Source: an uncultured Bacilli bacterium
GTDB lineage: Bacteria > Bacillota_I > Bacilli_A > RF39 > UBA660
NCBI GenBank assembly: GCA_944359055.1
Contig: CALVSO010000008.1
Location: forward strand, 1 to 59,594
Reading direction: 5' to 3'
DNA length: 59,594 nt
The notes under the pieces are model-generated. The model ran no database searches. It was given only the letters and a program-made list of their open reading frames with translations, and had not been told where the DNA came from. The position numbers and the translations under genes are program-made. Positions 1 through 59,594 of this stretch are shown here, in pieces (within the stretch, counting starts at the first letter, position 1; each line of letters starts with the position of its first letter).

Positions 1-95
1 CCAAAAACTTGATGATTCACTATCTCCAATCCAAAAGCCTAATACATCTTTATTTCCCTCTATATCAATACCTAAAGTGGTGCTAGTATAGATAT
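1..95 (-). pseudogene. IS256 (mutator)-family transposase fragment
   Basis: Read on the minus strand, this stretch encodes an open segment with the pattern LGIDIEGNKDVLGFWIG followed by a Ser-rich stretch ending FW. This resembles the conserved core of IS256/mutator-type transposases, where a line like 'GV..DG.K.VLG.WIG.NE.A.FW' is typical. The piece runs off the left edge of the window. On its 5' side the similarity stops where an IS3-type end seems to begin (about 96). It is therefore either a remnant or a gene interrupted by the IS3 element. Family assignment comes from motif recognition only. Confidence 0.55.
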
Positions 96-157
96 TGGGA
101 CACAAAATTTTACACACATGATATAATATATATCACTTGTGAAAGGAGTTGTGTCTC

Positions 158-430
158 ATGGGAAGGACAAATAAGAAATATGATGAAGATTATAAAAAGA
201 ATATTGTTAAACTTATAGAGAGTGGAAAACCAATATCTGATATTGAACGTGAGTATGGCATAAATCGCAAAAATATCTATAATTGGAAATATAAGTATGG
301 AACAATTACTACACCAGATGGTACTACTAATAATAATAATGACTTAGAAAAATTAAGAAAAGAAAATAGATTATTGAAAGAAGAAAATGAAATATTAAAA
401 AAAGCAGTTGCCATATTCACAAAGAAATAA
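158..430 (+). CDS. IS3-family transposase orfA (helix-turn-helix subunit)
   Basis: This is a 90-residue protein. The N-terminal half is an HTH domain of the HTH_8/HTH_Tnp_1 type (DEDYKKNIVKLIESGKPISD, then IEREYGINRKNIYNWK). The C-terminal half is a leucine-zipper coiled coil (DLEKLRKENRLLKEENEILK). In IS3 elements this protein binds the terminal repeats and supplies the N-terminus of the OrfAB transposase. I chose ATG 158 because AAAGGAG lies 9 nt upstream; an in-frame TTG at 149 would overlap that ribosome site. The last codons contain the run of seven A at 397-403 used for -1 frameshifting into orfB. The gene is intact, but its partner is truncated. Confidence 0.8.
   Translation: MGRTNKKYDEDYKKNIVKLIESGKPISDIEREYGINRKNIYNWKYKYGTITTPDGTTNNNNDLEKLRKENRLLKEENEILKKAVAIFTKK
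397..403 (+). promoter_or_regulatory. Programmed -1 frameshift slippery site (IS3 orfA/orfB)
   Basis: The heptamer A-AAA-AAA sits in the orfA frame as TTA AAA AAA GCA. A -1 slip here enters the orfB frame, which is open from this point (SSCHIHKEIKERIKFIEDNK...) without a stop. This is the standard position and type of signal for OrfAB synthesis in IS3 elements. Because orfB is truncated, the frameshift product would be inactive. Confidence 0.65.
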
Positions 431-1002
431 AAGAACGTATCAAGTTTATTGAAGATAATAAAGATACATATAATGTTAAGTTACTTTGCAAGGTTTTGAA
501 CGTAACTAGGTCAGATTATTATTATCATACTAAAAATCTAATTAATAGTTATAAAGAAGCAAATCAAAAATTAGACGTTGAAATAAAAAAAGTTTATGAT
601 GATTCAAAAGGAAGATATGGTTCACCAAAGATAACAAAACAATTAAATAATGAAGGTATAAAAGTTAGTCAAAAAAGAGTTGCAAGAAGAATGAAAATAT
701 TAGGATTAAGAAGTATTGTAGTAAAGAAATATAATCATGCTGGTAGTTCAAAAACAGATAGTACAAAAGAATATCCAAATTTTTTAGAACAAAACTTTTT
801 TGCAGATAATCCAAGTGAGAAATGGGTTGGAGATATTACATATATTTACACTAATGAAACAGGATGGACATATTTGGCGATAGTAATGGATTTGTTTGAT
901 TTAAAAGTAGTTGGATTATTAAGTCCATTTGACATTTTTTTTGAAAAATTTAAAATTTCTATTTTCATTTCATATGTATTTGTAGTAAAATTATACATGT
1001 AA
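403..1002 (+). pseudogene. IS3-family transposase orfB, truncated and fused to foreign 3' sequence
   Basis: The orfB frame is open from the slippery site. It has the HTH_21 region (about 540-720, including KGRYGSPKI and ARRMKILGL) and the start of the rve/DDE integrase core (EKWVGDITYIYT, holding the first catalytic Asp). Similarity ends near VMDLFDLKVVG. The remaining ~30 codons are the antisense of another transposase fragment, so the second Asp and the Glu of the DDE triad are missing. A TTG at 496 could start a shorter product, but orfB is normally made by frameshifting. It is inactive as a transposase. Confidence 0.75.
905..998 (-). pseudogene. N-terminal fragment of a DDE-type transposase (IS4-like)
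   Basis: On the minus strand ATG 998 is preceded by GGAGGTG. It begins MYNFTTNTYEMKIEILNFSK and continues KMSNGLNNPTT, after which the frame passes into the reversed IS3 sequence. That N-terminus looks like the start of IS4-like DDE transposases ('...FSKKIS.GLS.P..KFV..MLYG'). Only about 30 codons survive. The family assignment is from memory of the motif and is tentative. Confidence 0.45.
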
Positions 1003-1078
1003 ACACCTCCAATTATTTTTGTTTAGTACTAATTTTAGTCTACAATTAAATTATACTAAATTTTAAAGGTGTTTACAC
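998..1078 (-). mobile_element. Terminal region of the truncated IS4-like element
   Basis: The sequence between the fragment's ATG and about 1078 carries an 11-bp inverted pair: TGTAAACACCT near 998-1008 and AGGTGTTTACA near 1067-1077. On the minus strand the outer copy would be the element's terminal repeat, and the inner one overlaps the transposase ribosome site. A possible minus-strand -10 lies between them. No other end of this element is present. Confidence 0.4.
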
Positions 1079-1090
1079 TATTTTTAAAGC

Positions 1091-1129
1091 AAAAATCAGA
1101 GAAAGTTTTCCACAGTCTCTGATTTTTTT
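1091..1129. terminator. Bidirectional rho-independent terminator
   Basis: AAAAATCAGAGA (1091-1102) pairs with TCTCTGATTTTT (1116-1127) around a 13-nt loop, with A and T runs on the two sides. It separates the IS remnants from the sporulation genes to the right. Confidence 0.75.
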
Positions 1130-1222
1130 ATGTCAACTATTATTTTTACCGAAACTCAAAAATTTATATATTTATTTTAATATTTCTATTTTCTATGAAT
1201 ATAATTTGATAGGTGAATATTT

Positions 1223-1711
1223 ATGATAAATAAAAAAAGTATTTGGTTTTTAACTTTATTTAGTCTTATTTTAGTTTTAAGTGTTTATTATATTACTATG
1301 CCAAGTGAATTATTAATTAGTACAAATGGTAATTATACTGAAGAAGAACCAACCACTAGTGTTACCGAAAGTACTGTTTTAGTAGCTTTAAGATTAGAAG
1401 CTGAAGAAGAATTATTAAAAGAAATGGAAAATCTACAATTAATATTAAATGGCGATGGAACAATCGAAGAAAAAAATAAAGCTTTTGATAAAATGAAAGA
1501 ACTAAATATGAATAAAGGCGAACAAGAAAAATTAGAAAATAAAATAAAAGAAGTTTACAATTTAGAAAGTTTTGTAAAAATAAGAAATGGTCAAATTGAG
1601 GTTGTTGTAAAAAAAGAAGAAAATGATTCTACACTAGCTAATAATATAATGCGAACAATTCAAGAGTTATATGAAGAAGAAAAATATATAACAGTTAAGT
1701 TTGTTAAATAG
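1223..1711 (+). CDS. spoIIIAH: Stage III sporulation protein AH (SpoIIIAH)
   Basis: SpoIIIAH is the mother-cell membrane protein whose extracytoplasmic YscJ/FliF-like domain binds forespore SpoIIQ, forming the feeding-tube channel across the engulfing septum. The 162-residue protein begins with the family's signature: a short basic start, KKSIWFLTLFSLILVLSVYY (a single membrane helix, residues ~5-25) and YITMPSELL. A Glu-rich linker follows, then a C-terminal region (about 60-162) compatible with the ring-forming domain. It is shorter than the B. subtilis protein (218 aa), mainly in the linker. In B. subtilis it is the last of eight spoIIIA genes. Here spoIIIAA-AG are absent and the DNA upstream is IS debris. 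AGGTGA is the probable ribosome site. Confidence 0.85.
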   Translation: MINKKSIWFLTLFSLILVLSVYYITMPSELLISTNGNYTEEEPTTSVTESTVLVALRLEAEEELLKEMENLQLILNGDGTIEEKNKAFDKMKELNMNKGEQEKLENKIKEVYNLESFVKIRNGQIEVVVKKEENDSTLANNIMRTIQELYEEEKYITVKFVK

Positions 1712-1722
1712 GCATTTTATTT

Positions 1723-1750
1723 CACTTATTTTCTTAAGGTACATAGAATA
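1723..1750 (+). promoter_or_regulatory. Sigma-K-type promoter of gerE
   Basis: CAC (1723-1725), a 16-nt spacer and CATAGAATA (1742-1750) match the sigma-K consensus AC-N16/17-CATANNNTA exactly. gerE is transcribed by sigma-K in B. subtilis, so motif and gene agree. The same arrangement recurs at four other genes in the window. Confidence 0.7.
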
Positions 1751-1791
1751 ATATGAAGAACTATAAACCACCTTAAGGAAGTGAGGGAATT

Positions 1792-1998
1792 ATGTCTAAA
1801 AGTATTTTGACAAAAAGGGAAAAACAAGTTTTTGATTTGTTAGTATTAAATAAATCAACTAATCAGATAGCACAAAAATTAGGTATTAGTGAAAAAACAG
1901 TCAGAAATCATATTTCTAATGTTATGCAAAAACTTGGAGTTAAAGGACGTGCTAGTGCTGTCATAGAACTTTTAAAATTAAAGGAAATTTCATTATAA
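1792..1998 (+). CDS. gerE: GerE, LuxR/FixJ-type late mother-cell transcription regulator
   Basis: The 68-residue protein consists of just a LuxR-type helix-turn-helix (residues ~5-65). LTKREKQVFDLL is the GerE-family first helix, and QIAQKLGISEKTVRNHISNV is the recognition HTH. Free-standing HTH proteins of this length (B. subtilis GerE is 74 aa) act with sigma-K to tune late coat genes, activating some and repressing others. The location between spoIIIAH and gerM and a perfect sigma-K-type promoter upstream support GerE over another small LuxR regulator. ATG 1792 follows AAGGAAGTGAGGG. A terminator hairpin follows the stop. Confidence 0.8.
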   Translation: MSKSILTKREKQVFDLLVLNKSTNQIAQKLGISEKTVRNHISNVMQKLGVKGRASAVIELLKLKEISL

Positions 1999-2022
1999 AA
2001 AGGTATATATAACCTTTTTTTT
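1998..2022 (+). terminator. Terminator of gerE, overlapping the gerM promoter
   Basis: AAAAGGT (1998-2004) pairs with ACCTTTT (2012-2018) around the loop ATATATA and is followed by more T. The loop supplies the ATA of the sigma-E-like gerM -35 element (2005-2007). Confidence 0.7.
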
Positions 2023-2031
2023 CATAATATT
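2003..2031 (+). promoter_or_regulatory. Sigma-E-like promoter of gerM
   Basis: GGTATA (ATA at 2005-2007), 15 nt and CATAATATT (2023-2031) have the same spacing as the elements before spoVID and spoIVA in this window. gerM is a sigma-E gene in B. subtilis. The -10 ends 4 nt before the AGGTG ribosome site. Confidence 0.5.
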
Positions 2032-2045
2032 AATTAGGTGATTGT

Positions 2046-2996
2046 ATGTTAAAGAAAAAGATGATAAGAAAAATTATTATCTCTACTTCTGCTCTATTCG
2101 CATTATTTTTAATTTATTTAATACCTAATGAAGAATTAGATATAAAACAAAGTTTAGAATATATTGATTTGGATGTTACCACAAATAATATTTATTTATT
2201 AGATGAGTATAGTTATTTAGGAAAAACTGAAGTTGTCGTAAATAGTAAGACAATAGAAGATAAAGTTAAAGAACTAGTCGAAGTTTTAATAAATGGTGGT
2301 GTTGGTGAAAACAAAATACCAAATGGATTTAAATCAATATTGCCTAGCGAAACTAAAATATTAAGTGTTAAATATGAAGATAATTTAATCAAAATAGATT
2401 TTTCAAAAGATTTATTAAATATTAGCAAAGAGTTAGAAGAAAAAATGATTGAAGCTTTAATTTATACCATTACATCAGTTGATGAAGTAGAAAAAGTAAT
2501 AATCTATGTTGAAGGAAACATTTTAACTAAATTACCACAAACAAACATAACTTTACCTAGTACTTTAGATAGAAATTTTGGTATTAACAAAACTTATGAT
2601 TTTACAAATACAAAAGATATTAATCAAGTAACAATTTATTATTTAAATAAACATAATGATGATTATTATTACGTTCCAGTTACTAAATATTTAAATGACA
2701 ATAGAGACAAAATAAAAATAATAATTGATGAATTAACTAGTACCAATACTTATAATACTAACTTATTAAGCTATTTAAATAGTAATACCGAGCTTTTAGC
2801 TATAGAAGAACAACCTGATATTTTAGAATTAACATTCAATTCTTATATATTTTCTGATGTTGATAATAAAGATATTTTAGAAGAAGTAGTTTACACTATT
2901 TGTTTATCAGTTAAAGATAATTATGATGTTAGTGAAATTGTTATAAAAACTGAAGATGAAGAAATATTAAAAACTGTTTTAAAAGAAATAAAATAA
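2046..2996 (+). CDS. gerM: GerM, sporulation protein with two GerMN domains
   Basis: GerM is made in the mother cell and contributes to the SpoIIIA-SpoIIQ channel, to engulfment and to spore cortex formation. The 316-residue protein has an N-terminal membrane helix (IIISTSALFALFLIYLIP, ~10-27) without a clear lipobox Cys, unlike the B. subtilis lipoprotein. It then carries two GerMN repeats (about 55-165 and 195-310), each with the '..VL..L..G......LL.......SV...D..L.IDFS..L' pattern. ATG 2046 is preceded by AGGTG. The neighbouring spoIIIAH belongs to the same complex. Confidence 0.85.
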   Translation: MLKKKMIRKIIISTSALFALFLIYLIPNEELDIKQSLEYIDLDVTTNNIYLLDEYSYLGKTEVVVNSKTIEDKVKELVEVLINGGVGENKIPNGFKSILPSETKILSVKYEDNLIKIDFSKDLLNISKELEEKMIEALIYTITSVDEVEKVIIYVEGNILTKLPQTNITLPSTLDRNFGINKTYDFTNTKDINQVTIYYLNKHNDDYYYVPVTKYLNDNRDKIKIIIDELTSTNTYNTNLLSYLNSNTELLAIEEQPDILELTFNSYIFSDVDNKDILEEVVYTICLSVKDNYDVSEIVIKTEDEEILKTVLKEIK

Positions 2997-3037
2997 TTTA
3001 ATTTTAATAATGTGAAAAAATATAATTATATTTCATC

Positions 3038-3068
3038 AAAAAATAGTTATCTAAAATAACTATTTTTT
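3038..3068. terminator. Shared terminator between gerM and the convergent glycosyltransferase gene
   Basis: AAAAAATAGTTAT (3038-3050) pairs with ATAACTATTTTTT (3056-3068) around a 5-nt loop. It serves both strands. Its right arm contains the stop codon of the minus-strand gene. Confidence 0.8.
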
Positions 3069-4235
3069 ATTAACTTTATGTTCTATTTTATCCCAAGATA
3101 TATTCTTTTTAAATAAAGCTATTAAAGCACAATAAACATAAGTAGTTAGATATATAGGATTATAAAATATAGTTTTAATTTTCATTTTTCTACTTAAATC
3201 TAATTTATCTTTTTTTATCATTTTATATGTTACTATCATCATAATCAAATAAGATAATAATATTATTGATATTAAACTAATAAGTGAAATAGCGTTATAA
3301 TTAATAAATAATAATATTATATTTTTTATCATAAATATAACTATACCAATAATTATATATATAAACGCTCTAACACCTAAACATATACTATATTTAGATC
3401 CATAATTAGGCTGCTTTAAATCTTTTAAAATTAAAGGAATATATTTTTTTCTTGACTCAAAATAACCTTTTATCCATCTTACTCTTTGCTTTATTGTTTG
3501 ATTAAATTTAGTTGGTTGCTCATCGTAAAATATTGCCTTATCATTATAATATGAAGTCATATTATTTAAAATAGAATATAGATTTAATTCATAATCTTCA
3601 GTTAATGTATGAAAAGGATAGCCTTGCCATTTTTTTATCCATGATCCTCTTATATAAAAACCTGTGCCAGATACAATTATATTTGCATTATGCTTATTTC
3701 TAAAATCATTACCTAAAGTATTAATCATTGAAAATGTTAAACTTGAACAAGCAGATATTATATTATCGTTACCATTTTTACAATTTCTATACCCTACTCC
3801 AATATCATAGCCTTGTTCATATGTTTTCTTCATTTCTTTAAAGAAATTTTTATCCACAATATTATCAGCATCAAAGATAAAATATAAATTGTAATCTTTT
3901 ATTTGTTTAATAGCTTCATCCAAAGCATAACCTTTTCTTTGTCTTTTAGTTGTTCTTAATATTACATTTGCTTGATATTTATTACAAATATCCACAGTTT
4001 TGTCTTTCATATCTTCAACTATAACATAAACATCATGCATGTTAACTGATAACTCTAAACTTTTTAATAATCCTTCTATAACTTTACTTTCATCTCTAGC
4101 AGGAATCAAAACACAAAAATTATAGTCATCATCTTTTTTTGTTACTGTATTTTTATTTCTTCTAATATTTATATTACCTAATATTAATAAAGTAATTCCT
4201 AAAAATATAAAAACCAAACATATTAAATCAATCAT
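3060..4235 (-). CDS. Membrane-bound family 2 glycosyltransferase
   Basis: This 391-residue processive-type GT2 enzyme probably uses a UDP-sugar to build or extend a cell-surface glycan. It has an N-terminal membrane helix (~3-21) and a GT-A domain starting FCVLIPARDES. The metal-binding DADN (~120), a TEDYEL motif with the likely catalytic Asp (~220) and the QRVRW signature (~255) are all present. Three or four hydrophobic helices follow (275-375). The architecture resembles poly-N-acetylglucosamine or cellulose-synthase-like enzymes, but the acceptor cannot be told. Its start lies 2 nt after the stop of the upstream CmpB-family gene, so the two are probably cotranscribed. Confidence 0.8.
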   Translation of the reverse strand: MIDLICLVFIFLGITLLILGNINIRRNKNTVTKKDDDYNFCVLIPARDESKVIEGLLKSLELSVNMHDVYVIVEDMKDKTVDICNKYQANVILRTTKRQRKGYALDEAIKQIKDYNLYFIFDADNIVDKNFFKEMKKTYEQGYDIGVGYRNCKNGNDNIISACSSLTFSMINTLGNDFRNKHNANIIVSGTGFYIRGSWIKKWQGYPFHTLTEDYELNLYSILNNMTSYYNDKAIFYDEQPTKFNQTIKQRVRWIKGYFESRKKYIPLILKDLKQPNYGSKYSICLGVRAFIYIIIGIVIFMIKNIILLFINYNAISLISLISIILLSYLIMMIVTYKMIKKDKLDLSRKMKIKTIFYNPIYLTTYVYCALIALFKKNISWDKIEHKVNKK

Positions 4236-4237
4236 TT

Positions 4238-4924
4238 TTAATCTCCTTTTGTAAATGACATATTAGGAAAATATTTTTCCAAAAATTCATCAGGATAATG
4301 TTTATCCAAAAATCTACCATAAGGTGTAAAAGCAGGTATATTATTATTTCTTAAATTTTGTCTTATTATAGCAGACCAAGAAATAGTCATATTAATAGCC
4401 ATAAAAACAATTAAAATATTAGTCAATAACTTACCTAAATTATATGGTATTTTTTCTATTTTAGAAGATAAAAAAGGATATAAATATTTAACAAATAAAA
4501 AACTAAACAATCCCCAAATTACCATAAACGGAATTGTTGTTTTTCCATGAATATTTAAAAATCTATTAGAATAATCCCACGATATAGAATTTGTAAAAGT
4601 TTCTTGTAAAAAACCAATAAAATATTCAATTCCTCCACCTAATAAAGCACCATAAAGAATAGTCTGATACCATTTATGATTTTTATCAGCTAACAAACTT
4701 ACAATTATAACGGCTCCAAAACCATAAATAACATTAAATGGACCATATATTACTCCTCTTCTATATTCCCAAACAATATTACCCGTTTTTGAGTAAACCA
4801 ATAATAAATTTAATATTTCTTCATAAAAAGATCCTATAATTGATCCTATAATAAAAATCGCAAACAATTTGTCAAAACAAATTCCTTTTGCAAAAACATT
4901 TTTATTTTCTTTAAAATATTTCAT
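4238..4924 (-). CDS. CmpB-family (putative ABC-transporter permease-like) membrane protein
   Basis: The 228-residue integral membrane protein belongs to the ABC_trans_CmpB family (PF06541), recognisable from GSIIGSFYEEIL, RRGVIYGPFNVIYGFGA, GGGIEYFIGFL and WDYSNRFLNIHGKTTIPFMVIWGLFSF. About five helices are visible. The family's biochemical role is unsettled despite the permease label. I chose ATG 4924; a GTG 12 nt upstream is also possible. The upstream DNA has a TATAAT-like -10. It lies directly before the glycosyltransferase gene, hinting at a joint envelope function. Confidence 0.75.
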   Translation of the reverse strand: MKYFKENKNVFAKGICFDKLFAIFIIGSIIGSFYEEILNLLLVYSKTGNIVWEYRRGVIYGPFNVIYGFGAVIIVSLLADKNHKWYQTILYGALLGGGIEYFIGFLQETFTNSISWDYSNRFLNIHGKTTIPFMVIWGLFSFLFVKYLYPFLSSKIEKIPYNLGKLLTNILIVFMAINMTISWSAIIRQNLRNNNIPAFTPYGRFLDKHYPDEFLEKYFPNMSFTKGD

Positions 4925-4992
4925 ATAACCAACCACTTCTAGTATTATTATACTATATATTATTTAAAATAACAAATTACAAATTTGTCATA

Positions 4993-5024
4993 ATTAAAAG
5001 AATAGTTTTATCTATTCTTTTAAT
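4993..5024. terminator. Hairpin terminator after the holin-like gene
   Basis: ATTAAAAGAATAG pairs with CTATTCTTTTAAT around TTTTAT. The U-tract is poor, so termination may be partial. Confidence 0.5.
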
Positions 5025-5027
5025 ACT

Positions 5028-5255
5028 TTATAATTTTGATTCTATTTCATCTGCTGTTTTACTTACTTGAGTAGCAATTGCTTTTGCATCAATGGTACCT
5101 TGAACAATTCCATAAACTATATTAGCAATTCCAATTGTTACTAATGCAATTATCTGAATTGTAACATTTTCATTAGCAGTAAACAAAGTAGCTACTGCTA
5201 TAATATTTGTCATCATAGTTGCAATAAATTTTCTGGACTTCATTTTTTCTAGCAT
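5028..5255 (-). CDS. Small holin-like membrane protein
   Basis: This is a 75-residue protein with a basic N-terminus (MLEKMKSRKFIA) and two hydrophobic helices (about 11-28 and 34-52). The tail is polar and charged (DAKAIATQVSKTADEIES). Size and topology match class II phage holins, and it lies 11 nt downstream of an M23 peptidase gene, the usual endolysin/holin pairing. Sequence alone does not prove pore formation. GGTGAG lies upstream of ATG 5255. No structural phage genes are nearby. Confidence 0.55.
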   Translation of the reverse strand: MLEKMKSRKFIATMMTNIIAVATLFTANENVTIQIIALVTIGIANIVYGIVQGTIDAKAIATQVSKTADEIESKL

Positions 5256-5266
5256 TAATACTCACC

Positions 5267-6121
5267 TCACCTTTTAAATATTTTTAATATAAAATTAACA
5301 ATTAACTTCATAATTCTAATAAATATATTTTCTTTTTTATCTACTTCTTCTACAGGTGGTATTTCATCTAAAGGATTGTCTTCTTTACTTGGTATTTCTT
5401 CTTTAATTGGTTCATCTGGTATTTCTTCTACAATATCGTCTTTTTCTTCTGATGGCAAATTAATTATTATTTTATTATCATTTGGATTTATCCAAGCACC
5501 AGCAACACCTATTTTTTTAGTTATATTAATCATACCATTTGCTTCATTAAAAATATAATATACACCTTTTGAATAATAACCTTTTGAGTTTTTGTTGTTT
5601 TTAGCATCACTAGAGCTATTATAAATTAATATTTTATCTACAATTATTTCATAAGTTTTAGTAATTTGCTTTAAATATTTTACCTTTTTTATATCATCAT
5701 TATGAACAAATTGTCCATCATATACATATAAATAATCTAATGGATTAACTCTAGTACCATTTAGTGACATTCTAAAGTGATCATGATTAGCTGTCGAAGT
5801 ACCAGTTGATCCTATTTCCCCTATAATAGTTCCCATTGGATAAGATTTGCCTATAACTAAACTACTTTGTTTTTTCAAATGACCATCAGCCATTATAAAA
5901 GTACCTCTTTTATCTTTTGCTTCGTATTCTACTGCATATCCATAATCTGAATAATATGTGTTTTTTAATATTTTAGCTTCACATGGTAAATAAGCATATT
6001 TATTTACTTTTCCCGAAACAGTTCCTGCATTATCAATTGCTTGATGCTTACTTGAAAAATATTGAGTAATACCTATTCTATCCCAAGGAAATTTAAAATA
6101 TATTATTTCATTTTGTTTCAT
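5267..6121 (-). CDS. M23-type zinc metallopeptidase (endolysin-like)
   Basis: The 284-residue protein has no signal peptide. An M23/LytM fold occupies residues ~10-130 with all expected zinc and catalytic residues: H26 and D30 (KHQAID), H81 (ADGHL) and HxH at 113/115 (NHDHF). These enzymes cut peptidoglycan cross-bridges. A small domain (140-220) follows, then an acidic Glu/Pro-rich linker and an amphipathic basic C-terminus (~265-284) that could bind membrane. Absence of a signal peptide plus a holin-like gene downstream points to a phage-type lysis pair. A domesticated use, for example in mother-cell lysis, is only a guess. AGAGGTGA is a good ribosome site. Confidence 0.7.
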   Translation of the reverse strand: MKQNEIIYFKFPWDRIGITQYFSSKHQAIDNAGTVSGKVNKYAYLPCEAKILKNTYYSDYGYAVEYEAKDKRGTFIMADGHLKKQSSLVIGKSYPMGTIIGEIGSTGTSTANHDHFRMSLNGTRVNPLDYLYVYDGQFVHNDDIKKVKYLKQITKTYEIIVDKILIYNSSSDAKNNKNSKGYYSKGVYYIFNEANGMINITKKIGVAGAWINPNDNKIIINLPSEEKDDIVEEIPDEPIKEEIPSKEDNPLDEIPPVEEVDKKENIFIRIMKLIVNFILKIFKR

Positions 6122-6197
6122 ATTTCACCTCTTTCTATATCAATATATTATGAGATGTTTTATAACAATGAATAATTATAGTATCTATAATAAACAA

Positions 6198-6222
6198 AAA
6201 AACTCGAAATTAATCGAGTTAT
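6198..6222 (-). terminator. Terminator of tRNA-Arg(TCT)
   Basis: On the minus strand AACTCGA pairs with TCGAGTT around an AT loop, followed by seven T. It lies just downstream of the tRNA. Confidence 0.8.
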
Positions 6223-6230
6223 TTTCATAA

Positions 6231-6307
6231 TGGTGTCCCAGAAGGGATTCGAACCCCTGACCGCTGCCTTAGAAGGGCATTGCTCTATCCAACTGAGCTA
6301 CTGAGAC
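6231..6307 (-). tRNA. tRNA-Arg (anticodon TCT)
   Basis: The minus strand folds as a standard 77-nt cloverleaf. The acceptor arms GTCTCAG/CTGGGAC pair with one G-T wobble. The anticodon loop is CTTCTAA, the T-loop GGTTCGAATCC is present, and CCA is encoded. It decodes AGA, the main Arg codon in such A+T-rich genes. Confidence 0.95.
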
Positions 6308-6320
6308 ATGCAACGATTTA

Positions 6321-6349
6321 ATTATACTACATATATTTACATTATTCAA
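6321..6349 (-). promoter_or_regulatory. Sigma-A promoter of tRNA-Arg(TCT)
   Basis: Read on the minus strand: TTGAAT (6344-6349), 17 nt, TATAAT (6321-6326), ending 13 nt before the tRNA. Confidence 0.75.
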
Positions 6350-6408
6350 GTGTTTTTGTTTATTTTTTTATAAATTCTTGATATAATTAATTAAAGAAAG
6401 GTGATATT

Positions 6409-7260
6409 TTGAAAAAAGTTAAAAAAGCTGTCATACCAGTAGCAGGTATGGGAACTAGATTTTTACCAGTTACTAAATCAGTTCCAAAAGAAATGCTACC
6501 AATTATTGATAAACCAACTTTACAATATATTGTAGAAGAATGTGTTGAAAGTGGAATTGAAGAAATATTGTTTATTACAAGTCCATACAAAAGAAATATT
6601 GAAGATCATTTTGATCAAAGTTTTGAATTAGAAACTAGATTAGAAAGAAATAATAAGCTAAAAGAATTAGAAGTAGTTAAAAATATTTCTAAAATGTGTA
6701 AAATTTATTATACTAGACAAGGTGAACCATTAGGTAGTGGTCATGCTATTAAACTAGCAAAATCATTTATTGGTGATGAACCATTTGCTGTTTTATATGG
6801 TGATGATTTAATGAAATCTGAAACACCTGTTTTAAAACAATTAATTGATGTTTACGAAAAATACGATGCTAACGTAATTGGTGTTCAAGAAGTTGATAGA
6901 AATTTAGTATATAAATATGGTATTATTGAATTTGAAACTGAAAACAAAATAAAAAGTATCATTGAAAAACCAAGTATTGAAGAAGCACCAAGTAATTTTG
7001 CAGGTCTTGGAAGATATATTGTCAAACCAGAAATATTTAATGAATTAGACAAATTAGATAGAGGTAAAGGAAACGAATATCAATTCACTGATGCAATGTT
7101 AAACTTAATGAAAAGACAAGATTTTTATGCTTGTAAATTTAAAAGAACATATTATGACATTGGTAATCAATTAGGTTATTTAAAAGCCAATATTGCTTTT
7201 GCCCTAGATAGAGATGATTTAAAAAATGAATTAAACAAGTATTTAAAGGAGATCAAATGA
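6409..7260 (+). CDS. galU: UTP-glucose-1-phosphate uridylyltransferase
   Basis: The enzyme makes UDP-glucose from UTP and glucose-1-phosphate for glycolipid, teichoic acid or exopolysaccharide synthesis. The 283-residue sequence is a full-length GalU/GtaB. It has the nucleotide-binding [42 protein letters not shown], the YGDDL metal-binding motif and NEYQFTDAM. Translation starts with TTG 6409, 8 nt after AAAGGTGA; no better ATG exists nearby. A TATAAT lies at 6382-6387. It converges on thrS, overlapping it by 8 nt. Confidence 0.92.
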
Positions 7261-7271
7261 TCTCCTTTTTA
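7245..7271. terminator. Bidirectional terminator containing both stop codons (galU/thrS)
   Basis: AAAGGAGATCA (7245-7255) pairs with TGATCTCCTTT (7258-7268) around a 2-nt AA gap, and T or A runs flank it on both strands. The TGA of galU (7258-7260) and the TGA of thrS (7253-7255, minus) both fall at the tip of the hairpin. Confidence 0.8.
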
Positions 7272-8998
7272 ATTAAATCAATAAATTCATCAATTGAAAC
7301 TGAAATAGTTTCTTCACTACCATGTTTTCTATAACTAATAATATTATTGTCTACTTCTTTTTGGCCTAAAATTAAAGTATAAGGATATTTTTTAACAACA
7401 CTTTCTCTCATTCTATATCCAACTTTTTCTTCCCTATCATCTAAATTAACCCTAAAATCATTTTCCAATAATAAATTATATATTTTTTTAGAATAATCTA
7501 AATGATATTCATTGTTAACTGGAATTACATTTATCTGAACAGGAGATAACCAAGTAGGAAGACATCCTTTTGTTTCTTCTAAAATAAATGCTGTAAATCT
7601 ATCAAATGTACCAAATATTGCACGATGGATAACAACAGGTACTTGTTTTTCACCCTTATTATCAATGTAAGTTAAATCAAATCTTCTAGGTAATAAAAAG
7701 TCTAATTGGCATGTTGATAAAGTTACTTCTGGACCAACGGCTGGTTTTACTTCAACATCTAATTTAGGACCATAAAAAGCAGCTTCTCCTATCGCTTCAA
7801 AATAAGGTATTTCTAATTCATTTAAAACTTCTCTTAATTTATTTTCAGCATTATTCCACATTTCATCATCATCGAAATATTTTTCTTTATCTTCTGGATC
7901 TCTTAAAGATAATCTAAATTTGTAATCTTTGATACCAAAATCTTTATAAACTTCTAATATTAAATTTACAACTGATTTAAATTCATCTTTAATTTGTTCT
8001 GGTGTTACAAATAAGTGAGCATCATTTTGACACATACATCTTACTCTTTCTAATCCTTTAACAGCGCCTGAAGCTTCATATCTAAAATCTGTTGCGAATT
8101 CTCCTATTCTAATTGGCAAGTCACGATATGAATGTAATTTATTTTTATATACTAACATATGATGCGGACAATTCATTGGTCTTAAAACAAATTCTTCATC
8201 ATCAACTTTCATCATTGGAAACATATTTTCTTTATAATGATCCCAATGCCCACTTGTTTTATATAAATCAACTGTTCCAACACAAGGAGTATATACATGA
8301 TTATATCCTAATTTTCTTTCTTTATTATAGATATAATTTTCCAATTGTTTTCTTACAATAGCTCCATTAGGTAACCACAAAGGCATACCAGCGCCTACTA
8401 AATCATGATTCATAAATATTTCTTGTTCTTTACCAATTTTTCTATGATCTCTTTGTTTTGCTTCTTCAATGTAATTTAAATATTCATTTAAATCTTCTTC
8501 ATTTTCAAAACAAACACCATATATTCTTTGTAACATTTTATTTTTAGAATCACCTTTAAAATAAGCTCCACTTACTTTAAGTAATTTAAAATATTTTAAT
8601 TGTTTAACAGATTCAACGTGTGGTCCACGGCAAAGATCAGTAAAATCTCCTTGTGTGTAACAAGATATAATAGTACTTTCATCCATATTATTAATTAAAT
8701 CTATTTTATATGGATCATTTTTAAATTTTTCTAAAGCTTCTTCTCTGCTTAATTCTTCACGATAAATTCTTTTACCATCTTTAGAAATCTTTTTCATTTC
8801 TTTTTCAATTTTTTCCAAATCTTCAACTTTAATAACTTCATCACCTAAATCGATATCATAATAAAATCCTTCTTCGATTACAGGTCCTACCCAAAACAAA
8901 GCTTTTGGATATAAATGTTTAACTGCTTGCGCTAAAAGATGAGCACAACTATGATTCATTACATTTAATTTTTCATCTTCTTTAATATTTTTTAACAT
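7253..8998 (-). CDS. thrS: Threonyl-tRNA synthetase, lacking the TGS domain
   Basis: This class II synthetase charges tRNA-Thr. The N-terminal editing domain is complete, with H16xxxH20 (HSCAH) and C123xxxH127 (CRGPH). The catalytic domain carries RPMNCPHH (273-280) with a zinc-ligand Cys. The anticodon-binding domain ends the protein (from ~480). At 581 residues it is ~60 shorter than the usual ~640, because it starts directly at the editing domain and has no TGS domain. Reduced bacteria show similar forms. ATG 8998 follows AGGAGGA and overlaps the upstream gene by 17 nt. A Thr T-box upstream controls both. Confidence 0.95.
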
Positions 8999-9467
8999 AA
9001 CTTATTCCTCCTAATTGTTCAATAGACGATTGTCTATTAATTTCTTCCAAAATTTCAATTGTATCCATTATTTCATGTTGTTGATGTAATAACATTTGAA
9101 GTTTGCTCAATAAATCGATTGATTCTAAAGAACATTTTATCATTTGATTTTGTAAATCATCTATTTGAGCATTAATATTTTCTAAATCATTTAATTTTCT
9201 TAACTCAATTGGACTAATATATGGTGCTATATTATTATTTTTATCTCTAACTAAAATAATTTTCCCATTTAAAACCATTTCTCTATTAGCACTTACAAAA
9301 TCATATGATACACTTATTACATATGGTATAGCAAATGTTTTTAATTCTTTATGAGTTAAATTTTTACATTCAATAAAATTTCCATCATTTAAATATGAAG
9401 ATATAAATACATCCATCCTAATAGTATCTTTGTACTTATCAACATAACCTAAATTTCTTTTTTTCAT
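8982..9467 (-). CDS. Unknown protein, first gene of the T-box/thrS operon
   Basis: This 161-residue soluble protein is not recognised. The N-terminal half (1-85) looks like a mixed alpha/beta fold ([20 protein letters not shown], then ...[11 protein letters not shown]). Residues ~90-150 are strongly heptad-like ([20 protein letters not shown] and following, then [12 protein letters not shown]) and predict a coiled coil. ATG 9467 has GGGGGAG before it. The gene lies between the T-box terminator and thrS and overlaps thrS by 17 nt, so it would be made under threonine starvation. No catalytic motif is visible. Confidence 0.7.
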
Positions 9468-9482
9468 ACTACTCCCCCAAAT

Positions 9483-9688
9483 AAAAAACACCCCTAACAT
9501 AAAGGAGTGTCATAAACACGGTACCATCCTATTTTGGACTTAATTAAAATAACGGCTCCAACCGGAAATCTCTTTCGAGTTCTACTCATAGGTAGTAACT
9601 TTTAATTCTTATTTATTGACCTTACACCATCGTCAACTCGCTTTAAATAGAACTTTAAAAGTCATGTCCTAATCAACGTATTTAACTA
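9483..9688 (-). promoter_or_regulatory. T-box leader (threonine-responsive)
   Basis: The minus-strand leader shows the conserved parts of a T-box. Stem I has AGCGAGTTGACGATGGTGTA. A region with the Thr codons ACT and ACC (minus strand GTTACTACC) plausibly forms the specifier loop. The T-box proper is AGGATGGTACCGTG (about 9516-9530). A terminator follows (ACACTCC...GGGGTGT plus six T, 9483-9511). Uncharged tRNA would base-pair with the T-box and stop termination. Which of the two adjacent Thr codons is the specifier cannot be decided by eye. Confidence 0.85.
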
Positions 9689-9689
9689 T

Positions 9690-9717
9690 ATTTTAACATT
9701 TATATTACATTTGTCAA
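9690..9717 (-). promoter_or_regulatory. Sigma-A promoter of the T-box/thrS operon
   Basis: On the minus strand: TTGACA (9712-9717), 16 nt, TAAAAT (9690-9695). The -35 overlaps the last codons of the upstream deacetylase gene. Confidence 0.7.
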
Positions 9718-10931
9718 TAAGTTTTAACATTTAAATTATATAAATTATTAATTTTATCTTCTTTAGCTTTAGGAATTGTTATTGTATTCTTATCACCATC
9801 AGATATATAACGGTTATTTTCTAATATATCAAAATTCATTTCAATATCAAATTCTTTACCATTATTGTCATAAGCTCGAATTCTTTTCAAAAATGTTTTG
9901 TCAAAATTTTTATTAAATGGTGAATAATCAGCTTCCCATCCTACTCTTAAAGTAGCTATTGTATTATATTCTTTATCATTATAAACTCCACTTAAAATAG
10001 AATTAAAATTTTCATGATCTTTATCATAAGGGGAACCAAAAGGAAGTGCCACAATATTAACGTATTTACCGGGAATATATTTATCTAATAAATTATACAT
10101 GCTTCCTACTTCTTGAACTGATTTGTCTTTAGAAACAGTTGTAAAGTCAACATGTGAATAAGTATGATTACCTATATCATATCCATTATCTACCAACCAA
10201 TTTAATATTTTTTCGTTGTATTCACTTTGATTAAATAATCCACCATTTATAAAGAAAGTTGCTGTTACATTATAATCAGGATATTTTTGTTTAAATGATT
10301 CTAATACTCCAACAGCACAATTAGGATCAATTATTATATTACCATCAGAATCTAATCCTGTAACTTTTAAATTATTGGATAAACCATCATCAAAAGTAAT
10401 TATTATAGGACTATAACCTGCTTCCACATCAATAATACCATTAACATAATCTTCTAATCTAATCATACGATAACCAGAATCATAGTAAAATTCTAAATCA
10501 TTTTTAAAAGCTTCTGTCGTTCTTTGATATCCATCTTTATCAACATTTCCACCAGTATATTCATTATCAGTTATATTATGAATTCCATGATACATCATAA
10601 TAGGAACATTACCTGATTCATCAACTTTTAACTCTTCATAATTAATTCCTTTTGAAATATAAATAATTAAATTATCATTTTCATTTATTTCACTATTTAC
10701 TTCAATACTTTGTTTAAATATTTTATCTTTTTCATAACTATTACTTTCCTCTTTAAATTCCAAATTTAAATTGTGTTTATCAGCAAAAATAATAGCTTCT
10801 TCTTTTGTTTTACCAACTAAATCAATCATTAAATTTTTAGAATCAGTTTTAGGAATCAAAAAATATATTGCTACAAAAACCAAAATAACCAATACTATCA
10901 ATACTATTAAAACTTTATTTATTTTTTTCAT
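9714..10931 (-). CDS. Membrane-anchored PASTA-polysaccharide deacetylase
   Basis: The 405-residue protein has an N-terminal signal-anchor (KVLIVLIVLVILVFVAIYFLI). One PASTA repeat (~35-105, DLVGKTKEEAIIFADKH...) precedes a NodB-type deacetylase domain (~115-370). That domain has the metal/catalytic motifs ITFDDG and HTYSH. PASTA repeats bind uncrosslinked peptidoglycan or muropeptides, so the likely job is removing acetyl groups from peptidoglycan or another wall glycan outside the cell. I chose ATG 10931 because AGGTGG lies 5 nt upstream; an upstream in-frame ATG lacks one. It is divergent from the small membrane-protein gene at 11003. Confidence 0.85.
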   Translation of the reverse strand: MKKINKVLIVLIVLVILVFVAIYFLIPKTDSKNLMIDLVGKTKEEAIIFADKHNLNLEFKEESNSYEKDKIFKQSIEVNSEINENDNLIIYISKGINYEELKVDESGNVPIMMYHGIHNITDNEYTGGNVDKDGYQRTTEAFKNDLEFYYDSGYRMIRLEDYVNGIIDVEAGYSPIIITFDDGLSNNLKVTGLDSDGNIIIDPNCAVGVLESFKQKYPDYNVTATFFINGGLFNQSEYNEKILNWLVDNGYDIGNHTYSHVDFTTVSKDKSVQEVGSMYNLLDKYIPGKYVNIVALPFGSPYDKDHENFNSILSGVYNDKEYNTIATLRVGWEADYSPFNKNFDKTFLKRIRAYDNNGKEFDIEMNFDILENNRYISDGDKNTITIPKAKEDKINNLYNLNVKTY

Positions 10932-10960
10932 CTTACCACCTAAGTATATTATACACCCAA

Positions 10961-10987
10961 ACACTAATTTTATAAATACATATTATG
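10961..10987 (+). promoter_or_regulatory. Sigma-K-type promoter of the 56-aa membrane protein gene
   Basis: AC (10961-10962), 16 nt and CATATTATG (10979-10987) match 8 of 9 positions of CATANNNTA with the gerE spacing. The -10 ends 4 nt before AGGTG, which would leave an extremely short leader. Confidence 0.5.
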
Positions 10988-11002
10988 TAATAGGTGATTA
11001 AA

Positions 11003-11173
11003 ATGTTTAGAAGATGGAATCATGGAACTTGGTGTTTGTGCTTACTTGGATTAATTATAATATTTTGTTGGCAAGTTTTTATTACTTTTTTTATAATTAC
11101 TAGATTTAATTTATTTTTATTATTTTTATTGTGGTTATTTATTTTATATGTTCTATTTAGAGTAATATGGTGA
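11003..11173 (+). CDS. Small membrane protein, putative late-sporulation product
   Basis: This 56-residue ORF starts MFRRWNHGTWCL. Two long hydrophobic stretches (about 10-31 and 34-53) are separated by TRFN, and it ends FRVIW. The composition is Leu/Ile/Phe/Trp only in the helices, as expected for a membrane hairpin. Support comes from TAGGTGA before ATG 11003 and the sigma-K-type promoter directly upstream. Its last 21 nt overlap the end of the convergent ysxE-like gene. No homologue is recognised. It lies beside spoVID-ysxE, so a coat or spore-membrane role is possible. Confidence 0.6.
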   Translation: MFRRWNHGTWCLCLLGLIIIFCWQVFITFFIITRFNLFLLFLLWLFILYVLFRVIW

Positions 11174-12034
11174 AATTAATCTTTCAGTTTTATACATAAT
11201 ATCCATTTGATTACTTATTTCTTTTGTTTGTTCATAAATAGATTTATCAAAATCTATTTTAGGAGGTAGTGCAATTAAAATAAAAAATAATTGTCTTTCT
11301 TCTTTTTGAAGTGGATAACTTTGCTCATATTGTCTTAATACTTCGCTAAAATCAAAATCTAGTGCATGCCTTTTATATAAAATATATAAATCGAAAATGG
11401 GAATTCCTATTTTTGATTTATCCCAACTAATTAAATAAGAACTATCCATTTTAAAAAAGTGACTCAAATCTAAATTATTATGTAAAACAACTACTCTTTG
11501 TTTAGTTTTATCTTTTATTAATTCATACCAATTTTCTATTTCCTCTTTACAAAAATTTAACGAAATAAATATTCTTGATATATTACGAGCTAATAAATAT
11601 TCACTGGGGCTCATATAAATATGTGACTCAATTAATGTAATTATATCATTATAATAACTTTCCAAATACTCAATATTATTTTTTATATCTTCGTATATTT
11701 GTTTATAATCATCATAATCTATTTCTTTATAATGTGTTGTTTTATTATGTAATAAACTAATCAAATTTATTAAATCTAACATTTTTTGTTCATTTGGATA
11801 ATCTAATTCTTCAATGTATTCAGATATTTCATATTCTTCATCTTCATCACTAATTATTTTAGGATAATAATTAAAACTACGTGACTTTAAATAGTCGAAA
11901 ATTTTTTTATTTTTATTATTTTTCTTAACTACAAATCGCCCCATCTCTGTATCAATAATGGTAGCTTTGCCATTTTTAATATAGCGATGGGGTTTTATAT
12001 TATATTTTTTTAATATTTCGCTAATTTGTTTCAT
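11153..12034 (-). CDS. ysxE: YsxE/CotS-family spore coat kinase-like protein
   Basis: The 293-residue protein has the aminoglycoside-phosphotransferase/CotS-like fold. An N-lobe spans 20-90 (GKATIIDTEMGRFVVKKN, with the nucleotide-site Lys). A C-lobe holds the catalytic-loop equivalent VVLHNNLDLSHFF (~195) and the metal-loop-like LISWDKSKIGIPIFDL (~212). The canonical Asp of HxD is replaced by Asn (HNN), as in several coat-associated pseudokinases. It overlaps spoVID by 14 nt, the same pairing as spoVID-ysxE of B. subtilis. There YsxE goes to the coat through SpoVID. The symbol rests on that context. Confidence 0.75.
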   Translation of the reverse strand: MKQISEILKKYNIKPHRYIKNGKATIIDTEMGRFVVKKNNKNKKIFDYLKSRSFNYYPKIISDEDEEYEISEYIEELDYPNEQKMLDLINLISLLHNKTTHYKEIDYDDYKQIYEDIKNNIEYLESYYNDIITLIESHIYMSPSEYLLARNISRIFISLNFCKEEIENWYELIKDKTKQRVVVLHNNLDLSHFFKMDSSYLISWDKSKIGIPIFDLYILYKRHALDFDFSEVLRQYEQSYPLQKEERQLFFILIALPPKIDFDKSIYEQTKEISNQMDIMYKTERLISPYYSK

Positions 12035-12638
12035 ATAAAGATGGAATTATTAATTTATCGCCTATTTTAATATCACTAATATCATTATATTGTTCTAATA
12101 CTTCTTTAGATATATTATATTTTAAAATTATACTTTCAACTGTATCATTTTCTTTAACAATACATACATGATATGTCGAATATGTTTCACTGCTATCATC
12201 GAAACTGTCAAACAAATTTTTTACATCTTCTGTATCAATTCTTGACATTTCTTCTTTACTTTCTTCTTTAGCAACAGCTTCTACTTTTTCTTTTTCATAC
12301 TTAAAAGGTGGCAGTGTTTCTTCAAGATTATCTAATCCTATTTCAATAGATACACTTAAAATGTTGTTGTTTATTATTTCATAATAAAAATCATCAATAT
12401 CAATATTCATATTTTCTAAATTATATCTATCGCTCATTTCAATATTGACTGGTATATTAAACTTAAATTGTTCTGTATTAACGCTTGTATCATTAATTTT
12501 ATAACTACCACTTACAATTAGATTTCCTTTAATAACTCTATCTTCTAAATTTAATTCATGATCTAAAGCAATACTTACTATTTCAGCCAAATGATTTTTA
12601 AAGTTTAACTCTTTTTTTAAAGGTACTGTTTTTTTCAT
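12021..12638 (-). CDS. spoVID: SpoVID-like spore coat morphogenesis protein (short form, C-terminal LysM)
   Basis: SpoVID drives encasement of the forespore by coat proteins and binds SpoIVA. The 205-residue sequence has the family's N-terminal beta-rich domain (about 8-115: KELNFKNHLAEIVSIALDHE, VIKGNLIVSGSYK, VNIEM). An acidic linker and a C-terminal LysM (~158-205: HVCIVKENDTVESIILKYN, then IKIGDKLIIPS) follow. The B. subtilis protein is 575 aa, so the long acidic middle is almost gone here. ATG 12638 follows AGGAG. An upstream in-frame Met would lie inside the lon-cluster terminator. A sigma-E-like promoter lies directly upstream. Confidence 0.8.
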   Translation of the reverse strand: MKKTVPLKKELNFKNHLAEIVSIALDHELNLEDRVIKGNLIVSGSYKINDTSVNTEQFKFNIPVNIEMSDRYNLENMNIDIDDFYYEIINNNILSVSIEIGLDNLEETLPPFKYEKEKVEAVAKEESKEEMSRIDTEDVKNLFDSFDDSSETYSTYHVCIVKENDTVESIILKYNISKEVLEQYNDISDIKIGDKLIIPSLYETN

Positions 12639-12654
12639 ATTATCACTCCTAATT

Positions 12655-12683
12655 AAGTATATGAAAAATAGTTCATTATATGA
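12655..12683 (-). promoter_or_regulatory. Sigma-E-like promoter of spoVID-ysxE
   Basis: On the minus strand TCATA (ATA at 12679-12681), 15 nt, CATATACTT (12655-12663). The spacing equals that before gerM and spoIVA. The -35 sits in the loop of the terminator that ends the lon cluster. Confidence 0.5.
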
Positions 12684-12698
12684 TAATGAACTATTTTT
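12664..12698 (-). terminator. Terminator of the lon cluster, overlapping the spoVID promoter
   Basis: A 15-bp stem (AAAAATAGTTCATTA, 12664-12678, with TAATGAACTATTTTT, 12684-12698) has a 5-nt loop. It overlaps the final codons of the 225-residue unknown gene. Confidence 0.8.
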
Positions 12699-13368
12699 TC
12701 TCAAATATATATTTTTCATAAAATTTTATTTGTGTAGATGATATTTGTTCTTTTTTTAAATTTAGAACTTTTTCAACTCTTCTACTAAATGTTTCATCTT
12801 TTAATAATTCAGGGCATTCATCTATGATAGAATTTAAACTAGCAAAATAATATTCACTATTATCTAACAAAGATTTTATTGAATTATCGAATGATTCTTC
12901 TTTTATATTATCACAATGATAAATCAAAAATATAAAATCATATCCTAGCGATTTTTTCACTATCTTTTTTTTCTCTTGAAACTCTTTTATAGTCATTTTT
13001 TTCTTACAAAATTTTCTTTTTAGCATTTCTATTATGTAAAATGAATCATTTCCATTTTTTTGTTGACAATTTAATTGAATAATTAAATCATTAATAAAAT
13101 CATAATAACATTTTTTAACTTCTAAATTATCAAATTTTGACTTATCTCTAAGATAAGATAACAACATATATGCTTTATCTTTTTCTTTTGTTTCAAAAAT
13201 ATTATTTTGAGAAAAAAAAGATATTAAATTTGATAATACATTTAAAAAAGCATCATCAAAAATATAAAAATCATATTTTCCATCTAATGTTTTTTTATAC
13301 CCTTCATCATTATATAAATAATATAATATAAATTTTAAATAAAAATATTTTTGTATTTCACTACTCAT
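12691..13368 (-). CDS. Unknown protein downstream of lon
   Basis: This 225-residue, Lys/Tyr/Phe-rich, apparently soluble and all-helical protein matches no family I know. It contains a basic stretch KRKFCKKKMTIKEFQEKKKI (~115-134) and ends FYEKYIFEKK. Its ATG overlaps the 3' end of lon by 8 nt, so it is translationally coupled to Lon. It could be an adaptor or simply an operon passenger. A terminator sits on its last codons. No membrane segment or catalytic motif is visible. Confidence 0.7.
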   Translation of the reverse strand: MSSEIQKYFYLKFILYYLYNDEGYKKTLDGKYDFYIFDDAFLNVLSNLISFFSQNNIFETKEKDKAYMLLSYLRDKSKFDNLEVKKCYYDFINDLIIQLNCQQKNGNDSFYIIEMLKRKFCKKKMTIKEFQEKKKIVKKSLGYDFIFLIYHCDNIKEESFDNSIKSLLDNSEYYFASLNSIIDECPELLKDETFSRRVEKVLNLKKEQISSTQIKFYEKYIFEKK

Positions 13369-15637
13369 TATTAATCACCTTATATAAATCTTTAAAATTT
13401 TTAATTTTTATAAATTTAATATTTTCTTTAACTTCTTTTGGCAATTCTGTAATATCATTATCAAAAGGAATAATTATTTTTTTTATTCCGCTTCTTAAAG
13501 CACCAATTGATTTTTCTTTCAATCCGCCTATTTCCAAAATTTGTCCTCTTAAAGTTATCTCACCGGTACAAGCTATATCATTAGGTATTTTTAAATTAGT
13601 TAGAGCACTTAAAATTGATAAAGTTAAAGCTATTCCAGCACTCGGGCCATCTTTTTTTATTGCTCCTTCAGGAACATGAATATGAATATCATTTTCAAAC
13701 ATTTCATATTTTATATTATAATATTTATAATTAGCCTTTAAATAACTCAATGCTATACTAGCACTTTCTTTCATAACTTCACCCAAACTACCAGTTAAAA
13801 TTAAATTACCTTTCCCTTTATAATAATTAACTTCAATTGGTAGTACATCACCACCAAATGGTGTATATGCTAATCCATTTACAACTCCTACTTGTGCTTT
13901 TGTCTTTTCGTTATATTTATATTTTTCTTTTCCTAGATATTTAATTAAATTTTGTTCATTTATAATTATTTTATTTAGTTTAATATTATTCACAACAATT
14001 TGCGTAACTATTTTTCTTATTATTTTATCTAATTGTCTTTCTAATTCTCTTACTCCTGCTTCTTTTGTATAATTTCTTATTATTTTTAAAATAGTATTAT
14101 TATCAATAGAAACAAAATCTTTATTTAAACCATTTTTAGTAACTATTTTTGGTATTAAATATTTAAAAGCAATATCTAATTTTTCATATTCAGTATACCC
14201 TGATAAATTAATTATTTCTAGTCTATCCTTCAATGGTTCTGGTATATTTTCAATATAATTAGCAGTTAGAATAAATAAAACATTAGATAAATCAAATTCT
14301 TCTTCAATATAATTATCACTAAAATATTTATTTTGTTCTTTATCTAAAATACTTAATAAACAGCTAGTTGGATCTCCTTTATAATCACTACTCATTTTAT
14401 CGACTTCATCGATTAAAAACAGAGGATTATTTGATTTTGCTTTTTTCATTGATGAAATAATTCTACCTGGAATTGCGCCAACATAAGTTCTTCGATGACC
14501 AATTATTTCTGATTCATCTCTTATTCCACCAACTGATATTTGAACAAAATTACGATTTATTGCCTTAGCAATAGATTTTGCTAAAGTCGTTTTACCAACT
14601 CCAGGTGGACCAACTAAACAAATAATTGATCCGTTTTGATTTTTACTCATTTGATTTACAGCTAAATATTCAATAATACGATTTTTTACCTCTTTTAATC
14701 CATAATGTGATTCATCTAAAGATTTTTTTACCTGTTTTAAATTGTTATTATCATTAGTATAAATATTCCAAGGTAAAGAAAGTAACCATTCAATATAATC
14801 TCTTATTATATTAATTTCTGGTGACATACTAACACAAGATTCATATCTATTCAATTCATAATTTAATTTTTCTTTTATTTTTAAAGGACAATCCAATTCT
14901 TTTATTCTTTTTTTTAGTTTGTCTATCTCATTTTCTTTAGAAGAATCCCCCAATTCTTCTTTTAATATTTTCATTTTTTCTCTTAAAAGAAATTCTTTTT
15001 GACTTTCGTCTATTTCTTTTTTAACTTTCATATCTAGGTTTCGCTCAATTTGAAACATTTCTTTTTCTTCATAAATATCTTTTAATAACATTTCTCCTCT
15101 AGTAAGTGGATTAATAGTATTTAGATATTCTAATATCCTATCTTTGTTATTAATAATATTTGGTACAACTAAATCTGTAAATTTATCTAAACTATTTTCT
15201 TTAGCAATGATTGATAAAACTCCATTACTAATATAAGGAATATTATTAACATACGACTTTAATTCTTTATTTAATTTATTAATAATTATTTCCTCGTTTT
15301 CAATTTTTTCAATTTGAATCTCACTAACAATAGACTCTAAAGGATCATTTGATTTAAAGTTCAAAAATTCTACTATATTAAGTCTCCTTATTCCTTTTAA
15401 ATCTACCCGTGTATTACCATTAGGTAGCTGTAATATATTTTCTAATTTAGCTAAAACTCCAATTTTAGTATTTTCTTTATATTCGCTAACTACTAATATA
15501 TAATTATCATGAAATAGCAAAGCCATATCAATAACATTGTTATCTAAATTTTTTGAATCAAATTCTAGTTTTAAAGTATTATGTGGTAATAAGACTATAC
15601 CATTTAAAAGAATTACTGGCAAGTTATATTTTTTCAA
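13361..15637 (-). CDS. lon: ATP-dependent Lon protease
   Basis: The 758-residue LonA has an N-terminal substrate-binding domain (~1-190) and a coiled-coil linker. The AAA+ module has Walker A GPPGVGKT (~345) and Walker B PLFLIDEVDKM. The C-terminal Ser-Lys protease domain has the KDGPSAG motif with the catalytic Ser. It degrades damaged and regulatory proteins in the cytosol. No ATG lies at the N-terminus. I prefer TTG 15637, 6-8 nt after AAGGAAGTG; a TTG 18 nt upstream is less likely because it overlaps that site. TATAAT lies upstream, on the far side of the preceding gene's terminator. Confidence 0.93.
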   Translation of the reverse strand: MKKYNLPVILLNGIVLLPHNTLKLEFDSKNLDNNVIDMALLFHDNYILVVSEYKENTKIGVLAKLENILQLPNGNTRVDLKGIRRLNIVEFLNFKSNDPLESIVSEIQIEKIENEEIIINKLNKELKSYVNNIPYISNGVLSIIAKENSLDKFTDLVVPNIINNKDRILEYLNTINPLTRGEMLLKDIYEEKEMFQIERNLDMKVKKEIDESQKEFLLREKMKILKEELGDSSKENEIDKLKKRIKELDCPLKIKEKLNYELNRYESCVSMSPEINIIRDYIEWLLSLPWNIYTNDNNNLKQVKKSLDESHYGLKEVKNRIIEYLAVNQMSKNQNGSIICLVGPPGVGKTTLAKSIAKAINRNFVQISVGGIRDESEIIGHRRTYVGAIPGRIISSMKKAKSNNPLFLIDEVDKMSSDYKGDPTSCLLSILDKEQNKYFSDNYIEEEFDLSNVLFILTANYIENIPEPLKDRLEIINLSGYTEYEKLDIAFKYLIPKIVTKNGLNKDFVSIDNNTILKIIRNYTKEAGVRELERQLDKIIRKIVTQIVVNNIKLNKIIINEQNLIKYLGKEKYKYNEKTKAQVGVVNGLAYTPFGGDVLPIEVNYYKGKGNLILTGSLGEVMKESASIALSYLKANYKYYNIKYEMFENDIHIHVPEGAIKKDGPSAGIALTLSILSALTNLKIPNDIACTGEITLRGQILEIGGLKEKSIGALRSGIKKIIIPFDNDITELPKEVKENIKFIKIKNFKDLYKVINNE

Positions 15638-15676
15638 TGTAATCACTTCCTTCAAAACCGAATATTATTATAGCAT

Positions 15677-15708
15677 AAAAAAAGAATTATTCATCCAATA
15701 ATTCTTCT
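15677..15708 (-). terminator. Terminator of the deacetylase-like gene
   Basis: On the minus strand AGAATTATT pairs with AATAATTCT around GGATG, followed by seven T. It covers the last codons of the upstream gene and precedes the lon promoter region. Confidence 0.8.
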
Positions 15709-16526
15709 AAATTTACAATATTTAATCCTCGTGAATTTATATATTCTATAATTAAAGGTAATTCTGTTATTGTATTATCATTAATTTTTAACGATATAAT
15801 ACTTCCTTTAACCAATTGTTGTTTAATAGTTATTAATGGATTATTCTTTACAATTATATTTGGTTTTATTGTATAGCTATTGTTTTTTTGACAAATACTT
15901 AGTATTTCATTATTTTCATCTTCTAAATAACAATAAGTATTTTTTTGATTACCAATCTTTGTGACAATCGTATTCATCCAACTTATACCATTTACATTAT
16001 AATTATAATTATACCCCAAATTGCCTACTGTATAATCTTTGTCAATCAAATCTATTATTTTCTCATTATTTTCTTCAAACCAATTACCATCTATAAAAAA
16101 AGTAGCTTTTAAATTATTATCATTTAAAATTTTTAAGACTTTATCAATATTGTTATATTTTTCAACCAAAAAGATTAAACTAACCGCATTTTTACTACCT
16201 TTAATTATATATTTATCATAATTATTTTGGACGCTTATTGTCGGCTTTATTTTTTCGTATACCAATAAATTAGTATTAAACTGATTTGCTTTTTTCATCT
16301 TTTTATAACTTTCTTGAACATTTATTTGACTACCAGATATACCTGCAATAATTGTGTTTCCTTCTATAATTGCATCTATTGGTTCCGTTTTATATTGGCT
16401 TTGAATATTTTTTATTTGCTCTAAAATATCATCATTTTCTTTTATAACAGTTGTTATTTTATTAGTGTAAACAAAACTAAATAATATTAAAGTTATAAAA
16501 CCGATACTTTCAAATATTTTTTTCAT
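15687..16526 (-). CDS. Catalytically degenerate polysaccharide-deacetylase-like membrane protein
   Basis: The 279-residue protein has an N-terminal membrane anchor (~5-22) followed by an ~80-residue extracytoplasmic region. The C-terminal half (from ~115) keeps the NodB fold: LKATFFIDGNWFEEN aligns with the conserved 'ATFF..G......' strand, and ..IDKDYTVGNLGYNYN aligns with the 'G.EIGNHTYSH' element. The catalytic TFDDG is replaced by SLIFLVEK and the HxxxH by NLGYNYN, so metal binding is lost. It probably binds rather than deacetylates a glycan. A CATATATTT element lies upstream but without a convincing -35. It is divergent from the coat-like gene at 16605. Confidence 0.7.
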   Translation of the reverse strand: MKKIFESIGFITLILFSFVYTNKITTVIKENDDILEQIKNIQSQYKTEPIDAIIEGNTIIAGISGSQINVQESYKKMKKANQFNTNLLVYEKIKPTISVQNNYDKYIIKGSKNAVSLIFLVEKYNNIDKVLKILNDNNLKATFFIDGNWFEENNEKIIDLIDKDYTVGNLGYNYNYNVNGISWMNTIVTKIGNQKNTYCYLEDENNEILSICQKNNSYTIKPNIIVKNNPLITIKQQLVKGSIISLKINDNTITELPLIIEYINSRGLNIVNLEELLDE

Positions 16527-16557
16527 TTTTTCACCTATTTAAATATATGAAATATTT

Positions 16558-16585
16558 CACTTTTTTTTCTATATTTCATAGACTA
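16558..16585 (+). promoter_or_regulatory. Sigma-K-type promoter of the Pro/Tyr-rich coat-like gene
   Basis: CAC (16558-16560), 16 nt and CATAGACTA (16577-16585) match AC-N16-CATANNNTA fully. The -10 ends 5 nt before AAAGGAG. Confidence 0.65.
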
Positions 16586-16604
16586 AATTGAAAGGAGTTT
16601 TATT

Positions 16605-16814
16605 ATGTATCCTAATTATCAAAATATTAATTATAAAAATAATTCACAATATCCAACTAATGAAAGATTTATTGGTGGATTTGCATTTCCATTTTTATTA
16701 GGTGGTGTAACTGGAGCCGCTTTAGCACCTAATTTTTGGAGACCACCATATAACCGTCCTATTTATCCATACCCACCATATCCATACTATGGACCTGGAC
16801 CATATTATAGATAA
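16605..16814 (+). CDS. Small Pro/Tyr-rich spore-coat-like protein
   Basis: The 69-residue protein starts MYPNYQNINYKNNSQYPTNE. It then has a hydrophobic Gly/Phe/Ala segment (GGFAFPFLLGGVTGAALAP, ~24-42) and ends in a Pro/Tyr tail of repeated YP/PPY units (PPYNRPIYPYPPYPYYGPGP). Low-complexity Tyr/Pro tails of this kind are common in spore coat proteins and allow Tyr cross-linking. With a full sigma-K-type promoter, a coat or inner-coat role is well supported by context but not proved. AAAGGAG precedes ATG 16605. A terminator shared with rny follows. Confidence 0.7.
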   Translation: MYPNYQNINYKNNSQYPTNERFIGGFAFPFLLGGVTGAALAPNFWRPPYNRPIYPYPPYPYYGPGPYYR

Positions 16815-16845
16815 AAAAAATAGTAGATTAATTTCTACTATTTTG
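16815..16845. terminator. Shared terminator between the coat-like gene and rny
   Basis: AAAATAGTAGA pairs with TCTACTATTTT around TTAATT, with A/T runs on both flanks. The right arm includes the rny stop region. Confidence 0.8.
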
Positions 16846-18391
16846 CTTCTTCTTGGGCTCTTGTTTCTCTAATTACAATAACTTTAATAGTTCCTGGATA
16901 TTGTAAAGTTTCTTCAATTTTGTTTTTAATATCACGAGCAACTTTATAACTTGCTGCATCATCAATTTTATCAGGTTTAACGATTACTCTTAATTCTCTA
17001 CCTGCTTGCATAGCATAAGACTTTTCTACACCAGGTATTTCATTACCAATACTTTCTAATTCTTGTAATCTTTGAACATAATTTTCTAATGAATCATTTC
17101 TAGCACCAGGACGTGATGCAGATAAAGCATCAGCAATTGCGACTAAAACAGATATAACACTAGTCGCGTCTTTATCACCATGATGTGATTCAATGGCATT
17201 AATTACGATGTCATTTTCTTTATATTTTTTAGCTAAAGAAGCCCCTAAATCAACATGTGATCCTTCAACTTCATGATCAATAGCTTTACCAATATCATGT
17301 AATAATCCGGCTCTTTTAGCTAAAGCAACATTTTCACCTAATTCACCAGCCATAATACCAGCTAAATGCGCAACTTCAATTGAATGTTTTAAAGCATTTT
17401 GACCAAAACTTGTTCTAAAATATAACTTACCTAATAATTCTTGTAATTCAGGATCAACTTTAGTTATACCTAATTCGAATAAAGCTTCTTCACCATATTC
17501 TAATAATTTTAATTTCATTTCTTTTACTGTTTTATCATATATTTCTTCAATTCTTCCAGGATGAATTCTTCCATCTTTAATTAAAGCTTCAATTGCAACT
17601 CTTGCAATTTCTCTTCGATATGGATCAAAACTTGATAAAACAATAGCTTCTGGTGTGTCATCAATTATTAAATCAACACCCGTTACAGCTTCAATAGATC
17701 TAATATTTCTACCTTCTCTACCTATTAATCTACCCTTCATATCATCACTTGGTAAATTAACAACTGTAACGGTTTGATCTCCTGCTACATCACCAGCATA
17801 CTTTTGCATAGCACTTATTAATAAACTTTTAGCCTTTTTATCAACTTCTAATTTTGCTTCTACTTCCCTATCTTTAATATAAGCAGCAATTTCTAAATTC
17901 ATCATTTCTTCTACTTTTTTAAGTACTAGATCTCTTGCTTCATTTTTAGAATATCCTGCTATTTTTTCTAGCAATTCAACTTGTTGTTTTTTAATATCCT
18001 CCACTTTATCTTGTTCTTTTTGAATTTCTCTTTGTTTATTTACTAAATTATTTTCTCTTTCTTCTAACATTTGTTCTCTATTTTGTAATGTTTGATCTCT
18101 TTTATCAATATTACTTTCTCTTAAAAGTAATCTTTCTTCAGATTCTTTTATTTCATTTTTTTTCTCTTTTATTTCTTTTTCAGTTTCTATTTTTAATTTA
18201 TGTGCTTCTTCTTTAGCATCTAATAAATAATTTCTTTTTATTTTATCAGCTTCTTTATTAGCCTTATCAATTATTGATTCAGCTTTCTTACCTGATAAAT
18301 TATTTTTAACATAATTTAGTACAATCATTATTATGATTCCGACAAAAAGTCCCAATATTATCAATAAAATGGAGAGTATAATATCATTCAT
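16838..18391 (-). CDS. rny: Ribonuclease Y
   Basis: The endoribonuclease that starts mRNA decay in low-GC Gram-positives is a full-length 517 residues. It has an N-terminal membrane helix ([20 protein letters not shown]) and a long charged coiled coil (~30-200). A KH domain (~205-270, [17 protein letters not shown]) and an HD phosphohydrolase domain (~330-430, [14 protein letters not shown]) follow. The membrane helix places it on the inner face of the membrane, where it works with other decay enzymes. A good sigma-A promoter and a short 5' UTR hairpin precede it. Confidence 0.95.
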
Positions 18392-18430
18392 ATATTACCT
18401 CCACTTTCTAGAGTTACTCACTCTATTATT

Positions 18431-18459
18431 ATTTTAATATTTAAACAATGATAAGTCAA
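18431..18459 (-). promoter_or_regulatory. Sigma-A promoter of rny
   Basis: On the minus strand TTGACT (18454-18459), 17 nt, TAAAAT (18431-18436). Between it and the gene the leader can form the hairpin TAGAGT-GAGTA-ACTCTA. Confidence 0.7.
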
Positions 18460-18531
18460 GCAAAAAAAATAATTTTTATAAATTATTAAAAATTAAAATA
18501 ATCAATCTATTTGTTTTAATTTAAAGCAATT

Positions 18532-18563
18532 AAAAAAGTCAGTAAAATATTTTACTAACTTAT
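18532..18563 (-). terminator. Terminator of the bactofilin-like gene
   Basis: On the minus strand AGTTAGTAAAA pairs with TTTTACTGACT (one mismatch), followed by a T run, just downstream of the stop. Confidence 0.7.
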
Positions 18564-18570
18564 TAATATA

Positions 18571-19602
18571 TTATCTTTCAATCTTTTTTAATTGTTGCAA
18601 AATAATGCCCATCCCAATCATGATACTAATTACAGTAATTAAAGTTCCAACATATGGAATAATACCTAATAAATTTAATACAACAATTCCAATTAGACCT
18701 ATCAATAACGGATTGCTTTCTTTTTTCATTAATTTTGTCCATATTATATACCCTAATAAGTATCCTGTAAACATACTTGATAACCATATAGCAAGAACAT
18801 ACAAAATCAATAATAAAATGGCCAAAGGAACACAAAATACTATAGTTAACAATAATATGAAAATTACAGGTATTAATATTAAAGAAAGTGTACCAAATCC
18901 AAACATTGAAAATAAATTTAAAATTTTTAAATCATTATTATTATTTTCTATTTTTTTAAATAATTTTGGTGCTACTAAATATAACGCTAAGAAAATAACT
19001 AAAATACCACCTAAATTATAAATAAAATTCATAATTTCTTCTTGAATTGTAACTTCTCTTTGCAATTTTTCAGTTAAATTTGTGGTATTTACTTGTGACT
19101 CTTCTATTTCAATAACAGCATCTTCATTATATGATAAATTATTTATATTTGCGTTTTCTATAATTATTTGATTCGCTTTAATATTAAGGTTTTCTACATT
19201 ACCATTTATAGTAACTGAAGCAGCATAAATAGTAACATCTTTTTTGATAGTTCCAGAAATTGTAACGGTATTAGCTAAAACTAATAAATCTCTTTCTATT
19301 ACACTATTTTCATTAAAATTTACAACATTTCCAAAAACAAAACCATCATTTTTTACTGTTCCGTTTATTTCTATATTGTTTCCAGCAGAAAGTAAATATT
19401 CACTTTCACCATTATATTTTATTGTATTTCCAAGAGTCATATCTAATCCTAAAACTTTATTAGTATTTTCAACATTATTTCCTAATAAAATAGAACTGCC
19501 TTGTATCTCTTGCCCTTCTTTTACTTCATCATTAATATTTATATTTAATGCACTAACACTTATTGGTATAAATAATACTAAAAATAAAATTAATTTTTTC
19601 AT
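18571..19602 (-). CDS. Secreted bactofilin-like domain fused to a membrane domain
   Basis: The 343-residue protein has a signal peptide (KKLILFLVLFIPISVSA). A beta-helical region with repeated short 'V.I.G.V..' turns follows (~25-170: EINGTVKNDGFVFG, VTISGTIKKDVTIYA, VTINGNVENLNIKA), resembling the polymer-forming bactofilin fold. About four hydrophobic helices (~195-335) and a basic tail end the protein. Bactofilins are normally cytosolic polymers; here the repeat domain would lie outside the membrane. Such 'polymer-forming cytoskeletal' membrane proteins are widespread but uncharacterised. It could organise an external ring or scaffold. It is not obviously in an operon. Confidence 0.65.
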   Translation of the reverse strand: MKKLILFLVLFIPISVSALNININDEVKEGQEIQGSSILLGNNVENTNKVLGLDMTLGNTIKYNGESEYLLSAGNNIEINGTVKNDGFVFGNVVNFNENSVIERDLLVLANTVTISGTIKKDVTIYAASVTINGNVENLNIKANQIIIENANINNLSYNEDAVIEIEESQVNTTNLTEKLQREVTIQEEIMNFIYNLGGILVIFLALYLVAPKLFKKIENNNNDLKILNLFSMFGFGTLSLILIPVIFILLLTIVFCVPLAILLLILYVLAIWLSSMFTGYLLGYIIWTKLMKKESNPLLIGLIGIVVLNLLGIIPYVGTLITVISIMIGMGIILQQLKKIER

Positions 19603-19699
19603 CTATTCACCTCGATATTATATTACCATTATATTAGCAAAATGTCAAAACTATGTGGTAAATTTTTTTAAAAAAGGGTATAATAATTATGGTGATTAT

Positions 19700-20227
19700 A
19701 TGGAATTATTCTTATTATGTTTAAAAATTTTTTTTGCAAGAATTTTAGATGTATCATTAGGTACTTTAAGAACAATGATTACAGTTAAAGGTAAAAATTT
19801 ATATGCTAGTCTAGTAGGATTTTTTGAAGTGCTTATATGGTTTATAATTGTTAAAGAAGCTTTAAATACAAATGAAACTAGTATTTGGATAGCTATTTTT
19901 TATGCTTTAGGTTTTGCTACTGGAACTTATATTGGTGGTGTTTTATCTCAAAAATTTATTTCCGGAAATTTAAACGTTCAAATTATAACAAATAACGCTT
20001 ATCCAATTATGGTTGACAAATTAAGAAACGAAGGTTACGGAGTTACAGTTATTGATGTTGAAGGAAAAAATAAAAATGAAGATAAATATATGCTATTTAT
20101 CGAAATAAATAATAAAAAATTTAATCATTTACGTAAAATAGTAAAAAGCATTGATAAAGATGCGTTTGTCGTTGTCAACGAAACTAAATATGTTTTTAAT
20201 GGATTTATGAATAACGTTATAAAATAA
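19700..20227 (+). CDS. UPF0316/DUF5698 membrane protein with DUF2179 domain
   Basis: The 175-residue protein has three membrane helices (~1-75: LFLLCLKIFFARILDVSLGT, LVGFFEVLIWFIIVKEAL, IFYALGFATGTYIGGVL). A cytosolic DUF2179 domain follows (~85-165: NVQIITNNAYPIMVDKLRNE, GYGVTVIDVEGK). UPF0316 proteins of this length are typical of Bacilli. The DUF2179 fold is found as a probable small-ligand sensor, and the role is unknown. A much longer open frame extends upstream, but ATG 19700 with GGTGAT before it and the family length fix the start. A terminator follows. Confidence 0.85.
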   Translation: MELFLLCLKIFFARILDVSLGTLRTMITVKGKNLYASLVGFFEVLIWFIIVKEALNTNETSIWIAIFYALGFATGTYIGGVLSQKFISGNLNVQIITNNAYPIMVDKLRNEGYGVTVIDVEGKNKNEDKYMLFIEINNKKFNHLRKIVKSIDKDAFVVVNETKYVFNGFMNNVIK

Positions 20228-20272
20228 AAACTATTGCCAAAATCTTTTAAAATTTGGTAATAGTTTTTTTAC
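20226..20272. terminator. Shared terminator between the UPF0316 gene and murC
   Basis: AAAAACTATTGCCAAA pairs with TTTGGTAATAGTTTTT (one mismatch) around an AT-rich loop, followed by T. Confidence 0.75.
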
Positions 20273-20283
20273 AAATCAAATTT

Positions 20284-21597
20284 TTATTCTTTTTGTGACT
20301 CAATTAATAATTTTTCATATTTTTCTTGTAATACATAAATATCCTTACTACTCATGAATATCATAACAGCATTCTTATGTTTTAATAGTTTGTCAGCAGT
20401 ATCTAAATTTATATATTCACCATTTTGTAATTTATCCAAAATGACTTCATATGTAACATCATCATAGCCTTCTTCTTCTCGGTCAACACCAATATCCATT
20501 ATATATGACTTATCAGCTAAATTTAATGCATCAGCAAATTCTTGTGCCATTTCTTTTGTTCTTGATAAAGTATGCGTTTTTAAAATTGCAACGATTTCTT
20601 TGTCAGGATATTTTTGACGAGCACCTTTTATAGTAACCTTAACTTCTGTTGGATGATGAGCATAATCATCAATAGTTACAATATCACCTATAGTTTTTTC
20701 TTTAAATCTTCTTTTTGCACCTTCAAAATTTTTTAAATATTTTGCAACTTCTTTAGCTTCTATTCTTTCATAATAACAAATACCAATTACTGCTAAAGAA
20801 TTTAACAACATGTGTTTACCATATAAAGGTAAATCAAAGTGACCATAATAATTATCTTCTATAAAAACATCAAAGCTTGTTCCATCATTTGTAAATTCTA
20901 CATCTTTAGCAATTATATCATTATCTTCATTTAAACCATAATAAAATATAGGAACATTTACTTCCAAAGTATGAGTATAAGGATCATCCCCACAGGCAAT
21001 TACCATTTTTTCTGCCAATCGAGCAAACTCTTGATAAGCTAAAATAACATCATCAATATCTTTATAATAATCAATATGATCTAATTCAATATTAGTTATG
21101 ATTGCATAATAAGGTGTGTAATTTAAAAAATGTCTTTTATATTCACATGCTTCCAAAGCAAAATACTTATTTTCCTTATTTGCATAACCAGTACCATCAC
21201 CTATCAAATAATTGCAACCTGTAATATTTTTTAAAACATGGCTTAACATAGCTGTAGTCGTTGTTTTACCATGACATCCAGAAATCGCAATTGTTTGAAA
21301 CATTTTAGTTAATTTACCAACCATATCTTGATATGAATATATTTTTAAATTTAACTCTTTAGCTCTAACAATTTCTTCATGATTATCTTTAAAAGCGTTA
21401 CCTTGTATTATTATCATGTCTTCTTTTATATTATCTTTGTTGAATTCATATATTTTTATTCCTTTATCTATTAATGCTTGTTCAGTAAAAAAATGATCTG
21501 GTTTATCACTACCTTCTACTTCATATCCAAGACCATCAAGAATTTGAGCTAATGCGCTCATTCCTGTACCTTTTATTCCGACAAGAAAGTATTTCAT
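20284..21597 (-). CDS. murC: UDP-N-acetylmuramate-L-alanine ligase
   Basis: The enzyme adds L-Ala to UDP-MurNAc, the first amino-acid step of peptidoglycan precursor synthesis in the cytosol. The 437-residue Mur ligase has the N-terminal Rossmann-like GIKGTGMSALA, the ATP-binding GCHGKTTTTAM (~107-117), the central ITNIELDHIDYY and the C-terminal DDYAHHPTEV that is specific for MurC. It stands alone, without other mur genes next to it, and follows the six-tRNA cluster. TAGGAGATG precedes ATG 21597. Confidence 0.95.
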   Translation of the reverse strand: MKYFLVGIKGTGMSALAQILDGLGYEVEGSDKPDHFFTEQALIDKGIKIYEFNKDNIKEDMIIIQGNAFKDNHEEIVRAKELNLKIYSYQDMVGKLTKMFQTIAISGCHGKTTTTAMLSHVLKNITGCNYLIGDGTGYANKENKYFALEACEYKRHFLNYTPYYAIITNIELDHIDYYKDIDDVILAYQEFARLAEKMVIACGDDPYTHTLEVNVPIFYYGLNEDNDIIAKDVEFTNDGTSFDVFIEDNYYGHFDLPLYGKHMLLNSLAVIGICYYERIEAKEVAKYLKNFEGAKRRFKEKTIGDIVTIDDYAHHPTEVKVTIKGARQKYPDKEIVAILKTHTLSRTKEMAQEFADALNLADKSYIMDIGVDREEEGYDDVTYEVILDKLQNGEYINLDTADKLLKHKNAVMIFMSSKDIYVLQEKYEKLLIESQKE

Positions 21598-21689
21598 CTA
21601 ATCATCTCCTAATATTATTTTACACCATTATTAATTAAAAAGTCCATATTTTTTAATAAAAATACCAAAATTATTACATTTTTTTTAAC

Positions 21690-21716
21690 AAAAAAAACCT
21701 ATCACATAGGTTTTAA
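21690..21716 (-). terminator. Terminator of the tRNA operon
   Basis: On the minus strand AAAACCTATGTG pairs through AAACCTAT/ATAGGTTT, followed by T, 9-10 nt downstream of tRNA-Pro. Confidence 0.8.
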
Positions 21717-21724
21717 TTTTTAAA

Positions 21725-21801
21725 TGGTCGGGAAAACAGGATTTGAACCTGCAACCCCTTGGTCCCAAACCAAGTGCTCTACCAAGTTGAGCCATTTCCC
21801 G
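21725..21801 (-). tRNA. tRNA-Pro (anticodon TGG)
   Basis: Acceptor arms CGGGAAA and TTTCCCG, anticodon loop TTTGGGA with TGG, T-loop GGTTCAAATCC and an encoded CCA. It is the last gene of the minus-strand tRNA operon. Confidence 0.95.
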
Positions 21802-21806
21802 ATATA

Positions 21807-21883
21807 TGGTGCGCTCGAAGGGATTCGAACCCCTGACCTTTTGGTTCGTAGCCAAACACTCTATCCAACTGAGCTACGAGCGC
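21807..21883 (-). tRNA. tRNA-Arg (anticodon ACG)
   Basis: Acceptor arms GCGCTCG and CGAGCGC pair fully, the anticodon loop is CTACGAA, and CCA is encoded. A34 would need TadA editing to inosine to read all CGN codons. Confidence 0.95.
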
Positions 21884-21901
21884 ATGACATAACCTAATAA
21901 A

Positions 21902-21977
21902 TGGTGGCTTCAGGTGGAATCGAACCACCGACACAAGGATTTTCAGTCCTTTGCTCTACCGACTGAGCTATGAAGCC
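21902..21977 (-). tRNA. tRNA-Phe (anticodon GAA)
   Basis: Acceptor arms GGCTTCA and TGAAGCC, anticodon loop CTGAAAA, T-loop GGTTCGATTCC and an encoded CCA. Confidence 0.95.
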
Positions 21978-21985
21978 AAATTAAA

Positions 21986-22061
21986 TGGCGGTTCCGACGG
22001 GACTTGAACCCGCGATCTTCTGCGTGACAGGCAGACGTGATAACCACTACACCACGGAACC
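21986..22061 (-). tRNA. tRNA-Asp (anticodon GTC)
   Basis: Acceptor arms GGTTCCG and CGGAACC, anticodon loop CTGTCAC, discriminator G (an Asp identity base) and an encoded CCA. Confidence 0.95.
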
Positions 22062-22063
22062 AT

Positions 22064-22140
<77 letters not shown>

Positions 22141-22153
22141 ATATAAATCAAAA

Positions 22154-22244
22154 TGGCGGAGAAAGAGGGATTCGAACCCCCGCGCCGTTTCCGACCTCCC
22201 GGTTTTCAAGACCGGTCCCTTCAACCAGACTTGGGTATTTCTCC
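22154..22244 (-). tRNA. tRNA-Ser (anticodon TGA)
   Basis: This is a 91-nt tRNA with the long variable arm of the Ser class. It has acceptor arms GGAGAAA and TTTCTCC, anticodon loop CTTGAAA and an encoded CCA. It is the first gene of the operon. Confidence 0.93.
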
Positions 22245-22264
22245 ATAAATTCGTGAACGAATTG

Positions 22265-22294
22265 ATTATAGCATAAACTAAAATGAAATGTCAA
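22265..22294 (-). promoter_or_regulatory. Sigma-A promoter of the six-tRNA operon
   Basis: On the minus strand TTGACA (22289-22294), 18 nt, TATAAT (22265-22270): both hexamers perfect, about 20 nt before tRNA-Ser. The remaining gap up to 22457 is AT-rich and shows nothing else beyond the TATAAT of the next gene. Confidence 0.85.
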
Positions 22295-22457
22295 TATAAA
22301 ATAACCAATTTCAGTAAAAATTACTTAATAAATTACTAAAATTAAATAAAATAGCTAATAAATTATATAAATATATGATAAAAATATTCTTATTATTAAC
22401 TAGATTTTTTCTCTAAAATATTGTATAATTATATTCAGAATAAAAAGGTGATTTATT

Positions 22458-24203
22458 ATGTTAGGTAAAATTGTATATATAAGTAATAATAATGCAAATA
22501 TTCAAGTACCTCAAAATGTTAAAATACCAACTAGTATAATGAATATGCACGTTGTTTTTGAGGATACAAATAAAAAAGTCTTAGGAGAAATTGATGATAT
22601 TAACAATGATTTGATTAGAATTAGATTTTTAGGGGAAATTGTTAATAACCAATTCGTTGGTGGAGTTATTAGAAAACCTACTATGGAAGCTAAAGTTCGA
22701 ATGATTAATGCCGAAGAATTAAAAATAATAGTTGGCGAAAATAGTAAAGAAACATTTATGTTAGGAACTAGTGCTTTATATGATAACTATCCAATTATGG
22801 TAAATATTAATGATTTATTTTCTAATCATATGGCCATATTTGGTAATAGTGGTTCTGGTAAATCATGTGGTGTAGCAAGACTATTACAAAATGTATTTGC
22901 GAATCCTAATTTTCAGCCATATAAAGCAAATATATTTATATTTGATGCTTATGGAGAATATCATAATGCATTTACTAATTTTAATCAAATAAACCCTAAT
23001 TATCAATTTAAGTATTACACCACTAATAAACAAGATACAAACGGACAACCTTTACAAATACCACTCTGGTTACTAGATAATGATGACTTTGCAATTTTAT
23101 TAAGTGCTGATGATCATTCACAATTACCAATAATTGAAAGAATGGTAAAATTAGTTAAAATATTTGCTTCTAGTGATGATATGTCTTTAAAATATAAAAA
23201 TCATTTAATAGCTAAAGCTATAATGACTATTTTATATACTAATCAAAGTGCTAGCAGTAAAAGAAATGATGTATTCGCTATTTTTAATTCTTGTTCTACT
23301 CCACAATTTAATCCAGAAGCAGTAGTTCAAGGTGTCGGATATACTAGAAAATTTAGAGAATGCTTTTTAATTAATGATAATGATAATTTTTCAGAAAGCG
23401 TTTTATTATCAGAATATGTTTCAAGTTTTATTGATGAAAGTTTAGATCAATATGAAGAAGAAAAAATTAATTATTTCACATTAGAAGATTTAGAAAAAGC
23501 TTTAAATTTCACTTTAATATCTGAAGGATTATTGCGTAATGAAAAAGCTTATAGTGGAGCTATCGCATTAAAAGTTAGATTACACTCTATTTTAATTAGT
23601 GAATATTCAAGATATTTTGCTGTTCCACAATTTATGACAAAAGATCAATTTATAGCTAGTTTAGTAACAAGCAATAATCGTAAAGCTCAAATTGTAAACT
23701 TTAATTTAGAAGATGTAGAAGATTGGTTTGCTAAGTTCGTAACTAAAGCTTATACTAAATTATTATTTAATTATGTTAAAGGTATGAATAATCGTGCAAC
23801 TATTCCATTTCATATATTCTTAGAAGAAGCACATAGATATGTTCAAAAAGATAATGATACTTACTTAATTGGTTATAATATATTTGATAGAGTTGCCAAA
23901 GAAGGAAGAAAATATGGACTTATATTAGATTTAATTTCTCAAAGACCAGTTGAATTATCAGATACCGTTATATCACAAATGGCTAATTTCTTAATATTTA
24001 AAATTACTCACCCATTAGATGTTGAGTATATTCAAAAAATGTTACCAAATATTAGTATGGATATAGTTGAAAAACAAAAAAGTCTACAACCCGGTACTTG
24101 TATGGCTTTTGGTCGAGCATTTAAAATTCCTATGATTGTAAGAATGCAAATGCCAAATCCAATGCCAGAAAGTAGTAACTGTAATATTTTAGGAACATGG
24201 TAA
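22458..24203 (+). CDS. HerA-like FtsK/VirB4-superfamily ATPase
   Basis: The 581-residue protein starts with a HAS-barrel-type N-terminal domain (~1-100). A DUF87 RecA-like ATPase follows, with Walker A IFGNSGSGKS (~133-142), Walker B FHIFLEEAH (~460), and DLISQRPVELSDTVISQMAN as sensor-like motif. HerA proteins are hexameric DNA translocases; archaeal ones work with NurA nuclease on DNA ends, and bacterial ones also appear in defence systems. No NurA, SIR2 or other partner lies nearby, so its role is open. TATAAT and AAAGGTGA precede ATG 22458. Confidence 0.8.
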   Translation: MLGKIVYISNNNANIQVPQNVKIPTSIMNMHVVFEDTNKKVLGEIDDINNDLIRIRFLGEIVNNQFVGGVIRKPTMEAKVRMINAEELKIIVGENSKETFMLGTSALYDNYPIMVNINDLFSNHMAIFGNSGSGKSCGVARLLQNVFANPNFQPYKANIFIFDAYGEYHNAFTNFNQINPNYQFKYYTTNKQDTNGQPLQIPLWLLDNDDFAILLSADDHSQLPIIERMVKLVKIFASSDDMSLKYKNHLIAKAIMTILYTNQSASSKRNDVFAIFNSCSTPQFNPEAVVQGVGYTRKFRECFLINDNDNFSESVLLSEYVSSFIDESLDQYEEEKINYFTLEDLEKALNFTLISEGLLRNEKAYSGAIALKVRLHSILISEYSRYFAVPQFMTKDQFIASLVTSNNRKAQIVNFNLEDVEDWFAKFVTKAYTKLLFNYVKGMNNRATIPFHIFLEEAHRYVQKDNDTYLIGYNIFDRVAKEGRKYGLILDLISQRPVELSDTVISQMANFLIFKITHPLDVEYIQKMLPNISMDIVEKQKSLQPGTCMAFGRAFKIPMIVRMQMPNPMPESSNCNILGTW

Positions 24204-24230
24204 AAGGACATCATTTGACGTCCTTTTTTG
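24202..24230. terminator. Shared terminator between the HerA-like gene and recA
   Basis: AAAAGGAC pairs with GTCCTTTT around ATCATTTGAC. It overlaps both gene ends (stops at 24203 and 24211). Confidence 0.8.
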
Positions 24231-25224
24231 TTTCTTTCTTTAATCCGTAATGTACTCTTACTTTATCTTCTATCTCATTAGCTAATTCTTTATTTTTCTT
24301 TAACAATTCTTTAACATTTTCTTTACCTTGACCAATTTTTTCACCTTTATAAGAATACCAAGCACCACTTTTTTCAATTATATTTGCTTCTGTTGCTAAA
24401 TCAACTAATTCGCCTTCATGAGATACACCTTCACCATACATTATATCAACTGTGCATGATTTAAAAGGTGGAGCCATTTTATTTTTAACTACTTTAATAG
24501 TAGTCTTATTACCAACTATATCAGTACCTAATTTTAATTGTTCTGCTCTTCTTATTTCTAATCTAATTGAAGAATAAAATTTTAATGCTCTTCCACCTGG
24601 TGTTACTTCAGGATTTCCAAACATTACACCAACTTTTTCTCTTAATTGATTAATAAATATAGCAACAGTATTTGTTTTATTTATGACACCTGCTAATTTA
24701 CGTAATGCTTGACTCATAAGTCTTGCTTGTAATCCAACATGAGAATCTCCCATTTCACCTTCAATTTCAGCTTGTGGTACTAATGCTGCTACTGAATCAA
24801 TAACAATGACACTAATAGCACCACTTCTAACTAAGGCTTCACATATTTCTAATGCTTGTTCACCATTATCTGGTTGTGATAATAATAATTCATCTATATT
24901 AACACCTAGTTTTTGAGCATATTGTGGGTCTAATGAATTTTCAGCATCAATAAAAGCTACTCTTCCACCTAATTTTTGAGCTTCTGCTATAGCATGTAAA
25001 GCAAAAGTAGTTTTACCACTTGATTCTGGACCATATATTTCAATTATTCTTCCTTTAGGATATCCACCTATTCCTAATATCATGTCTAAAGCTATTGAAC
25101 CACTTGGAATAACATCTATTTGTCTAACTTCATTAGAACCTAATTTCATAACAGATCCTTTTCCAAATTGTTTTTCTATATCTTGTAAAACTTGATCTAA
25201 TGTTTTGTCATTACTTTTTGTCAT
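24211..25224 (-). CDS. recA: RecA recombinase
   Basis: This is the strand-exchange and SOS co-protease ATPase: 337 residues with Walker A GPESSGKT (65-72), the [10 protein letters not shown] Walker B strand, the L1/L2 DNA-binding loops ([20 protein letters not shown] at ~155, [16 protein letters not shown] at ~200) and the QLREK motif. The C-terminal acidic tail is short. A strong sigma-A promoter precedes it. Upstream GTTCG gives only half of a Gram-positive SOS box, so LexA control is not shown. It follows pgsA, as in B. subtilis apart from cinA. Confidence 0.97.
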
Positions 25225-25255
25225 AATTCCTCCTAATTTTAACTCCTACAATCAC

Positions 25256-25284
25256 ATTATAAACTAAAAAAAAACAAAAGTCAA
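25256..25284 (-). promoter_or_regulatory. Sigma-A promoter of recA
   Basis: On the minus strand TTGACT (25279-25284), 17 nt, TATAAT (25256-25261). Confidence 0.8.
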
Positions 25285-25330
25285 TACAAAAGCGAACAAA
25301 AATTTGTATTTAATGATTAAAAAAAATAAC

Positions 25331-25921
25331 TTAACTTAAAATTATTTTTTTATTCATTTGATAATATTGCATTCCAGAATATACACTAAGTACAGTAGCG
25401 ATAATTAATAATACATCTGAAACTTTTATATTATATAATTCAAAAGGTAAGTTATTAAATAATGTTAAAACAATACCTAACATTAAAAATGCCGTTTTAA
25501 ATTTTCCTGATTTAATTGCAGCTACAACTTCTTTTTTACTACCAACAATCATTTTAATAATATCAACAACTGTATCCCTAGTAACAACAATAACTGGAAT
25601 TATTGGATGAATTAACCCTTGACTAGCCAATATAATCAAAACAGAATTTACCAAGAACTTATCAGCTATTGCATCTAACATTTTACCTAAATCAGTAATC
25701 ATATTATATTTTCTAGCAATATATCCATCTAAAAAATCAGTTAATGACGCTAAAATAAATAAAATTCCTGCAATAAAATATTTAATATCAATAACAATTG
25801 ATTCATTTATAAATAATTTTGTTGCTGTTAATCCTACTGCATCAAATGGAAAAATCAAAATTAAAACTATTAAAACAGTCATAAAAATTCTTAAACTTGT
25901 TATTTTATTTGGTAAGCTCAT
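25331..25921 (-). CDS. pgsA: CDP-diacylglycerol-glycerol-3-phosphate 3-phosphatidyltransferase
   Basis: This membrane enzyme makes phosphatidylglycerol-phosphate, the committed step to PG and cardiolipin. The 196-residue protein carries the CDP-alcohol phosphotransferase signature D-G-x2-A-R-x8-G-x3-D-x3-D (LTDFLDGYIARKYNMITDLG, followed by KMLDAIADK at ~70-98) and about five hydrophobic helices. ATG 25921 follows GGAGGTA; an upstream ATG overlaps that ribosome site. It overlaps the RodZ-like gene by 17 nt. The order rodZ-like/pgsA/recA corresponds to ymfM-pgsA-cinA-recA of Bacillus, with cinA missing. Confidence 0.92.
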   Translation of the reverse strand: MSLPNKITSLRIFMTVLIVLILIFPFDAVGLTATKLFINESIVIDIKYFIAGILFILASLTDFLDGYIARKYNMITDLGKMLDAIADKFLVNSVLIILASQGLIHPIIPVIVVTRDTVVDIIKMIVGSKKEVVAAIKSGKFKTAFLMLGIVLTLFNNLPFELYNIKVSDVLLIIATVLSVYSGMQYYQMNKKIILS

Positions 25922-26378
25922 ATGTACCTCCATAAACTAAATTATCATTATTTTTATCGTCTTCTTTTATTATTGTATAAAGTAATACTACTATAGTTAA
26001 AAATATTACTACTATTGCTATATAAATAATGTTTTGATATATTTTTTCACTTTTTCTTTCAACAGTATAAGGCGATTTTATTTTATTTTCTTGTTTACTT
26101 TTACTTTCTTTTTTTATATCATCTAAAGATAACTTAGAGGTATAATCAAATAAATATTCATTAAAATCATCAACAATTTCTTCTTTATTTAATCCTAAAT
26201 ATTTAGCGTAATCTCTAATAAAATATTTTAAATTAAATACATCTTGAAAATGTTCTACATTACCATTTTCTATATCAGTAATTTGTGAGGCAGATATTTT
26301 TAAGTCTTCAGCTGCTTCTTCAACAGAAACTCCTATGCTTTCCCTAGCCTCTTTTAATTTTTCACCTATTTCTTTCAT
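25905..26378 (-). CDS. RodZ/YmfM-like membrane-anchored HTH protein
   Basis: The 157-residue protein has an N-terminal HTH_25 domain (1-~75: IGEKLKEARESIGVSVEEAA, ITDIENGN, LKYFIRDYAKYLGL). A charged linker, one membrane helix (~113-137) and a short exterior tail follow. RodZ links MreB filaments to the wall-elongation machinery through this HTH. The long periplasmic domain of E. coli RodZ is missing, as in short Firmicutes forms such as YmfM. Position before pgsA supports the assignment. Confidence 0.8.
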   Translation of the reverse strand: MKEIGEKLKEARESIGVSVEEAAEDLKISASQITDIENGNVEHFQDVFNLKYFIRDYAKYLGLNKEEIVDDFNEYLFDYTSKLSLDDIKKESKSKQENKIKSPYTVERKSEKIYQNIIYIAIVVIFLTIVVLLYTIIKEDDKNNDNLVYGGTYELTK

Positions 26379-26400
26379 AAGTCACCTCATAAATAAAAAA

Positions 26401-26744
26401 AATAATACTTATAAGCCATGTTCTGTACTCTTAATAGAGCGACAAACATCTATCTACCAATAAAATTGGTTCTAAATAAAGTTTAATTCCCTTATTTAAA
26501 CTCCCCTACCATAATTTGGGTTTCTTGCTTGTGGGGTTTACCGCGTTTCATTCTTCTATTACTAGAAGCATCGTTTCTGTGGCACTTTATATCTAATCTA
26601 ATCCTTATAGGACTATTTCGATGCCGTTAGGTTAAAACCTACCATAGGTTATTTTTTCCCTATGCACAATCACTACTACCATCTCAGGATAGTGCAAGCA
26701 TGGACTTTCCTCTACATTAAATGCAGCGTTTGTCAAGTATTATT
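26401..26744 (-). ncRNA. rnpB: RNase P RNA (class B)
   Basis: The minus strand contains the conserved class-B elements. These are GTAGAGGAAAGTCCATGC (P4 5' side), CTGAGATGGTAGTAGTG, GTGCCACAGAAACGATGC, GAAACGCGGTAAACCCC, and near the 3' end ACAGAACATGGCTTATAAG (P4 3' side). The terminal helix P1 forms between AATAATACTT (5', 26735-26744) and AAGTATTATT (3', 26401-26410). The RNA catalyses 5' maturation of tRNAs. Its 5' end coincides with the stop codon of gpsB, giving the Bacillus-like gpsB-rnpB order. A T run downstream may terminate it. This fills the gap between gpsB and the RodZ-like gene. Confidence 0.95.
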
Positions 26745-27069
26745 CTTTACCATATATAATTTTTTCTAAATTAGATAATCTTTTTAAAACATCGACACTA
26801 TTACTTCCAGAATCACTATCAGCGTTTTCTTTTAAAATATCTAATTTCATTTTTAAACTTCTAATTTCTTGTTTTAACTTCATGTTATCATTAGTTAAAT
26901 CTCTTATTTCATTAGAAAGTTCCTTATTAATAGCCATAAATTCTTCATAATCACGCATGATTATATCTAAGAATTTGTCCACTTCTTGTGGACGATACCC
27001 CCTTGTATCCAACTTAAATTCTTTTTCAAATATATCTTTAACGGTCAACATTATTCGATCTTGATACAT
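26740..27069 (-). CDS. gpsB: Cell-division regulator GpsB
   Basis: GpsB is the small DivIVA paralogue that coordinates penicillin-binding proteins between septum and side wall. The 109-residue protein has the DivIVA/GpsB N-terminal membrane-binding domain (KDIFEKEFKLDTRGYRPQEV, then DKFLDIIMRDYE), a coiled coil (~40-80) and a short C-terminal trimer segment (VDVLKRLSNLEKIIYG). ATG 27069 follows GGGTGAT. Its stop overlaps the 5' strand of RNase P helix P1. The PBP1 gene, whose product is the typical GpsB partner, lies close by. Confidence 0.93.
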   Translation of the reverse strand: MYQDRIMLTVKDIFEKEFKLDTRGYRPQEVDKFLDIIMRDYEEFMAINKELSNEIRDLTNDNMKLKQEIRSLKMKLDILKENADSDSGSNSVDVLKRLSNLEKIIYGKE

Positions 27070-27122
27070 CTAATATCACCCAGATAAATTATATAACAAA
27101 AAAGGATATTTTGTCAACCAAA

Positions 27123-27212
27123 TTATTTTCTTATATTTTTAAAATAAGTTGCTAATTTGATGAACTTAATATCCTCTATCATATTATTAAAAATGCCTTC
27201 TATATGATCCAT
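27123..27212 (-). CDS. Possible 29-residue peptide upstream of gpsB
   Basis: A small ORF starts ATG (27210-27212) 5 nt after AGGTGAG. It encodes MDHIEGIFNNMIEDIKFIKL with a basic end (..YFKNIRK). The ribosome site is good and the peptide looks amphipathic. No family is recognised, and short ORFs of this length arise by chance in A+T-rich DNA. Confidence 0.35.
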   Translation of the reverse strand: MDHIEGIFNNMIEDIKFIKLATYFKNIRK

Positions 27213-27330
27213 AATCTCACCTATTTTTATTAAACCACACATATGTAAATAATGCATTAAATTCGACAAAACATGTCAAAATTAGTTTAAATTATTTTAT
27301 AAATATAGTATAATAATAATGGTGAGATAG

Positions 27331-27885
27331 ATGAATTATCCAAACGGTATTAAAAAAACATTTAAAATAAGTGCTAGTAACCGTGGTATGACTTTAGAAC
27401 AAGAATTAAATGATACTAACCTTTATTATCGTAATAATGATATGGCTGTTATTTATAAAAAGCCTACCCCTATTACAATCAATAAAGTAGATTATAAAAA
27501 TAGAAAAGATGCAGTCATAAAAGAAGCACACTTTATGACACCTTCAACTACTGATTATAATGGAATATATAATGGTAAATATATCGATTTTGAAGCTAAA
27601 GAAACAAGAAAAAGTTATTTTCCTCTAGCTAATATTCATGCTCATCAAATAGAACACTTAAAAAAAATAAAAAAATGTGGTGGAATCGGATTTATTATTG
27701 TTAAATTTATACTCGATAAAGAAACATATTTGTTAGAAATTGACAAATTAGAAAATTTTTTAGATAATAATAAACGTAAATCTATTCCAAAAGAATATTT
27801 TATACAAAATGGTTATTTAATTAAACAAGGATATAAGCCATACTTAGATTATTTAAAAATAATAGATGTAATTAAGGAGAGATAA
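27331..27885 (+). CDS. recU: Holliday junction resolvase RecU
   Basis: RecU cleaves four-way junctions during recombinational repair and chromosome segregation in low-GC Gram-positives. The 184-residue protein has the N-terminal NYPNGIKKTF and SNRGMTLEQELN motifs and the nuclease core TDYNGIYNGKYIDFEAKET with catalytic Asp/Glu/Lys (~85-105). FPLANIHAHQIEHL follows. Only 2 nt separate it from the PBP1 gene, the recU-ponA operon of Bacilli. GGTGAG precedes ATG 27331, and a TATAAT lies just before it. Confidence 0.93.
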   Translation: MNYPNGIKKTFKISASNRGMTLEQELNDTNLYYRNNDMAVIYKKPTPITINKVDYKNRKDAVIKEAHFMTPSTTDYNGIYNGKYIDFEAKETRKSYFPLANIHAHQIEHLKKIKKCGGIGFIIVKFILDKETYLLEIDKLENFLDNNKRKSIPKEYFIQNGYLIKQGYKPYLDYLKIIDVIKER

Positions 27886-27887
27886 AA

Positions 27888-30695
27888 ATGAAAAAATTTT
27901 TTAAGAAAAATAAAAAAATAATTATTGCCGCTTTAATTAGCTTAATAATTTTAATTGTAGGATCATTAACAATAAGTTTTGTTCCAACTATATTATTAAT
28001 GTTATTTATAGGAATGATATATTTCCTTGTAACTAAGAAAAAAAAGAAAAAAACAAGTAAAATAGAGATATTTAAATCATTTATGATTTTTTGCTTCTCT
28101 TTTGCTATATTTTGTTTAATTTTAGGTATTTCATTTGGTGCATATATAATTACAACAGCGCCAAAATTTACTGAAGAAAAATTATATAATAAGGATGCTT
28201 CTATTTTATATTTATCAAATGGTGAAGAGTTTGCTAAAATCGGTGATGAATTAAGAGAAAAAGTTACTTATGATCAATTATCACAATCTTTAATTGATGC
28301 AATTATTGCTACAGAAGATTCAAGATTTTTCCAACATAGTGGCGTTGACTTACCAAGGTTTTTAAAAGCATCATTTACTCAACTTTTAGGTAAAGGTGGA
28401 GGTGGTGCTTCAACTTTAACTATGCAAGTATCTAAAAATGCATTTACATCAACAGAAGCTGAAGGTATTGAAGGTATCATTCGTAAATTCACAGATATTT
28501 ATGTTTCTGTTTTTGAAATTGAAACCCATTATACTAAAGAACAAGTAATTGAATTTTATGTTAATTCTAACAATTTGGGAAGTAGAAATCGTGGCGTTGA
28601 ACAAGCAAGTATGGATTATTTTGGTAAACATGCTAGTGAATTAAATGTCGCTGAATCGGCTATGATTGCCGGTTTATTCCAAGCTCCTGGCGCTTATAAT
28701 CCATACTTATATCCAGAAGCATGTGAACAAAGAAGGCAAACTGTTTTAAGTTTAATGTTAAGACATGGTTACATTAATGAAGAAGAATATAATATTGCTA
28801 AAGAGCTAACAGTTGAAGAATTATTAGTTGATAAAGAAGTAGAAGGAGATTCAAATACATACATTGATTTTATTAATACTGTTGTAGAAGAAGTTATTGA
28901 AAGAACAGGTCAAGATCCATATGAAGTCCCAATGAAAATATATACAACTATGGATAAAGATATGCAAGATACAATGTCTGGTGTTATGAGTGGATCGTTG
29001 TATAAATGGGAAAATGATGAAGTACAGGCAGCAAGTGTTGTTATAGATGTTAACACAGGTGAAATTAAAGCTGTTGGTGGCGGAAGAAATCGTGTTGCAA
29101 AAGGTGTTAACTTTACTAATATTCCTAGACAAATTGGTTCTACCGCTAAACCTTTATATGATTATGGACCTGGTATTGAATATAATAATTGGTCTACTTA
29201 TACCCCATTTACTGATGAACCTTATGCTTATTCAGATGGTACTACTTTAAAAAACTGGGATGGTAAATATTATAACTTCCAAACATTACATGAAGCTTTA
29301 AAACATTCAAGAAATATTCCTGCTGTAAAAGCTTTTCAACAAAATAGCCAATCAAATATAACTAAATTTGTTACTAATTTAGGATTAAATCCTGGAACAA
29401 TGTATGAAACTCATGCACTTGGTGGTTATGAAGGCGATACTTTAATTACTTTAGCTACTGCTTATGCTGCATTCTCAAATGGTGGTTATTATATTGAACC
29501 TCATAGTTTTACAAAAGCTGAATTTACTGAATCAGGTAAAACTTATGAAGTTAAACCAGTTACTAAAAAAGCAATGAGTGAATCTACAGCTTATATGATT
29601 GCAAAAATACTAGAAGATACATCAGGTTATGCAATTGGAAGAAACGTTAACGGAGTTAACTATGCAGGTAAATCTGGAACCAATAACTTACCTTCTAATA
29701 TTATTGATCAATATGATTATCCATCAAACGCTATAAAAGATAAATTAATTGCAAGTTTTAATGATTCTTATGCAATAACAGTTTGGTATGGTTATGAAGA
29801 ATTAAATAAGGAACATTATATGACTGTCAATAACTATAACATAAAAGATGTATTCCAAACTATAGCTAAATCTGTATATACAGAAAAATCAACTTGGGAA
29901 CAACCTGATAGTGTTGTTAAATTAGAAGTTGAATACGGATTACCTACTGCTATGTTAGCAAGTGAATATACACCTGAATCACAAAAAGTTACAGCTTATT
30001 TTAAAAAAGGATTTGAACCAACTGAAGTATCTACTAGATATAGTCAATTAGCTAATGTTTCAAATTTAAACTATACTAATAATACTCTATCTTGGAATCC
30101 TATTGCTACACCTGATTTTATTGATAATAATTATCTTAATCAATTATACACAAAATTATATACTGATGAAAAAACTAGACAAGAACAACTTAATTCTCAT
30201 TTAAGTTATAATCAAAAAAATATTGGATCTGTTGTTTATGATGTTTATATAAAAGATAGTACAGGAAATTTAAAATTAATTACAACTACAAGTAATACAA
30301 GTTTTGTTTATCCAGTTACTGAATCAACTACATTTGTTGTTAAATCAAGTTATAGTATATTTAAAAGTAATGCTAGTAGCGGTGCAGAATTTACTGTAGA
30401 AACTAGTGGTAGTTCAATTGTTAGTAGCCAATTAAATGGTAATTCAACGATTACATTATCTGTTGGTCAAAAGTACAGTGAACCAGAAAAGCCAGTTATC
30501 GTTTTATTAAATGGAAATACCGATATTACAAATTTAGCAACTATCACATGTACAGTTATGCGAAATTCTGATAATCAAGTATTTAACAGTACTTCTTATA
30601 TAAATACGGATAAACCAGATACATATACAATAACTTATCATATTAAATATGGAAGTTATAGTGATACATTAATTAAATTAGTACAAATAAATTAA
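27888..30695 (+). CDS. pbp1A: Class A penicillin-binding protein (PBP1)
   Basis: This bifunctional peptidoglycan polymerase has 935 residues. A cytosolic tail and a hydrophobic N-terminal region (two helices, ~10-45 and ~60-85) come first. The GT51 glycosyltransferase follows (~95-290; ATEDSRFFQHSGVD with catalytic Glu, GGGGASTLTMQVSKN). The transpeptidase comes next (~345-680), with SxxK as STAK (after PRQIG), SRN and KSGT. The C-terminal 200 residues include fibronectin-III-like and beta-rich segments with low-complexity Ser/Asn. It builds wall glycan at the outer membrane face and is a probable GpsB partner. AAGGAGAG precedes the ATG. Confidence 0.93.
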   Translation: MKKFFKKNKKIIIAALISLIILIVGSLTISFVPTILLMLFIGMIYFLVTKKKKKKTSKIEIFKSFMIFCFSFAIFCLILGISFGAYIITTAPKFTEEKLYNKDASILYLSNGEEFAKIGDELREKVTYDQLSQSLIDAIIATEDSRFFQHSGVDLPRFLKASFTQLLGKGGGGASTLTMQVSKNAFTSTEAEGIEGIIRKFTDIYVSVFEIETHYTKEQVIEFYVNSNNLGSRNRGVEQASMDYFGKHASELNVAESAMIAGLFQAPGAYNPYLYPEACEQRRQTVLSLMLRHGYINEEEYNIAKELTVEELLVDKEVEGDSNTYIDFINTVVEEVIERTGQDPYEVPMKIYTTMDKDMQDTMSGVMSGSLYKWENDEVQAASVVIDVNTGEIKAVGGGRNRVAKGVNFTNIPRQIGSTAKPLYDYGPGIEYNNWSTYTPFTDEPYAYSDGTTLKNWDGKYYNFQTLHEALKHSRNIPAVKAFQQNSQSNITKFVTNLGLNPGTMYETHALGGYEGDTLITLATAYAAFSNGGYYIEPHSFTKAEFTESGKTYEVKPVTKKAMSESTAYMIAKILEDTSGYAIGRNVNGVNYAGKSGTNNLPSNIIDQYDYPSNAIKDKLIASFNDSYAITVWYGYEELNKEHYMTVNNYNIKDVFQTIAKSVYTEKSTWEQPDSVVKLEVEYGLPTAMLASEYTPESQKVTAYFKKGFEPTEVSTRYSQLANVSNLNYTNNTLSWNPIATPDFIDNNYLNQLYTKLYTDEKTRQEQLNSHLSYNQKNIGSVVYDVYIKDSTGNLKLITTTSNTSFVYPVTESTTFVVKSSYSIFKSNASSGAEFTVETSGSSIVSSQLNGNSTITLSVGQKYSEPEKPVIVLLNGNTDITNLATITCTVMRNSDNQVFNSTSYINTDKPDTYTITYHIKYGSYSDTLIKLVQIN

Positions 30696-30719
30696 AAGAA
30701 GGAATTACCCTTCTTTTTT
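30693..30719. terminator. Shared terminator between PBP1 and nth genes
   Basis: AAAAGAAGG pairs with CCTTCTTTT around AATTAC, with flanking T and A runs. It includes the PBP1 stop and abuts the nth stop. Confidence 0.8.
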
Positions 30720-31313
30720 ACATATATTTTTTAATTTACAATTTTCACAGTTTGGATTAATAGCTTTACAATAATAACGACCAAACAAAACTAATTGATG
30801 ATGCAATCTACATAAATCATAATCTTTGAATTTTTTAGATAATTTTTTTTCAGTAGTATATACATCATCATTTTTTTTAGCTATTCCTAATCTTATACTT
30901 ACTCGATGAACATGTGTATCAACTGCAATACAAGGAATATTATAAATATTACTTAAAACAACATTAGTAGTTTTTCTACCTACTCCAGGCAAACTTTCTA
31001 AAAATTCTCTATCATTTGGGACAATATCATTTTTTTCTTTTAATTTATTAGCTATATCAATTATATTTTTAGCTTTCTTATTATAAGTTCCAATTGGTTT
31101 AATGATCTTTATTATATCATTAATATCAGATTTTCTTAAAGCTTCTAAATTTGGATATTTTTTGAATAATACTTCAGTTACTTCATTTACTCTTTTATCC
31201 GTTGTTTGAGCACTTAACATAGTAGCAATCAATAATTCATAATCTTTATTATAATTTAATTCACATTTTGGATTAGGTATTAATTCATCTAGATAATTAA
31301 TTATCTCGTTCAT
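30705..31313 (-). CDS. nth: Endonuclease III
   Basis: This DNA glycosylase/AP lyase removes oxidised pyrimidines. The 202-residue HhH-GPD protein has LPGVGRKTTNVVLSN (~110-124) with the catalytic Lys, the catalytic Asp in AVDTHVHRVSIRLG, and a C-terminal iron-sulphur cluster motif C-x6-C-x2-C-x5-C (CKAINPNCENCKLKNIC). Its start overlaps dnaD by 17 nt, so the two are coupled. The dnaD-nth pair next to the PBP1/recU genes matches the B. subtilis arrangement. Confidence 0.95.
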   Translation of the reverse strand: MNEIINYLDELIPNPKCELNYNKDYELLIATMLSAQTTDKRVNEVTEVLFKKYPNLEALRKSDINDIIKIIKPIGTYNKKAKNIIDIANKLKEKNDIVPNDREFLESLPGVGRKTTNVVLSNIYNIPCIAVDTHVHRVSIRLGIAKKNDDVYTTEKKLSKKFKDYDLCRLHHQLVLFGRYYCKAINPNCENCKLKNICKKEG

Positions 31314-31926
31314 TTAACCAATCATAATCAAATAATTTTTTATTTGATTTTTTACTTTCAAATTTTTTTCTGTCATTTATAACATCTTCTTCTGTTTTAA
31401 TACCTTTTTTATTCCAATCTCTAATAATTTTATCAATATATCTTAAATTTGTTACATTATTAAATACTGCTTCTTTTAATGCTAATAAAATTAATTTATC
31501 ATCAAAATCTTTTTGCCAATCACTTATTATTTCATAATCCATAGGAGATAAAGTTCTTCCAAATTCTTTTTCAAATATATCAAATAAATTATCTGATTTT
31601 TTTTCTTTTCCATCAATTATAATAAAAGCTAATTTATTATATAATTCATCTAAATTAATTATTTCTTCTCTTACTTTTTTATTTATTATATCTATTTTAA
31701 TAATATTTTTTTCTATTAAAGAATTTATTAAATCCATTGTTTCATTTAATTTAAAATTTAAATCTTTAGCTATTTGTTTCGGATTAAATGTGTTATCAGT
31801 ATTTATTAAATATATTAAAATTATTAATTCTGAATCTGTTATATTTAATTTTCGATAATTTTTAAATAAAATATTAGGAACATAAAATGGTTCGTTTTTT
31901 AATATATCTGTTAATTTTCCTAACAT
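31297..31926 (-). CDS. dnaD: DNA replication initiation protein DnaD
   Basis: DnaD remodels origin or restart DNA and helps load the replicative helicase with DnaB/DnaI. The 209-residue protein has an N-terminal winged-helix domain (~20-95) and a C-terminal DnaD/DnaB2 domain (~115-200). The latter has DYEIISDWQKDFDDKLILLA, the family YIDKIIRDWNKKGI and a basic tail. I start at ATG 31926 because GGGAGGT lies 8 nt before it; the longer frame to 31965 has no such site. It ends in overlap with nth. Confidence 0.9.
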   Translation of the reverse strand: MLGKLTDILKNEPFYVPNILFKNYRKLNITDSELIILIYLINTDNTFNPKQIAKDLNFKLNETMDLINSLIEKNIIKIDIINKKVREEIINLDELYNKLAFIIIDGKEKKSDNLFDIFEKEFGRTLSPMDYEIISDWQKDFDDKLILLALKEAVFNNVTNLRYIDKIIRDWNKKGIKTEEDVINDRKKFESKKSNKKLFDYDWLNERDN

Positions 31927-31942
31927 AAATATAACCTCCCTA

Positions 31943-32884
31943 TCAATAATTTTTACATAATTCATCTAAATCTTTTAACATATTATCAACTTCAGCAAAT
32001 GTTTTTGGTCGAGCACCACAGGCATAGATATGGCCACCACCATTATAATTAGAAGTAACTTCATTAATAATAGGTCCTTTAGATCTAATTGAACATTTAA
32101 TATAGTTATTACCTTTATCTTCACTACAAAAAGCAATAACTTTTACTTCTTGAATATTGTTAAAATTTTCAATTAAATTACCTGCGGTTGATGGATCGAC
32201 TTCGTATTGTTTTAAAATTTCATCAGTTATTTTTAAATAACCTAAACCATTTTCAGTTACTACTAAATTAGATGAAAGATAACCAGAAAATCTTATTTCT
32301 CTTAATGGCCTATTATATAAATTACCATACAAATTAGTAAAATCTAATTTAGTCTTTTTAATTAACCATGCCACTAATTCAAAAGTTTTATATGATGTAT
32401 AGCTATATAAAAATCTATTAGTATCTGCAATAAGACCAATATATAGTTTTGATGCTATTTCAGAATTTATTTTCATATTATTATTTTTTATTAATTCAAT
32501 TATTAACTGACTAGCACTACTCGCTTTATCGTCAATCAATTCAATATTTCCATATTTTTCTACAAAAGGATGATGATCAATTTTAATTACATAATTAAAA
32601 TTATTTATATTAACACCATCGATTCTTTTTATATCAGGTGTATCAGTTACTATTAATAAACTTTTTTCATAATCTATTTCATCTAATTTATCAATATTTC
32701 CTATATAACGAAATCTACTGGCAGGAGATCCTACTACATATACTTTTTTATTTGGAAAATTATATAATATTGCTTCCTTTAATCCAATAGAACTCCCTAA
32801 AGCATCAGGATCAGGACCAACATGTCTCGCAATAACAATTGTATCATATTTTTTTATTGCTTTATATATTCTTTTAAAACTCAT
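31943..32884 (-). CDS. nrnA: DHH-family oligoribonuclease/pAp phosphatase NrnA
   Basis: NrnA removes nanoRNAs at the end of mRNA decay and hydrolyses pAp. The 313-residue protein has the DHH domain motifs RHVGPDPDALGS (~20-31), VTDTPD (~80) and KIDHHPF (~105). The DHHA1 substrate motif GGGHIYACGAR sits near the C-terminus (~283-293). It is the first gene of the nrnA-dnaD-nth series (17-nt gap). Its ATG follows a GAAAGTGTG-like weak ribosome site. Confidence 0.92.
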   Translation of the reverse strand: MSFKRIYKAIKKYDTIVIARHVGPDPDALGSSIGLKEAILYNFPNKKVYVVGSPASRFRYIGNIDKLDEIDYEKSLLIVTDTPDIKRIDGVNINNFNYVIKIDHHPFVEKYGNIELIDDKASSASQLIIELIKNNNMKINSEIASKLYIGLIADTNRFLYSYTSYKTFELVAWLIKKTKLDFTNLYGNLYNRPLREIRFSGYLSSNLVVTENGLGYLKITDEILKQYEVDPSTAGNLIENFNNIQEVKVIAFCSEDKGNNYIKCSIRSKGPIINEVTSNYNGGGHIYACGARPKTFAEVDNMLKDLDELCKNY

Positions 32885-32937
32885 ACAATCACACTTTCTA
32901 CTGCAATAATTATACTATATTTAGTTAATTATGTCTA

Positions 32938-32963
32938 GAAAAAAAGAAGGATTAACCTTCAAT
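32938..32963 (-). terminator. Terminator of the ackA operon
   Basis: On the minus strand GAAGG pairs with CCTTC around TTAA, followed by seven T. It overlaps the ackA stop. Confidence 0.8.
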
Positions 32964-34133
32964 AAAATTGTATGTATCTCTAGCAATCATTACTTCTTCA
33001 TCTGTAGGAATTACATAACAAGGAATAGTTGAACTTTTTTTAGTTATTAATTTAAATTCTCCTCTGATATTATTAGCTTCATTATCTATTTTTATACCTA
33101 AACATTCTAACCCTTTTAAAATAGCTTCTCTTGTTGTAATAGAATTTTCACCAATTCCTCCAGCAAAACAAATTGCATCTACATGACCTAATTCTACATA
33201 ATATTTAGCAATATATTCAATAACTCTTTTTATAAATAGATGAAATGCTAAAATACATCTTTCATTATTATTTTTTATTCCTTCTTCAATATCTCGTGAA
33301 TCACTACTTATACCGCTTATTCCTAAATAACCACTTTTTTTAGATAAATCATTCATAACATCTTCTAATGATTTATCAGTTTTATTCATTATATAAGGTA
33401 TTATTGAACTATCTATATCACCACTTCTTGTTCCCATTACTAGTCCTGCATTAGGAGAAAATCCTAAACTAGTATCAAAACATTGACCATCTTTTACAGC
33501 CGTAATACTTCCACCATTTCCTAAATGACAAGTAATTAAATTTGGTTTATCATTGTCTAAAATTTTCTTTAATGATTCTGTTAAATAATCATGACTAATT
33601 CCATGGAAGCCATATCTTCTTACACCATAATTTGTAAACCATTCATATGGTGTTGCGTATAAATAAGATTCTTTTGGCATTGTTTGATGAAATGCAGTGT
33701 CAAAAACTGCAACACTTACTGCATTTGGAATTTCTTCTTTGAAAGCTAAAATTCCCATTAAATTAGCTGGATTATGTAAAGGAGCCAATGAAGATAATTC
33801 ATCAATTGTTTTAATAACATCTTCTGTTATTATTGTTGATTTTGCGTATTTATCTCCACCATGAACAACTCTATGTCCTACTCCTTTTATTTCATCCAAT
33901 GATTTTATTACTTTGTTTTCTAATAACTCATTAATTAAAATTCTAACGGCATCTTTGTGGTTAGATAAATTAGCTTCTTTTTTTATTTTCTCTCCGTTTA
34001 ATTTTATTGTATATAAACTATTATCTAAACCTATTCTTTCGAAAACTCCAGAAATTAAAACTTTTTCTTCTGGCATTTCATACATTTGAAATTTTAATGA
34101 TGAACTTCCTGCATTAACTGATAATATTTTCAT
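32952..34133 (-). CDS. ackA: Acetate kinase
   Basis: The enzyme converts acetyl-phosphate and ADP to acetate and ATP, the energy-yielding end of fermentative acetate production. The 393-residue ASKHA protein has VNAGSSSLKFQMYE (1-18) with the nucleotide-binding Asn, GHRVVHGG (~88), the catalytic AVFDTAFHQTMP (~143), HLGNGGSI (~205) and FAGGIGENS (~320). No pta gene lies beside it. It is the last gene of the minus-strand run starting at gpmI, 9 nt after the histidine phosphatase. Confidence 0.96.
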   Translation of the reverse strand: MKILSVNAGSSSLKFQMYEMPEEKVLISGVFERIGLDNSLYTIKLNGEKIKKEANLSNHKDAVRILINELLENKVIKSLDEIKGVGHRVVHGGDKYAKSTIITEDVIKTIDELSSLAPLHNPANLMGILAFKEEIPNAVSVAVFDTAFHQTMPKESYLYATPYEWFTNYGVRRYGFHGISHDYLTESLKKILDNDKPNLITCHLGNGGSITAVKDGQCFDTSLGFSPNAGLVMGTRSGDIDSSIIPYIMNKTDKSLEDVMNDLSKKSGYLGISGISSDSRDIEEGIKNNNERCILAFHLFIKRVIEYIAKYYVELGHVDAICFAGGIGENSITTREAILKGLECLGIKIDNEANNIRGEFKLITKKSSTIPCYVIPTDEEVMIARDTYNFIEG

Positions 34134-34142
34134 ATTTTCCTC

Positions 34143-34673
34143 CTATATATCATATTCAAATACTTCACAATTTTTTATTGTTATTTCACTTAATATTCCA
34201 TCTTCTGGAATTCCTTTAAAATAATAATATAATACTCGCATTATCCCACTATGAGTTACAATAATAATATTTTTATTTTGATATTTTTCTTTCAACTCTT
34301 CTATTAAAGTTGCAACTCTATTATATAATTTTTTTACACTTTCTGCTTTTTTATATTGAATATTTTTATTATAATTCCAATATTCATCAAAATTAATAGA
34401 ATTTTTAGGTTTCCCAGTAAATTCACCATGATCTCTTCCTAATAATTTATCTGAATATATAATTGGTACACCATTACTTATTATTTGTGCTGTTTCTTTA
34501 CATCTATCTAGTGGTGAACTTACTATTAAATCAATTTTTTTATCTTTAAAATAATTGCTAACTTGTTTAGCTTGTTCTTTTCCTTTACTAGTTAAGGAAC
34601 TATTTATTCTACCAACTAAACAATTATTAGCATTTTCCATAGTTTCACCATGTCTTACAACATATAGTTTCAT
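34143..34673 (-). CDS. Histidine phosphatase superfamily protein
   Basis: The 176-residue protein has the phosphoglycerate-mutase-like signature VRHGETMENA (5-14), the second Arg in SSPLDRCKET, the acid Glu in GRDHGEFTG and VTHSGIMRVL near the C-terminus (~142). Members of this size include cobalamin phosphatases, phosphoserine phosphatases and general sugar-phosphate phosphatases. Glycolytic dPGM is unlikely because it is too short and gpmI is present. The ATG follows the stop of the preceding gene immediately, indicating coupling. Confidence 0.85.
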   Translation of the reverse strand: MKLYVVRHGETMENANNCLVGRINSSLTSKGKEQAKQVSNYFKDKKIDLIVSSPLDRCKETAQIISNGVPIIYSDKLLGRDHGEFTGKPKNSINFDEYWNYNKNIQYKKAESVKKLYNRVATLIEELKEKYQNKNIIIVTHSGIMRVLYYYFKGIPEDGILSEITIKNCEVFEYDI

Positions 34674-35783
34674 TTACTCATCCCAATCTATTTCTACACA
34701 AAATGGATTATCTGAATTATAACCATCCTGATTACCTAAGAACATATCTAAAAGGAAAGCCAAAATAAGAGGTATAATAAATAACAATGCTGCAGCACCT
34801 AATCTTATTGAAAATCTTTTAAATGCTGTCTTCATTTCTTTATCCGCATCACCATTAGCCAATACTTTTATAAAATCTAAAGTTCCTAATCCTAAAGCAA
34901 GCAATGGTCCTGCAATCTTTATTATATTTAATATCCAAAGTATTTTTTCTTTTAATTGAGTTGAAAATATTTCACAACCTTGTGATAAATCAGCTATTAT
35001 TTTTTCATTAACTAATCTTTCATAAAATTTATTGAAACTACTACATTCGTCCATTCTTTTTTGCATATCTTGATCATTCTTATAAGATGGATATTTTTCA
35101 TATAAAATATTGCAGTATTCCATAACATCTTTAATGCCTTGCTCAGTATATCCCAATGGATCACTTGAACAATTACTGCATATATTATCATTAGCATCAA
35201 TATCATTTAAACTAGATTCAATGTCATCAATAGTAATTGGATAGGATAATGCTTGCTCAGCTAAAATTCCTAATGGTTTTCTTAATGCGCCTAATAATTG
35301 TTTAAATTTTTTACTATCTATATATGGATTATCAGATTCTTCTTCATAAGTTTGCCCATCTATTGTTTTATTGTTAAAAACTTTATCTTCTACGAATCCT
35401 TTACTTCCAGACCCATTAAAATAAAATTCATAATCTGTTTTAGAAAGATTAGTGGAACTACTATTATAACTTGAATAATATATATAGGTAGGACATGTCA
35501 ATTTGTCTGTATCAAATTTGAAATCTTCAGCTGTTATTTTACCATAACTAATATTTCCAGTAGTCGTATCCTTTTTTATTTCTAGAACATTAAAAACTAA
35601 ATTTTTCCCATCAGAATATGTCAAAAATGTAATTTTATCACCATGTGGAATAGCATATGTACATTTGACACAGGCATATGGATGTGACTCACAATCAATT
35701 TCTTCAGCATCTTCTGCATTTATTTCTATATTAAATAAAAAACATAAACTTATAAAAAATACTAAATAAAATATTTTTTTCAT
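34674..35783 (-). CDS. Secreted protein with C-terminal VirB2/TrbC-like two-helix membrane module
   Basis: The 369-residue protein has a signal peptide (FYLVFFISLCFLFNIEINA). A Cys-containing extracellular domain follows (~22-260, with CESHPYACVKC and CSNC/C pairs suggesting disulphides). The C-terminal module has two membrane helices (~290-312 and ~325-345) joined by a short charged loop LANGDADKEMKTAFKRFSIR. That arrangement resembles the pilin-type TrbC/VirB2 fold used in secretion and conjugation. No other type IV secretion gene is nearby; neighbours are lysS and a phosphatase. No function can be assigned. AGGTGG precedes the ATG. Confidence 0.65.
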   Translation of the reverse strand: MKKIFYLVFFISLCFLFNIEINAEDAEEIDCESHPYACVKCTYAIPHGDKITFLTYSDGKNLVFNVLEIKKDTTTGNISYGKITAEDFKFDTDKLTCPTYIYYSSYNSSSTNLSKTDYEFYFNGSGSKGFVEDKVFNNKTIDGQTYEEESDNPYIDSKKFKQLLGALRKPLGILAEQALSYPITIDDIESSLNDIDANDNICSNCSSDPLGYTEQGIKDVMEYCNILYEKYPSYKNDQDMQKRMDECSSFNKFYERLVNEKIIADLSQGCEIFSTQLKEKILWILNIIKIAGPLLALGLGTLDFIKVLANGDADKEMKTAFKRFSIRLGAAALLFIIPLILAFLLDMFLGNQDGYNSDNPFCVEIDWDE

Positions 35784-35792
35784 TTAAACCAC

Positions 35793-37814
<2,022 letters not shown>

Positions 37815-37831
<17 letters not shown>

Positions 37832-38783
37832 TTTTCACTTCACCAACCAATTTTATAAATTCTTCTTTAGTAGTTACTTTCATAAATCTTTGTTTATAAT
37901 CTTTAGAAATTCCTTTTAAGTAATAACCAATTTGAGTACGCATTTCTAATATTGCTAATTTTTCTGGTTTAAATTCTAATAAATAATTTAAATGTTTAGT
38001 AACCATATTTAATTTATCTAATATTGTTACTTCTTTTATTTCTTTGCCATTTAAATAATCTATACAATCTCTTATTAGCCAAGGATTTCCTAATACTCCT
38101 CTTCCTATCATAACTGCATCACATTTTGTTTCTTCTAACATTCTTTTAGCATCATAACAAGTTTTTATATCACCATTACCAATAACAGGTATTTTAACAT
38201 TTTCTTTAACTTGTTTTATTATATTCCAATCAGCTTTACCACTATATCCTTGAGCTCTTGTTCTAGGATGAACTGTAATGGCACTTGCCCCAGCTTTTTC
38301 TATTATTTTAGCTATTTCAACTGCATTAATGCTTTTTTCATCCCAACCACTTCTTATTTTTACTGTAACTGGAATATCTACTGCTTCAACAACCGCTTTT
38401 ACTATTTCATAAACTTTATCAGGATTTTTAAGTAAAGCACTACCAGCTTGAGCGCGTGTAGCTACCTTAGGAACAGGGCAACCCATATTAATATCTATAA
38501 TATCTGGTTTCATATTTTCTAAAATATACTTTGCTGCATAAACAAAAGATTCTTTATCACTACCAAATATTTGTTGACTGATTGGTCGTTCTTCATCTTT
38601 CATATAAAGCATATCTATTGTTTTTTGACTACCAAAATATATTGCTTTATCACTAACCATTTCAGCTACTACTAACCCTACACCCATTTCTTTAGCAATT
38701 CTTCTAAAAGCACTATTAGAAATACCAGCCATTGGAGCTAAAACAATATGATTTTTTATTTCTACATTACCTATTTTCCACAT
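37815..38783 (-). CDS. dusB: tRNA-dihydrouridine synthase (DusB-like)
   Basis: This FMN enzyme reduces uridines in tRNA D-loops. The 322-residue protein shows APMAGISNSAFRRIAKE (N-terminal FMN strand), DINMGCPVPKV with the catalytic Cys (~98), TVKIRSGWDE, ITVHPRTRAQGYSGKADW, PVIGNGDI and VMIGRGVLGNPW. I start at ATG 38783, which follows TAGGTGAT; the longer frame to 38807 overlaps the upstream gene. It is the usual companion of lysS in Bacillus (yacF-lysS order). Confidence 0.92.
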
Positions 38784-38791
38784 TTTATCAC

Positions 38792-39790
38792 CTATTTTAC
38801 TATCCAAGCATTAGGTAAGCTTCTCTCGCCACTGCTAGATTGAGCAACCGGATTATTATATGTTACCCCATTAATAGCTAAAACTGTTGAAGCACCACCA
38901 TCTAAATTAGCTGCATTATAAGCACCATATCTTTTAAAGATATCGATCATATCAACAACTGTTGCTCCACCTCTAAAACCATATTTGCTACCATTACCAT
39001 CAATTGTTAAAAATAAAATTATCCCATCTTTTCTTTGACCAATGGCAGTACGTGGTGCAACCCCATATCCACCATTACCTTGAATAAATGATTCTTTACC
39101 ATTAACTATTAAAAATGGTCCAAAACAAACTGCATCTCTTATGCCTAAATTAATTGCTTCAGCTGCAGTCATTTTTCCTAAAGTTAAAACATTTTTATTA
39201 CTTATTCCAATTATAGGTTGTTTATAATTACCACCATCTTCAATTATTTCACCATTTGATATAAAAACACCACTGGCTCTTGCACCAGTACCTTGTCCAC
39301 CAACATCAGAAAATCTACCACCATTAATAGCAACTACAGCATCATTTTCTTTAGCCATAACTGATAAGTGTTGCCCTTTAGTACCATAATATTTACTTTT
39401 TACTGTGGATAATCTAGATGCATCATAAATAACAGTTAGGTAAACATGATAATCTTTTTCATCAAATTCGATTATTTTATATAATTGATCTTTATCTCTT
39501 TTTAAAATTTGTTCTTCATAAATAGATTCATATTCATGTGGATCTTCATTATCAAAATTTATATCATCTTGATTGGTTATCTCATTTGATTGACCTGTAT
39601 AATTATTACTTAAAATTTCTTTTATTTGTTTATCGCTGTATAATATATAGGCTAAGTATCTATGATTTTTTGTATTCATAGCAGTTGTTACAAACATATC
39701 TCTAAATCCACTATAAGGTCCATAAGCTAATAATAAACAAAATATAGCAATAATGTCCAAGACAAGTAAAACAATTGTTAATCTTTTCAT
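38792..39790 (-). CDS. Membrane-anchored phosphodiester glycosidase (NAGPA domain)
   Basis: The 332-residue protein has an N-terminal membrane helix (~3-24) and a linker (~60-110) of low complexity. The C-terminal NAGPA/DUF2233 domain (~150-330) has AVVAINGGRFSDVGGQGTGA, CFGPFLIVNG, APRTAIGQRKDGIILFLTID and NLDGGASTVL. These are the family's active-site glycines and Asp residues. Such domains act outside the cell on sugar-phosphodiester bonds of teichoic acids or exopolysaccharides. It follows a small ORF after gpmI by a few nt (AGGTG before ATG 39790) and precedes dusB. Confidence 0.85.
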   Translation of the reverse strand: MKRLTIVLLVLDIIAIFCLLLAYGPYSGFRDMFVTTAMNTKNHRYLAYILYSDKQIKEILSNNYTGQSNEITNQDDINFDNEDPHEYESIYEEQILKRDKDQLYKIIEFDEKDYHVYLTVIYDASRLSTVKSKYYGTKGQHLSVMAKENDAVVAINGGRFSDVGGQGTGARASGVFISNGEIIEDGGNYKQPIIGISNKNVLTLGKMTAAEAINLGIRDAVCFGPFLIVNGKESFIQGNGGYGVAPRTAIGQRKDGIILFLTIDGNGSKYGFRGGATVVDMIDIFKRYGAYNAANLDGGASTVLAINGVTYNNPVAQSSSGERSLPNAWIVK

Positions 39791-39798
39791 TTTTACAC

Positions 39799-39909
39799 CT
39801 ACTTCATTGTAAAATAGTAATAAAACAATCTAAAACCATAGAACAAAATCATAAAACTAATAAATATAATACTAACAATTATAAAAATTTTTTCTATTTT
39901 AACTTTCAA
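39799..39909 (-). CDS. Putative 36-residue membrane peptide overlapping the end of gpmI
   Basis: A TTG start at 39909 lies 8 nt after an AGGAGA inside the last gpmI codons and opens a 36-residue frame. It has a basic start (KVKIEK), one hydrophobic helix (IFIIVSIIFISFMILFYGF) and an aromatic tail ending in a stop 8 nt before the glycosidase gene. Spacing at both ends fits a translationally coupled small gene that also fills the only gap here. No homologue is recognised, and the TTG start makes it uncertain. Confidence 0.45.
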   Translation of the reverse strand: MKVKIEKIFIIVSIIFISFMILFYGFRLFYYYFTMK

Positions 39910-41374
39910 TCAAAACTTCTCCTGTCATTTCTTTTGGAATTTCTTCATTTAACAAATATAGTATTGTAGGTGCAATATCTCCTAATTTACCATTTTTTAA
40001 TTTACAATCTTTAGTTATTAAAAATGGTACTTTATTAGTTGTATGACTAGTTAAAATATTATTATTTTCATCAATCATTTCTTCACAATTACCATGATCA
40101 GCTGTAATTATCATAGTTCCGTTTAATTCCATAATTTTTTGATATATTTTATAAACACATTCATCTAATGTTTCTACAGCTTTTATAGCAGCATCTAAAT
40201 TACCAGTATGACCAACCATATCACCATTAGCAAAGTTTAATATTATAACATCATAATTCATATTTTCTAATAATTTATCAGTTATTTCACAAGCACTCAT
40301 TTCTGGTTTCAAATCATAAGTGGCAACCTTAGGAGATGGAATTAAAATACGTTTACATTTATCTAATTCTAATTCTTTACCGCCATCAAAGAAATATGTT
40401 ACATGAGCATATTTTTCAGTTTCCGCAATTCTTAACTGAGAATAACCTAATTTAGAAATATATTCACCTAAAGTATTAGGTAATTTATTTAATTCAAATA
40501 TTGTTTTATTAATTACTTCTTCACTTACAGGCATCATTGTTAATAATTTAACATTAACTTCTTTTTTTCTTTTAAAGCCTTTAAATTCTTTATTACTTAA
40601 AGCACTACCTAATTCTCTTAATCTATCTGGTCTAAAATTAAAGAAAATAACACCATCGTTATCATTAACTATTCCATCTTCATCAATTAATCCAGGTAAA
40701 ATAAATTCATCAGTTATATTATTTTCATAATTGGATTTAATAGCTTCCTTCACGCTTATATATTTACTATCTGATTTACCAGTTATGACATCATAAGCTT
40801 TTTCAATTCGATCATATCTATTATCTCTATCCATAGCATAATATCTACCACTTATACTAGCTATTACACCATTTTTTAAATCTAATGACTCAATATAAGA
40901 TAAACTACTATTAGGTAAAGTATCTCTACCATCAGTAAAAATATGTAGATAAAACTCTATTTTATTTTTATAACACATATCAATCAAAGCTTGAATGTGT
41001 TTCATTGATGAATGAACTCCACCATCACTTACCAATCCCATTAAGTGTAATTTACTATTATTTTTTTTAACATAATCAAACATTTCCAATATATTTTCAT
41101 TCTTATAAAAATTTTTATTTTTTATTTCTTCATTTATTAATTGAATTCCTTGATAAACAATTCTTCCAGCACCTATATTAGAATGTCCTACTTCACTATT
41201 ACCCATTTGTCCTTTTGGTAATCCTACTTTTTCACCACTAGCTTCTAGTTTTGAATTAGGATATTTTTTAAACAACATATCTAAATTAGGTGTGTTAGCT
41301 AATTTATAAGCATTTCCTTTAACATTTTTATTAATTCCTACTCCATCTAATATACATAATAATAATGGTTTCAT
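39899..41374 (-). CDS. gpmI: 2,3-bisphosphoglycerate-independent phosphoglycerate mutase
   Basis: This glycolytic enzyme interconverts 3- and 2-phosphoglycerate using two Mn ions. The 491-residue alkaline-phosphatase-superfamily protein has CILDGVGINKNVKGNA (metal Asp), GNSEVGHSNIGAGRIVYQ with the catalytic Ser, DGRDTLPNSS, GRYYAMDRDNRYDR, FFNFRPDRLREL and the C-terminal metal motifs DMVGHTGN and ITADHGNCEEM. ATG 41374 follows GGAGT; five extra upstream codons are possible but overlap that site. It opens the long minus-strand run down to ackA. Confidence 0.95.
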   Translation of the reverse strand: MKPLLLCILDGVGINKNVKGNAYKLANTPNLDMLFKKYPNSKLEASGEKVGLPKGQMGNSEVGHSNIGAGRIVYQGIQLINEEIKNKNFYKNENILEMFDYVKKNNSKLHLMGLVSDGGVHSSMKHIQALIDMCYKNKIEFYLHIFTDGRDTLPNSSLSYIESLDLKNGVIASISGRYYAMDRDNRYDRIEKAYDVITGKSDSKYISVKEAIKSNYENNITDEFILPGLIDEDGIVNDNDGVIFFNFRPDRLRELGSALSNKEFKGFKRKKEVNVKLLTMMPVSEEVINKTIFELNKLPNTLGEYISKLGYSQLRIAETEKYAHVTYFFDGGKELELDKCKRILIPSPKVATYDLKPEMSACEITDKLLENMNYDVIILNFANGDMVGHTGNLDAAIKAVETLDECVYKIYQKIMELNGTMIITADHGNCEEMIDENNNILTSHTTNKVPFLITKDCKLKNGKLGDIAPTILYLLNEEIPKEMTGEVLIES

Positions 41375-41420
41375 TAAAATCAACTCCATATATATTATAC
41401 AATATTTTTATCAATTTTAA

Positions 41421-41450
41421 AAGAACACCAATTAAATTTGATGTTCCAAA
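41421..41450 (-). terminator. Terminator of cca
   Basis: On the minus strand GGAACATCAAATT pairs with AATTGGTGTTC (G-T pairs included), followed by TTTT. It overlaps the final codons of cca. Confidence 0.7.
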
Positions 41451-42514
41451 TATTTTTTTATTTCATTAAAATTATTATTTAATAAATTATTTAATATTTT
41501 TTGTTCTAAATCTTTAAACACCTCTTTTAAAAACGGGCCTTCTTTTTTATTTAATATTTCACATATTTGTTCTGCTTTAATATCTATATCCTTAATACTA
41601 AAAATTGGTAAATTATTATATTTTTTAACAATTTTTACTCGATCAATATTCTTTATTTCACCAACTAATGTACAAACATATAATCCATATTTATATAAAG
41701 TATTATTATTTAAAACATCTTCATTTAAAGCATTTTTTATGTTTTTAATTATTTCTATTTCATTTTTAGTAAATGGATATATATCTAAATTATCTAATTG
41801 TGCCCATATTCCTAAAGATGATGTTGTGACAACTATATCAGTTTTCATATTTAAAACTTTATCTAATTCTAATTCTTTTATCAAATCTAAACCATATTTA
41901 CAATTTGGAGAAGAAAAAATTTTTTCTAATTCTTCTTTCTTACGAAAATTAGATAATTTTTTTATTAATTTTTTATTTTTTTTAATAGCTTTTTTTAATT
42001 TATCATCCAATTTAAAATTTAATATAGTTGCGAATCTAATAGCTCTTAAACTTCTTAAAATATCTTCCTTTATTTTTTTATTAGTATCCCCCACACATTT
42101 AATTATTTTATTATCTATATCTTGTTTAGCATTTAATAAATCAATGTAATTTCCATCACTATCAATGCATAATGTATTAATAGTGAAATCTCTTCTTAAT
42201 AAATCTTCAATTAAATTATCTATATATTTTATTTTAACAGGATATCGATTATTTTCATATTTTTTTTCTTTTCTAAAAGTTGTTATCTCAAATCTAATAT
42301 TATTATAAATTAAACTAACACTACCATATTGTTCATTATTTATTTTACTATCTTGAAATATCTGTTTTATTTCCTTGGGAGTAGCATTAGTACAAATATC
42401 GACATCAGTACTTTTTTTATTTATATATAAATCCCTAGGAAAACCTCCTACTATATAAGCTTTAAAACCAAATTCATTAATTTTATTTAACAGTTCAAGT
42501 GCTGTATTATACAT
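41432..42514 (-). CDS. cca: CCA tRNA nucleotidyltransferase
   Basis: The class II nucleotidyltransferase head (~1-150) has AYIVGGFPRDL with the GG-R-D motif and the metal pair DVDIC. RRDFTINTLCID and LRSLRAIRFATILNFKLD follow (template Arg and ATP-binding region). The 360-residue length and lack of an HD domain fit CCA-adding enzymes of Bacilli. Poly(A) polymerase of the same family cannot be excluded by eye. All seven tRNA genes in the window encode CCA already, so repair is the likely role. The ATG is preceded by GAGGTGAG. Confidence 0.88.
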   Translation of the reverse strand: MYNTALELLNKINEFGFKAYIVGGFPRDLYINKKSTDVDICTNATPKEIKQIFQDSKINNEQYGSVSLIYNNIRFEITTFRKEKKYENNRYPVKIKYIDNLIEDLLRRDFTINTLCIDSDGNYIDLLNAKQDIDNKIIKCVGDTNKKIKEDILRSLRAIRFATILNFKLDDKLKKAIKKNKKLIKKLSNFRKKEELEKIFSSPNCKYGLDLIKELELDKVLNMKTDIVVTTSSLGIWAQLDNLDIYPFTKNEIEIIKNIKNALNEDVLNNNTLYKYGLYVCTLVGEIKNIDRVKIVKKYNNLPIFSIKDIDIKAEQICEILNKKEGPFLKEVFKDLEQKILNNLLNNNFNEIKKYLEHQI

Positions 42515-42531
42515 TACTCACCTCAATATCA

Positions 42532-42556
42532 AAAAAAGGTTAAAATTAACCTCTTA
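42532..42556 (-). terminator. Terminator of hup
   Basis: On the minus strand AGGTTAA pairs with TTAACCT around TTT, followed by six T. The stop of hup lies at its left arm. Confidence 0.8.
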
Positions 42557-42826
42557 GTTTAAAGCTTCTTTTAATTTAGAACCAGCTTTAATTGTAGCAG
42601 CAACTCTTGCAGGAATTTTAACAGCTTCACCAGTTTTTGGATTTCTACCAGTTTTAGCTGGTTTTTGTTTAGCTGTAAAAGTAACGAAACCTGTTAAAGT
42701 AACTTTACCTTCTTTTTTCAATCCTTCAGTGATACCTTTCATCATTGCATCTAATGCACGAGTAGCATCAGCTTTTGTTAATCCTGTTTCTTCTGCAATA
42801 TAATTTACTAAATCTTGTTTTGACAT
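42554..42826 (-). CDS. hup: DNA-binding protein HU
   Basis: This 90-residue histone-like protein bends and compacts DNA. It has the complete IHF/HU fold: the N-terminal helices (KQDLVNYIAEETGLTKADAT), GFVTFTAKQKPAKTGRNPKT with the beta-arm, and the arm-tip ARVAATIKAG. The intercalating Pro is present (IPARV). It lies next to spoIVA as in B. subtilis (spoIVA-hbs). GGAGGTATAC precedes the ATG. Confidence 0.96.
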   Translation of the reverse strand: MSKQDLVNYIAEETGLTKADATRALDAMMKGITEGLKKEGKVTLTGFVTFTAKQKPAKTGRNPKTGEAVKIPARVAATIKAGSKLKEALN

Positions 42827-42873
42827 TTGTATACCTCCTATTGTCTTTCATAAGCTATCTTGCTTACAATTAA

Positions 42874-42902
42874 AGAATACCATTTTTTTATAATAAAATC
42901 AA
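42874..42902 (-). promoter_or_regulatory. Sigma-A promoter of hup
   Basis: On the minus strand TTGATT (42897-42902), 17 nt, TATTCT (42874-42879). Confidence 0.6.
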
Positions 42903-42923
42903 CAATTTTTCTTAAATTTATTA

Positions 42924-42947
42924 AAAAAACAGTAAAAACTGTTTTAT
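42924..42947 (-). terminator. Terminator of spoIVA
   Basis: On the minus strand AAACAGT pairs with ACTGTTT around TTTT, followed by T. It overlaps the spoIVA stop. Confidence 0.75.
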
Positions 42948-44419
42948 AATACAATTGTAAATAAGTTCCCAGATCCTTTATTTACCAATTTTGTTAATGT
43001 TTGTTGTAATTTATAACGAGCATTTTCTGGAGTAAGTGATAATTTAGCTTGAATTCCTTCTTTTACTATAACATCTAAACTTCTTCCAAATATTTCACTT
43101 TTCCAAATATTAGATGGATCTACATCATAATCTTTCATTAAATAATTAATTAACTCTTTACTTTGTAATTCGCTACCAATAATTGGTTCAAATGTAGATT
43201 CAACGTCAACTCTTATCATATGTATTGAAGGAGCTACTGCTTTTAATTTAATACCATAACGACTGCCTTGTTTAATAATTTCTGGTGTTTCTAATTTCAT
43301 ATCAGCTAATGTTGGACTGGCAACACCATATCCAGTAGTTTTAACCATTTTTAATGCTGTTTTTATTTGATCATATTCTAATTTTGCTTCGTTGTAACTT
43401 TGGAATAATGTCAACAAATCAGCTTTGTTTCCTATATCAACACCTATAATTTCTTTCAATACTTGATTATACAAACTGTTAGGTGCTTGTAAAGTTACTG
43501 TAATTTCACCTGTTGAAGTATCTACATTAGATAAATAAGCTTTACTTATGTATTCACAATCATTAAAATGACTTGTTATATGTTCAATATCTTTTACTTT
43601 ATCTACTTCAATTACACTTTCTTTAATTTTTTCAATATAAACTTGTTTTAACCAATGATTGTGATTTAAACAAGCTATCCAATCTGGCATTTCAACTTTT
43701 ACTTCAACTACTGGAAATTCATATAACGCCTCTTTTAATATATTATATATATCTCTTTCCGTCATATTTTCAACACTAATAGGTAAAACTGGAACACCAT
43801 AACTATTTCTTAAGTTATCAGCTAAAGTTTCTGTTTCTGGTAACATCGGATGAACTGAGTTTAAAATAACAATAAATGGTTTCCCTATTTCTTTTAATTC
43901 GCTTACAACTCGTTCTTCAGCTTCAATATAACTGTTTCTGCTTATTTCACCAATTGAACCATCAGTAGTTACAACAATTCCAATACTAGAATGGTCTTTT
44001 ATTACTTTTTCTGTTCCAATTTCAGCAGCTTCTATAAATGGTATCTCTTCGTCATACCATGGTGTTTTTACTCTTCTCGGACCATTTTCGTCTTCATATC
44101 CTTTAGCTTCTGGTATAACATAACCAACACAATCAATTAACTTTACATTAGCCGTAAAATCTTCAATTTTAATTTTTGCCGCATTACTAGGCACGAATTT
44201 AGGTTCAGTAGTCATAATAGTTTTACCTTGAGCTGATTGTGGTATTTCATCTAAACATCTTTTTCTTTCATATTCATCTTCTATATTAGGTACTACCAAA
44301 TTTTCAATAACTTTTTTTATAAATGTCGATTTACCAGTTCTAACAGCTCCTACTACACCTAAATATATTTCTCCACCTGTTCTATTAGTAATACTTTTAA
44401 TTATATCTATTTTTTCCAT
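42944..44419 (-). CDS. spoIVA: Stage IV sporulation protein A (coat basement ATPase)
   Basis: SpoIVA polymerises by hydrolysing ATP on the forespore surface and is the base on which the coat assembles. The 491-residue protein has the TRAFAC-type P-loop GVVGAVRTGKS (22-31) in its typical place and the SpoIVA-specific segments SAQGKTIMTTEPKFVP, DCVGYVIPEAKGYEDENGPR and TPWYDEEIPF. The long C-terminal region and the end sequence GSGNLFTIVL match the family's membrane-targeting tail. The length equals the B. subtilis 492. A sigma-E-like promoter lies upstream. The anchor SpoVM is too short to search for confidently. Confidence 0.96.
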   Translation of the reverse strand: MEKIDIIKSITNRTGGEIYLGVVGAVRTGKSTFIKKVIENLVVPNIEDEYERKRCLDEIPQSAQGKTIMTTEPKFVPSNAAKIKIEDFTANVKLIDCVGYVIPEAKGYEDENGPRRVKTPWYDEEIPFIEAAEIGTEKVIKDHSSIGIVVTTDGSIGEISRNSYIEAEERVVSELKEIGKPFIVILNSVHPMLPETETLADNLRNSYGVPVLPISVENMTERDIYNILKEALYEFPVVEVKVEMPDWIACLNHNHWLKQVYIEKIKESVIEVDKVKDIEHITSHFNDCEYISKAYLSNVDTSTGEITVTLQAPNSLYNQVLKEIIGVDIGNKADLLTLFQSYNEAKLEYDQIKTALKMVKTTGYGVASPTLADMKLETPEIIKQGSRYGIKLKAVAPSIHMIRVDVESTFEPIIGSELQSKELINYLMKDYDVDPSNIWKSEIFGRSLDVIVKEGIQAKLSLTPENARYKLQQTLTKLVNKGSGNLFTIVL

Positions 44420-44441
44420 ATATTCCCTACTTTCTCTAATT

Positions 44442-44470
44442 AAATATATGAATTAAATTATCGTTTATAC
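44442..44470 (-). promoter_or_regulatory. Sigma-E-like promoter of spoIVA
   Basis: On the minus strand GGTATA (ATA at 44466-44468), 15 nt, CATATATTT (44442-44450). Same geometry as gerM and spoVID. The -35 directly follows the T-tract of the spoVIF terminator. Confidence 0.5.
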
Positions 44471-44471
44471 C

Positions 44472-44496
44472 AAAAAAACTTGTTAAATACAAGTTT
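44472..44496 (-). terminator. Terminator of spoVIF
   Basis: On the minus strand AAACTTG pairs with CAAGTTT around TATTTAA, followed by seven T. It covers the stop of spoVIF. Confidence 0.75.
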
Positions 44497-44740
44497 AAAA
44501 CATTTTGTCAATATCTTTTGGAACATTATCATTTTTTACAGCATTTATAATTTTTTCCTCTTTTTCTTTTGATATATCTTTACCAGTCATTTTGCTTAAT
44601 TCTTGAATTACTTCTCTTAAAGTTTTTTCATCTTTTAAATTACCTTCTTGAAGCTTTTTAGCAAGACCTAAAATTGTATCTTTACCAACATTTGTTTTGT
44701 TTTCTATTTTTTTAAAAAAATTATCTGTAAAATTAAACAT
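44495..44740 (-). CDS. spoVIF: Stage VI sporulation protein F (SpoVIF)
   Basis: SpoVIF is a small mother-cell protein needed for stable GerE-dependent coat assembly. The 81-residue sequence matches the family from end to end: FTDNFFKKIENKTNVGKDTI, LKDEKTLREVIQELSKMTGK and DISKEKEEKIINAVKNDNVP. The family is confined to Bacilli, which helps the taxonomic placement. A fully matching sigma-K-type promoter precedes it, as expected, and gerE is present at the left of the window. It lies directly upstream of spoIVA, but separate promoters and a terminator lie between them. Confidence 0.88.
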   Translation of the reverse strand: MFNFTDNFFKKIENKTNVGKDTILGLAKKLQEGNLKDEKTLREVIQELSKMTGKDISKEKEEKIINAVKNDNVPKDIDKMF

Positions 44741-44756
44741 ATTATCAACCTCAAAA

Positions 44757-44783
44757 TATTATATGTTTCATAATAAAATTAGT
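44757..44783 (-). promoter_or_regulatory. Sigma-K-type promoter of spoVIF
   Basis: On the minus strand AC (44782-44783), 16 nt, CATATAATA (44757-44765): full match to AC-N16-CATANNNTA. The -10 ends 4 nt before GAGG of the ribosome site. Confidence 0.6.
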
Positions 44784-44785
44784 TA

Positions 44786-44814
44786 TTGTTTAATAATCTA
44801 AAATGTGTTAAAAT
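44786..44814 (+). promoter_or_regulatory. Sigma-A promoter of the 106-residue gene
   Basis: TTGTTT (44786-44791), 17 nt, TAAAAT (44809-44814). It begins 2 nt beyond the divergent sigma-K-type -35 of spoVIF. Confidence 0.55.
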
Positions 44815-44833
44815 ACAGACAAGGAGAAACTGT

Positions 44834-45154
44834 ATGAACCAAATTTTTTATGAAAATTTAAAGAAGGATGCAGAAATATTATATAAATATATTACAAATA
44901 AGAATTATATGGAAAAAATTTATATAGCAACCAAAATTGTAACATCCTTGGAAATCAATGATAAAATAACTTATTATAAATATCAAAATGAAATAAAATT
45001 ATTAAAAGGAATAAACTATAAAGAAGCTACATTAATAATTAGAATTAAAGATAAAAATTATTACAATACTTTATTAAAATTTATTCCTGCTTTATCATGT
45101 AATCAAGAAGACTCAAAAAAAGAATGTAAAATTTTTTATTTTAAAAAAAGGTAA
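44834..45154 (+). CDS. Unknown 106-residue protein divergent from spoVIF
   Basis: This soluble, Lys/Tyr/Asn-rich protein (MNQIFYENLKKDAEILYKYI) has a helical N-terminal half (~1-50) and a more beta-like middle (EATLIIRIKDKNYYNTLLKF). A Cys pair lies near the end (C-x7-C with NQEDSKKE between). ATG 44834 follows AAGGAGAAA. An upstream TTG in the same frame overlaps the promoter. No family is recognised. It converges on hisS with a shared terminator. Confidence 0.65.
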   Translation: MNQIFYENLKKDAEILYKYITNKNYMEKIYIATKIVTSLEINDKITYYKYQNEIKLLKGINYKEATLIIRIKDKNYYNTLLKFIPALSCNQEDSKKECKIFYFKKR

Positions 45155-45172
45155 AATATTACCTTTTTATTA
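45140..45172. terminator. Shared terminator between the 106-residue gene and hisS
   Basis: AAAAAAAGGTAA pairs with TTACCTTTTT around AATA. Both stops (45154 and 45159) lie inside or at the edge. Confidence 0.8.
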
Positions 45173-46451
45173 TTTTATCTATTTCGTTTATATTTTCTAT
45201 TTTTATTTGTTCTCCACTGTTCATGTCCTTTAAATTAAAATAATTATTTTTTATCTCTTCATCTCCCAAAATAATAACATATGGGATTTTTTCTTTATTA
45301 GCAAATTCAAAACATTTTTTTACTTTTCTATTATTCATTTCAATATCAACTTTATATCCTAATTTTCTTAATTTATTTGCTAAAGTCAAACTTTCTTTTT
45401 TAGTATCAATTGGTATTATATAAATATCAATTAACGATTTATTTTTAAATTCTTCTTTATTCTTTAATATTTCATAGATAGTTGATAGTCCAAAACTTAT
45501 TCCTACAGCCGGATAAGAATTTCCATCATTGATAAAATTAGTTATCATATTATCATATCTACCACCGCCACCTAGGCTACATGATAATTCATTATTTTTA
45601 GAATAAACTTCAAAAACATTTCCTGTATAATATTCTTGACCTCGAGCTAAAGTAGCAGTAAATTTTACATTATCCTTATAATTATCTATATACTCTTCTA
45701 ATTCATTTAATTCATTTAATCCTAATTTTATTAATTCATTATTATTACTTTCATATTTTTTATTTAATTGAGCAAGATCCAATTTAAAAATATTTAATAA
45801 ATCAATAGCTTTATAATTATCAATTCCTAAATTGTTAAATTCTTTTAGTAACTCTTTTTCGTCTATTTTGTCTAACTTATCAATAATTGTAATAACATTA
45901 GATACTAAATCACTTGCTATTCCTTGCTCTATAATCAACCCTGACATTAATTTTCTACTATTATATCTTACTACAACATCAATTCCTAGCTTTTTGTATC
46001 CCTCAATAAATAATGATATTAATTCTCCTTCAATCATTTGACCTTGTATTCCCACAACATCAACGTCACATTGAATAAACTCTCTATCCCTACCTGTTTT
46101 TACAGGTCCATCTCTAAAAACTTTACCAATTTCATATCTTTTAAAAGGCATTTTTAAATCTTTAGTTATAGTTATAAATTTAGCAAATGGAACAGTTAAA
46201 TCATATCTTAAGCCTAAATTTCTCTTTCCTTGATCAGATAATTTATATATTTCATTTAGTAAATCATTTGTTTCATCATATTTACCAGCCAATAAATCAT
46301 AATAACAAAGTATAGGAGTTTCTAAAGGTTGATAGCCATATTTTTCAAATATATCTTTTAAGGTGTCATTAATAAAATTTCTTATTCTTTGTTCATTTGG
46401 TAAATAATCATATGTTCCTTTAACATTTTTTAATTCTATTTTCCTTTTCAT
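45159..46451 (-). CDS. hisS: Histidyl-tRNA synthetase
   Basis: The 430-residue class II synthetase has motif 1 around KYGYQPLETPIL, motif 2 with FRDGPVKTGRDREFIQCDVD (slightly altered: GP-x-K-T-GR), the His-specific LARGQEYYTGNVFEVY (~280) and motif 3 LGGGGRYDN with VGISFGLSTI. A short C-terminal anticodon-binding domain follows (~330-430). ATG 46451 follows GGAGGAAAAA. Longer N-terminal extensions lack a ribosome site. It is unlinked to aspS here and has no T-box leader. Confidence 0.94.
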   Translation of the reverse strand: MKRKIELKNVKGTYDYLPNEQRIRNFINDTLKDIFEKYGYQPLETPILCYYDLLAGKYDETNDLLNEIYKLSDQGKRNLGLRYDLTVPFAKFITITKDLKMPFKRYEIGKVFRDGPVKTGRDREFIQCDVDVVGIQGQMIEGELISLFIEGYKKLGIDVVVRYNSRKLMSGLIIEQGIASDLVSNVITIIDKLDKIDEKELLKEFNNLGIDNYKAIDLLNIFKLDLAQLNKKYESNNNELIKLGLNELNELEEYIDNYKDNVKFTATLARGQEYYTGNVFEVYSKNNELSCSLGGGGRYDNMITNFINDGNSYPAVGISFGLSTIYEILKNKEEFKNKSLIDIYIIPIDTKKESLTLANKLRKLGYKVDIEMNNRKVKKCFEFANKEKIPYVIILGDEEIKNNYFNLKDMNSGEQIKIENINEIDKIIKR

Positions 46452-46521
46452 TTTTTCCTCCAATTTAAAGTTTTTTTCATTCGAAATTATATCATTAAAA
46501 AATGAAGGTGTCAATGTTGAA

Positions 46522-47319
46522 TTAATCTAAATTTTTAGATACATTATACCCTATAACTAATAATATTAAAGCAACTACAATTTCTATTAAATTATAATTG
46601 TTTTTAAAAGTTTCAAAAAACAATGTTAAAACTGAACTTAGTGCAAATCCTAAAATACCAGAATATGTATATTCTCTTTTATTTAGAAATAAATAATTCA
46701 TTAATTTAGATAATAGCAAAACACATAAAACGATACCTAATGAATAACCTAAAACATTATTAAAATTAGATAATATTGCTTCAATACTTATTAAATTACT
46801 TAAAAAAGTTAATAATGTATCATAACAACCTAATAACATCATAACCGCTGTTCCACTTATTCCTGGTATTACCATTGTAGCAGCATCAATAAATCCAATC
46901 ATAAAAAATGTAATAAAATTTTCATTATTAATTATATTATATTTGCCTAAAATAGAAATTACAAAAACTAATGAAAAACTAAACAAAACTATTAATAAAT
47001 GTTTAATATTAACTTTGTTGTTTACATTTTTAACTAATGCAGGGATACCACCTAATATTAAACCAATAAATAATAACATAGTTGGTAAATAAAAAACATC
47101 TAATAAATATATAATTATTTTACTAAAAATTGTAACAGCTATTAATACTCCTATACCAATAGGTGTCAAATATAAAATACTTTTAATAGGATTTTTAAAA
47201 ATGTTATTTATTGCCTTAATAGAATCTTCATATATTCCTAGGGATATAGCTAACATCGCACCACTTACTCCAGGTATTATTTTTGCTATTCCAACTATAA
47301 ATCCTTTTAATAATAACAT
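46522..47319 (-). CDS. popT: DUF368/PopT-family polyprenyl-phosphate translocase
   Basis: DUF368 proteins have been shown to recycle undecaprenyl phosphate across the membrane. The 265-residue protein has about eight helices and the two inverted repeats of the family, each with the signature IIPGVSGAMLAISLGIYED (~12-30) and MVIPGISGTAVMMLLGCYD (~150-168). GFIVGIAKIIPG opens the first. ATG 47319 follows GGGGTGATT. It serves wall and teichoic-acid synthesis by returning the lipid carrier. It lies between hisS and trpS without an obvious operon partner. Confidence 0.85.
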   Translation of the reverse strand: MLLLKGFIVGIAKIIPGVSGAMLAISLGIYEDSIKAINNIFKNPIKSILYLTPIGIGVLIAVTIFSKIIIYLLDVFYLPTMLLFIGLILGGIPALVKNVNNKVNIKHLLIVLFSFSLVFVISILGKYNIINNENFITFFMIGFIDAATMVIPGISGTAVMMLLGCYDTLLTFLSNLISIEAILSNFNNVLGYSLGIVLCVLLLSKLMNYLFLNKREYTYSGILGFALSSVLTLFFETFKNNYNLIEIVVALILLVIGYNVSKNLD

Positions 47320-47333
47320 GAAATCACCCCACA

Positions 47334-47357
47334 AAAAAAGATGTTACTACATCTTAT
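47334..47357 (-). terminator. Terminator of trpS
   Basis: On the minus strand AAGATGT pairs with ACATCTT around AGTA, followed by T. It overlaps the trpS stop. Confidence 0.8.
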
Positions 47358-48355
47358 TCAAAATAGTCTATTTTCATGTTTTTTCTTACTAATTTCATTT
47401 TATCGATAGCATATTTTCTCGCATTATTAGTACCATCTTTTAATATTTTTTCAACTAAATCCATATTGTTTTCATATTCTTTTCTTTTTTCTTGAATTGG
47501 TTTTAAAAATTCCATCATTTTATTAATTAGTTCTTTTTTACAAGCTACACAACCACGACTACCAGCTTTACATTCACTACATACAGTATCTAAATTATCT
47601 TTATTAACTAATTTATGATAATAATAAACCATACAAACATCTGGATTAGCTTTGTCATCTTTTTTTATTTTATTAGGATCTGTAACAGCTGACATAACTT
47701 TTTTAGAAATTGTATCTAAATCATCAATTAGATATATAGCGTTACCTAAACTTTTGCCCATTTTTTCATTACCATCTAATCCTTTAATTCTAGTATTTTT
47801 TGTTAATAATTGTTCTGGTTCTACTAATGTATCACCATATATAGAATTAAATTTACGAACTATTTCACGGCATTGTTCTAAAAGTGGTAATTGATCTTCA
47901 CCTACTGGTACAAGCTCGCCATCAAACATAGTAATATCAGCAGCTTGACTTACAGGGTAACCCAAAAAACCATAAGTAACACTTTCACCATTACCAAATA
48001 ATTCTTTTTTTTGTTTAATTTCTGTTTTAACAGTTGGATTACGATATAGTCTAGAAATAGTTACTAAATTAGAATAATAAACTGTAGCTTCAGCTATTTC
48101 AGGTATATATGATTGAATAAAAATAGTTGTTTTTTTAGGATCAATACCACAAGCTAACAAATCTAAAGTTAATTCTTTAACATTTTTTCTAACTTTATCA
48201 GGATTATTAAAATTATCTGTTAACGCTTGAACATCAGCTATTTCAATAAAAGTATTATATTTATCTTGTAAATCAACCCAATTAGAAACAGCTCCAAAAT
48301 AATGGCCTAAATGTAAATTTCCAGTTGGTCTAATACCTGTTAATATATTTTTCAT
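47354..48355 (-). CDS. trpS: Tryptophanyl-tRNA synthetase
   Basis: The class I synthetase of 333 residues has the HIGH-like motif GNLHLGHYFGA (~13-23), the KMSKS-like DGNEKMGKSLGNAI (~200), the Trp-pocket VSQAADITMF and a CxxC-type pair (CSECKAGSRGC, then CKKE at ~275) as in the family's metal-bearing forms. It starts 2 nt after the patatin gene stop, so the two are cotranscribed. There is no tryptophan T-box in front. Confidence 0.95.
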   Translation of the reverse strand: MKNILTGIRPTGNLHLGHYFGAVSNWVDLQDKYNTFIEIADVQALTDNFNNPDKVRKNVKELTLDLLACGIDPKKTTIFIQSYIPEIAEATVYYSNLVTISRLYRNPTVKTEIKQKKELFGNGESVTYGFLGYPVSQAADITMFDGELVPVGEDQLPLLEQCREIVRKFNSIYGDTLVEPEQLLTKNTRIKGLDGNEKMGKSLGNAIYLIDDLDTISKKVMSAVTDPNKIKKDDKANPDVCMVYYYHKLVNKDNLDTVCSECKAGSRGCVACKKELINKMMEFLKPIQEKRKEYENNMDLVEKILKDGTNNARKYAIDKMKLVRKNMKIDYFE

Positions 48356-48357
48356 AA

Positions 48358-49512
48358 CTACCTCCTTACAACTAATAAATAAATTGCTGCTGCAAATTCT
48401 TTTGGAAAAAAATTAAATACAGCATTTATTTTATCACAATTTTTTAATTTTAAATATATATATTTTGTAATAATAGATTTATCAAGTATTTTTTTTATTT
48501 CAGCTAAATCAAATTTATCAAAATTAATATCTTTAGTTTCTTCTAATTTATCTAAAAGAATTTTATTTAAATCATAAGAATTGTATATTTTATCAACTTT
48601 AATCTTAAATATTTCTAGTGTATCCTCAATTATTTTGTTAAATTTTTTTTGATCATAATTTTTAAAATTACCAACATAATTTAATTTACTACAAATATCA
48701 TCTATTTTATTATGATAATTATAATATAAATTAGTTAATGTTCCCTTTTTAAAAGTATATAAATTGCCATCTAATTTGTTAAATTTTTTTAATGTATCAT
48801 TATATCCTAGTTTAATCATTCTTTTAGTTACATTTGAATCAAACATTAAAAACGAATCTAATTTATTATTTGGTTCGATATATGTTATTTTTACATCTTT
48901 ATTCTTTATTCTTTTTTTAAATCCTATTGAACCTAAATCCACAGCAATTATTTCAGTAGCTCCTAATTCTATTGCTAAATTAATTGGCAAATTATCATAA
49001 TATCCACCATCTACTAAAATATCATTGTCTATTTTAGTTGGCTTAAAAAATGGAAAACATGTAGCCGATGCTAAGATATATTTTTTTAATTTATCAGGCC
49101 TAGTATTTTTCTTTGTCGAAGTTACAACTTTTCTAGTCGTTAAATTATAAGAAACTACCCCAAAAGAAATTTTTGAATTATATAATTTTTCAGGTTTATA
49201 ATGACTATTAATTAATTGTTCTATTTTTTTTGTATCTATTCCACCATCAACAACTTTATTTAAGTATTCTAAATACATTTCTTTTGAACTGTTAATTTGT
49301 TTAAAATTTTCATATAAAACATCATAATTAATATTTTTCCACAATCTTAAACATTTATAAAATTCTCTTTGAGCCATCATCATTCCATTTAATGCTCCAA
49401 TAGAAGTACCTGTTACAATATCATATTTAATATGTAATTTACGAAGTGCTTTCCAAACGCCAACTTCATAGGCTCCTTTAGCTCCACCACCAGATAATAC
49501 AATAGCTAGCAT
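48358..49512 (-). CDS. Patatin-like phospholipase/esterase
   Basis: The 384-residue protein has a patatin domain in its first ~190 residues. It has the oxyanion hole GGGAKGAYEVGV (8-19), the nucleophile in GTSIGALNG (~40), and the catalytic Asp in DGGYYDNLPIN (~165). The rest is a Lys/Asn-rich helical region with no recognised domain. No signal peptide is seen, so it acts inside the cell, probably as a lipid acyl hydrolase. It is coupled to trpS (2-nt gap) and preceded within 12 nt by an unknown membrane-anchored gene. Confidence 0.88.
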   Translation of the reverse strand: MLAIVLSGGGAKGAYEVGVWKALRKLHIKYDIVTGTSIGALNGMMMAQREFYKCLRLWKNINYDVLYENFKQINSSKEMYLEYLNKVVDGGIDTKKIEQLINSHYKPEKLYNSKISFGVVSYNLTTRKVVTSTKKNTRPDKLKKYILASATCFPFFKPTKIDNDILVDGGYYDNLPINLAIELGATEIIAVDLGSIGFKKRIKNKDVKITYIEPNNKLDSFLMFDSNVTKRMIKLGYNDTLKKFNKLDGNLYTFKKGTLTNLYYNYHNKIDDICSKLNYVGNFKNYDQKKFNKIIEDTLEIFKIKVDKIYNSYDLNKILLDKLEETKDINFDKFDLAEIKKILDKSIITKYIYLKLKNCDKINAVFNFFPKEFAAAIYLLVVRR

Positions 49513-49524
49513 ATTTCATCTCCA

Positions 49525-50751
49525 TTAATTAGCAAATACATAAAAATTAATATTTTTATTGAATTCTAATTCTTTATAATCTACAATATTTTTAACCCCA
49601 TTCGCATCATTATATACTTTTATTTTATTGTCTTCGATAAAATAAACATAATTGTTTACATAACTTATTAAATCTATTGATTGCGTAGTAAATAAATAAA
49701 TCATACCTTCATTATCTTGAATATTAGTTCTATAAACATCATAATTATTACCATTCTTTTTATACAAATAATAAAAACCAGTTTCTTCGCCTACTTTATC
49801 AACTCTATCATAATTTTCATAACCATAATTTTCATCTGAAACAAATTTTTTCTCTTGGTTCGCTTCTGCAACTGTCATAGTTTTCCATTCGCCATCATTA
49901 TATTTTATTTCTGTTCCAGTTTTAACAATACTCTTATTATTAGGATCTATTTCATATTGAACTTTATTATCTTTATCATACAAATATACTTTATTATCAA
50001 TTATTCCTTGAATATAACTATCAAATGAAATTGCAGTATTAGATGTAATAGTAGATGCATTTAAATTTACTAAATCAACAATATTTATTTTATTAAATTC
50101 ATGCTTTTCATTGTAATCAGCCACAATATAATATTTATCAATAAAAGTACCTAATTTTTGATTATAAACATCATTTTGAAATAATGTAATGTTATAAACT
50201 ACTGAATTAAAATTTTTACTTATATTATATATACCTTTATAATTATTTATTCCTACATAATGATTATCAATTAAATTATCACGATATACTAAAACATTTT
50301 CAATTTCTTGAGCTTCAGTTTTATTTACAAATTGATTTGCGTCATAAATTTCTATACTATTTACAAATTCATCTAAATTACTGTTACCTTTGATATTGTG
50401 ATAATATTGATAAGTATCACTTTTGCATATCATATCAATTAATATTTCACCATCAAAGATAGGTAAAATACATTTATAAGTATCATCTTCATAATATTTA
50501 ACATCTGTTAAAACTCTATTTTCTTTACCATAATCTTTAAATACTTGAAAAGAAAATTTTGTATCATTAATTGTTACATTATAAAAATAATTATGATTGC
50601 TAAAATTAGATTTTTCAACAACATCAAAATTATTATTTCCATCTTTTATTCTATAATTTATTTCTTGACCGTTACTAAGCCAATAAAATATAAATTGAAT
50701 ACCTAAATAAAATATAAATAATACTATTAACATAAAAAATAATCTTTTCAT
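49525..50751 (-). CDS. Unknown membrane-anchored extracytoplasmic protein
   Basis: The 408-residue protein has a single N-terminal hydrophobic helix (RLFFMLIVLFIFYLGIQFIF). A large Asn/Asp/Tyr-rich extracellular part follows, with repeated short strands (YIVADYN, YLYDKDNK, YYLYKKNGNNY, YVYFIEDNKIKVYND). The strand repetition hints at a beta-propeller, but no family signature is seen. ATG 50751 follows GGGTGAG; a longer frame upstream has no such site. It forms an operon with the patatin and trpS genes. Confidence 0.65.
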   Translation of the reverse strand: MKRLFFMLIVLFIFYLGIQFIFYWLSNGQEINYRIKDGNNNFDVVEKSNFSNHNYFYNVTINDTKFSFQVFKDYGKENRVLTDVKYYEDDTYKCILPIFDGEILIDMICKSDTYQYYHNIKGNSNLDEFVNSIEIYDANQFVNKTEAQEIENVLVYRDNLIDNHYVGINNYKGIYNISKNFNSVVYNITLFQNDVYNQKLGTFIDKYYIVADYNEKHEFNKINIVDLVNLNASTITSNTAISFDSYIQGIIDNKVYLYDKDNKVQYEIDPNNKSIVKTGTEIKYNDGEWKTMTVAEANQEKKFVSDENYGYENYDRVDKVGEETGFYYLYKKNGNNYDVYRTNIQDNEGMIYLFTTQSIDLISYVNNYVYFIEDNKIKVYNDANGVKNIVDYKELEFNKNINFYVFAN

Positions 50752-50830
50752 ATACTCACCCATATTTATTATATATGATTTTTTAATAATTATCAATATG
50801 TATATTTATAAAATATAGGTGTTTAATTCA

Positions 50831-50858
50831 CACCCTTTTGTCATTATTGAATATGCTA
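50831..50858 (+). promoter_or_regulatory. Sigma-K-type promoter of the cotY/Z-like gene
   Basis: CAC (50831-50833), 16 nt and AATATGCTA (50850-50858) agree with AC-N16-CATANNNTA except for the first base. A CACCCTTT/AAAGGGTG inverted repeat spans the promoter, but its left arm would not be transcribed. Confidence 0.5.
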
Positions 50859-50884
50859 TATTAGAAAATGAAAGGGTGGATTTT

Positions 50885-51331
50885 ATGTGTAATAATGAAA
50901 ATGAATCTTGCAAATGCATAGCTGAAATATTAACTGTAATATGTATTCTACAACAAAACGTAAATTGTTCTGATTCATGTTTAGATACATGTGATCGTGG
51001 ATTTTTAGGTTGTGGCACTACTACTTATACTTGCAATACAAGACCTATAATGTTATATACATGCTGCGGTAATGGAACACCATGGAGTATGCCAACAACT
51101 AAAGATACAACTGACTGTACTGACACTCCAACACCATCAAATTGTTCAAACGTATTTAGAATTGAAAAAATTGATGGATGTTGTGCAACTTTTAGAGTTC
51201 TAGCACCAAATACTGATCCTCTAACACAAGTAGCTATTCCATATGTATCAACTAATTCTTTCTTTACTATGAATTTAAATTGTGTTTGTAGTTTAAGATG
51301 CTTACAAGATACATACGTTGAATGTTTATAA
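50885..51331 (+). CDS. cotZ: CotY/CotZ-family Cys-rich spore crust protein
   Basis: The 148-residue protein is the length of B. subtilis CotZ and contains 19 Cys. The family pattern is present: an N-terminal Cys/Glu segment, IAEILTVICILQQNVNCSDS then CLDTCDRGFLG, the middle NVFRIEKIDGCCATFRVL and the C-terminal FTMNLNCVCSLRCLQD. CotY and CotZ form disulphide-linked two-dimensional lattices in the outermost spore layer (crust). I use ATG 50885 after AAAGGGTGG; an in-frame ATG upstream would overlap the promoter. CotZ versus CotY cannot be separated without a phylogeny. Confidence 0.85.
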   Translation: MCNNENESCKCIAEILTVICILQQNVNCSDSCLDTCDRGFLGCGTTTYTCNTRPIMLYTCCGNGTPWSMPTTKDTTDCTDTPTPSNCSNVFRIEKIDGCCATFRVLAPNTDPLTQVAIPYVSTNSFFTMNLNCVCSLRCLQDTYVECL

Positions 51332-51332
51332 C

Positions 51333-51365
51333 ATTAAAACAACGAAATTAATCGTTGTTTTTTTG
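51333..51365. terminator. Shared terminator between cotY/Z-like gene and its convergent neighbour
   Basis: AAAACAACGA pairs with TCGTTGTTTT around AATTAA, followed by T. It covers the last codons of the minus-strand gene. Confidence 0.8.
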
Positions 51366-51671
51366 AAATTCAATATCTAATATATCATTTACATTAATAA
51401 CTTCATTATCCATAGTAATTAATTCATTTCTATTTCTGCCAATAATTCTTTTATTCATTTTACCATTTTTAGTAGTAATAATAACATCTGCTTTATAAAC
51501 ATATCTAGCTGATGAAAAAATTTGATTTATCTTTTGATTAACAGTAAATATAGAACTAGAATTATCTTTTTGTTCACTTCTTACTTCGTTTTTATTGTAA
51601 TAAACTGTTTCATTATTATTTAAATTTTTATCAATTTTATTAGCAAAAACTTTAGGTAATTTTTTTTCCAT
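51348..51671 (-). CDS. Unknown 107-residue protein convergent with the cotY/Z-like gene
   Basis: The soluble, basic and Asn-rich protein is disordered-looking at the start (KIDKNLNNNETVYYNKNEVR). It has a compact C-terminal beta-rich part (ADVIITTKNGKMNKRIIG, LITMDNEVINVNDILDIEF) that resembles an Sm-like or small SH3-like barrel. No family is recognised. ATG 51671 follows AGAGGTGT. A sigma-K or sigma-E motif is not seen upstream, so its tie to sporulation is only positional. Confidence 0.6.
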   Translation of the reverse strand: MEKKLPKVFANKIDKNLNNNETVYYNKNEVRSEQKDNSSSIFTVNQKINQIFSSARYVYKADVIITTKNGKMNKRIIGRNRNELITMDNEVINVNDILDIEFQKNND

Positions 51672-51715
51672 AGAACACCTCTTAATAAATTATATTATCT
51701 ATTTTTAAAAATATG

Positions 51716-51749
51716 AAAAAAGTCAATTAAAATAAACTTAATTGACTTG
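51716..51749 (-). terminator. Terminator of polC
   Basis: On the minus strand AAGTCAATTAA pairs with TTAATTGACTT around an AT loop, followed by T. The polC stop lies within it. Confidence 0.75.
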
Positions 51750-54700
51750 ATTCATCTAAATTATCTAAAATATGCATGTTACGCATTTTTTCAATTAAAG
51801 TACTAGATACTTTACCACGTTTTTGTAAATCTTCAATACTTAAGAATTCACCTTTATTTCTTTCTTCTACTATTGTTTTAGCAACAGTATCACCTAAGCC
51901 ATCAATACTACTAAAAGGTGGAATTAAATTACCTTCTTCATCTAAACAAAATGTTGTAGCTTGACTTTTATTTAAATCAATATTTTTAAATTTTAGACCA
52001 CGAGCTGTCATTTCTAATGCAAGTTTTAAACATTCTAAAATGCCACTTTCTTTGTTTGAAGCATCAAATCCTTTATTAGAAATTTCAATCATTCTGTTTT
52101 TTATAGCATCATAACCTTTTATCATTGTTTCAATATCAAAATCGGTTGCTTTAGTTGAAAACCATGATGCATAAAAATAACTTGGATAATGAACTTTGTA
52201 ATAAGCTATTCTAAACGCACTAGTAACATAAGCAGTTGCATGAGCTTTTGGAAACATGTATTTTATTTTACGACATGAATTAATATACCAATCTTCAATG
52301 CCTGCTTCTTTCATTTCTTGCTCAAATTCAACCCATTTATCAGGTTCTTTACTAGCTTTACCTTTTCTTACAAATTCCATTATTTTAAATGCTTTAATTG
52401 GTTTCATTCCCTTTTGCATTAAATATACCATTATATCATCACGACAACCAATTACTTCTTTAAATGGTACGATATTATTTTTTATTAATTCTTGAGCATT
52501 ACCTAACCATACATCAGTACCATGAGACAAACCTGATATTTTAATCAATTCTGCAAAAGTTGTTGGTTTGGTTTCAGCTACTAATCCAATTGTAAAAGGT
52601 GTTCCAAATTCTGGTATTCCTAAAGTACCTGTTTCATTTAATATTTGTTCTTTAGTAACGCCTAAAGGTTCTGGTGATAGAAATATTCCCATTGTTTTTT
52701 TATCATCTAAAGGAACTTTTGTTATATCATGACCAGATAAATCTTGAATCATTCTTAATTGTGTTGGGTCTGAATGACCTAAAATATCTAGTTTTAAAAC
52801 ATCTTGATCAATTGCGTGATAATCAAAGTGAGTTGTACGCCAAGCACTATTAGGATCATCAGCAGGATATTGAAAAGGCGTAAAATCAAAAACATCCATA
52901 TATCCAGGTATTACAACTATTCCTCCAGGATGTTGTCCTGTTGTTCTTTTAACGCCTGTACAACCAAGCGCTAATCTTTCAATTTCAGCTGATTTTTTAG
53001 TTATTCCTTTATCTTCACAATAGCCTTTAACAAAACCATAAGCAGTTTTATCGGCTACGGTACCAATTGTTCCAGCACGATATACATTATCTTCACCAAA
53101 TAATACTTTAGTATATTCATGAGCAGCGGCTTGATTTAAATCAGAAAAGTTTAAATCAATATCAGGAACTTTATCCGCATTAAAACCTAAGAATGTTGCG
53201 AAAGGCATATCATTACCATCTTTTAACATTTTAGTGTGACATTTAGGACATTCTAAATCAGGTAAATCAAAACCAGATGAATATGTATTTGCTAAAGGTA
53301 CACTATCTATTTCAAATATGCTATGTTTACAATTAGGGCAACGATAATGTGCCGGTAATGGATTTACTTCTGTTATTCCCATCATAGTAGCAACAAACGA
53401 TGATCCAACAGATCCACGTGAACCTACTAAAAATCCATCATCGTTAGATTTTTTAACTAATTTTTGAGCAATTAAATAAATAACGTCAAATCCTCCACCG
53501 ATAATACCACCTAATGTTTTAGTTAATTTCTTTTCAACATCTTCATCATTTAAATCTGGTTCAGTTATTTTAATTTCATTTCTAATTTTATCTTTAACGG
53601 CATCAAATCCTTGTAATATTGTCTCATGCAATATTTTAAATCCTTCTTCTAAAATATTTTCTACATTATTTCTTTTTAATTCTTCTTTGATACTATTAAA
53701 TATACCATCACCATATAATTCTTTGGCAATTCTCTCTTCAATATTATAAGGTAATGGATCTCCATACCAATCTTTTGCTTTAGTATAAACTAAATCAGTA
53801 ACAGTTTCTACTGATTTATCAATTTTAGGTGAAAAAGGAACTCCTCCTGTTTCAATAATAACTTCAATAATATCAACCATATCAGCTATTTTATTAGGAT
53901 TAGTAATAACAATTTCTTTTCTTGTTTCTTCATCTAAAAAATCAAAATTTTCTAACATTTCATCAGTTGTTCTAAAATGTTGACTAGGTATTTCTGTTAT
54001 ACTATTTTTAGCTAAAGGATGTCTTCCTCCACCTGGTACTTTTTGATTAACAATAATTTCCCTGTAAATTTTATCTTCTTTAAATAAATGATGAACATCA
54101 CCTGTTGCTACTATTATTTTACCCGAATCTTTAGTTACTCTAATAATTTTTCTAATGTGTTCCATTAGTTCGATACTAGAACCAAAATCATTAGTTTGTA
54201 ACAAATGATTATAAACATCTAATGGTTGAACTTCAACATAGTCATAAAAATTAATTATGTTGGTTAATTCTTCATCAGATTTACTTTTAGCTTCAATAAA
54301 TACTTCACTTTCATAACAACCACTACCAATTAATAAACCTTCTCTTAATTCATTTAAAACACTTCTTAATATTCTAGGTGTTTTATATAAATAAACTGTG
54401 TTGGCTAAAGAAATAATTTTGAATAAATTTTTTAATCCTTTTTTATTCTTAACTAAAATATTGACATGATAACTTCGTCCATATTTATGAATTTCACTTT
54501 TATCAATCATTTTATTTAATTGAGAAACTTTTTCAATATTTTGACTTGACAGTTTTTGAAGCATTTTATGTAAAACTAAAGCAGTACCTTGTGCATCATA
54601 ATCAGCTCTATGGTGAGCATCTTCATCCCAAGGAACATCATAACGTTTAACTAAAGCGGTTAAATTATGTCTTGCGTAATTGCTATCTAATATTCTTGAT

Positions 54701-56244
54701 AGTTCTAATGTATCAATAACAGTGTTTTTATACTCACCTAAATTATATTTTTTATAACACATTTCCAAGAAAGATGTATCAAATTTAGCATTGTGAGCAA
54801 CCATTGGTAAATCACCATACCACTCAATAAATCTTTTAATGGCATTTTCCTCATTATCCTTACCTTCTAACATTTCATCAGTTATATTAGTAACTTCAGT
54901 TATTTTAGGAGGTAATTTTCTACCTGGATTAATTAATTCATCATATCTATCAATTATCTCTCCATTATGAATTTTAACTGCACCTATTTCAATAATTGTG
55001 TCTCCACCAGCAGCATTAAAACCGGTTGTTTCAAAGTCAAATACGACATAAGTATTATCTAATAAAACAGAATCATTTTCTCTTACTACAATATTAACAC
55101 TATCATCAATTAAAGTTAATTCTGTTCCATAAATAGCTTTAAATTTATCTTTATCTTCTTTACCTTTATTTAAATCACATACCAAATGATATACATCTGG
55201 ATAAGCTTGAGCTCCATTATGATCAGTAATAGCAATAGCTTTATGTCCCCATTTATAAGCTTGTTTAACTAATGTTTTAGCGTCTACTACACCATCCATT
55301 TGACTCATCATTGTATGAGCATGTAATTCAACTCTTTTTTCTTTAGCATCATCACTAGGTGTAGTTATCACTTTATCGCTTTTATTAACATCTCTTAAAT
55401 TTAAAACGATTTCATTAGAATATTTATCGAATTTAGTATAACCTCTAAATTTATACCAAGTATTATTTTTAATATTTTTCTTATAAAAATCAAAATCACT
55501 TTGTTCTTTTACAAATAATTTAGCATACATACTATCATTAAAATCAGTTATTTTTAAAGTAAATATTTTAAAATTAGATTTACTTGATTCAAATAAATCA
55601 ATACCAAAAACATAGGCTTCTATACTTACATTATCTTCTTCAGCGAATATACCACTTATTTCATGCGTAATTTTAGGTATAAAACTACCCATTATTTCAA
55701 TTATTTCTTTTTTTTCAGTTGGTACTTCTACTACTTTAGCTTCTTCAATTTCTTTTCTTATTTCTTTACTTTTTTCTTCATCGATAGTTATACTTAAATT
55801 AATTTCATCAAATCCTACACTATTTAACAAATCAATTAATTTAACTTCTATTGATTTAAACTTCATTTCTTCTGCTTTATTAGCTACTTTAATATTAATT
55901 GTATTATCAACAATGTCTAAATTATCAGTTATAAAAGTTTCTAATAAGGGAAATTCTTTTAAATTTTGTTTTAGTAAATAATTATAGTAATCATTTATAT
56001 ATTCATTTTTTTTATTCTCAACTTTAAATGAAACACCAACTTTATAATCTTTAAAATTATTTTTCAAACAATCTAAAAATTTAATATAAACTTCAAGCGG
56101 TAATGTGTTTTTTAAAGCAATAAAAAAGTGATAACATGTTTTATCCTTATTACCTACTATTTTATCTAGCTTACCTTCTTTAAAATAATTTAATAAGCTA
56201 TTATCTATTTTGATTTGATTTAATAGTAGAATAAGTTTTTCCAT
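51727..56244 (-). CDS. polC: DNA polymerase III PolC (Gram-positive replicase)
   Basis: PolC is the main replicative DNA polymerase of low-GC Gram-positives. The 1505-residue protein carries an N-terminal region and OB fold (~215-310), and a PHP domain (ELHAHTMMSQMDGV at ~320) split by the DEDDh 3'-5' exonuclease (VFDFETTGF, ..VAHNAKFDTSF, ..HHRADYDA). The C-family palm follows (~800-1200; VGSRGSVGSSFVA, zinc finger CPNC..CPKC, PDIDLNFS with catalytic Asp residues). The finger and C-terminal regions complete it. ATG 56244 follows GGGTGGT. Its length is normal for the family. Confidence 0.97.
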   Translation of the reverse strand: MEKLILLLNQIKIDNSLLNYFKEGKLDKIVGNKDKTCYHFFIALKNTLPLEVYIKFLDCLKNNFKDYKVGVSFKVENKKNEYINDYYNYLLKQNLKEFPLLETFITDNLDIVDNTINIKVANKAEEMKFKSIEVKLIDLLNSVGFDEINLSITIDEEKSKEIRKEIEEAKVVEVPTEKKEIIEIMGSFIPKITHEISGIFAEEDNVSIEAYVFGIDLFESSKSNFKIFTLKITDFNDSMYAKLFVKEQSDFDFYKKNIKNNTWYKFRGYTKFDKYSNEIVLNLRDVNKSDKVITTPSDDAKEKRVELHAHTMMSQMDGVVDAKTLVKQAYKWGHKAIAITDHNGAQAYPDVYHLVCDLNKGKEDKDKFKAIYGTELTLIDDSVNIVVRENDSVLLDNTYVVFDFETTGFNAAGGDTIIEIGAVKIHNGEIIDRYDELINPGRKLPPKITEVTNITDEMLEGKDNEENAIKRFIEWYGDLPMVAHNAKFDTSFLEMCYKKYNLGEYKNTVIDTLELSRILDSNYARHNLTALVKRYDVPWDEDAHHRADYDAQGTALVLHKMLQKLSSQNIEKVSQLNKMIDKSEIHKYGRSYHVNILVKNKKGLKNLFKIISLANTVYLYKTPRILRSVLNELREGLLIGSGCYESEVFIEAKSKSDEELTNIINFYDYVEVQPLDVYNHLLQTNDFGSSIELMEHIRKIIRVTKDSGKIIVATGDVHHLFKEDKIYREIIVNQKVPGGGRHPLAKNSITEIPSQHFRTTDEMLENFDFLDEETRKEIVITNPNKIADMVDIIEVIIETGGVPFSPKIDKSVETVTDLVYTKAKDWYGDPLPYNIEERIAKELYGDGIFNSIKEELKRNNVENILEEGFKILHETILQGFDAVKDKIRNEIKITEPDLNDEDVEKKLTKTLGGIIGGGFDVIYLIAQKLVKKSNDDGFLVGSRGSVGSSFVATMMGITEVNPLPAHYRCPNCKHSIFEIDSVPLANTYSSGFDLPDLECPKCHTKMLKDGNDMPFATFLGFNADKVPDIDLNFSDLNQAAAHEYTKVLFGEDNVYRAGTIGTVADKTAYGFVKGYCEDKGITKKSAEIERLALGCTGVKRTTGQHPGGIVVIPGYMDVFDFTPFQYPADDPNSAWRTTHFDYHAIDQDVLKLDILGHSDPTQLRMIQDLSGHDITKVPLDDKKTMGIFLSPEPLGVTKEQILNETGTLGIPEFGTPFTIGLVAETKPTTFAELIKISGLSHGTDVWLGNAQELIKNNIVPFKEVIGCRDDIMVYLMQKGMKPIKAFKIMEFVRKGKASKEPDKWVEFEQEMKEAGIEDWYINSCRKIKYMFPKAHATAYVTSAFRIAYYKVHYPSYFYASWFSTKATDFDIETMIKGYDAIKNRMIEISNKGFDASNKESGILECLKLALEMTARGLKFKNIDLNKSQATTFCLDEEGNLIPPFSSIDGLGDTVAKTIVEERNKGEFLSIEDLQKRGKVSSTLIEKMRNMHILDNLDESSQLSLF

Positions 56245-56282
56245 TTTTACCACCCAATATATTGTATCAAATATATATTTTT

Positions 56283-57167
56283 TTAACAACCGAAATTAGA
56301 TAATTTATTTATTTTTATTGCTCTAGTTAATTCTGCATAAACTTCATCATTTTTTCCATTTTTAGAATCATAAAAATTTGTTCCTATTCTAATTAATTCA
56401 TCTAATTGATCATCACTTTTAGATACATATTCATTAATTCTTCTTCCTATTGTTTTAATGAAGGTTGATGTTTTTTTAGGAAAAGTTAAGTTTACTTTCA
56501 CTTCACCAAATATTTTTTTTCTATTTACAAAATTAACAATTTCATAGCATTTTGGCATATTTCTATCTGCCTTAACAAAGTCATAATCAAGATCTAATCC
56601 AAATCCTTTTAAAATAATAATCATCATTTGCATTTTAATTAAAGTTTTAGGATCAAACAAATCTGGCGCTTCATTATAAAATAACAAATAAATACCACAT
56701 AATATATTATTGCTAGAATTTAATTTTAATTGTGATATGTTTTTTAATGTTCTTAATTGTTCAATTTTTTTAGAAACAATACTTAAAACATCAATTTCTC
56801 CTTCATTTAAATTTTTGTTAAATTGTAATTCTTTAGAATCAGTATACTTAAATACTTTTTCACCATCTTTCTCCTCTTCATATGATTGTAATTTATTATC
56901 AACATAAACTACATTTTTTTTCATATCAGTTTTAGATAATTTTATTTCAAGATATTTTTCATCAAAATCTCTAAAAATTGTTCTAATCCAACTTATAATA
57001 GTCTCAAAATCTTCCTTATAATTAAAATTTAAAAAACATTTATCTAACGTTTCTTCGATTTTTTCTTTATTAATACTATTATTTTTTTCATTGCCACAAA
57101 AAACAATTTTTATCATTTTATTATTTTTCATGTATGTTCTTTCACAACGATAATTATATTTTTCCAT
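56283..57167 (-). CDS. Unknown protein, paralogue B of a tandem pair
   Basis: The 294-residue soluble protein shares clear stretches with the adjacent upstream gene: IVFCGNEKNN, ISWIRTIFRDFDEKYLEIKL, LFYNEAPDLFDP, KMQMMIIILKGFGLDLDYDF and EIVNFVNRKKIFGEV. A conserved '.FxGNEK' start and 'IRTIFxDFDExYLE' core define the family. I do not recognise it. The predicted fold is mixed alpha/beta with no membrane segment. ATG 57167 follows GAGAGGG. An extended -10 (TGATATAAT) and a 5' UTR hairpin (AGTGCT/AGCAC) lie upstream. The gene ends 38 nt before the polC start. Confidence 0.7.
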   Translation of the reverse strand: MEKYNYRCERTYMKNNKMIKIVFCGNEKNNSINKEKIEETLDKCFLNFNYKEDFETIISWIRTIFRDFDEKYLEIKLSKTDMKKNVVYVDNKLQSYEEEKDGEKVFKYTDSKELQFNKNLNEGEIDVLSIVSKKIEQLRTLKNISQLKLNSSNNILCGIYLLFYNEAPDLFDPKTLIKMQMMIIILKGFGLDLDYDFVKADRNMPKCYEIVNFVNRKKIFGEVKVNLTFPKKTSTFIKTIGRRINEYVSKSDDQLDELIRIGTNFYDSKNGKNDEVYAELTRAIKINKLSNFGC

Positions 57168-57273
57168 ATTAAAACCCTCTCTTTTTTTATTTAATGTGCT
57201 ATAAAAGCACTTATGGATATACATTATATCACATTTTATTTAAAATATTAATAAATTTAAAATTATTAACATA

Positions 57274-58170
57274 TTATTTTCTTCTTATCTTATCTCTTAT
57301 TAAATTAATTCTTTTTATATATTCTGATTCTTCTAATAAGTTTTCTTTATACGTACAATTTCTTTTAATATATAAAAAGGTACCTAATTTTATTAAAGTT
57401 TCCAACGAATTTTCTTGATCATTTATAAATTCATTTATATTCTTACCTACTATTTGAACAATATTTTTGTTTTCTTGACTCAAAATATCTTTTTCTTCTA
57501 TATCACCAAATAATTTCATTTTGTTTACAAATTCAGTAACTTCGAATGACACAGGATAATTTTTTTTATTTTTATAAAAATCATAATTAAAAGAAATTCC
57601 AAATTCTTCTAATATTAATAACATCATTTGAAATTTTATATTGATAGAAGGAATCTTAAAATCAGGAACTTCTCCATAAAAAAGTTTATATACTTGATAT
57701 AATATTTTATCATGACATGTAATTTTTAAACCATCAATTGATTCAAGTTGTTTTAAATATTTAATTTTATTTAATGAAGAATCTATTATTCCATGATTAA
57801 ATTGTTCAATACCATTATCATAATAATCAATTTTTCTACCTATCATATATCTTATATTAGCACCTTTTTTATTACTTTCTTCATATTTAAATAATAGTTT
57901 GTCAATATATAAAATACTTATTTCCTTTTCTTCTTCAGATAGACTTACTTCCAAGTAAGATTCATCAAAATCCTTAAAAATTGTTCTAATACAAGAAATA
58001 ATTCTTATAGTATCATCATAGTAATTTAAATTTTCAAAATATTGTTCTATTATTTGATTTAACTTTTCATAATCAATATTCTCTCTTTTTTCATTTCCAA
58101 AAAAAACAAAACAAATTTTTTTGTCATCTCTAACAAAAGTTTTTGTAATTTTTACTTCATTTTTCAACAT
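57274..58170 (-). CDS. Unknown protein, paralogue A of a tandem pair
   Basis: The 298-residue soluble protein is homologous along its length to the next gene: CFVFFGNEKREN, ISCIRTIFKDFDESYLEVSL, LFYGEVPDFKIP, KFQMMLLILEEFGISFNYDF and EVTEFVNKMKLFGDI. The C-terminal 60 residues are more variable. I do not recognise the family. ATG 58170 lies 7 nt after GGAGG; ATG 58173 is the other choice. A TATAAT occurs just upstream and a long terminator separates it from the 129-residue gene. The duplication with divergence suggests a family that expands in this lineage. Confidence 0.7.
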   Translation of the reverse strand: MLKNEVKITKTFVRDDKKICFVFFGNEKRENIDYEKLNQIIEQYFENLNYYDDTIRIISCIRTIFKDFDESYLEVSLSEEEKEISILYIDKLLFKYEESNKKGANIRYMIGRKIDYYDNGIEQFNHGIIDSSLNKIKYLKQLESIDGLKITCHDKILYQVYKLFYGEVPDFKIPSINIKFQMMLLILEEFGISFNYDFYKNKKNYPVSFEVTEFVNKMKLFGDIEEKDILSQENKNIVQIVGKNINEFINDQENSLETLIKLGTFLYIKRNCTYKENLLEESEYIKRINLIRDKIRRK

Positions 58171-58202
58171 CATACTTCCTCCAAAAATAATTATAACACA
58201 AT

Positions 58203-58253
58203 TAAAAAAAATTGCCGCTAAATTATTATAGTAATTTAATATTAGTAGCAATT
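58203..58253 (-). terminator. Long-stem terminator of the 129-residue gene
   Basis: On the minus strand ATTGCTACTAA pairs with TTAGCGGCAAT (two mismatched or G-T positions) around an AT-rich loop, followed by eight T. It overlaps the end of the gene. Confidence 0.7.
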
Positions 58254-58615
58254 TCTATAGTTATTGAGTCTATTTCTTTAGATTCAACATAAAAATTTAA
58301 TTGAAAATCTTTTTCACTCGTTTTGATCATATTACAATCATATTTACCTATTACAATTGAAGACCATCCTTTTTCATCTTCATATGTTATATCACTTATG
58401 TAATGATTTAAATCTATTACTTTATTTAATTCAAAGTTTATAAACATATCTTTAGAAAATACAAATTCTAGTCCAATAAATATATTATTATCAATATTAA
58501 ATTTAACAAAAGGTGCTTCTCCTTTAACTTTTTCACCACAAACTTTAGCTTCAAAATTTCCCCAATGTACTTTTATATCATAATTTTTATATTCTTTATC
58601 ATTAATTTTTATCAT
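58226..58615 (-). CDS. Unknown 129-residue beta-rich protein
   Basis: The small soluble protein (MIKINDKEYKNYDIKVHWGN) alternates short strands throughout (KFNIDNNIFIGLEFVF, SDITYEDEKGWSSIVIG, FQLNFYVESKEIDSITIEI), suggesting a single beta-sandwich. No family is recognised. It is the first gene before the two paralogues but has its own sigma-A promoter and terminator. AGGAGGAA precedes ATG 58615. Confidence 0.6.
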   Translation of the reverse strand: MIKINDKEYKNYDIKVHWGNFEAKVCGEKVKGEAPFVKFNIDNNIFIGLEFVFSKDMFINFELNKVIDLNHYISDITYEDEKGWSSIVIGKYDCNMIKTSEKDFQLNFYVESKEIDSITIEIATNIKLL

Positions 58616-58631
58616 ATAAATTCCTCCTAAT

Positions 58632-58660
58632 AAAATAGAACCCTGTTAAATAATGTTCAA
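58632..58660 (-). promoter_or_regulatory. Sigma-A promoter of the 129-residue gene
   Basis: On the minus strand TTGAAC (58655-58660), 17 nt, TATTTT (58632-58637). The rest of the gap up to 58749 shows no further feature. Confidence 0.55.
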
Positions 58661-58749
58661 TATAAATTGCATTAATTAAAATATTGTAACTAAAAAGCTA
58701 AACTAACAATCAAATTAATATAACACATTACTATGATTTAAAATTATTT

Positions 58750-59451
58750 TTATAATGTTTTTTTTAAAACTTTTTCTTTTGAACTAATTTTTATAGCTGC
58801 TAAATAAGTATCATCTAATGTTTCCGAATGGAAATCAACATCTCTATAACTTATATTAGATAATTGATGATATAAATTTAATAGTCTATGTAAATTTTCA
58901 TAGCGATCTTTATCAGTTAAAGATCCATATGTTCCAATAAATAAAGTTTTATTAGAATTAGTCAAACGTAAGAATGGCAATAACTCTTCATTTGAATATG
59001 GGGCTTGTGTCATAAATGTACCAATATCATCATTAAACTTTGGATGACAATTTGGATTTATAGAATAATCATCTTTTGAAGGATATTTAACTATAACATT
59101 ACCATCGTTTAATAATGCTAATTTCCCATTAAAAGCTTCAATTTCACTATGTCTTTTTAAAGTTTGTGCATATGGAGAAATTACAATCGGTTGATGATTA
59201 GTATGGGTTGCCATTTCAATAGCAATTGTATCAAATAATCCTTTGCCAAATTCTGCCATAATTTCAGTTTCAATTTCTTCATAATCTTTCATATAATCAA
59301 ATAATTGAACATATTTTCTAGCATTTTCTTTTTTTAAAATTACCCATTCCACAAATAATTCTTTATATTTGTTAAAATTATCGAACGAATTATTTATTCC
59401 ATATGCTTTTTTAAATTCTTCAAACATCTTATTTAAATATTCACTTTTCAC
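58750..59451 (-). CDS. Unknown 233-residue protein at the right edge
   Basis: The soluble protein has a helical N-terminal third (NKMFEEFKKAYGINNSFDNF, ELFVEWVILKKENARKYVQLF). The middle is rich in possible ligand-binding residues (FDTIAIEMATHTNHQPIVIS, YSINPNCHPKFNDDIGTF). Two or more His residues cluster, but no known motif emerges. The start is GTG 59451 with GAGGAAA 7 nt before it. It has a clear sigma-A promoter upstream. Confidence 0.65.
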   Translation of the reverse strand: MKSEYLNKMFEEFKKAYGINNSFDNFNKYKELFVEWVILKKENARKYVQLFDYMKDYEEIETEIMAEFGKGLFDTIAIEMATHTNHQPIVISPYAQTLKRHSEIEAFNGKLALLNDGNVIVKYPSKDDYSINPNCHPKFNDDIGTFMTQAPYSNEELLPFLRLTNSNKTLFIGTYGSLTDKDRYENLHRLLNLYHQLSNISYRDVDFHSETLDDTYLAAIKISSKEKVLKKTL

Positions 59452-59477
59452 TTTAATTTCCTCATTGAATAAGTCAT

Positions 59478-59506
59478 ATCATAACATATTTAATAGATAT
59501 CGTCAA
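59478..59506 (-). promoter_or_regulatory. Sigma-A promoter of the 233-residue gene
   Basis: On the minus strand TTGACG (59501-59506), 17 nt, TATGAT (59478-59483). The remaining ~90 nt to the window edge show no gene. Confidence 0.65.
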
Positions 59507-59594
59507 ATTATATTTAATGTGTTAATTTAAATTTGAAGTGCAACAAAAGGTATTGAAAAAGACATATGAATAACCTATAATATTTTCTGCAACA

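Follow-up and report, generated by a model that had tools for sequence, protein, structure and literature searches.

The window analysed here is a stretch of 59,594 nucleotides that spans an entire contig (C8) of a 1.34 Mb assembly in 48 contigs; sequence to the right of the window is therefore not readable. Reading of its open reading frames confirmed four genes near the right end, all on the minus strand. These encode two related proteins of 299 aa (P0001, paralogue 1; 57274..58173) and 294 aa (P0002, paralogue 2; 56283..57167), a 129-aa protein (58226..58615), and a 233-aa protein (58750..59451) that contains the motifs E.GKG..DS, NPY, and G.YG...DKD. The paralogue starts were taken at an ATG preceded by a good ribosome-binding site. 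Adjoining paralogue 2, on the same strand, lies a gene that we take to be polC, encoding a PolC-type DNA polymerase III (51727..56244, with its start picked by eye). It was matched in 18 of the 18 genomes of the genus at E ≤ 0.001, some of the matches being fragments or distant hits only. A comparison of junctions revealed that the upstream side of polC, between polC and prmC, is a variable site within the genus.

The preliminary description had assigned a separate sigma-A promoter to each of the four genes. Promoter-like sites in the region numbered 44, compared with 35.8 ± 5.9 in shuffled sequences, which is little excess. The assignment is supported for the 233-aa gene and paralogue 2, where 10-of-12 sites are located at 59506-59478 (immediately upstream of the 233-aa gene) and at 57251-57223, but not for the other two genes: paralogue 1, which starts 52 bases past the 129-aa gene, has a 9-of-12 site at best, and the promoter scan found no good site close upstream of the 129-aa gene. 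A terminator scan of the region found none.

Using BLASTP, we confirmed that the two proteins of about 295 aa are related along their length, with 103 of 292 positions identical (35%, E 7e-56) and all four motifs quoted earlier present in both. They form sister branches (100/99) in a tree of 42 family members, from which members shorter than 280 aa were left out, and a genome of the same genus (G705) carries the same tandem pair adjoining polC. Because the two are sisters in the tree and the pair recurs beside polC in G705, they represent a true duplication with divergence, as originally proposed. Between the window and G705, whose PolC proteins are 96% identical, the orthologues gave dN/dS values of 0.49 for paralogue 1 and 0.83 for paralogue 2, and on these estimates the family evolves fast.

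The family is patchily distributed, with members in 3 of 18 genomes of the genus, 16 of 193 of the GTDB-type family, and 32 of 288 of the order; among the matches listed, all fall within one GTDB-type family. Relatives are usually single-copy and occupy unrelated genomic places with differing gene neighbours, often between housekeeping genes. This patchiness, together with the variable polC–prmC junction, agrees with the term “accessory” used in the preliminary description. Its term “expanding” fits poorly, as the present genome and one genus-mate hold two copies each and one copy is the rule elsewhere; the present genome has only these two members, while relatives do exist in other genomes. 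Across the neighbour tables of the family loci, from which, as from the alignments, a broken gene (L130) and a locus with no gene called as homologue (L036) were left out, no constant neighbour stood out as a candidate toxin. An AbiD/Abi_2 gene lies directly downstream of the family gene in four loci (L112, L113, L114, and L125).

Searches of the Pfam, NCBIfam, PHROG, and PADLOC libraries matched the paralogues to no family, which bears out the earlier statement that they are unrecognised at this level. Weak hits to PF09597, DUF5356, DUF7148, Csx1, Clp_like_SDH, folB, and phrog_7938 were treated as chance, and the PADLOC models gave 0 families at E ≤ 0.1 for the four proteins of the cluster. 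Sequence searches of solved structures returned nothing convincing, and a Foldseek search with the whole model found no match at E ≤ 0.001 among PDB and viral models. We rejected a phage or plasmid origin: relatives were absent from viral contigs for the family, from 50,697 phage records for P0001, and from plasmids for the family member L101.

The four genes had also been put forward as the best candidate for an undescribed system. The 129-aa and 233-aa reading frames are real genes, since relatives exist in 13 and 15 of the 193 genomes, respectively, and each forms a patchy family of its own. However, the three families occupy different genome sets. A profile search of the fetched loci, with the list checked by eye, matched the 129-aa and 233-aa families to no paralogue-family locus except that of the window, and the 233-aa family showed no linkage to the paralogues outside the window in these loci. 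Where the paralogue and 129-aa families co-occur (G002, G004, G126, and G163), they are on different contigs. A four-gene system was therefore rejected: the four genes belong to separate accessory families at one shared variable site. A second copy of the 129-aa gene, 64% identical, is located beside prmC on contig C13, and viral contigs contained no relative of the 129-aa protein.

The AlphaFold2 model of paralogue 1 (mean pLDDT 86.7) reveals an N-terminal alpha/beta domain (residues ~1–125) and a helical C-terminal domain (residues ~146–299); the latter is encoded at 57274..57738. Paralogue 2 has the same layout, with its C-terminal domain mapped by alignment columns to 56283..56738. The elements of the N-terminal domain are ordered strand-strand-helix-helix-strand-strand, which is the order of the T-fold, and T-fold proteins (FolB, QueF, PTPS, GTP cyclohydrolase I, and uricase) fill much of its structure-match list at Z 4.5–6.3; the best values of 6.2–6.3 are below 8, where, according to the tool's note, a match may reflect a common arrangement only. 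No residue in this domain is invariant. The best-kept positions, R63, T64, E71, and Y89 (0.89–0.91 across 44 rows), form no recognisable active site.

The C-terminal half is the conserved half of the family and is encoded alone in L031, L032, L093, L097, and L115. We found that it resembles, in predicted fold and in profile comparison, the C-terminal domain with which the antitoxin DarG binds DarT, a link that is new here and that shows the pair not to be devoid of features. For one canonical family member, the C-domain model (173 aa, pLDDT 87.6, pTM 0.86) aligned to 7yk3_D with Z 11.7 and an rmsd of 3.0 across 144 residues, although mostly helical models can, by the tool's note, reach this Z without known kinship; the next chain scored Z 6.0. 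The entry is the M. tuberculosis DarTG complex, in which chain B, with a sequence common to two chains, is named “DNA ADP-ribosyl glycohydrolase” (DarG). The DarG of L223 aligns to this DarG through residues 200–236, outside the macrodomain. Foldseek E-values for the C-domain were not significant.

To compare profiles, we assembled 19 DarG proteins (17 chosen from a list of 40 hits in plasmids, L223, and L224). With hhalign, 50 family C-domains matched the DarG C-domains with a score of 31.9 (probability 39%, E 3.2e-4), which was reached by none of 200 full-column shuffles (maximum 17.4) and none of 200 shuffles within 10 columns (maximum 23.3); the reversed profile scored 10.9 and two unrelated cluster families 8.8 and 13.4. 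The 14 most divergent members, including both paralogues, gave a score of 39.0 (probability 76%, E 2.3e-5; 0 of 200 shuffles, maximum 21.5). The match is nevertheless remote, and its outcome depends on the rows chosen: the 36 core members alone scored 19.5 (probability 1.4%), below the best 50-row shuffle, an alternatively trimmed alignment 26.9 (12.7%), and full-length family against full-length DarG 24.2 (1.7%). When single sequences were ranked with a DarG C-domain HMM, Panacea proteins came directly after the DarGs, and P0001 (E 0.39) lay among unrelated ORFs. The likeness includes the register of a central helix with a conserved Q followed by a proline motif, GPYS in DarG and MPxS in the paralogue family, where P207 and S209 are kept in 0.93 and 0.91 of 44 rows (members shorter than 240 aa left out).

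Despite this likeness, the paralogues are not filed as DarG because they lack an N-terminal macrodomain or NADAR domain: neither gave a Pfam hit, the N-terminal domain scored 13.1 against full DarG, and a different domain takes its place. They also differ in having no DarT beside them and no PADLOC match to DarG. DarT was rejected as the partner in this lineage. PF14487 had no hit in the present genome, and only 2 of the 193 genomes had a hit above the cut-off, neither of which carries the paralogue family. As far as ORFs were readable, no classical macrodomain DarG adjoined the two DarT-like hits of this bacterial family, L216 and L217.

Panacea groups scored similarly to the paralogue family against the 19-DarG C-domain profile (35.8 and 34.5). 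Panacea membership, a first guess from the spacing of the Q and P motifs, was dropped, since direct profile comparison of the family C-domains with Panacea groups of the same bacterial family gave it no support (17.2 and 16.7); the link to DarG emerged from the fold search. When 32 members were searched at E ≤ 1, PF13274 was not among the 25 families listed out of 35, MPxS stands in place of the Panacea GPV motif, and the toxin gene in the same operon that characterises Panacea has no counterpart among the inconstant neighbours. A further comparison is AdfB, a phage anti-DarT factor for which passages of PMC11481870 describe a predicted likeness to the DarG C-terminus and a countering of DarT, likely by direct contact. 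This protein is phage-encoded; no viral relative of the paralogue family was found.

The C-terminal domain of DarG occludes DarT, and Panacea domains neutralise many toxins. Because domains of this type act by tight protein binding, we hypothesized that the paralogues, a lineage-restricted two-domain family, silence a toxic or foreign protein partner by binding it, a reading whose chances we consider evenly balanced. The C-terminal domain would be a diverged member of the DarG C-terminal superfamily and, through DarG, of Panacea/SocA. The protein could serve as an antitoxin, an orphan antitoxin, or a guard directed at toxins or phage factors that come from outside; its N-terminal domain, a new one, would contribute either another point of contact or a sensor. 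The occurrence in few genomes (16 of 193), the differing neighbours, the variable junction, the dN/dS values, and the downstream Abi_2 gene in four loci suggest such a setting, and we infer the binding, the conflict role, and the partner alike: the paralogues are probably binders in bacterial conflict. If so, the toxin-binding half of DarG would not be a DarTG speciality and would belong to a wider, very fast-evolving protein-binding superfamily that takes in Panacea and the paralogue family. Fold and motif register would then offer a handle for antitoxins, guards, and anti-defence proteins unnamed in profile libraries, and the partner of the paralogues would become a concrete search target.

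An ordinary lineage-specific housekeeping or regulatory gene, with a helical domain that became DarG-like by convergence, would account for the weak Foldseek scores, the restriction of the listed matches to one GTDB-type family, and the frequent placement between housekeeping genes. We consider this unlikely, given that the family is patchy even inside the genus and evolves fast, and that fold and profile both indicate a DarG domain. A one-gene defence system or fused toxin–antitoxin, in which the N-terminal domain is an effector restrained by the DarG-like domain until a phage or other trigger, appears very doubtful. The patchy, fast-evolving two-domain gene at a variable junction, its lack of a fixed partner gene, and the C-terminal domains that stand alone would suit it; the N-terminal domain, however, has neither an invariant residue nor a recognisable active site, and structure searches found no toxin fold. 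Comparably improbable is a broader conflict module of uncultured gut Bacilli, in which a DarG/Panacea-type domain joined to a new T-fold-like effector or sensor, sometimes with a ClpX-like unfoldase, travels as a single gene into variable junctions; DarG C-terminal domains and Panacea would then form one antitoxin superfamily.

The paralogue protein could be a dedicated adaptor that hands a target to a ClpX-like unfoldase, which we regard as distinctly unlikely. The IGF-type loop of such unfoldases binds ClpP; by eye and by pattern search, neither ATPase found near the family has one in the usual place, so no ClpP partner is implied. Their adjacency was noticed post hoc at two loci only, with differing orientations, and no such ATPase was seen in the window, where the contig ends. 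A precedent is the Panacea protein SocA, which in the account given in parts of PMC8832971 is an adaptor that brings SocB to ClpXP. In two separate genera, the family gene adjoins a ClpX-like AAA+ ATPase (AAA_2 and ClpB_D2-small), located 45 bases downstream on the same strand in L108, and 34 bases away in divergent orientation in L204, where the tandem pair of the window recurs. The ATPases share 55% identity with each other, and these were the only copies in 241 loci (1.47 Mb).

Four genes, all on the minus strand, occupy the right end of the contig, upstream of polC: P0002 (56283–57167, 294 aa), P0001 (57274–58173, 299 aa), a 129-aa gene (58226–58615) and a 233-aa gene (58750–59451). P0001 and P0002 are paralogues, as the preliminary description had recognized: across 292 aligned positions they are 35% identical (E = 7e-56). 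Neither has an above-cut-off match in Pfam or NCBIfam, a convincing match in PHROGs, or any PADLOC match at E ≤ 0.1. We regard them as a new variant, restricted to their lineage and based on an antitoxin-type domain, whose function we infer.

The proposal that all four genes form one undescribed system does not hold; what looked like a cluster is separate accessory genes occupying a variable site. We compared the junction upstream of polC (L201–L214) in the window and 13 genus genomes with sufficiently long contigs (n = 14; G694 and G706 are cut short); the gene names (kinase, synthase, recombinase, prmC, prfA) are putative, assigned by sequence resemblance. prmC stands directly next to polC in four genomes (G704, G707, G699, G046), and one diacylglycerol-kinase-like gene precedes prmC in another four (G695, G698, G180, G696). 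Single genomes carry an asparagine-synthase-like gene (G697), three serine-recombinase-like genes (G693) or a gene of the 129-aa family (G703, L208:261–758). The paralogue family occupies the junction in 3 of 14, with one copy in G700 and two each in G705 and the window, and the window's own genome carries prmC and prfA on contig C13. Closely related genomes differ in their accessory genes at this polC–prmC junction.

The paralogue family is patchily distributed. The genome that encodes P0001 and P0002 (92% complete at 1.34 Mb in 48 contigs) holds no further copy. A search with P0001 hit 16/193 genomes of its bacterial family; profile searches found the paralogue family in 3/18 genomes of the genus, 32/288 of the order and 4/395 of the class. 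Among the matches listed, every hit falls within one GTDB-type family, and the named relatives (34 loci) are uncultured Bacilli/Tenericutes MAGs, including Candidatus Onthousia and Scybalousia. Positive genomes usually hold one full copy of ~320–330 aa; several encode the C-terminal part alone (~175–190 aa; L031, L032, L093, L097, L115), and stop-broken copies occur, G216 and G323 among them.

P0001 and P0002 come out as fully supported sisters in a maximum-likelihood tree of 42 rows, though their branches are long, at 0.75 and 1.6 changes per column, respectively. The tandem pair also adjoins polC in the genus-mate G705, with copies 65% (P0001) and 44% (P0002) identical to those of the window, whereas PolC is 96% identical. 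Together with dN/dS values of 0.49 and 0.83 for these orthologue pairs (Nei–Gojobori, our own script), this indicates that the genes are kept yet fast-changing.

Across 15 + 34 paralogue-family loci we found no fixed partner gene, and shared neighbors are almost confined to close relatives. In L112, L113, L114 and L125, which represent one lineage, the family gene is followed after 112–118 bases by an Abi_2 (AbiD-type) gene; a short ORF replaces it in L116, L117, L119, L120 and L128. In two different genera, a ClpX-like AAA+ ATPase adjoins the family (L108:7038–8396 and L204:2164–3540), with no further copy in 241 loci (1.47 Mb). The two ATPases are 55% identical, and their closest solved relatives are ClpX. 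Both have a different N-terminal part, and an IGF-type loop is absent from its usual place.

The AlphaFold2 model of P0001 (35 rows, mean pLDDT 86.7) comprises an alpha/beta region at the N-terminus (strand-strand-helix-helix-strands) followed by a C-terminal region made of helices. Structure searches with the whole model gave no clear match, and the N-terminal part resembles T-fold proteins at a Z of only ~6, which may be chance. For the C-domain of a canonical member modeled alone (pLDDT 87.6), re-alignment revealed one outstanding match, 7yk3_D (Z 11.7, rmsd 3.0, 144/173 residues), which Foldseek's own ranking does not mark as significant; the runner-up chain reaches Z 6.0 over 47 residues. 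The 7yk3 entry holds the DarTG complex of M. tuberculosis. By sequence search, its chain B (two chains, 189 residues) is the DNA ADP-ribosyl glycohydrolase DarG, which an authentic DarG meets with its C-terminal half; chain count and length suggest that chain D is a second DarG copy.

Profile comparison points the same way. Against the C-domains of 19 DarGs (17 plasmid loci plus L223 and L224, both PADLOC DarG), the family C-domains (50 rows) scored 31.9 (probability 39%; single-comparison E = 3.2e-4). None of 200 column shuffles (maximum 17.4) or 200 shuffles within blocks of ten columns (maximum 23.3) reached this value; the reversed profile scored 10.9, and the other two cluster families 8.8 and 13.4. 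A divergent subset (n = 14) including the window's proteins scored 39.0 (probability 76%, 117 columns; shuffle maximum 21.5, 0/200 reaching 39.0). The match depends on the rows used: 36 core members alone score 19.5 and other trimmings 24–27. The alignment places the family's IKxQxMMxIL helix on the LExQKLxYFL helix of DarG, and MPxS on GPYS.

Compared with the DarG profile, Panacea (PF13274) proteins from this bacterial family reach 35.8 and 34.5. Panacea proteins also rank directly after the DarGs when a DarG C-domain HMM is run over the ORFs of all loci collected, L159–L183 among them, a ranking that suggests kinship between the two antitoxin domains. Compared directly, the paralogue family and Panacea do not meet (17.2, 16.7). 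Since both match the DarG C-domain profile, all three look like one superfamily. PF13274 matches occur in 48/193 genomes of the bacterial family; a true Panacea protein is encoded elsewhere in the window's own genome (C2:33750–34025, L177). We found no published link of the DarG C-terminal domain to Panacea or the paralogue family in the open-access literature searched. Among the listed papers that mention both names, PMC8832971 alone deals with antitoxins, and it names DarG once, as a dual-antitoxin example; PMC12487901 describes its own DarG hits as spanning the macrodomain only.

The DarG C-terminal domain is reported to occlude DarT physically through ssDNA mimicry, and the phage protein AdfB to act as a DarT antagonist with a predicted resemblance to this domain (PMC11481870). 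Many toxins unrelated to one another are neutralized by Panacea domains, and the Panacea protein SocA acts as an adaptor for ClpXP (PMC8832971). Given these precedents, the patchy presence, the fast change and the lack of a fixed toxin, the paralogue family most likely consists of protein binders acting in conflict, as antitoxins or guards. Their partner would be encoded elsewhere or arrive from outside; DarT itself is an unlikely partner in this lineage. C-domains of the family are mildly acidic (median pI 5.3 versus 6.4 for those of DarG), but those of P0001 (6.8) and P0002 (9.05) are not clearly so, and ssDNA mimicry is therefore not implied for these two proteins.

The remaining two genes of the site belong to separate families. 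The 129-aa family is present in 13/193 genomes, with a second copy, 64% identical, beside prmC on contig C13 of the window's own genome (L132:7058–7477). The 233-aa family occurs in 15/193 genomes, among varied neighbors (L142–L155); library searches gave no hit, and its conserved motifs are E.GKG..DS, NPY and G.YG...DKD. Elsewhere in the window, a cysteine-rich protein is encoded at 50819–51331 on the plus strand; we take it to resemble CotZ/CotY-type spore coat proteins, and the organism may therefore sporulate.
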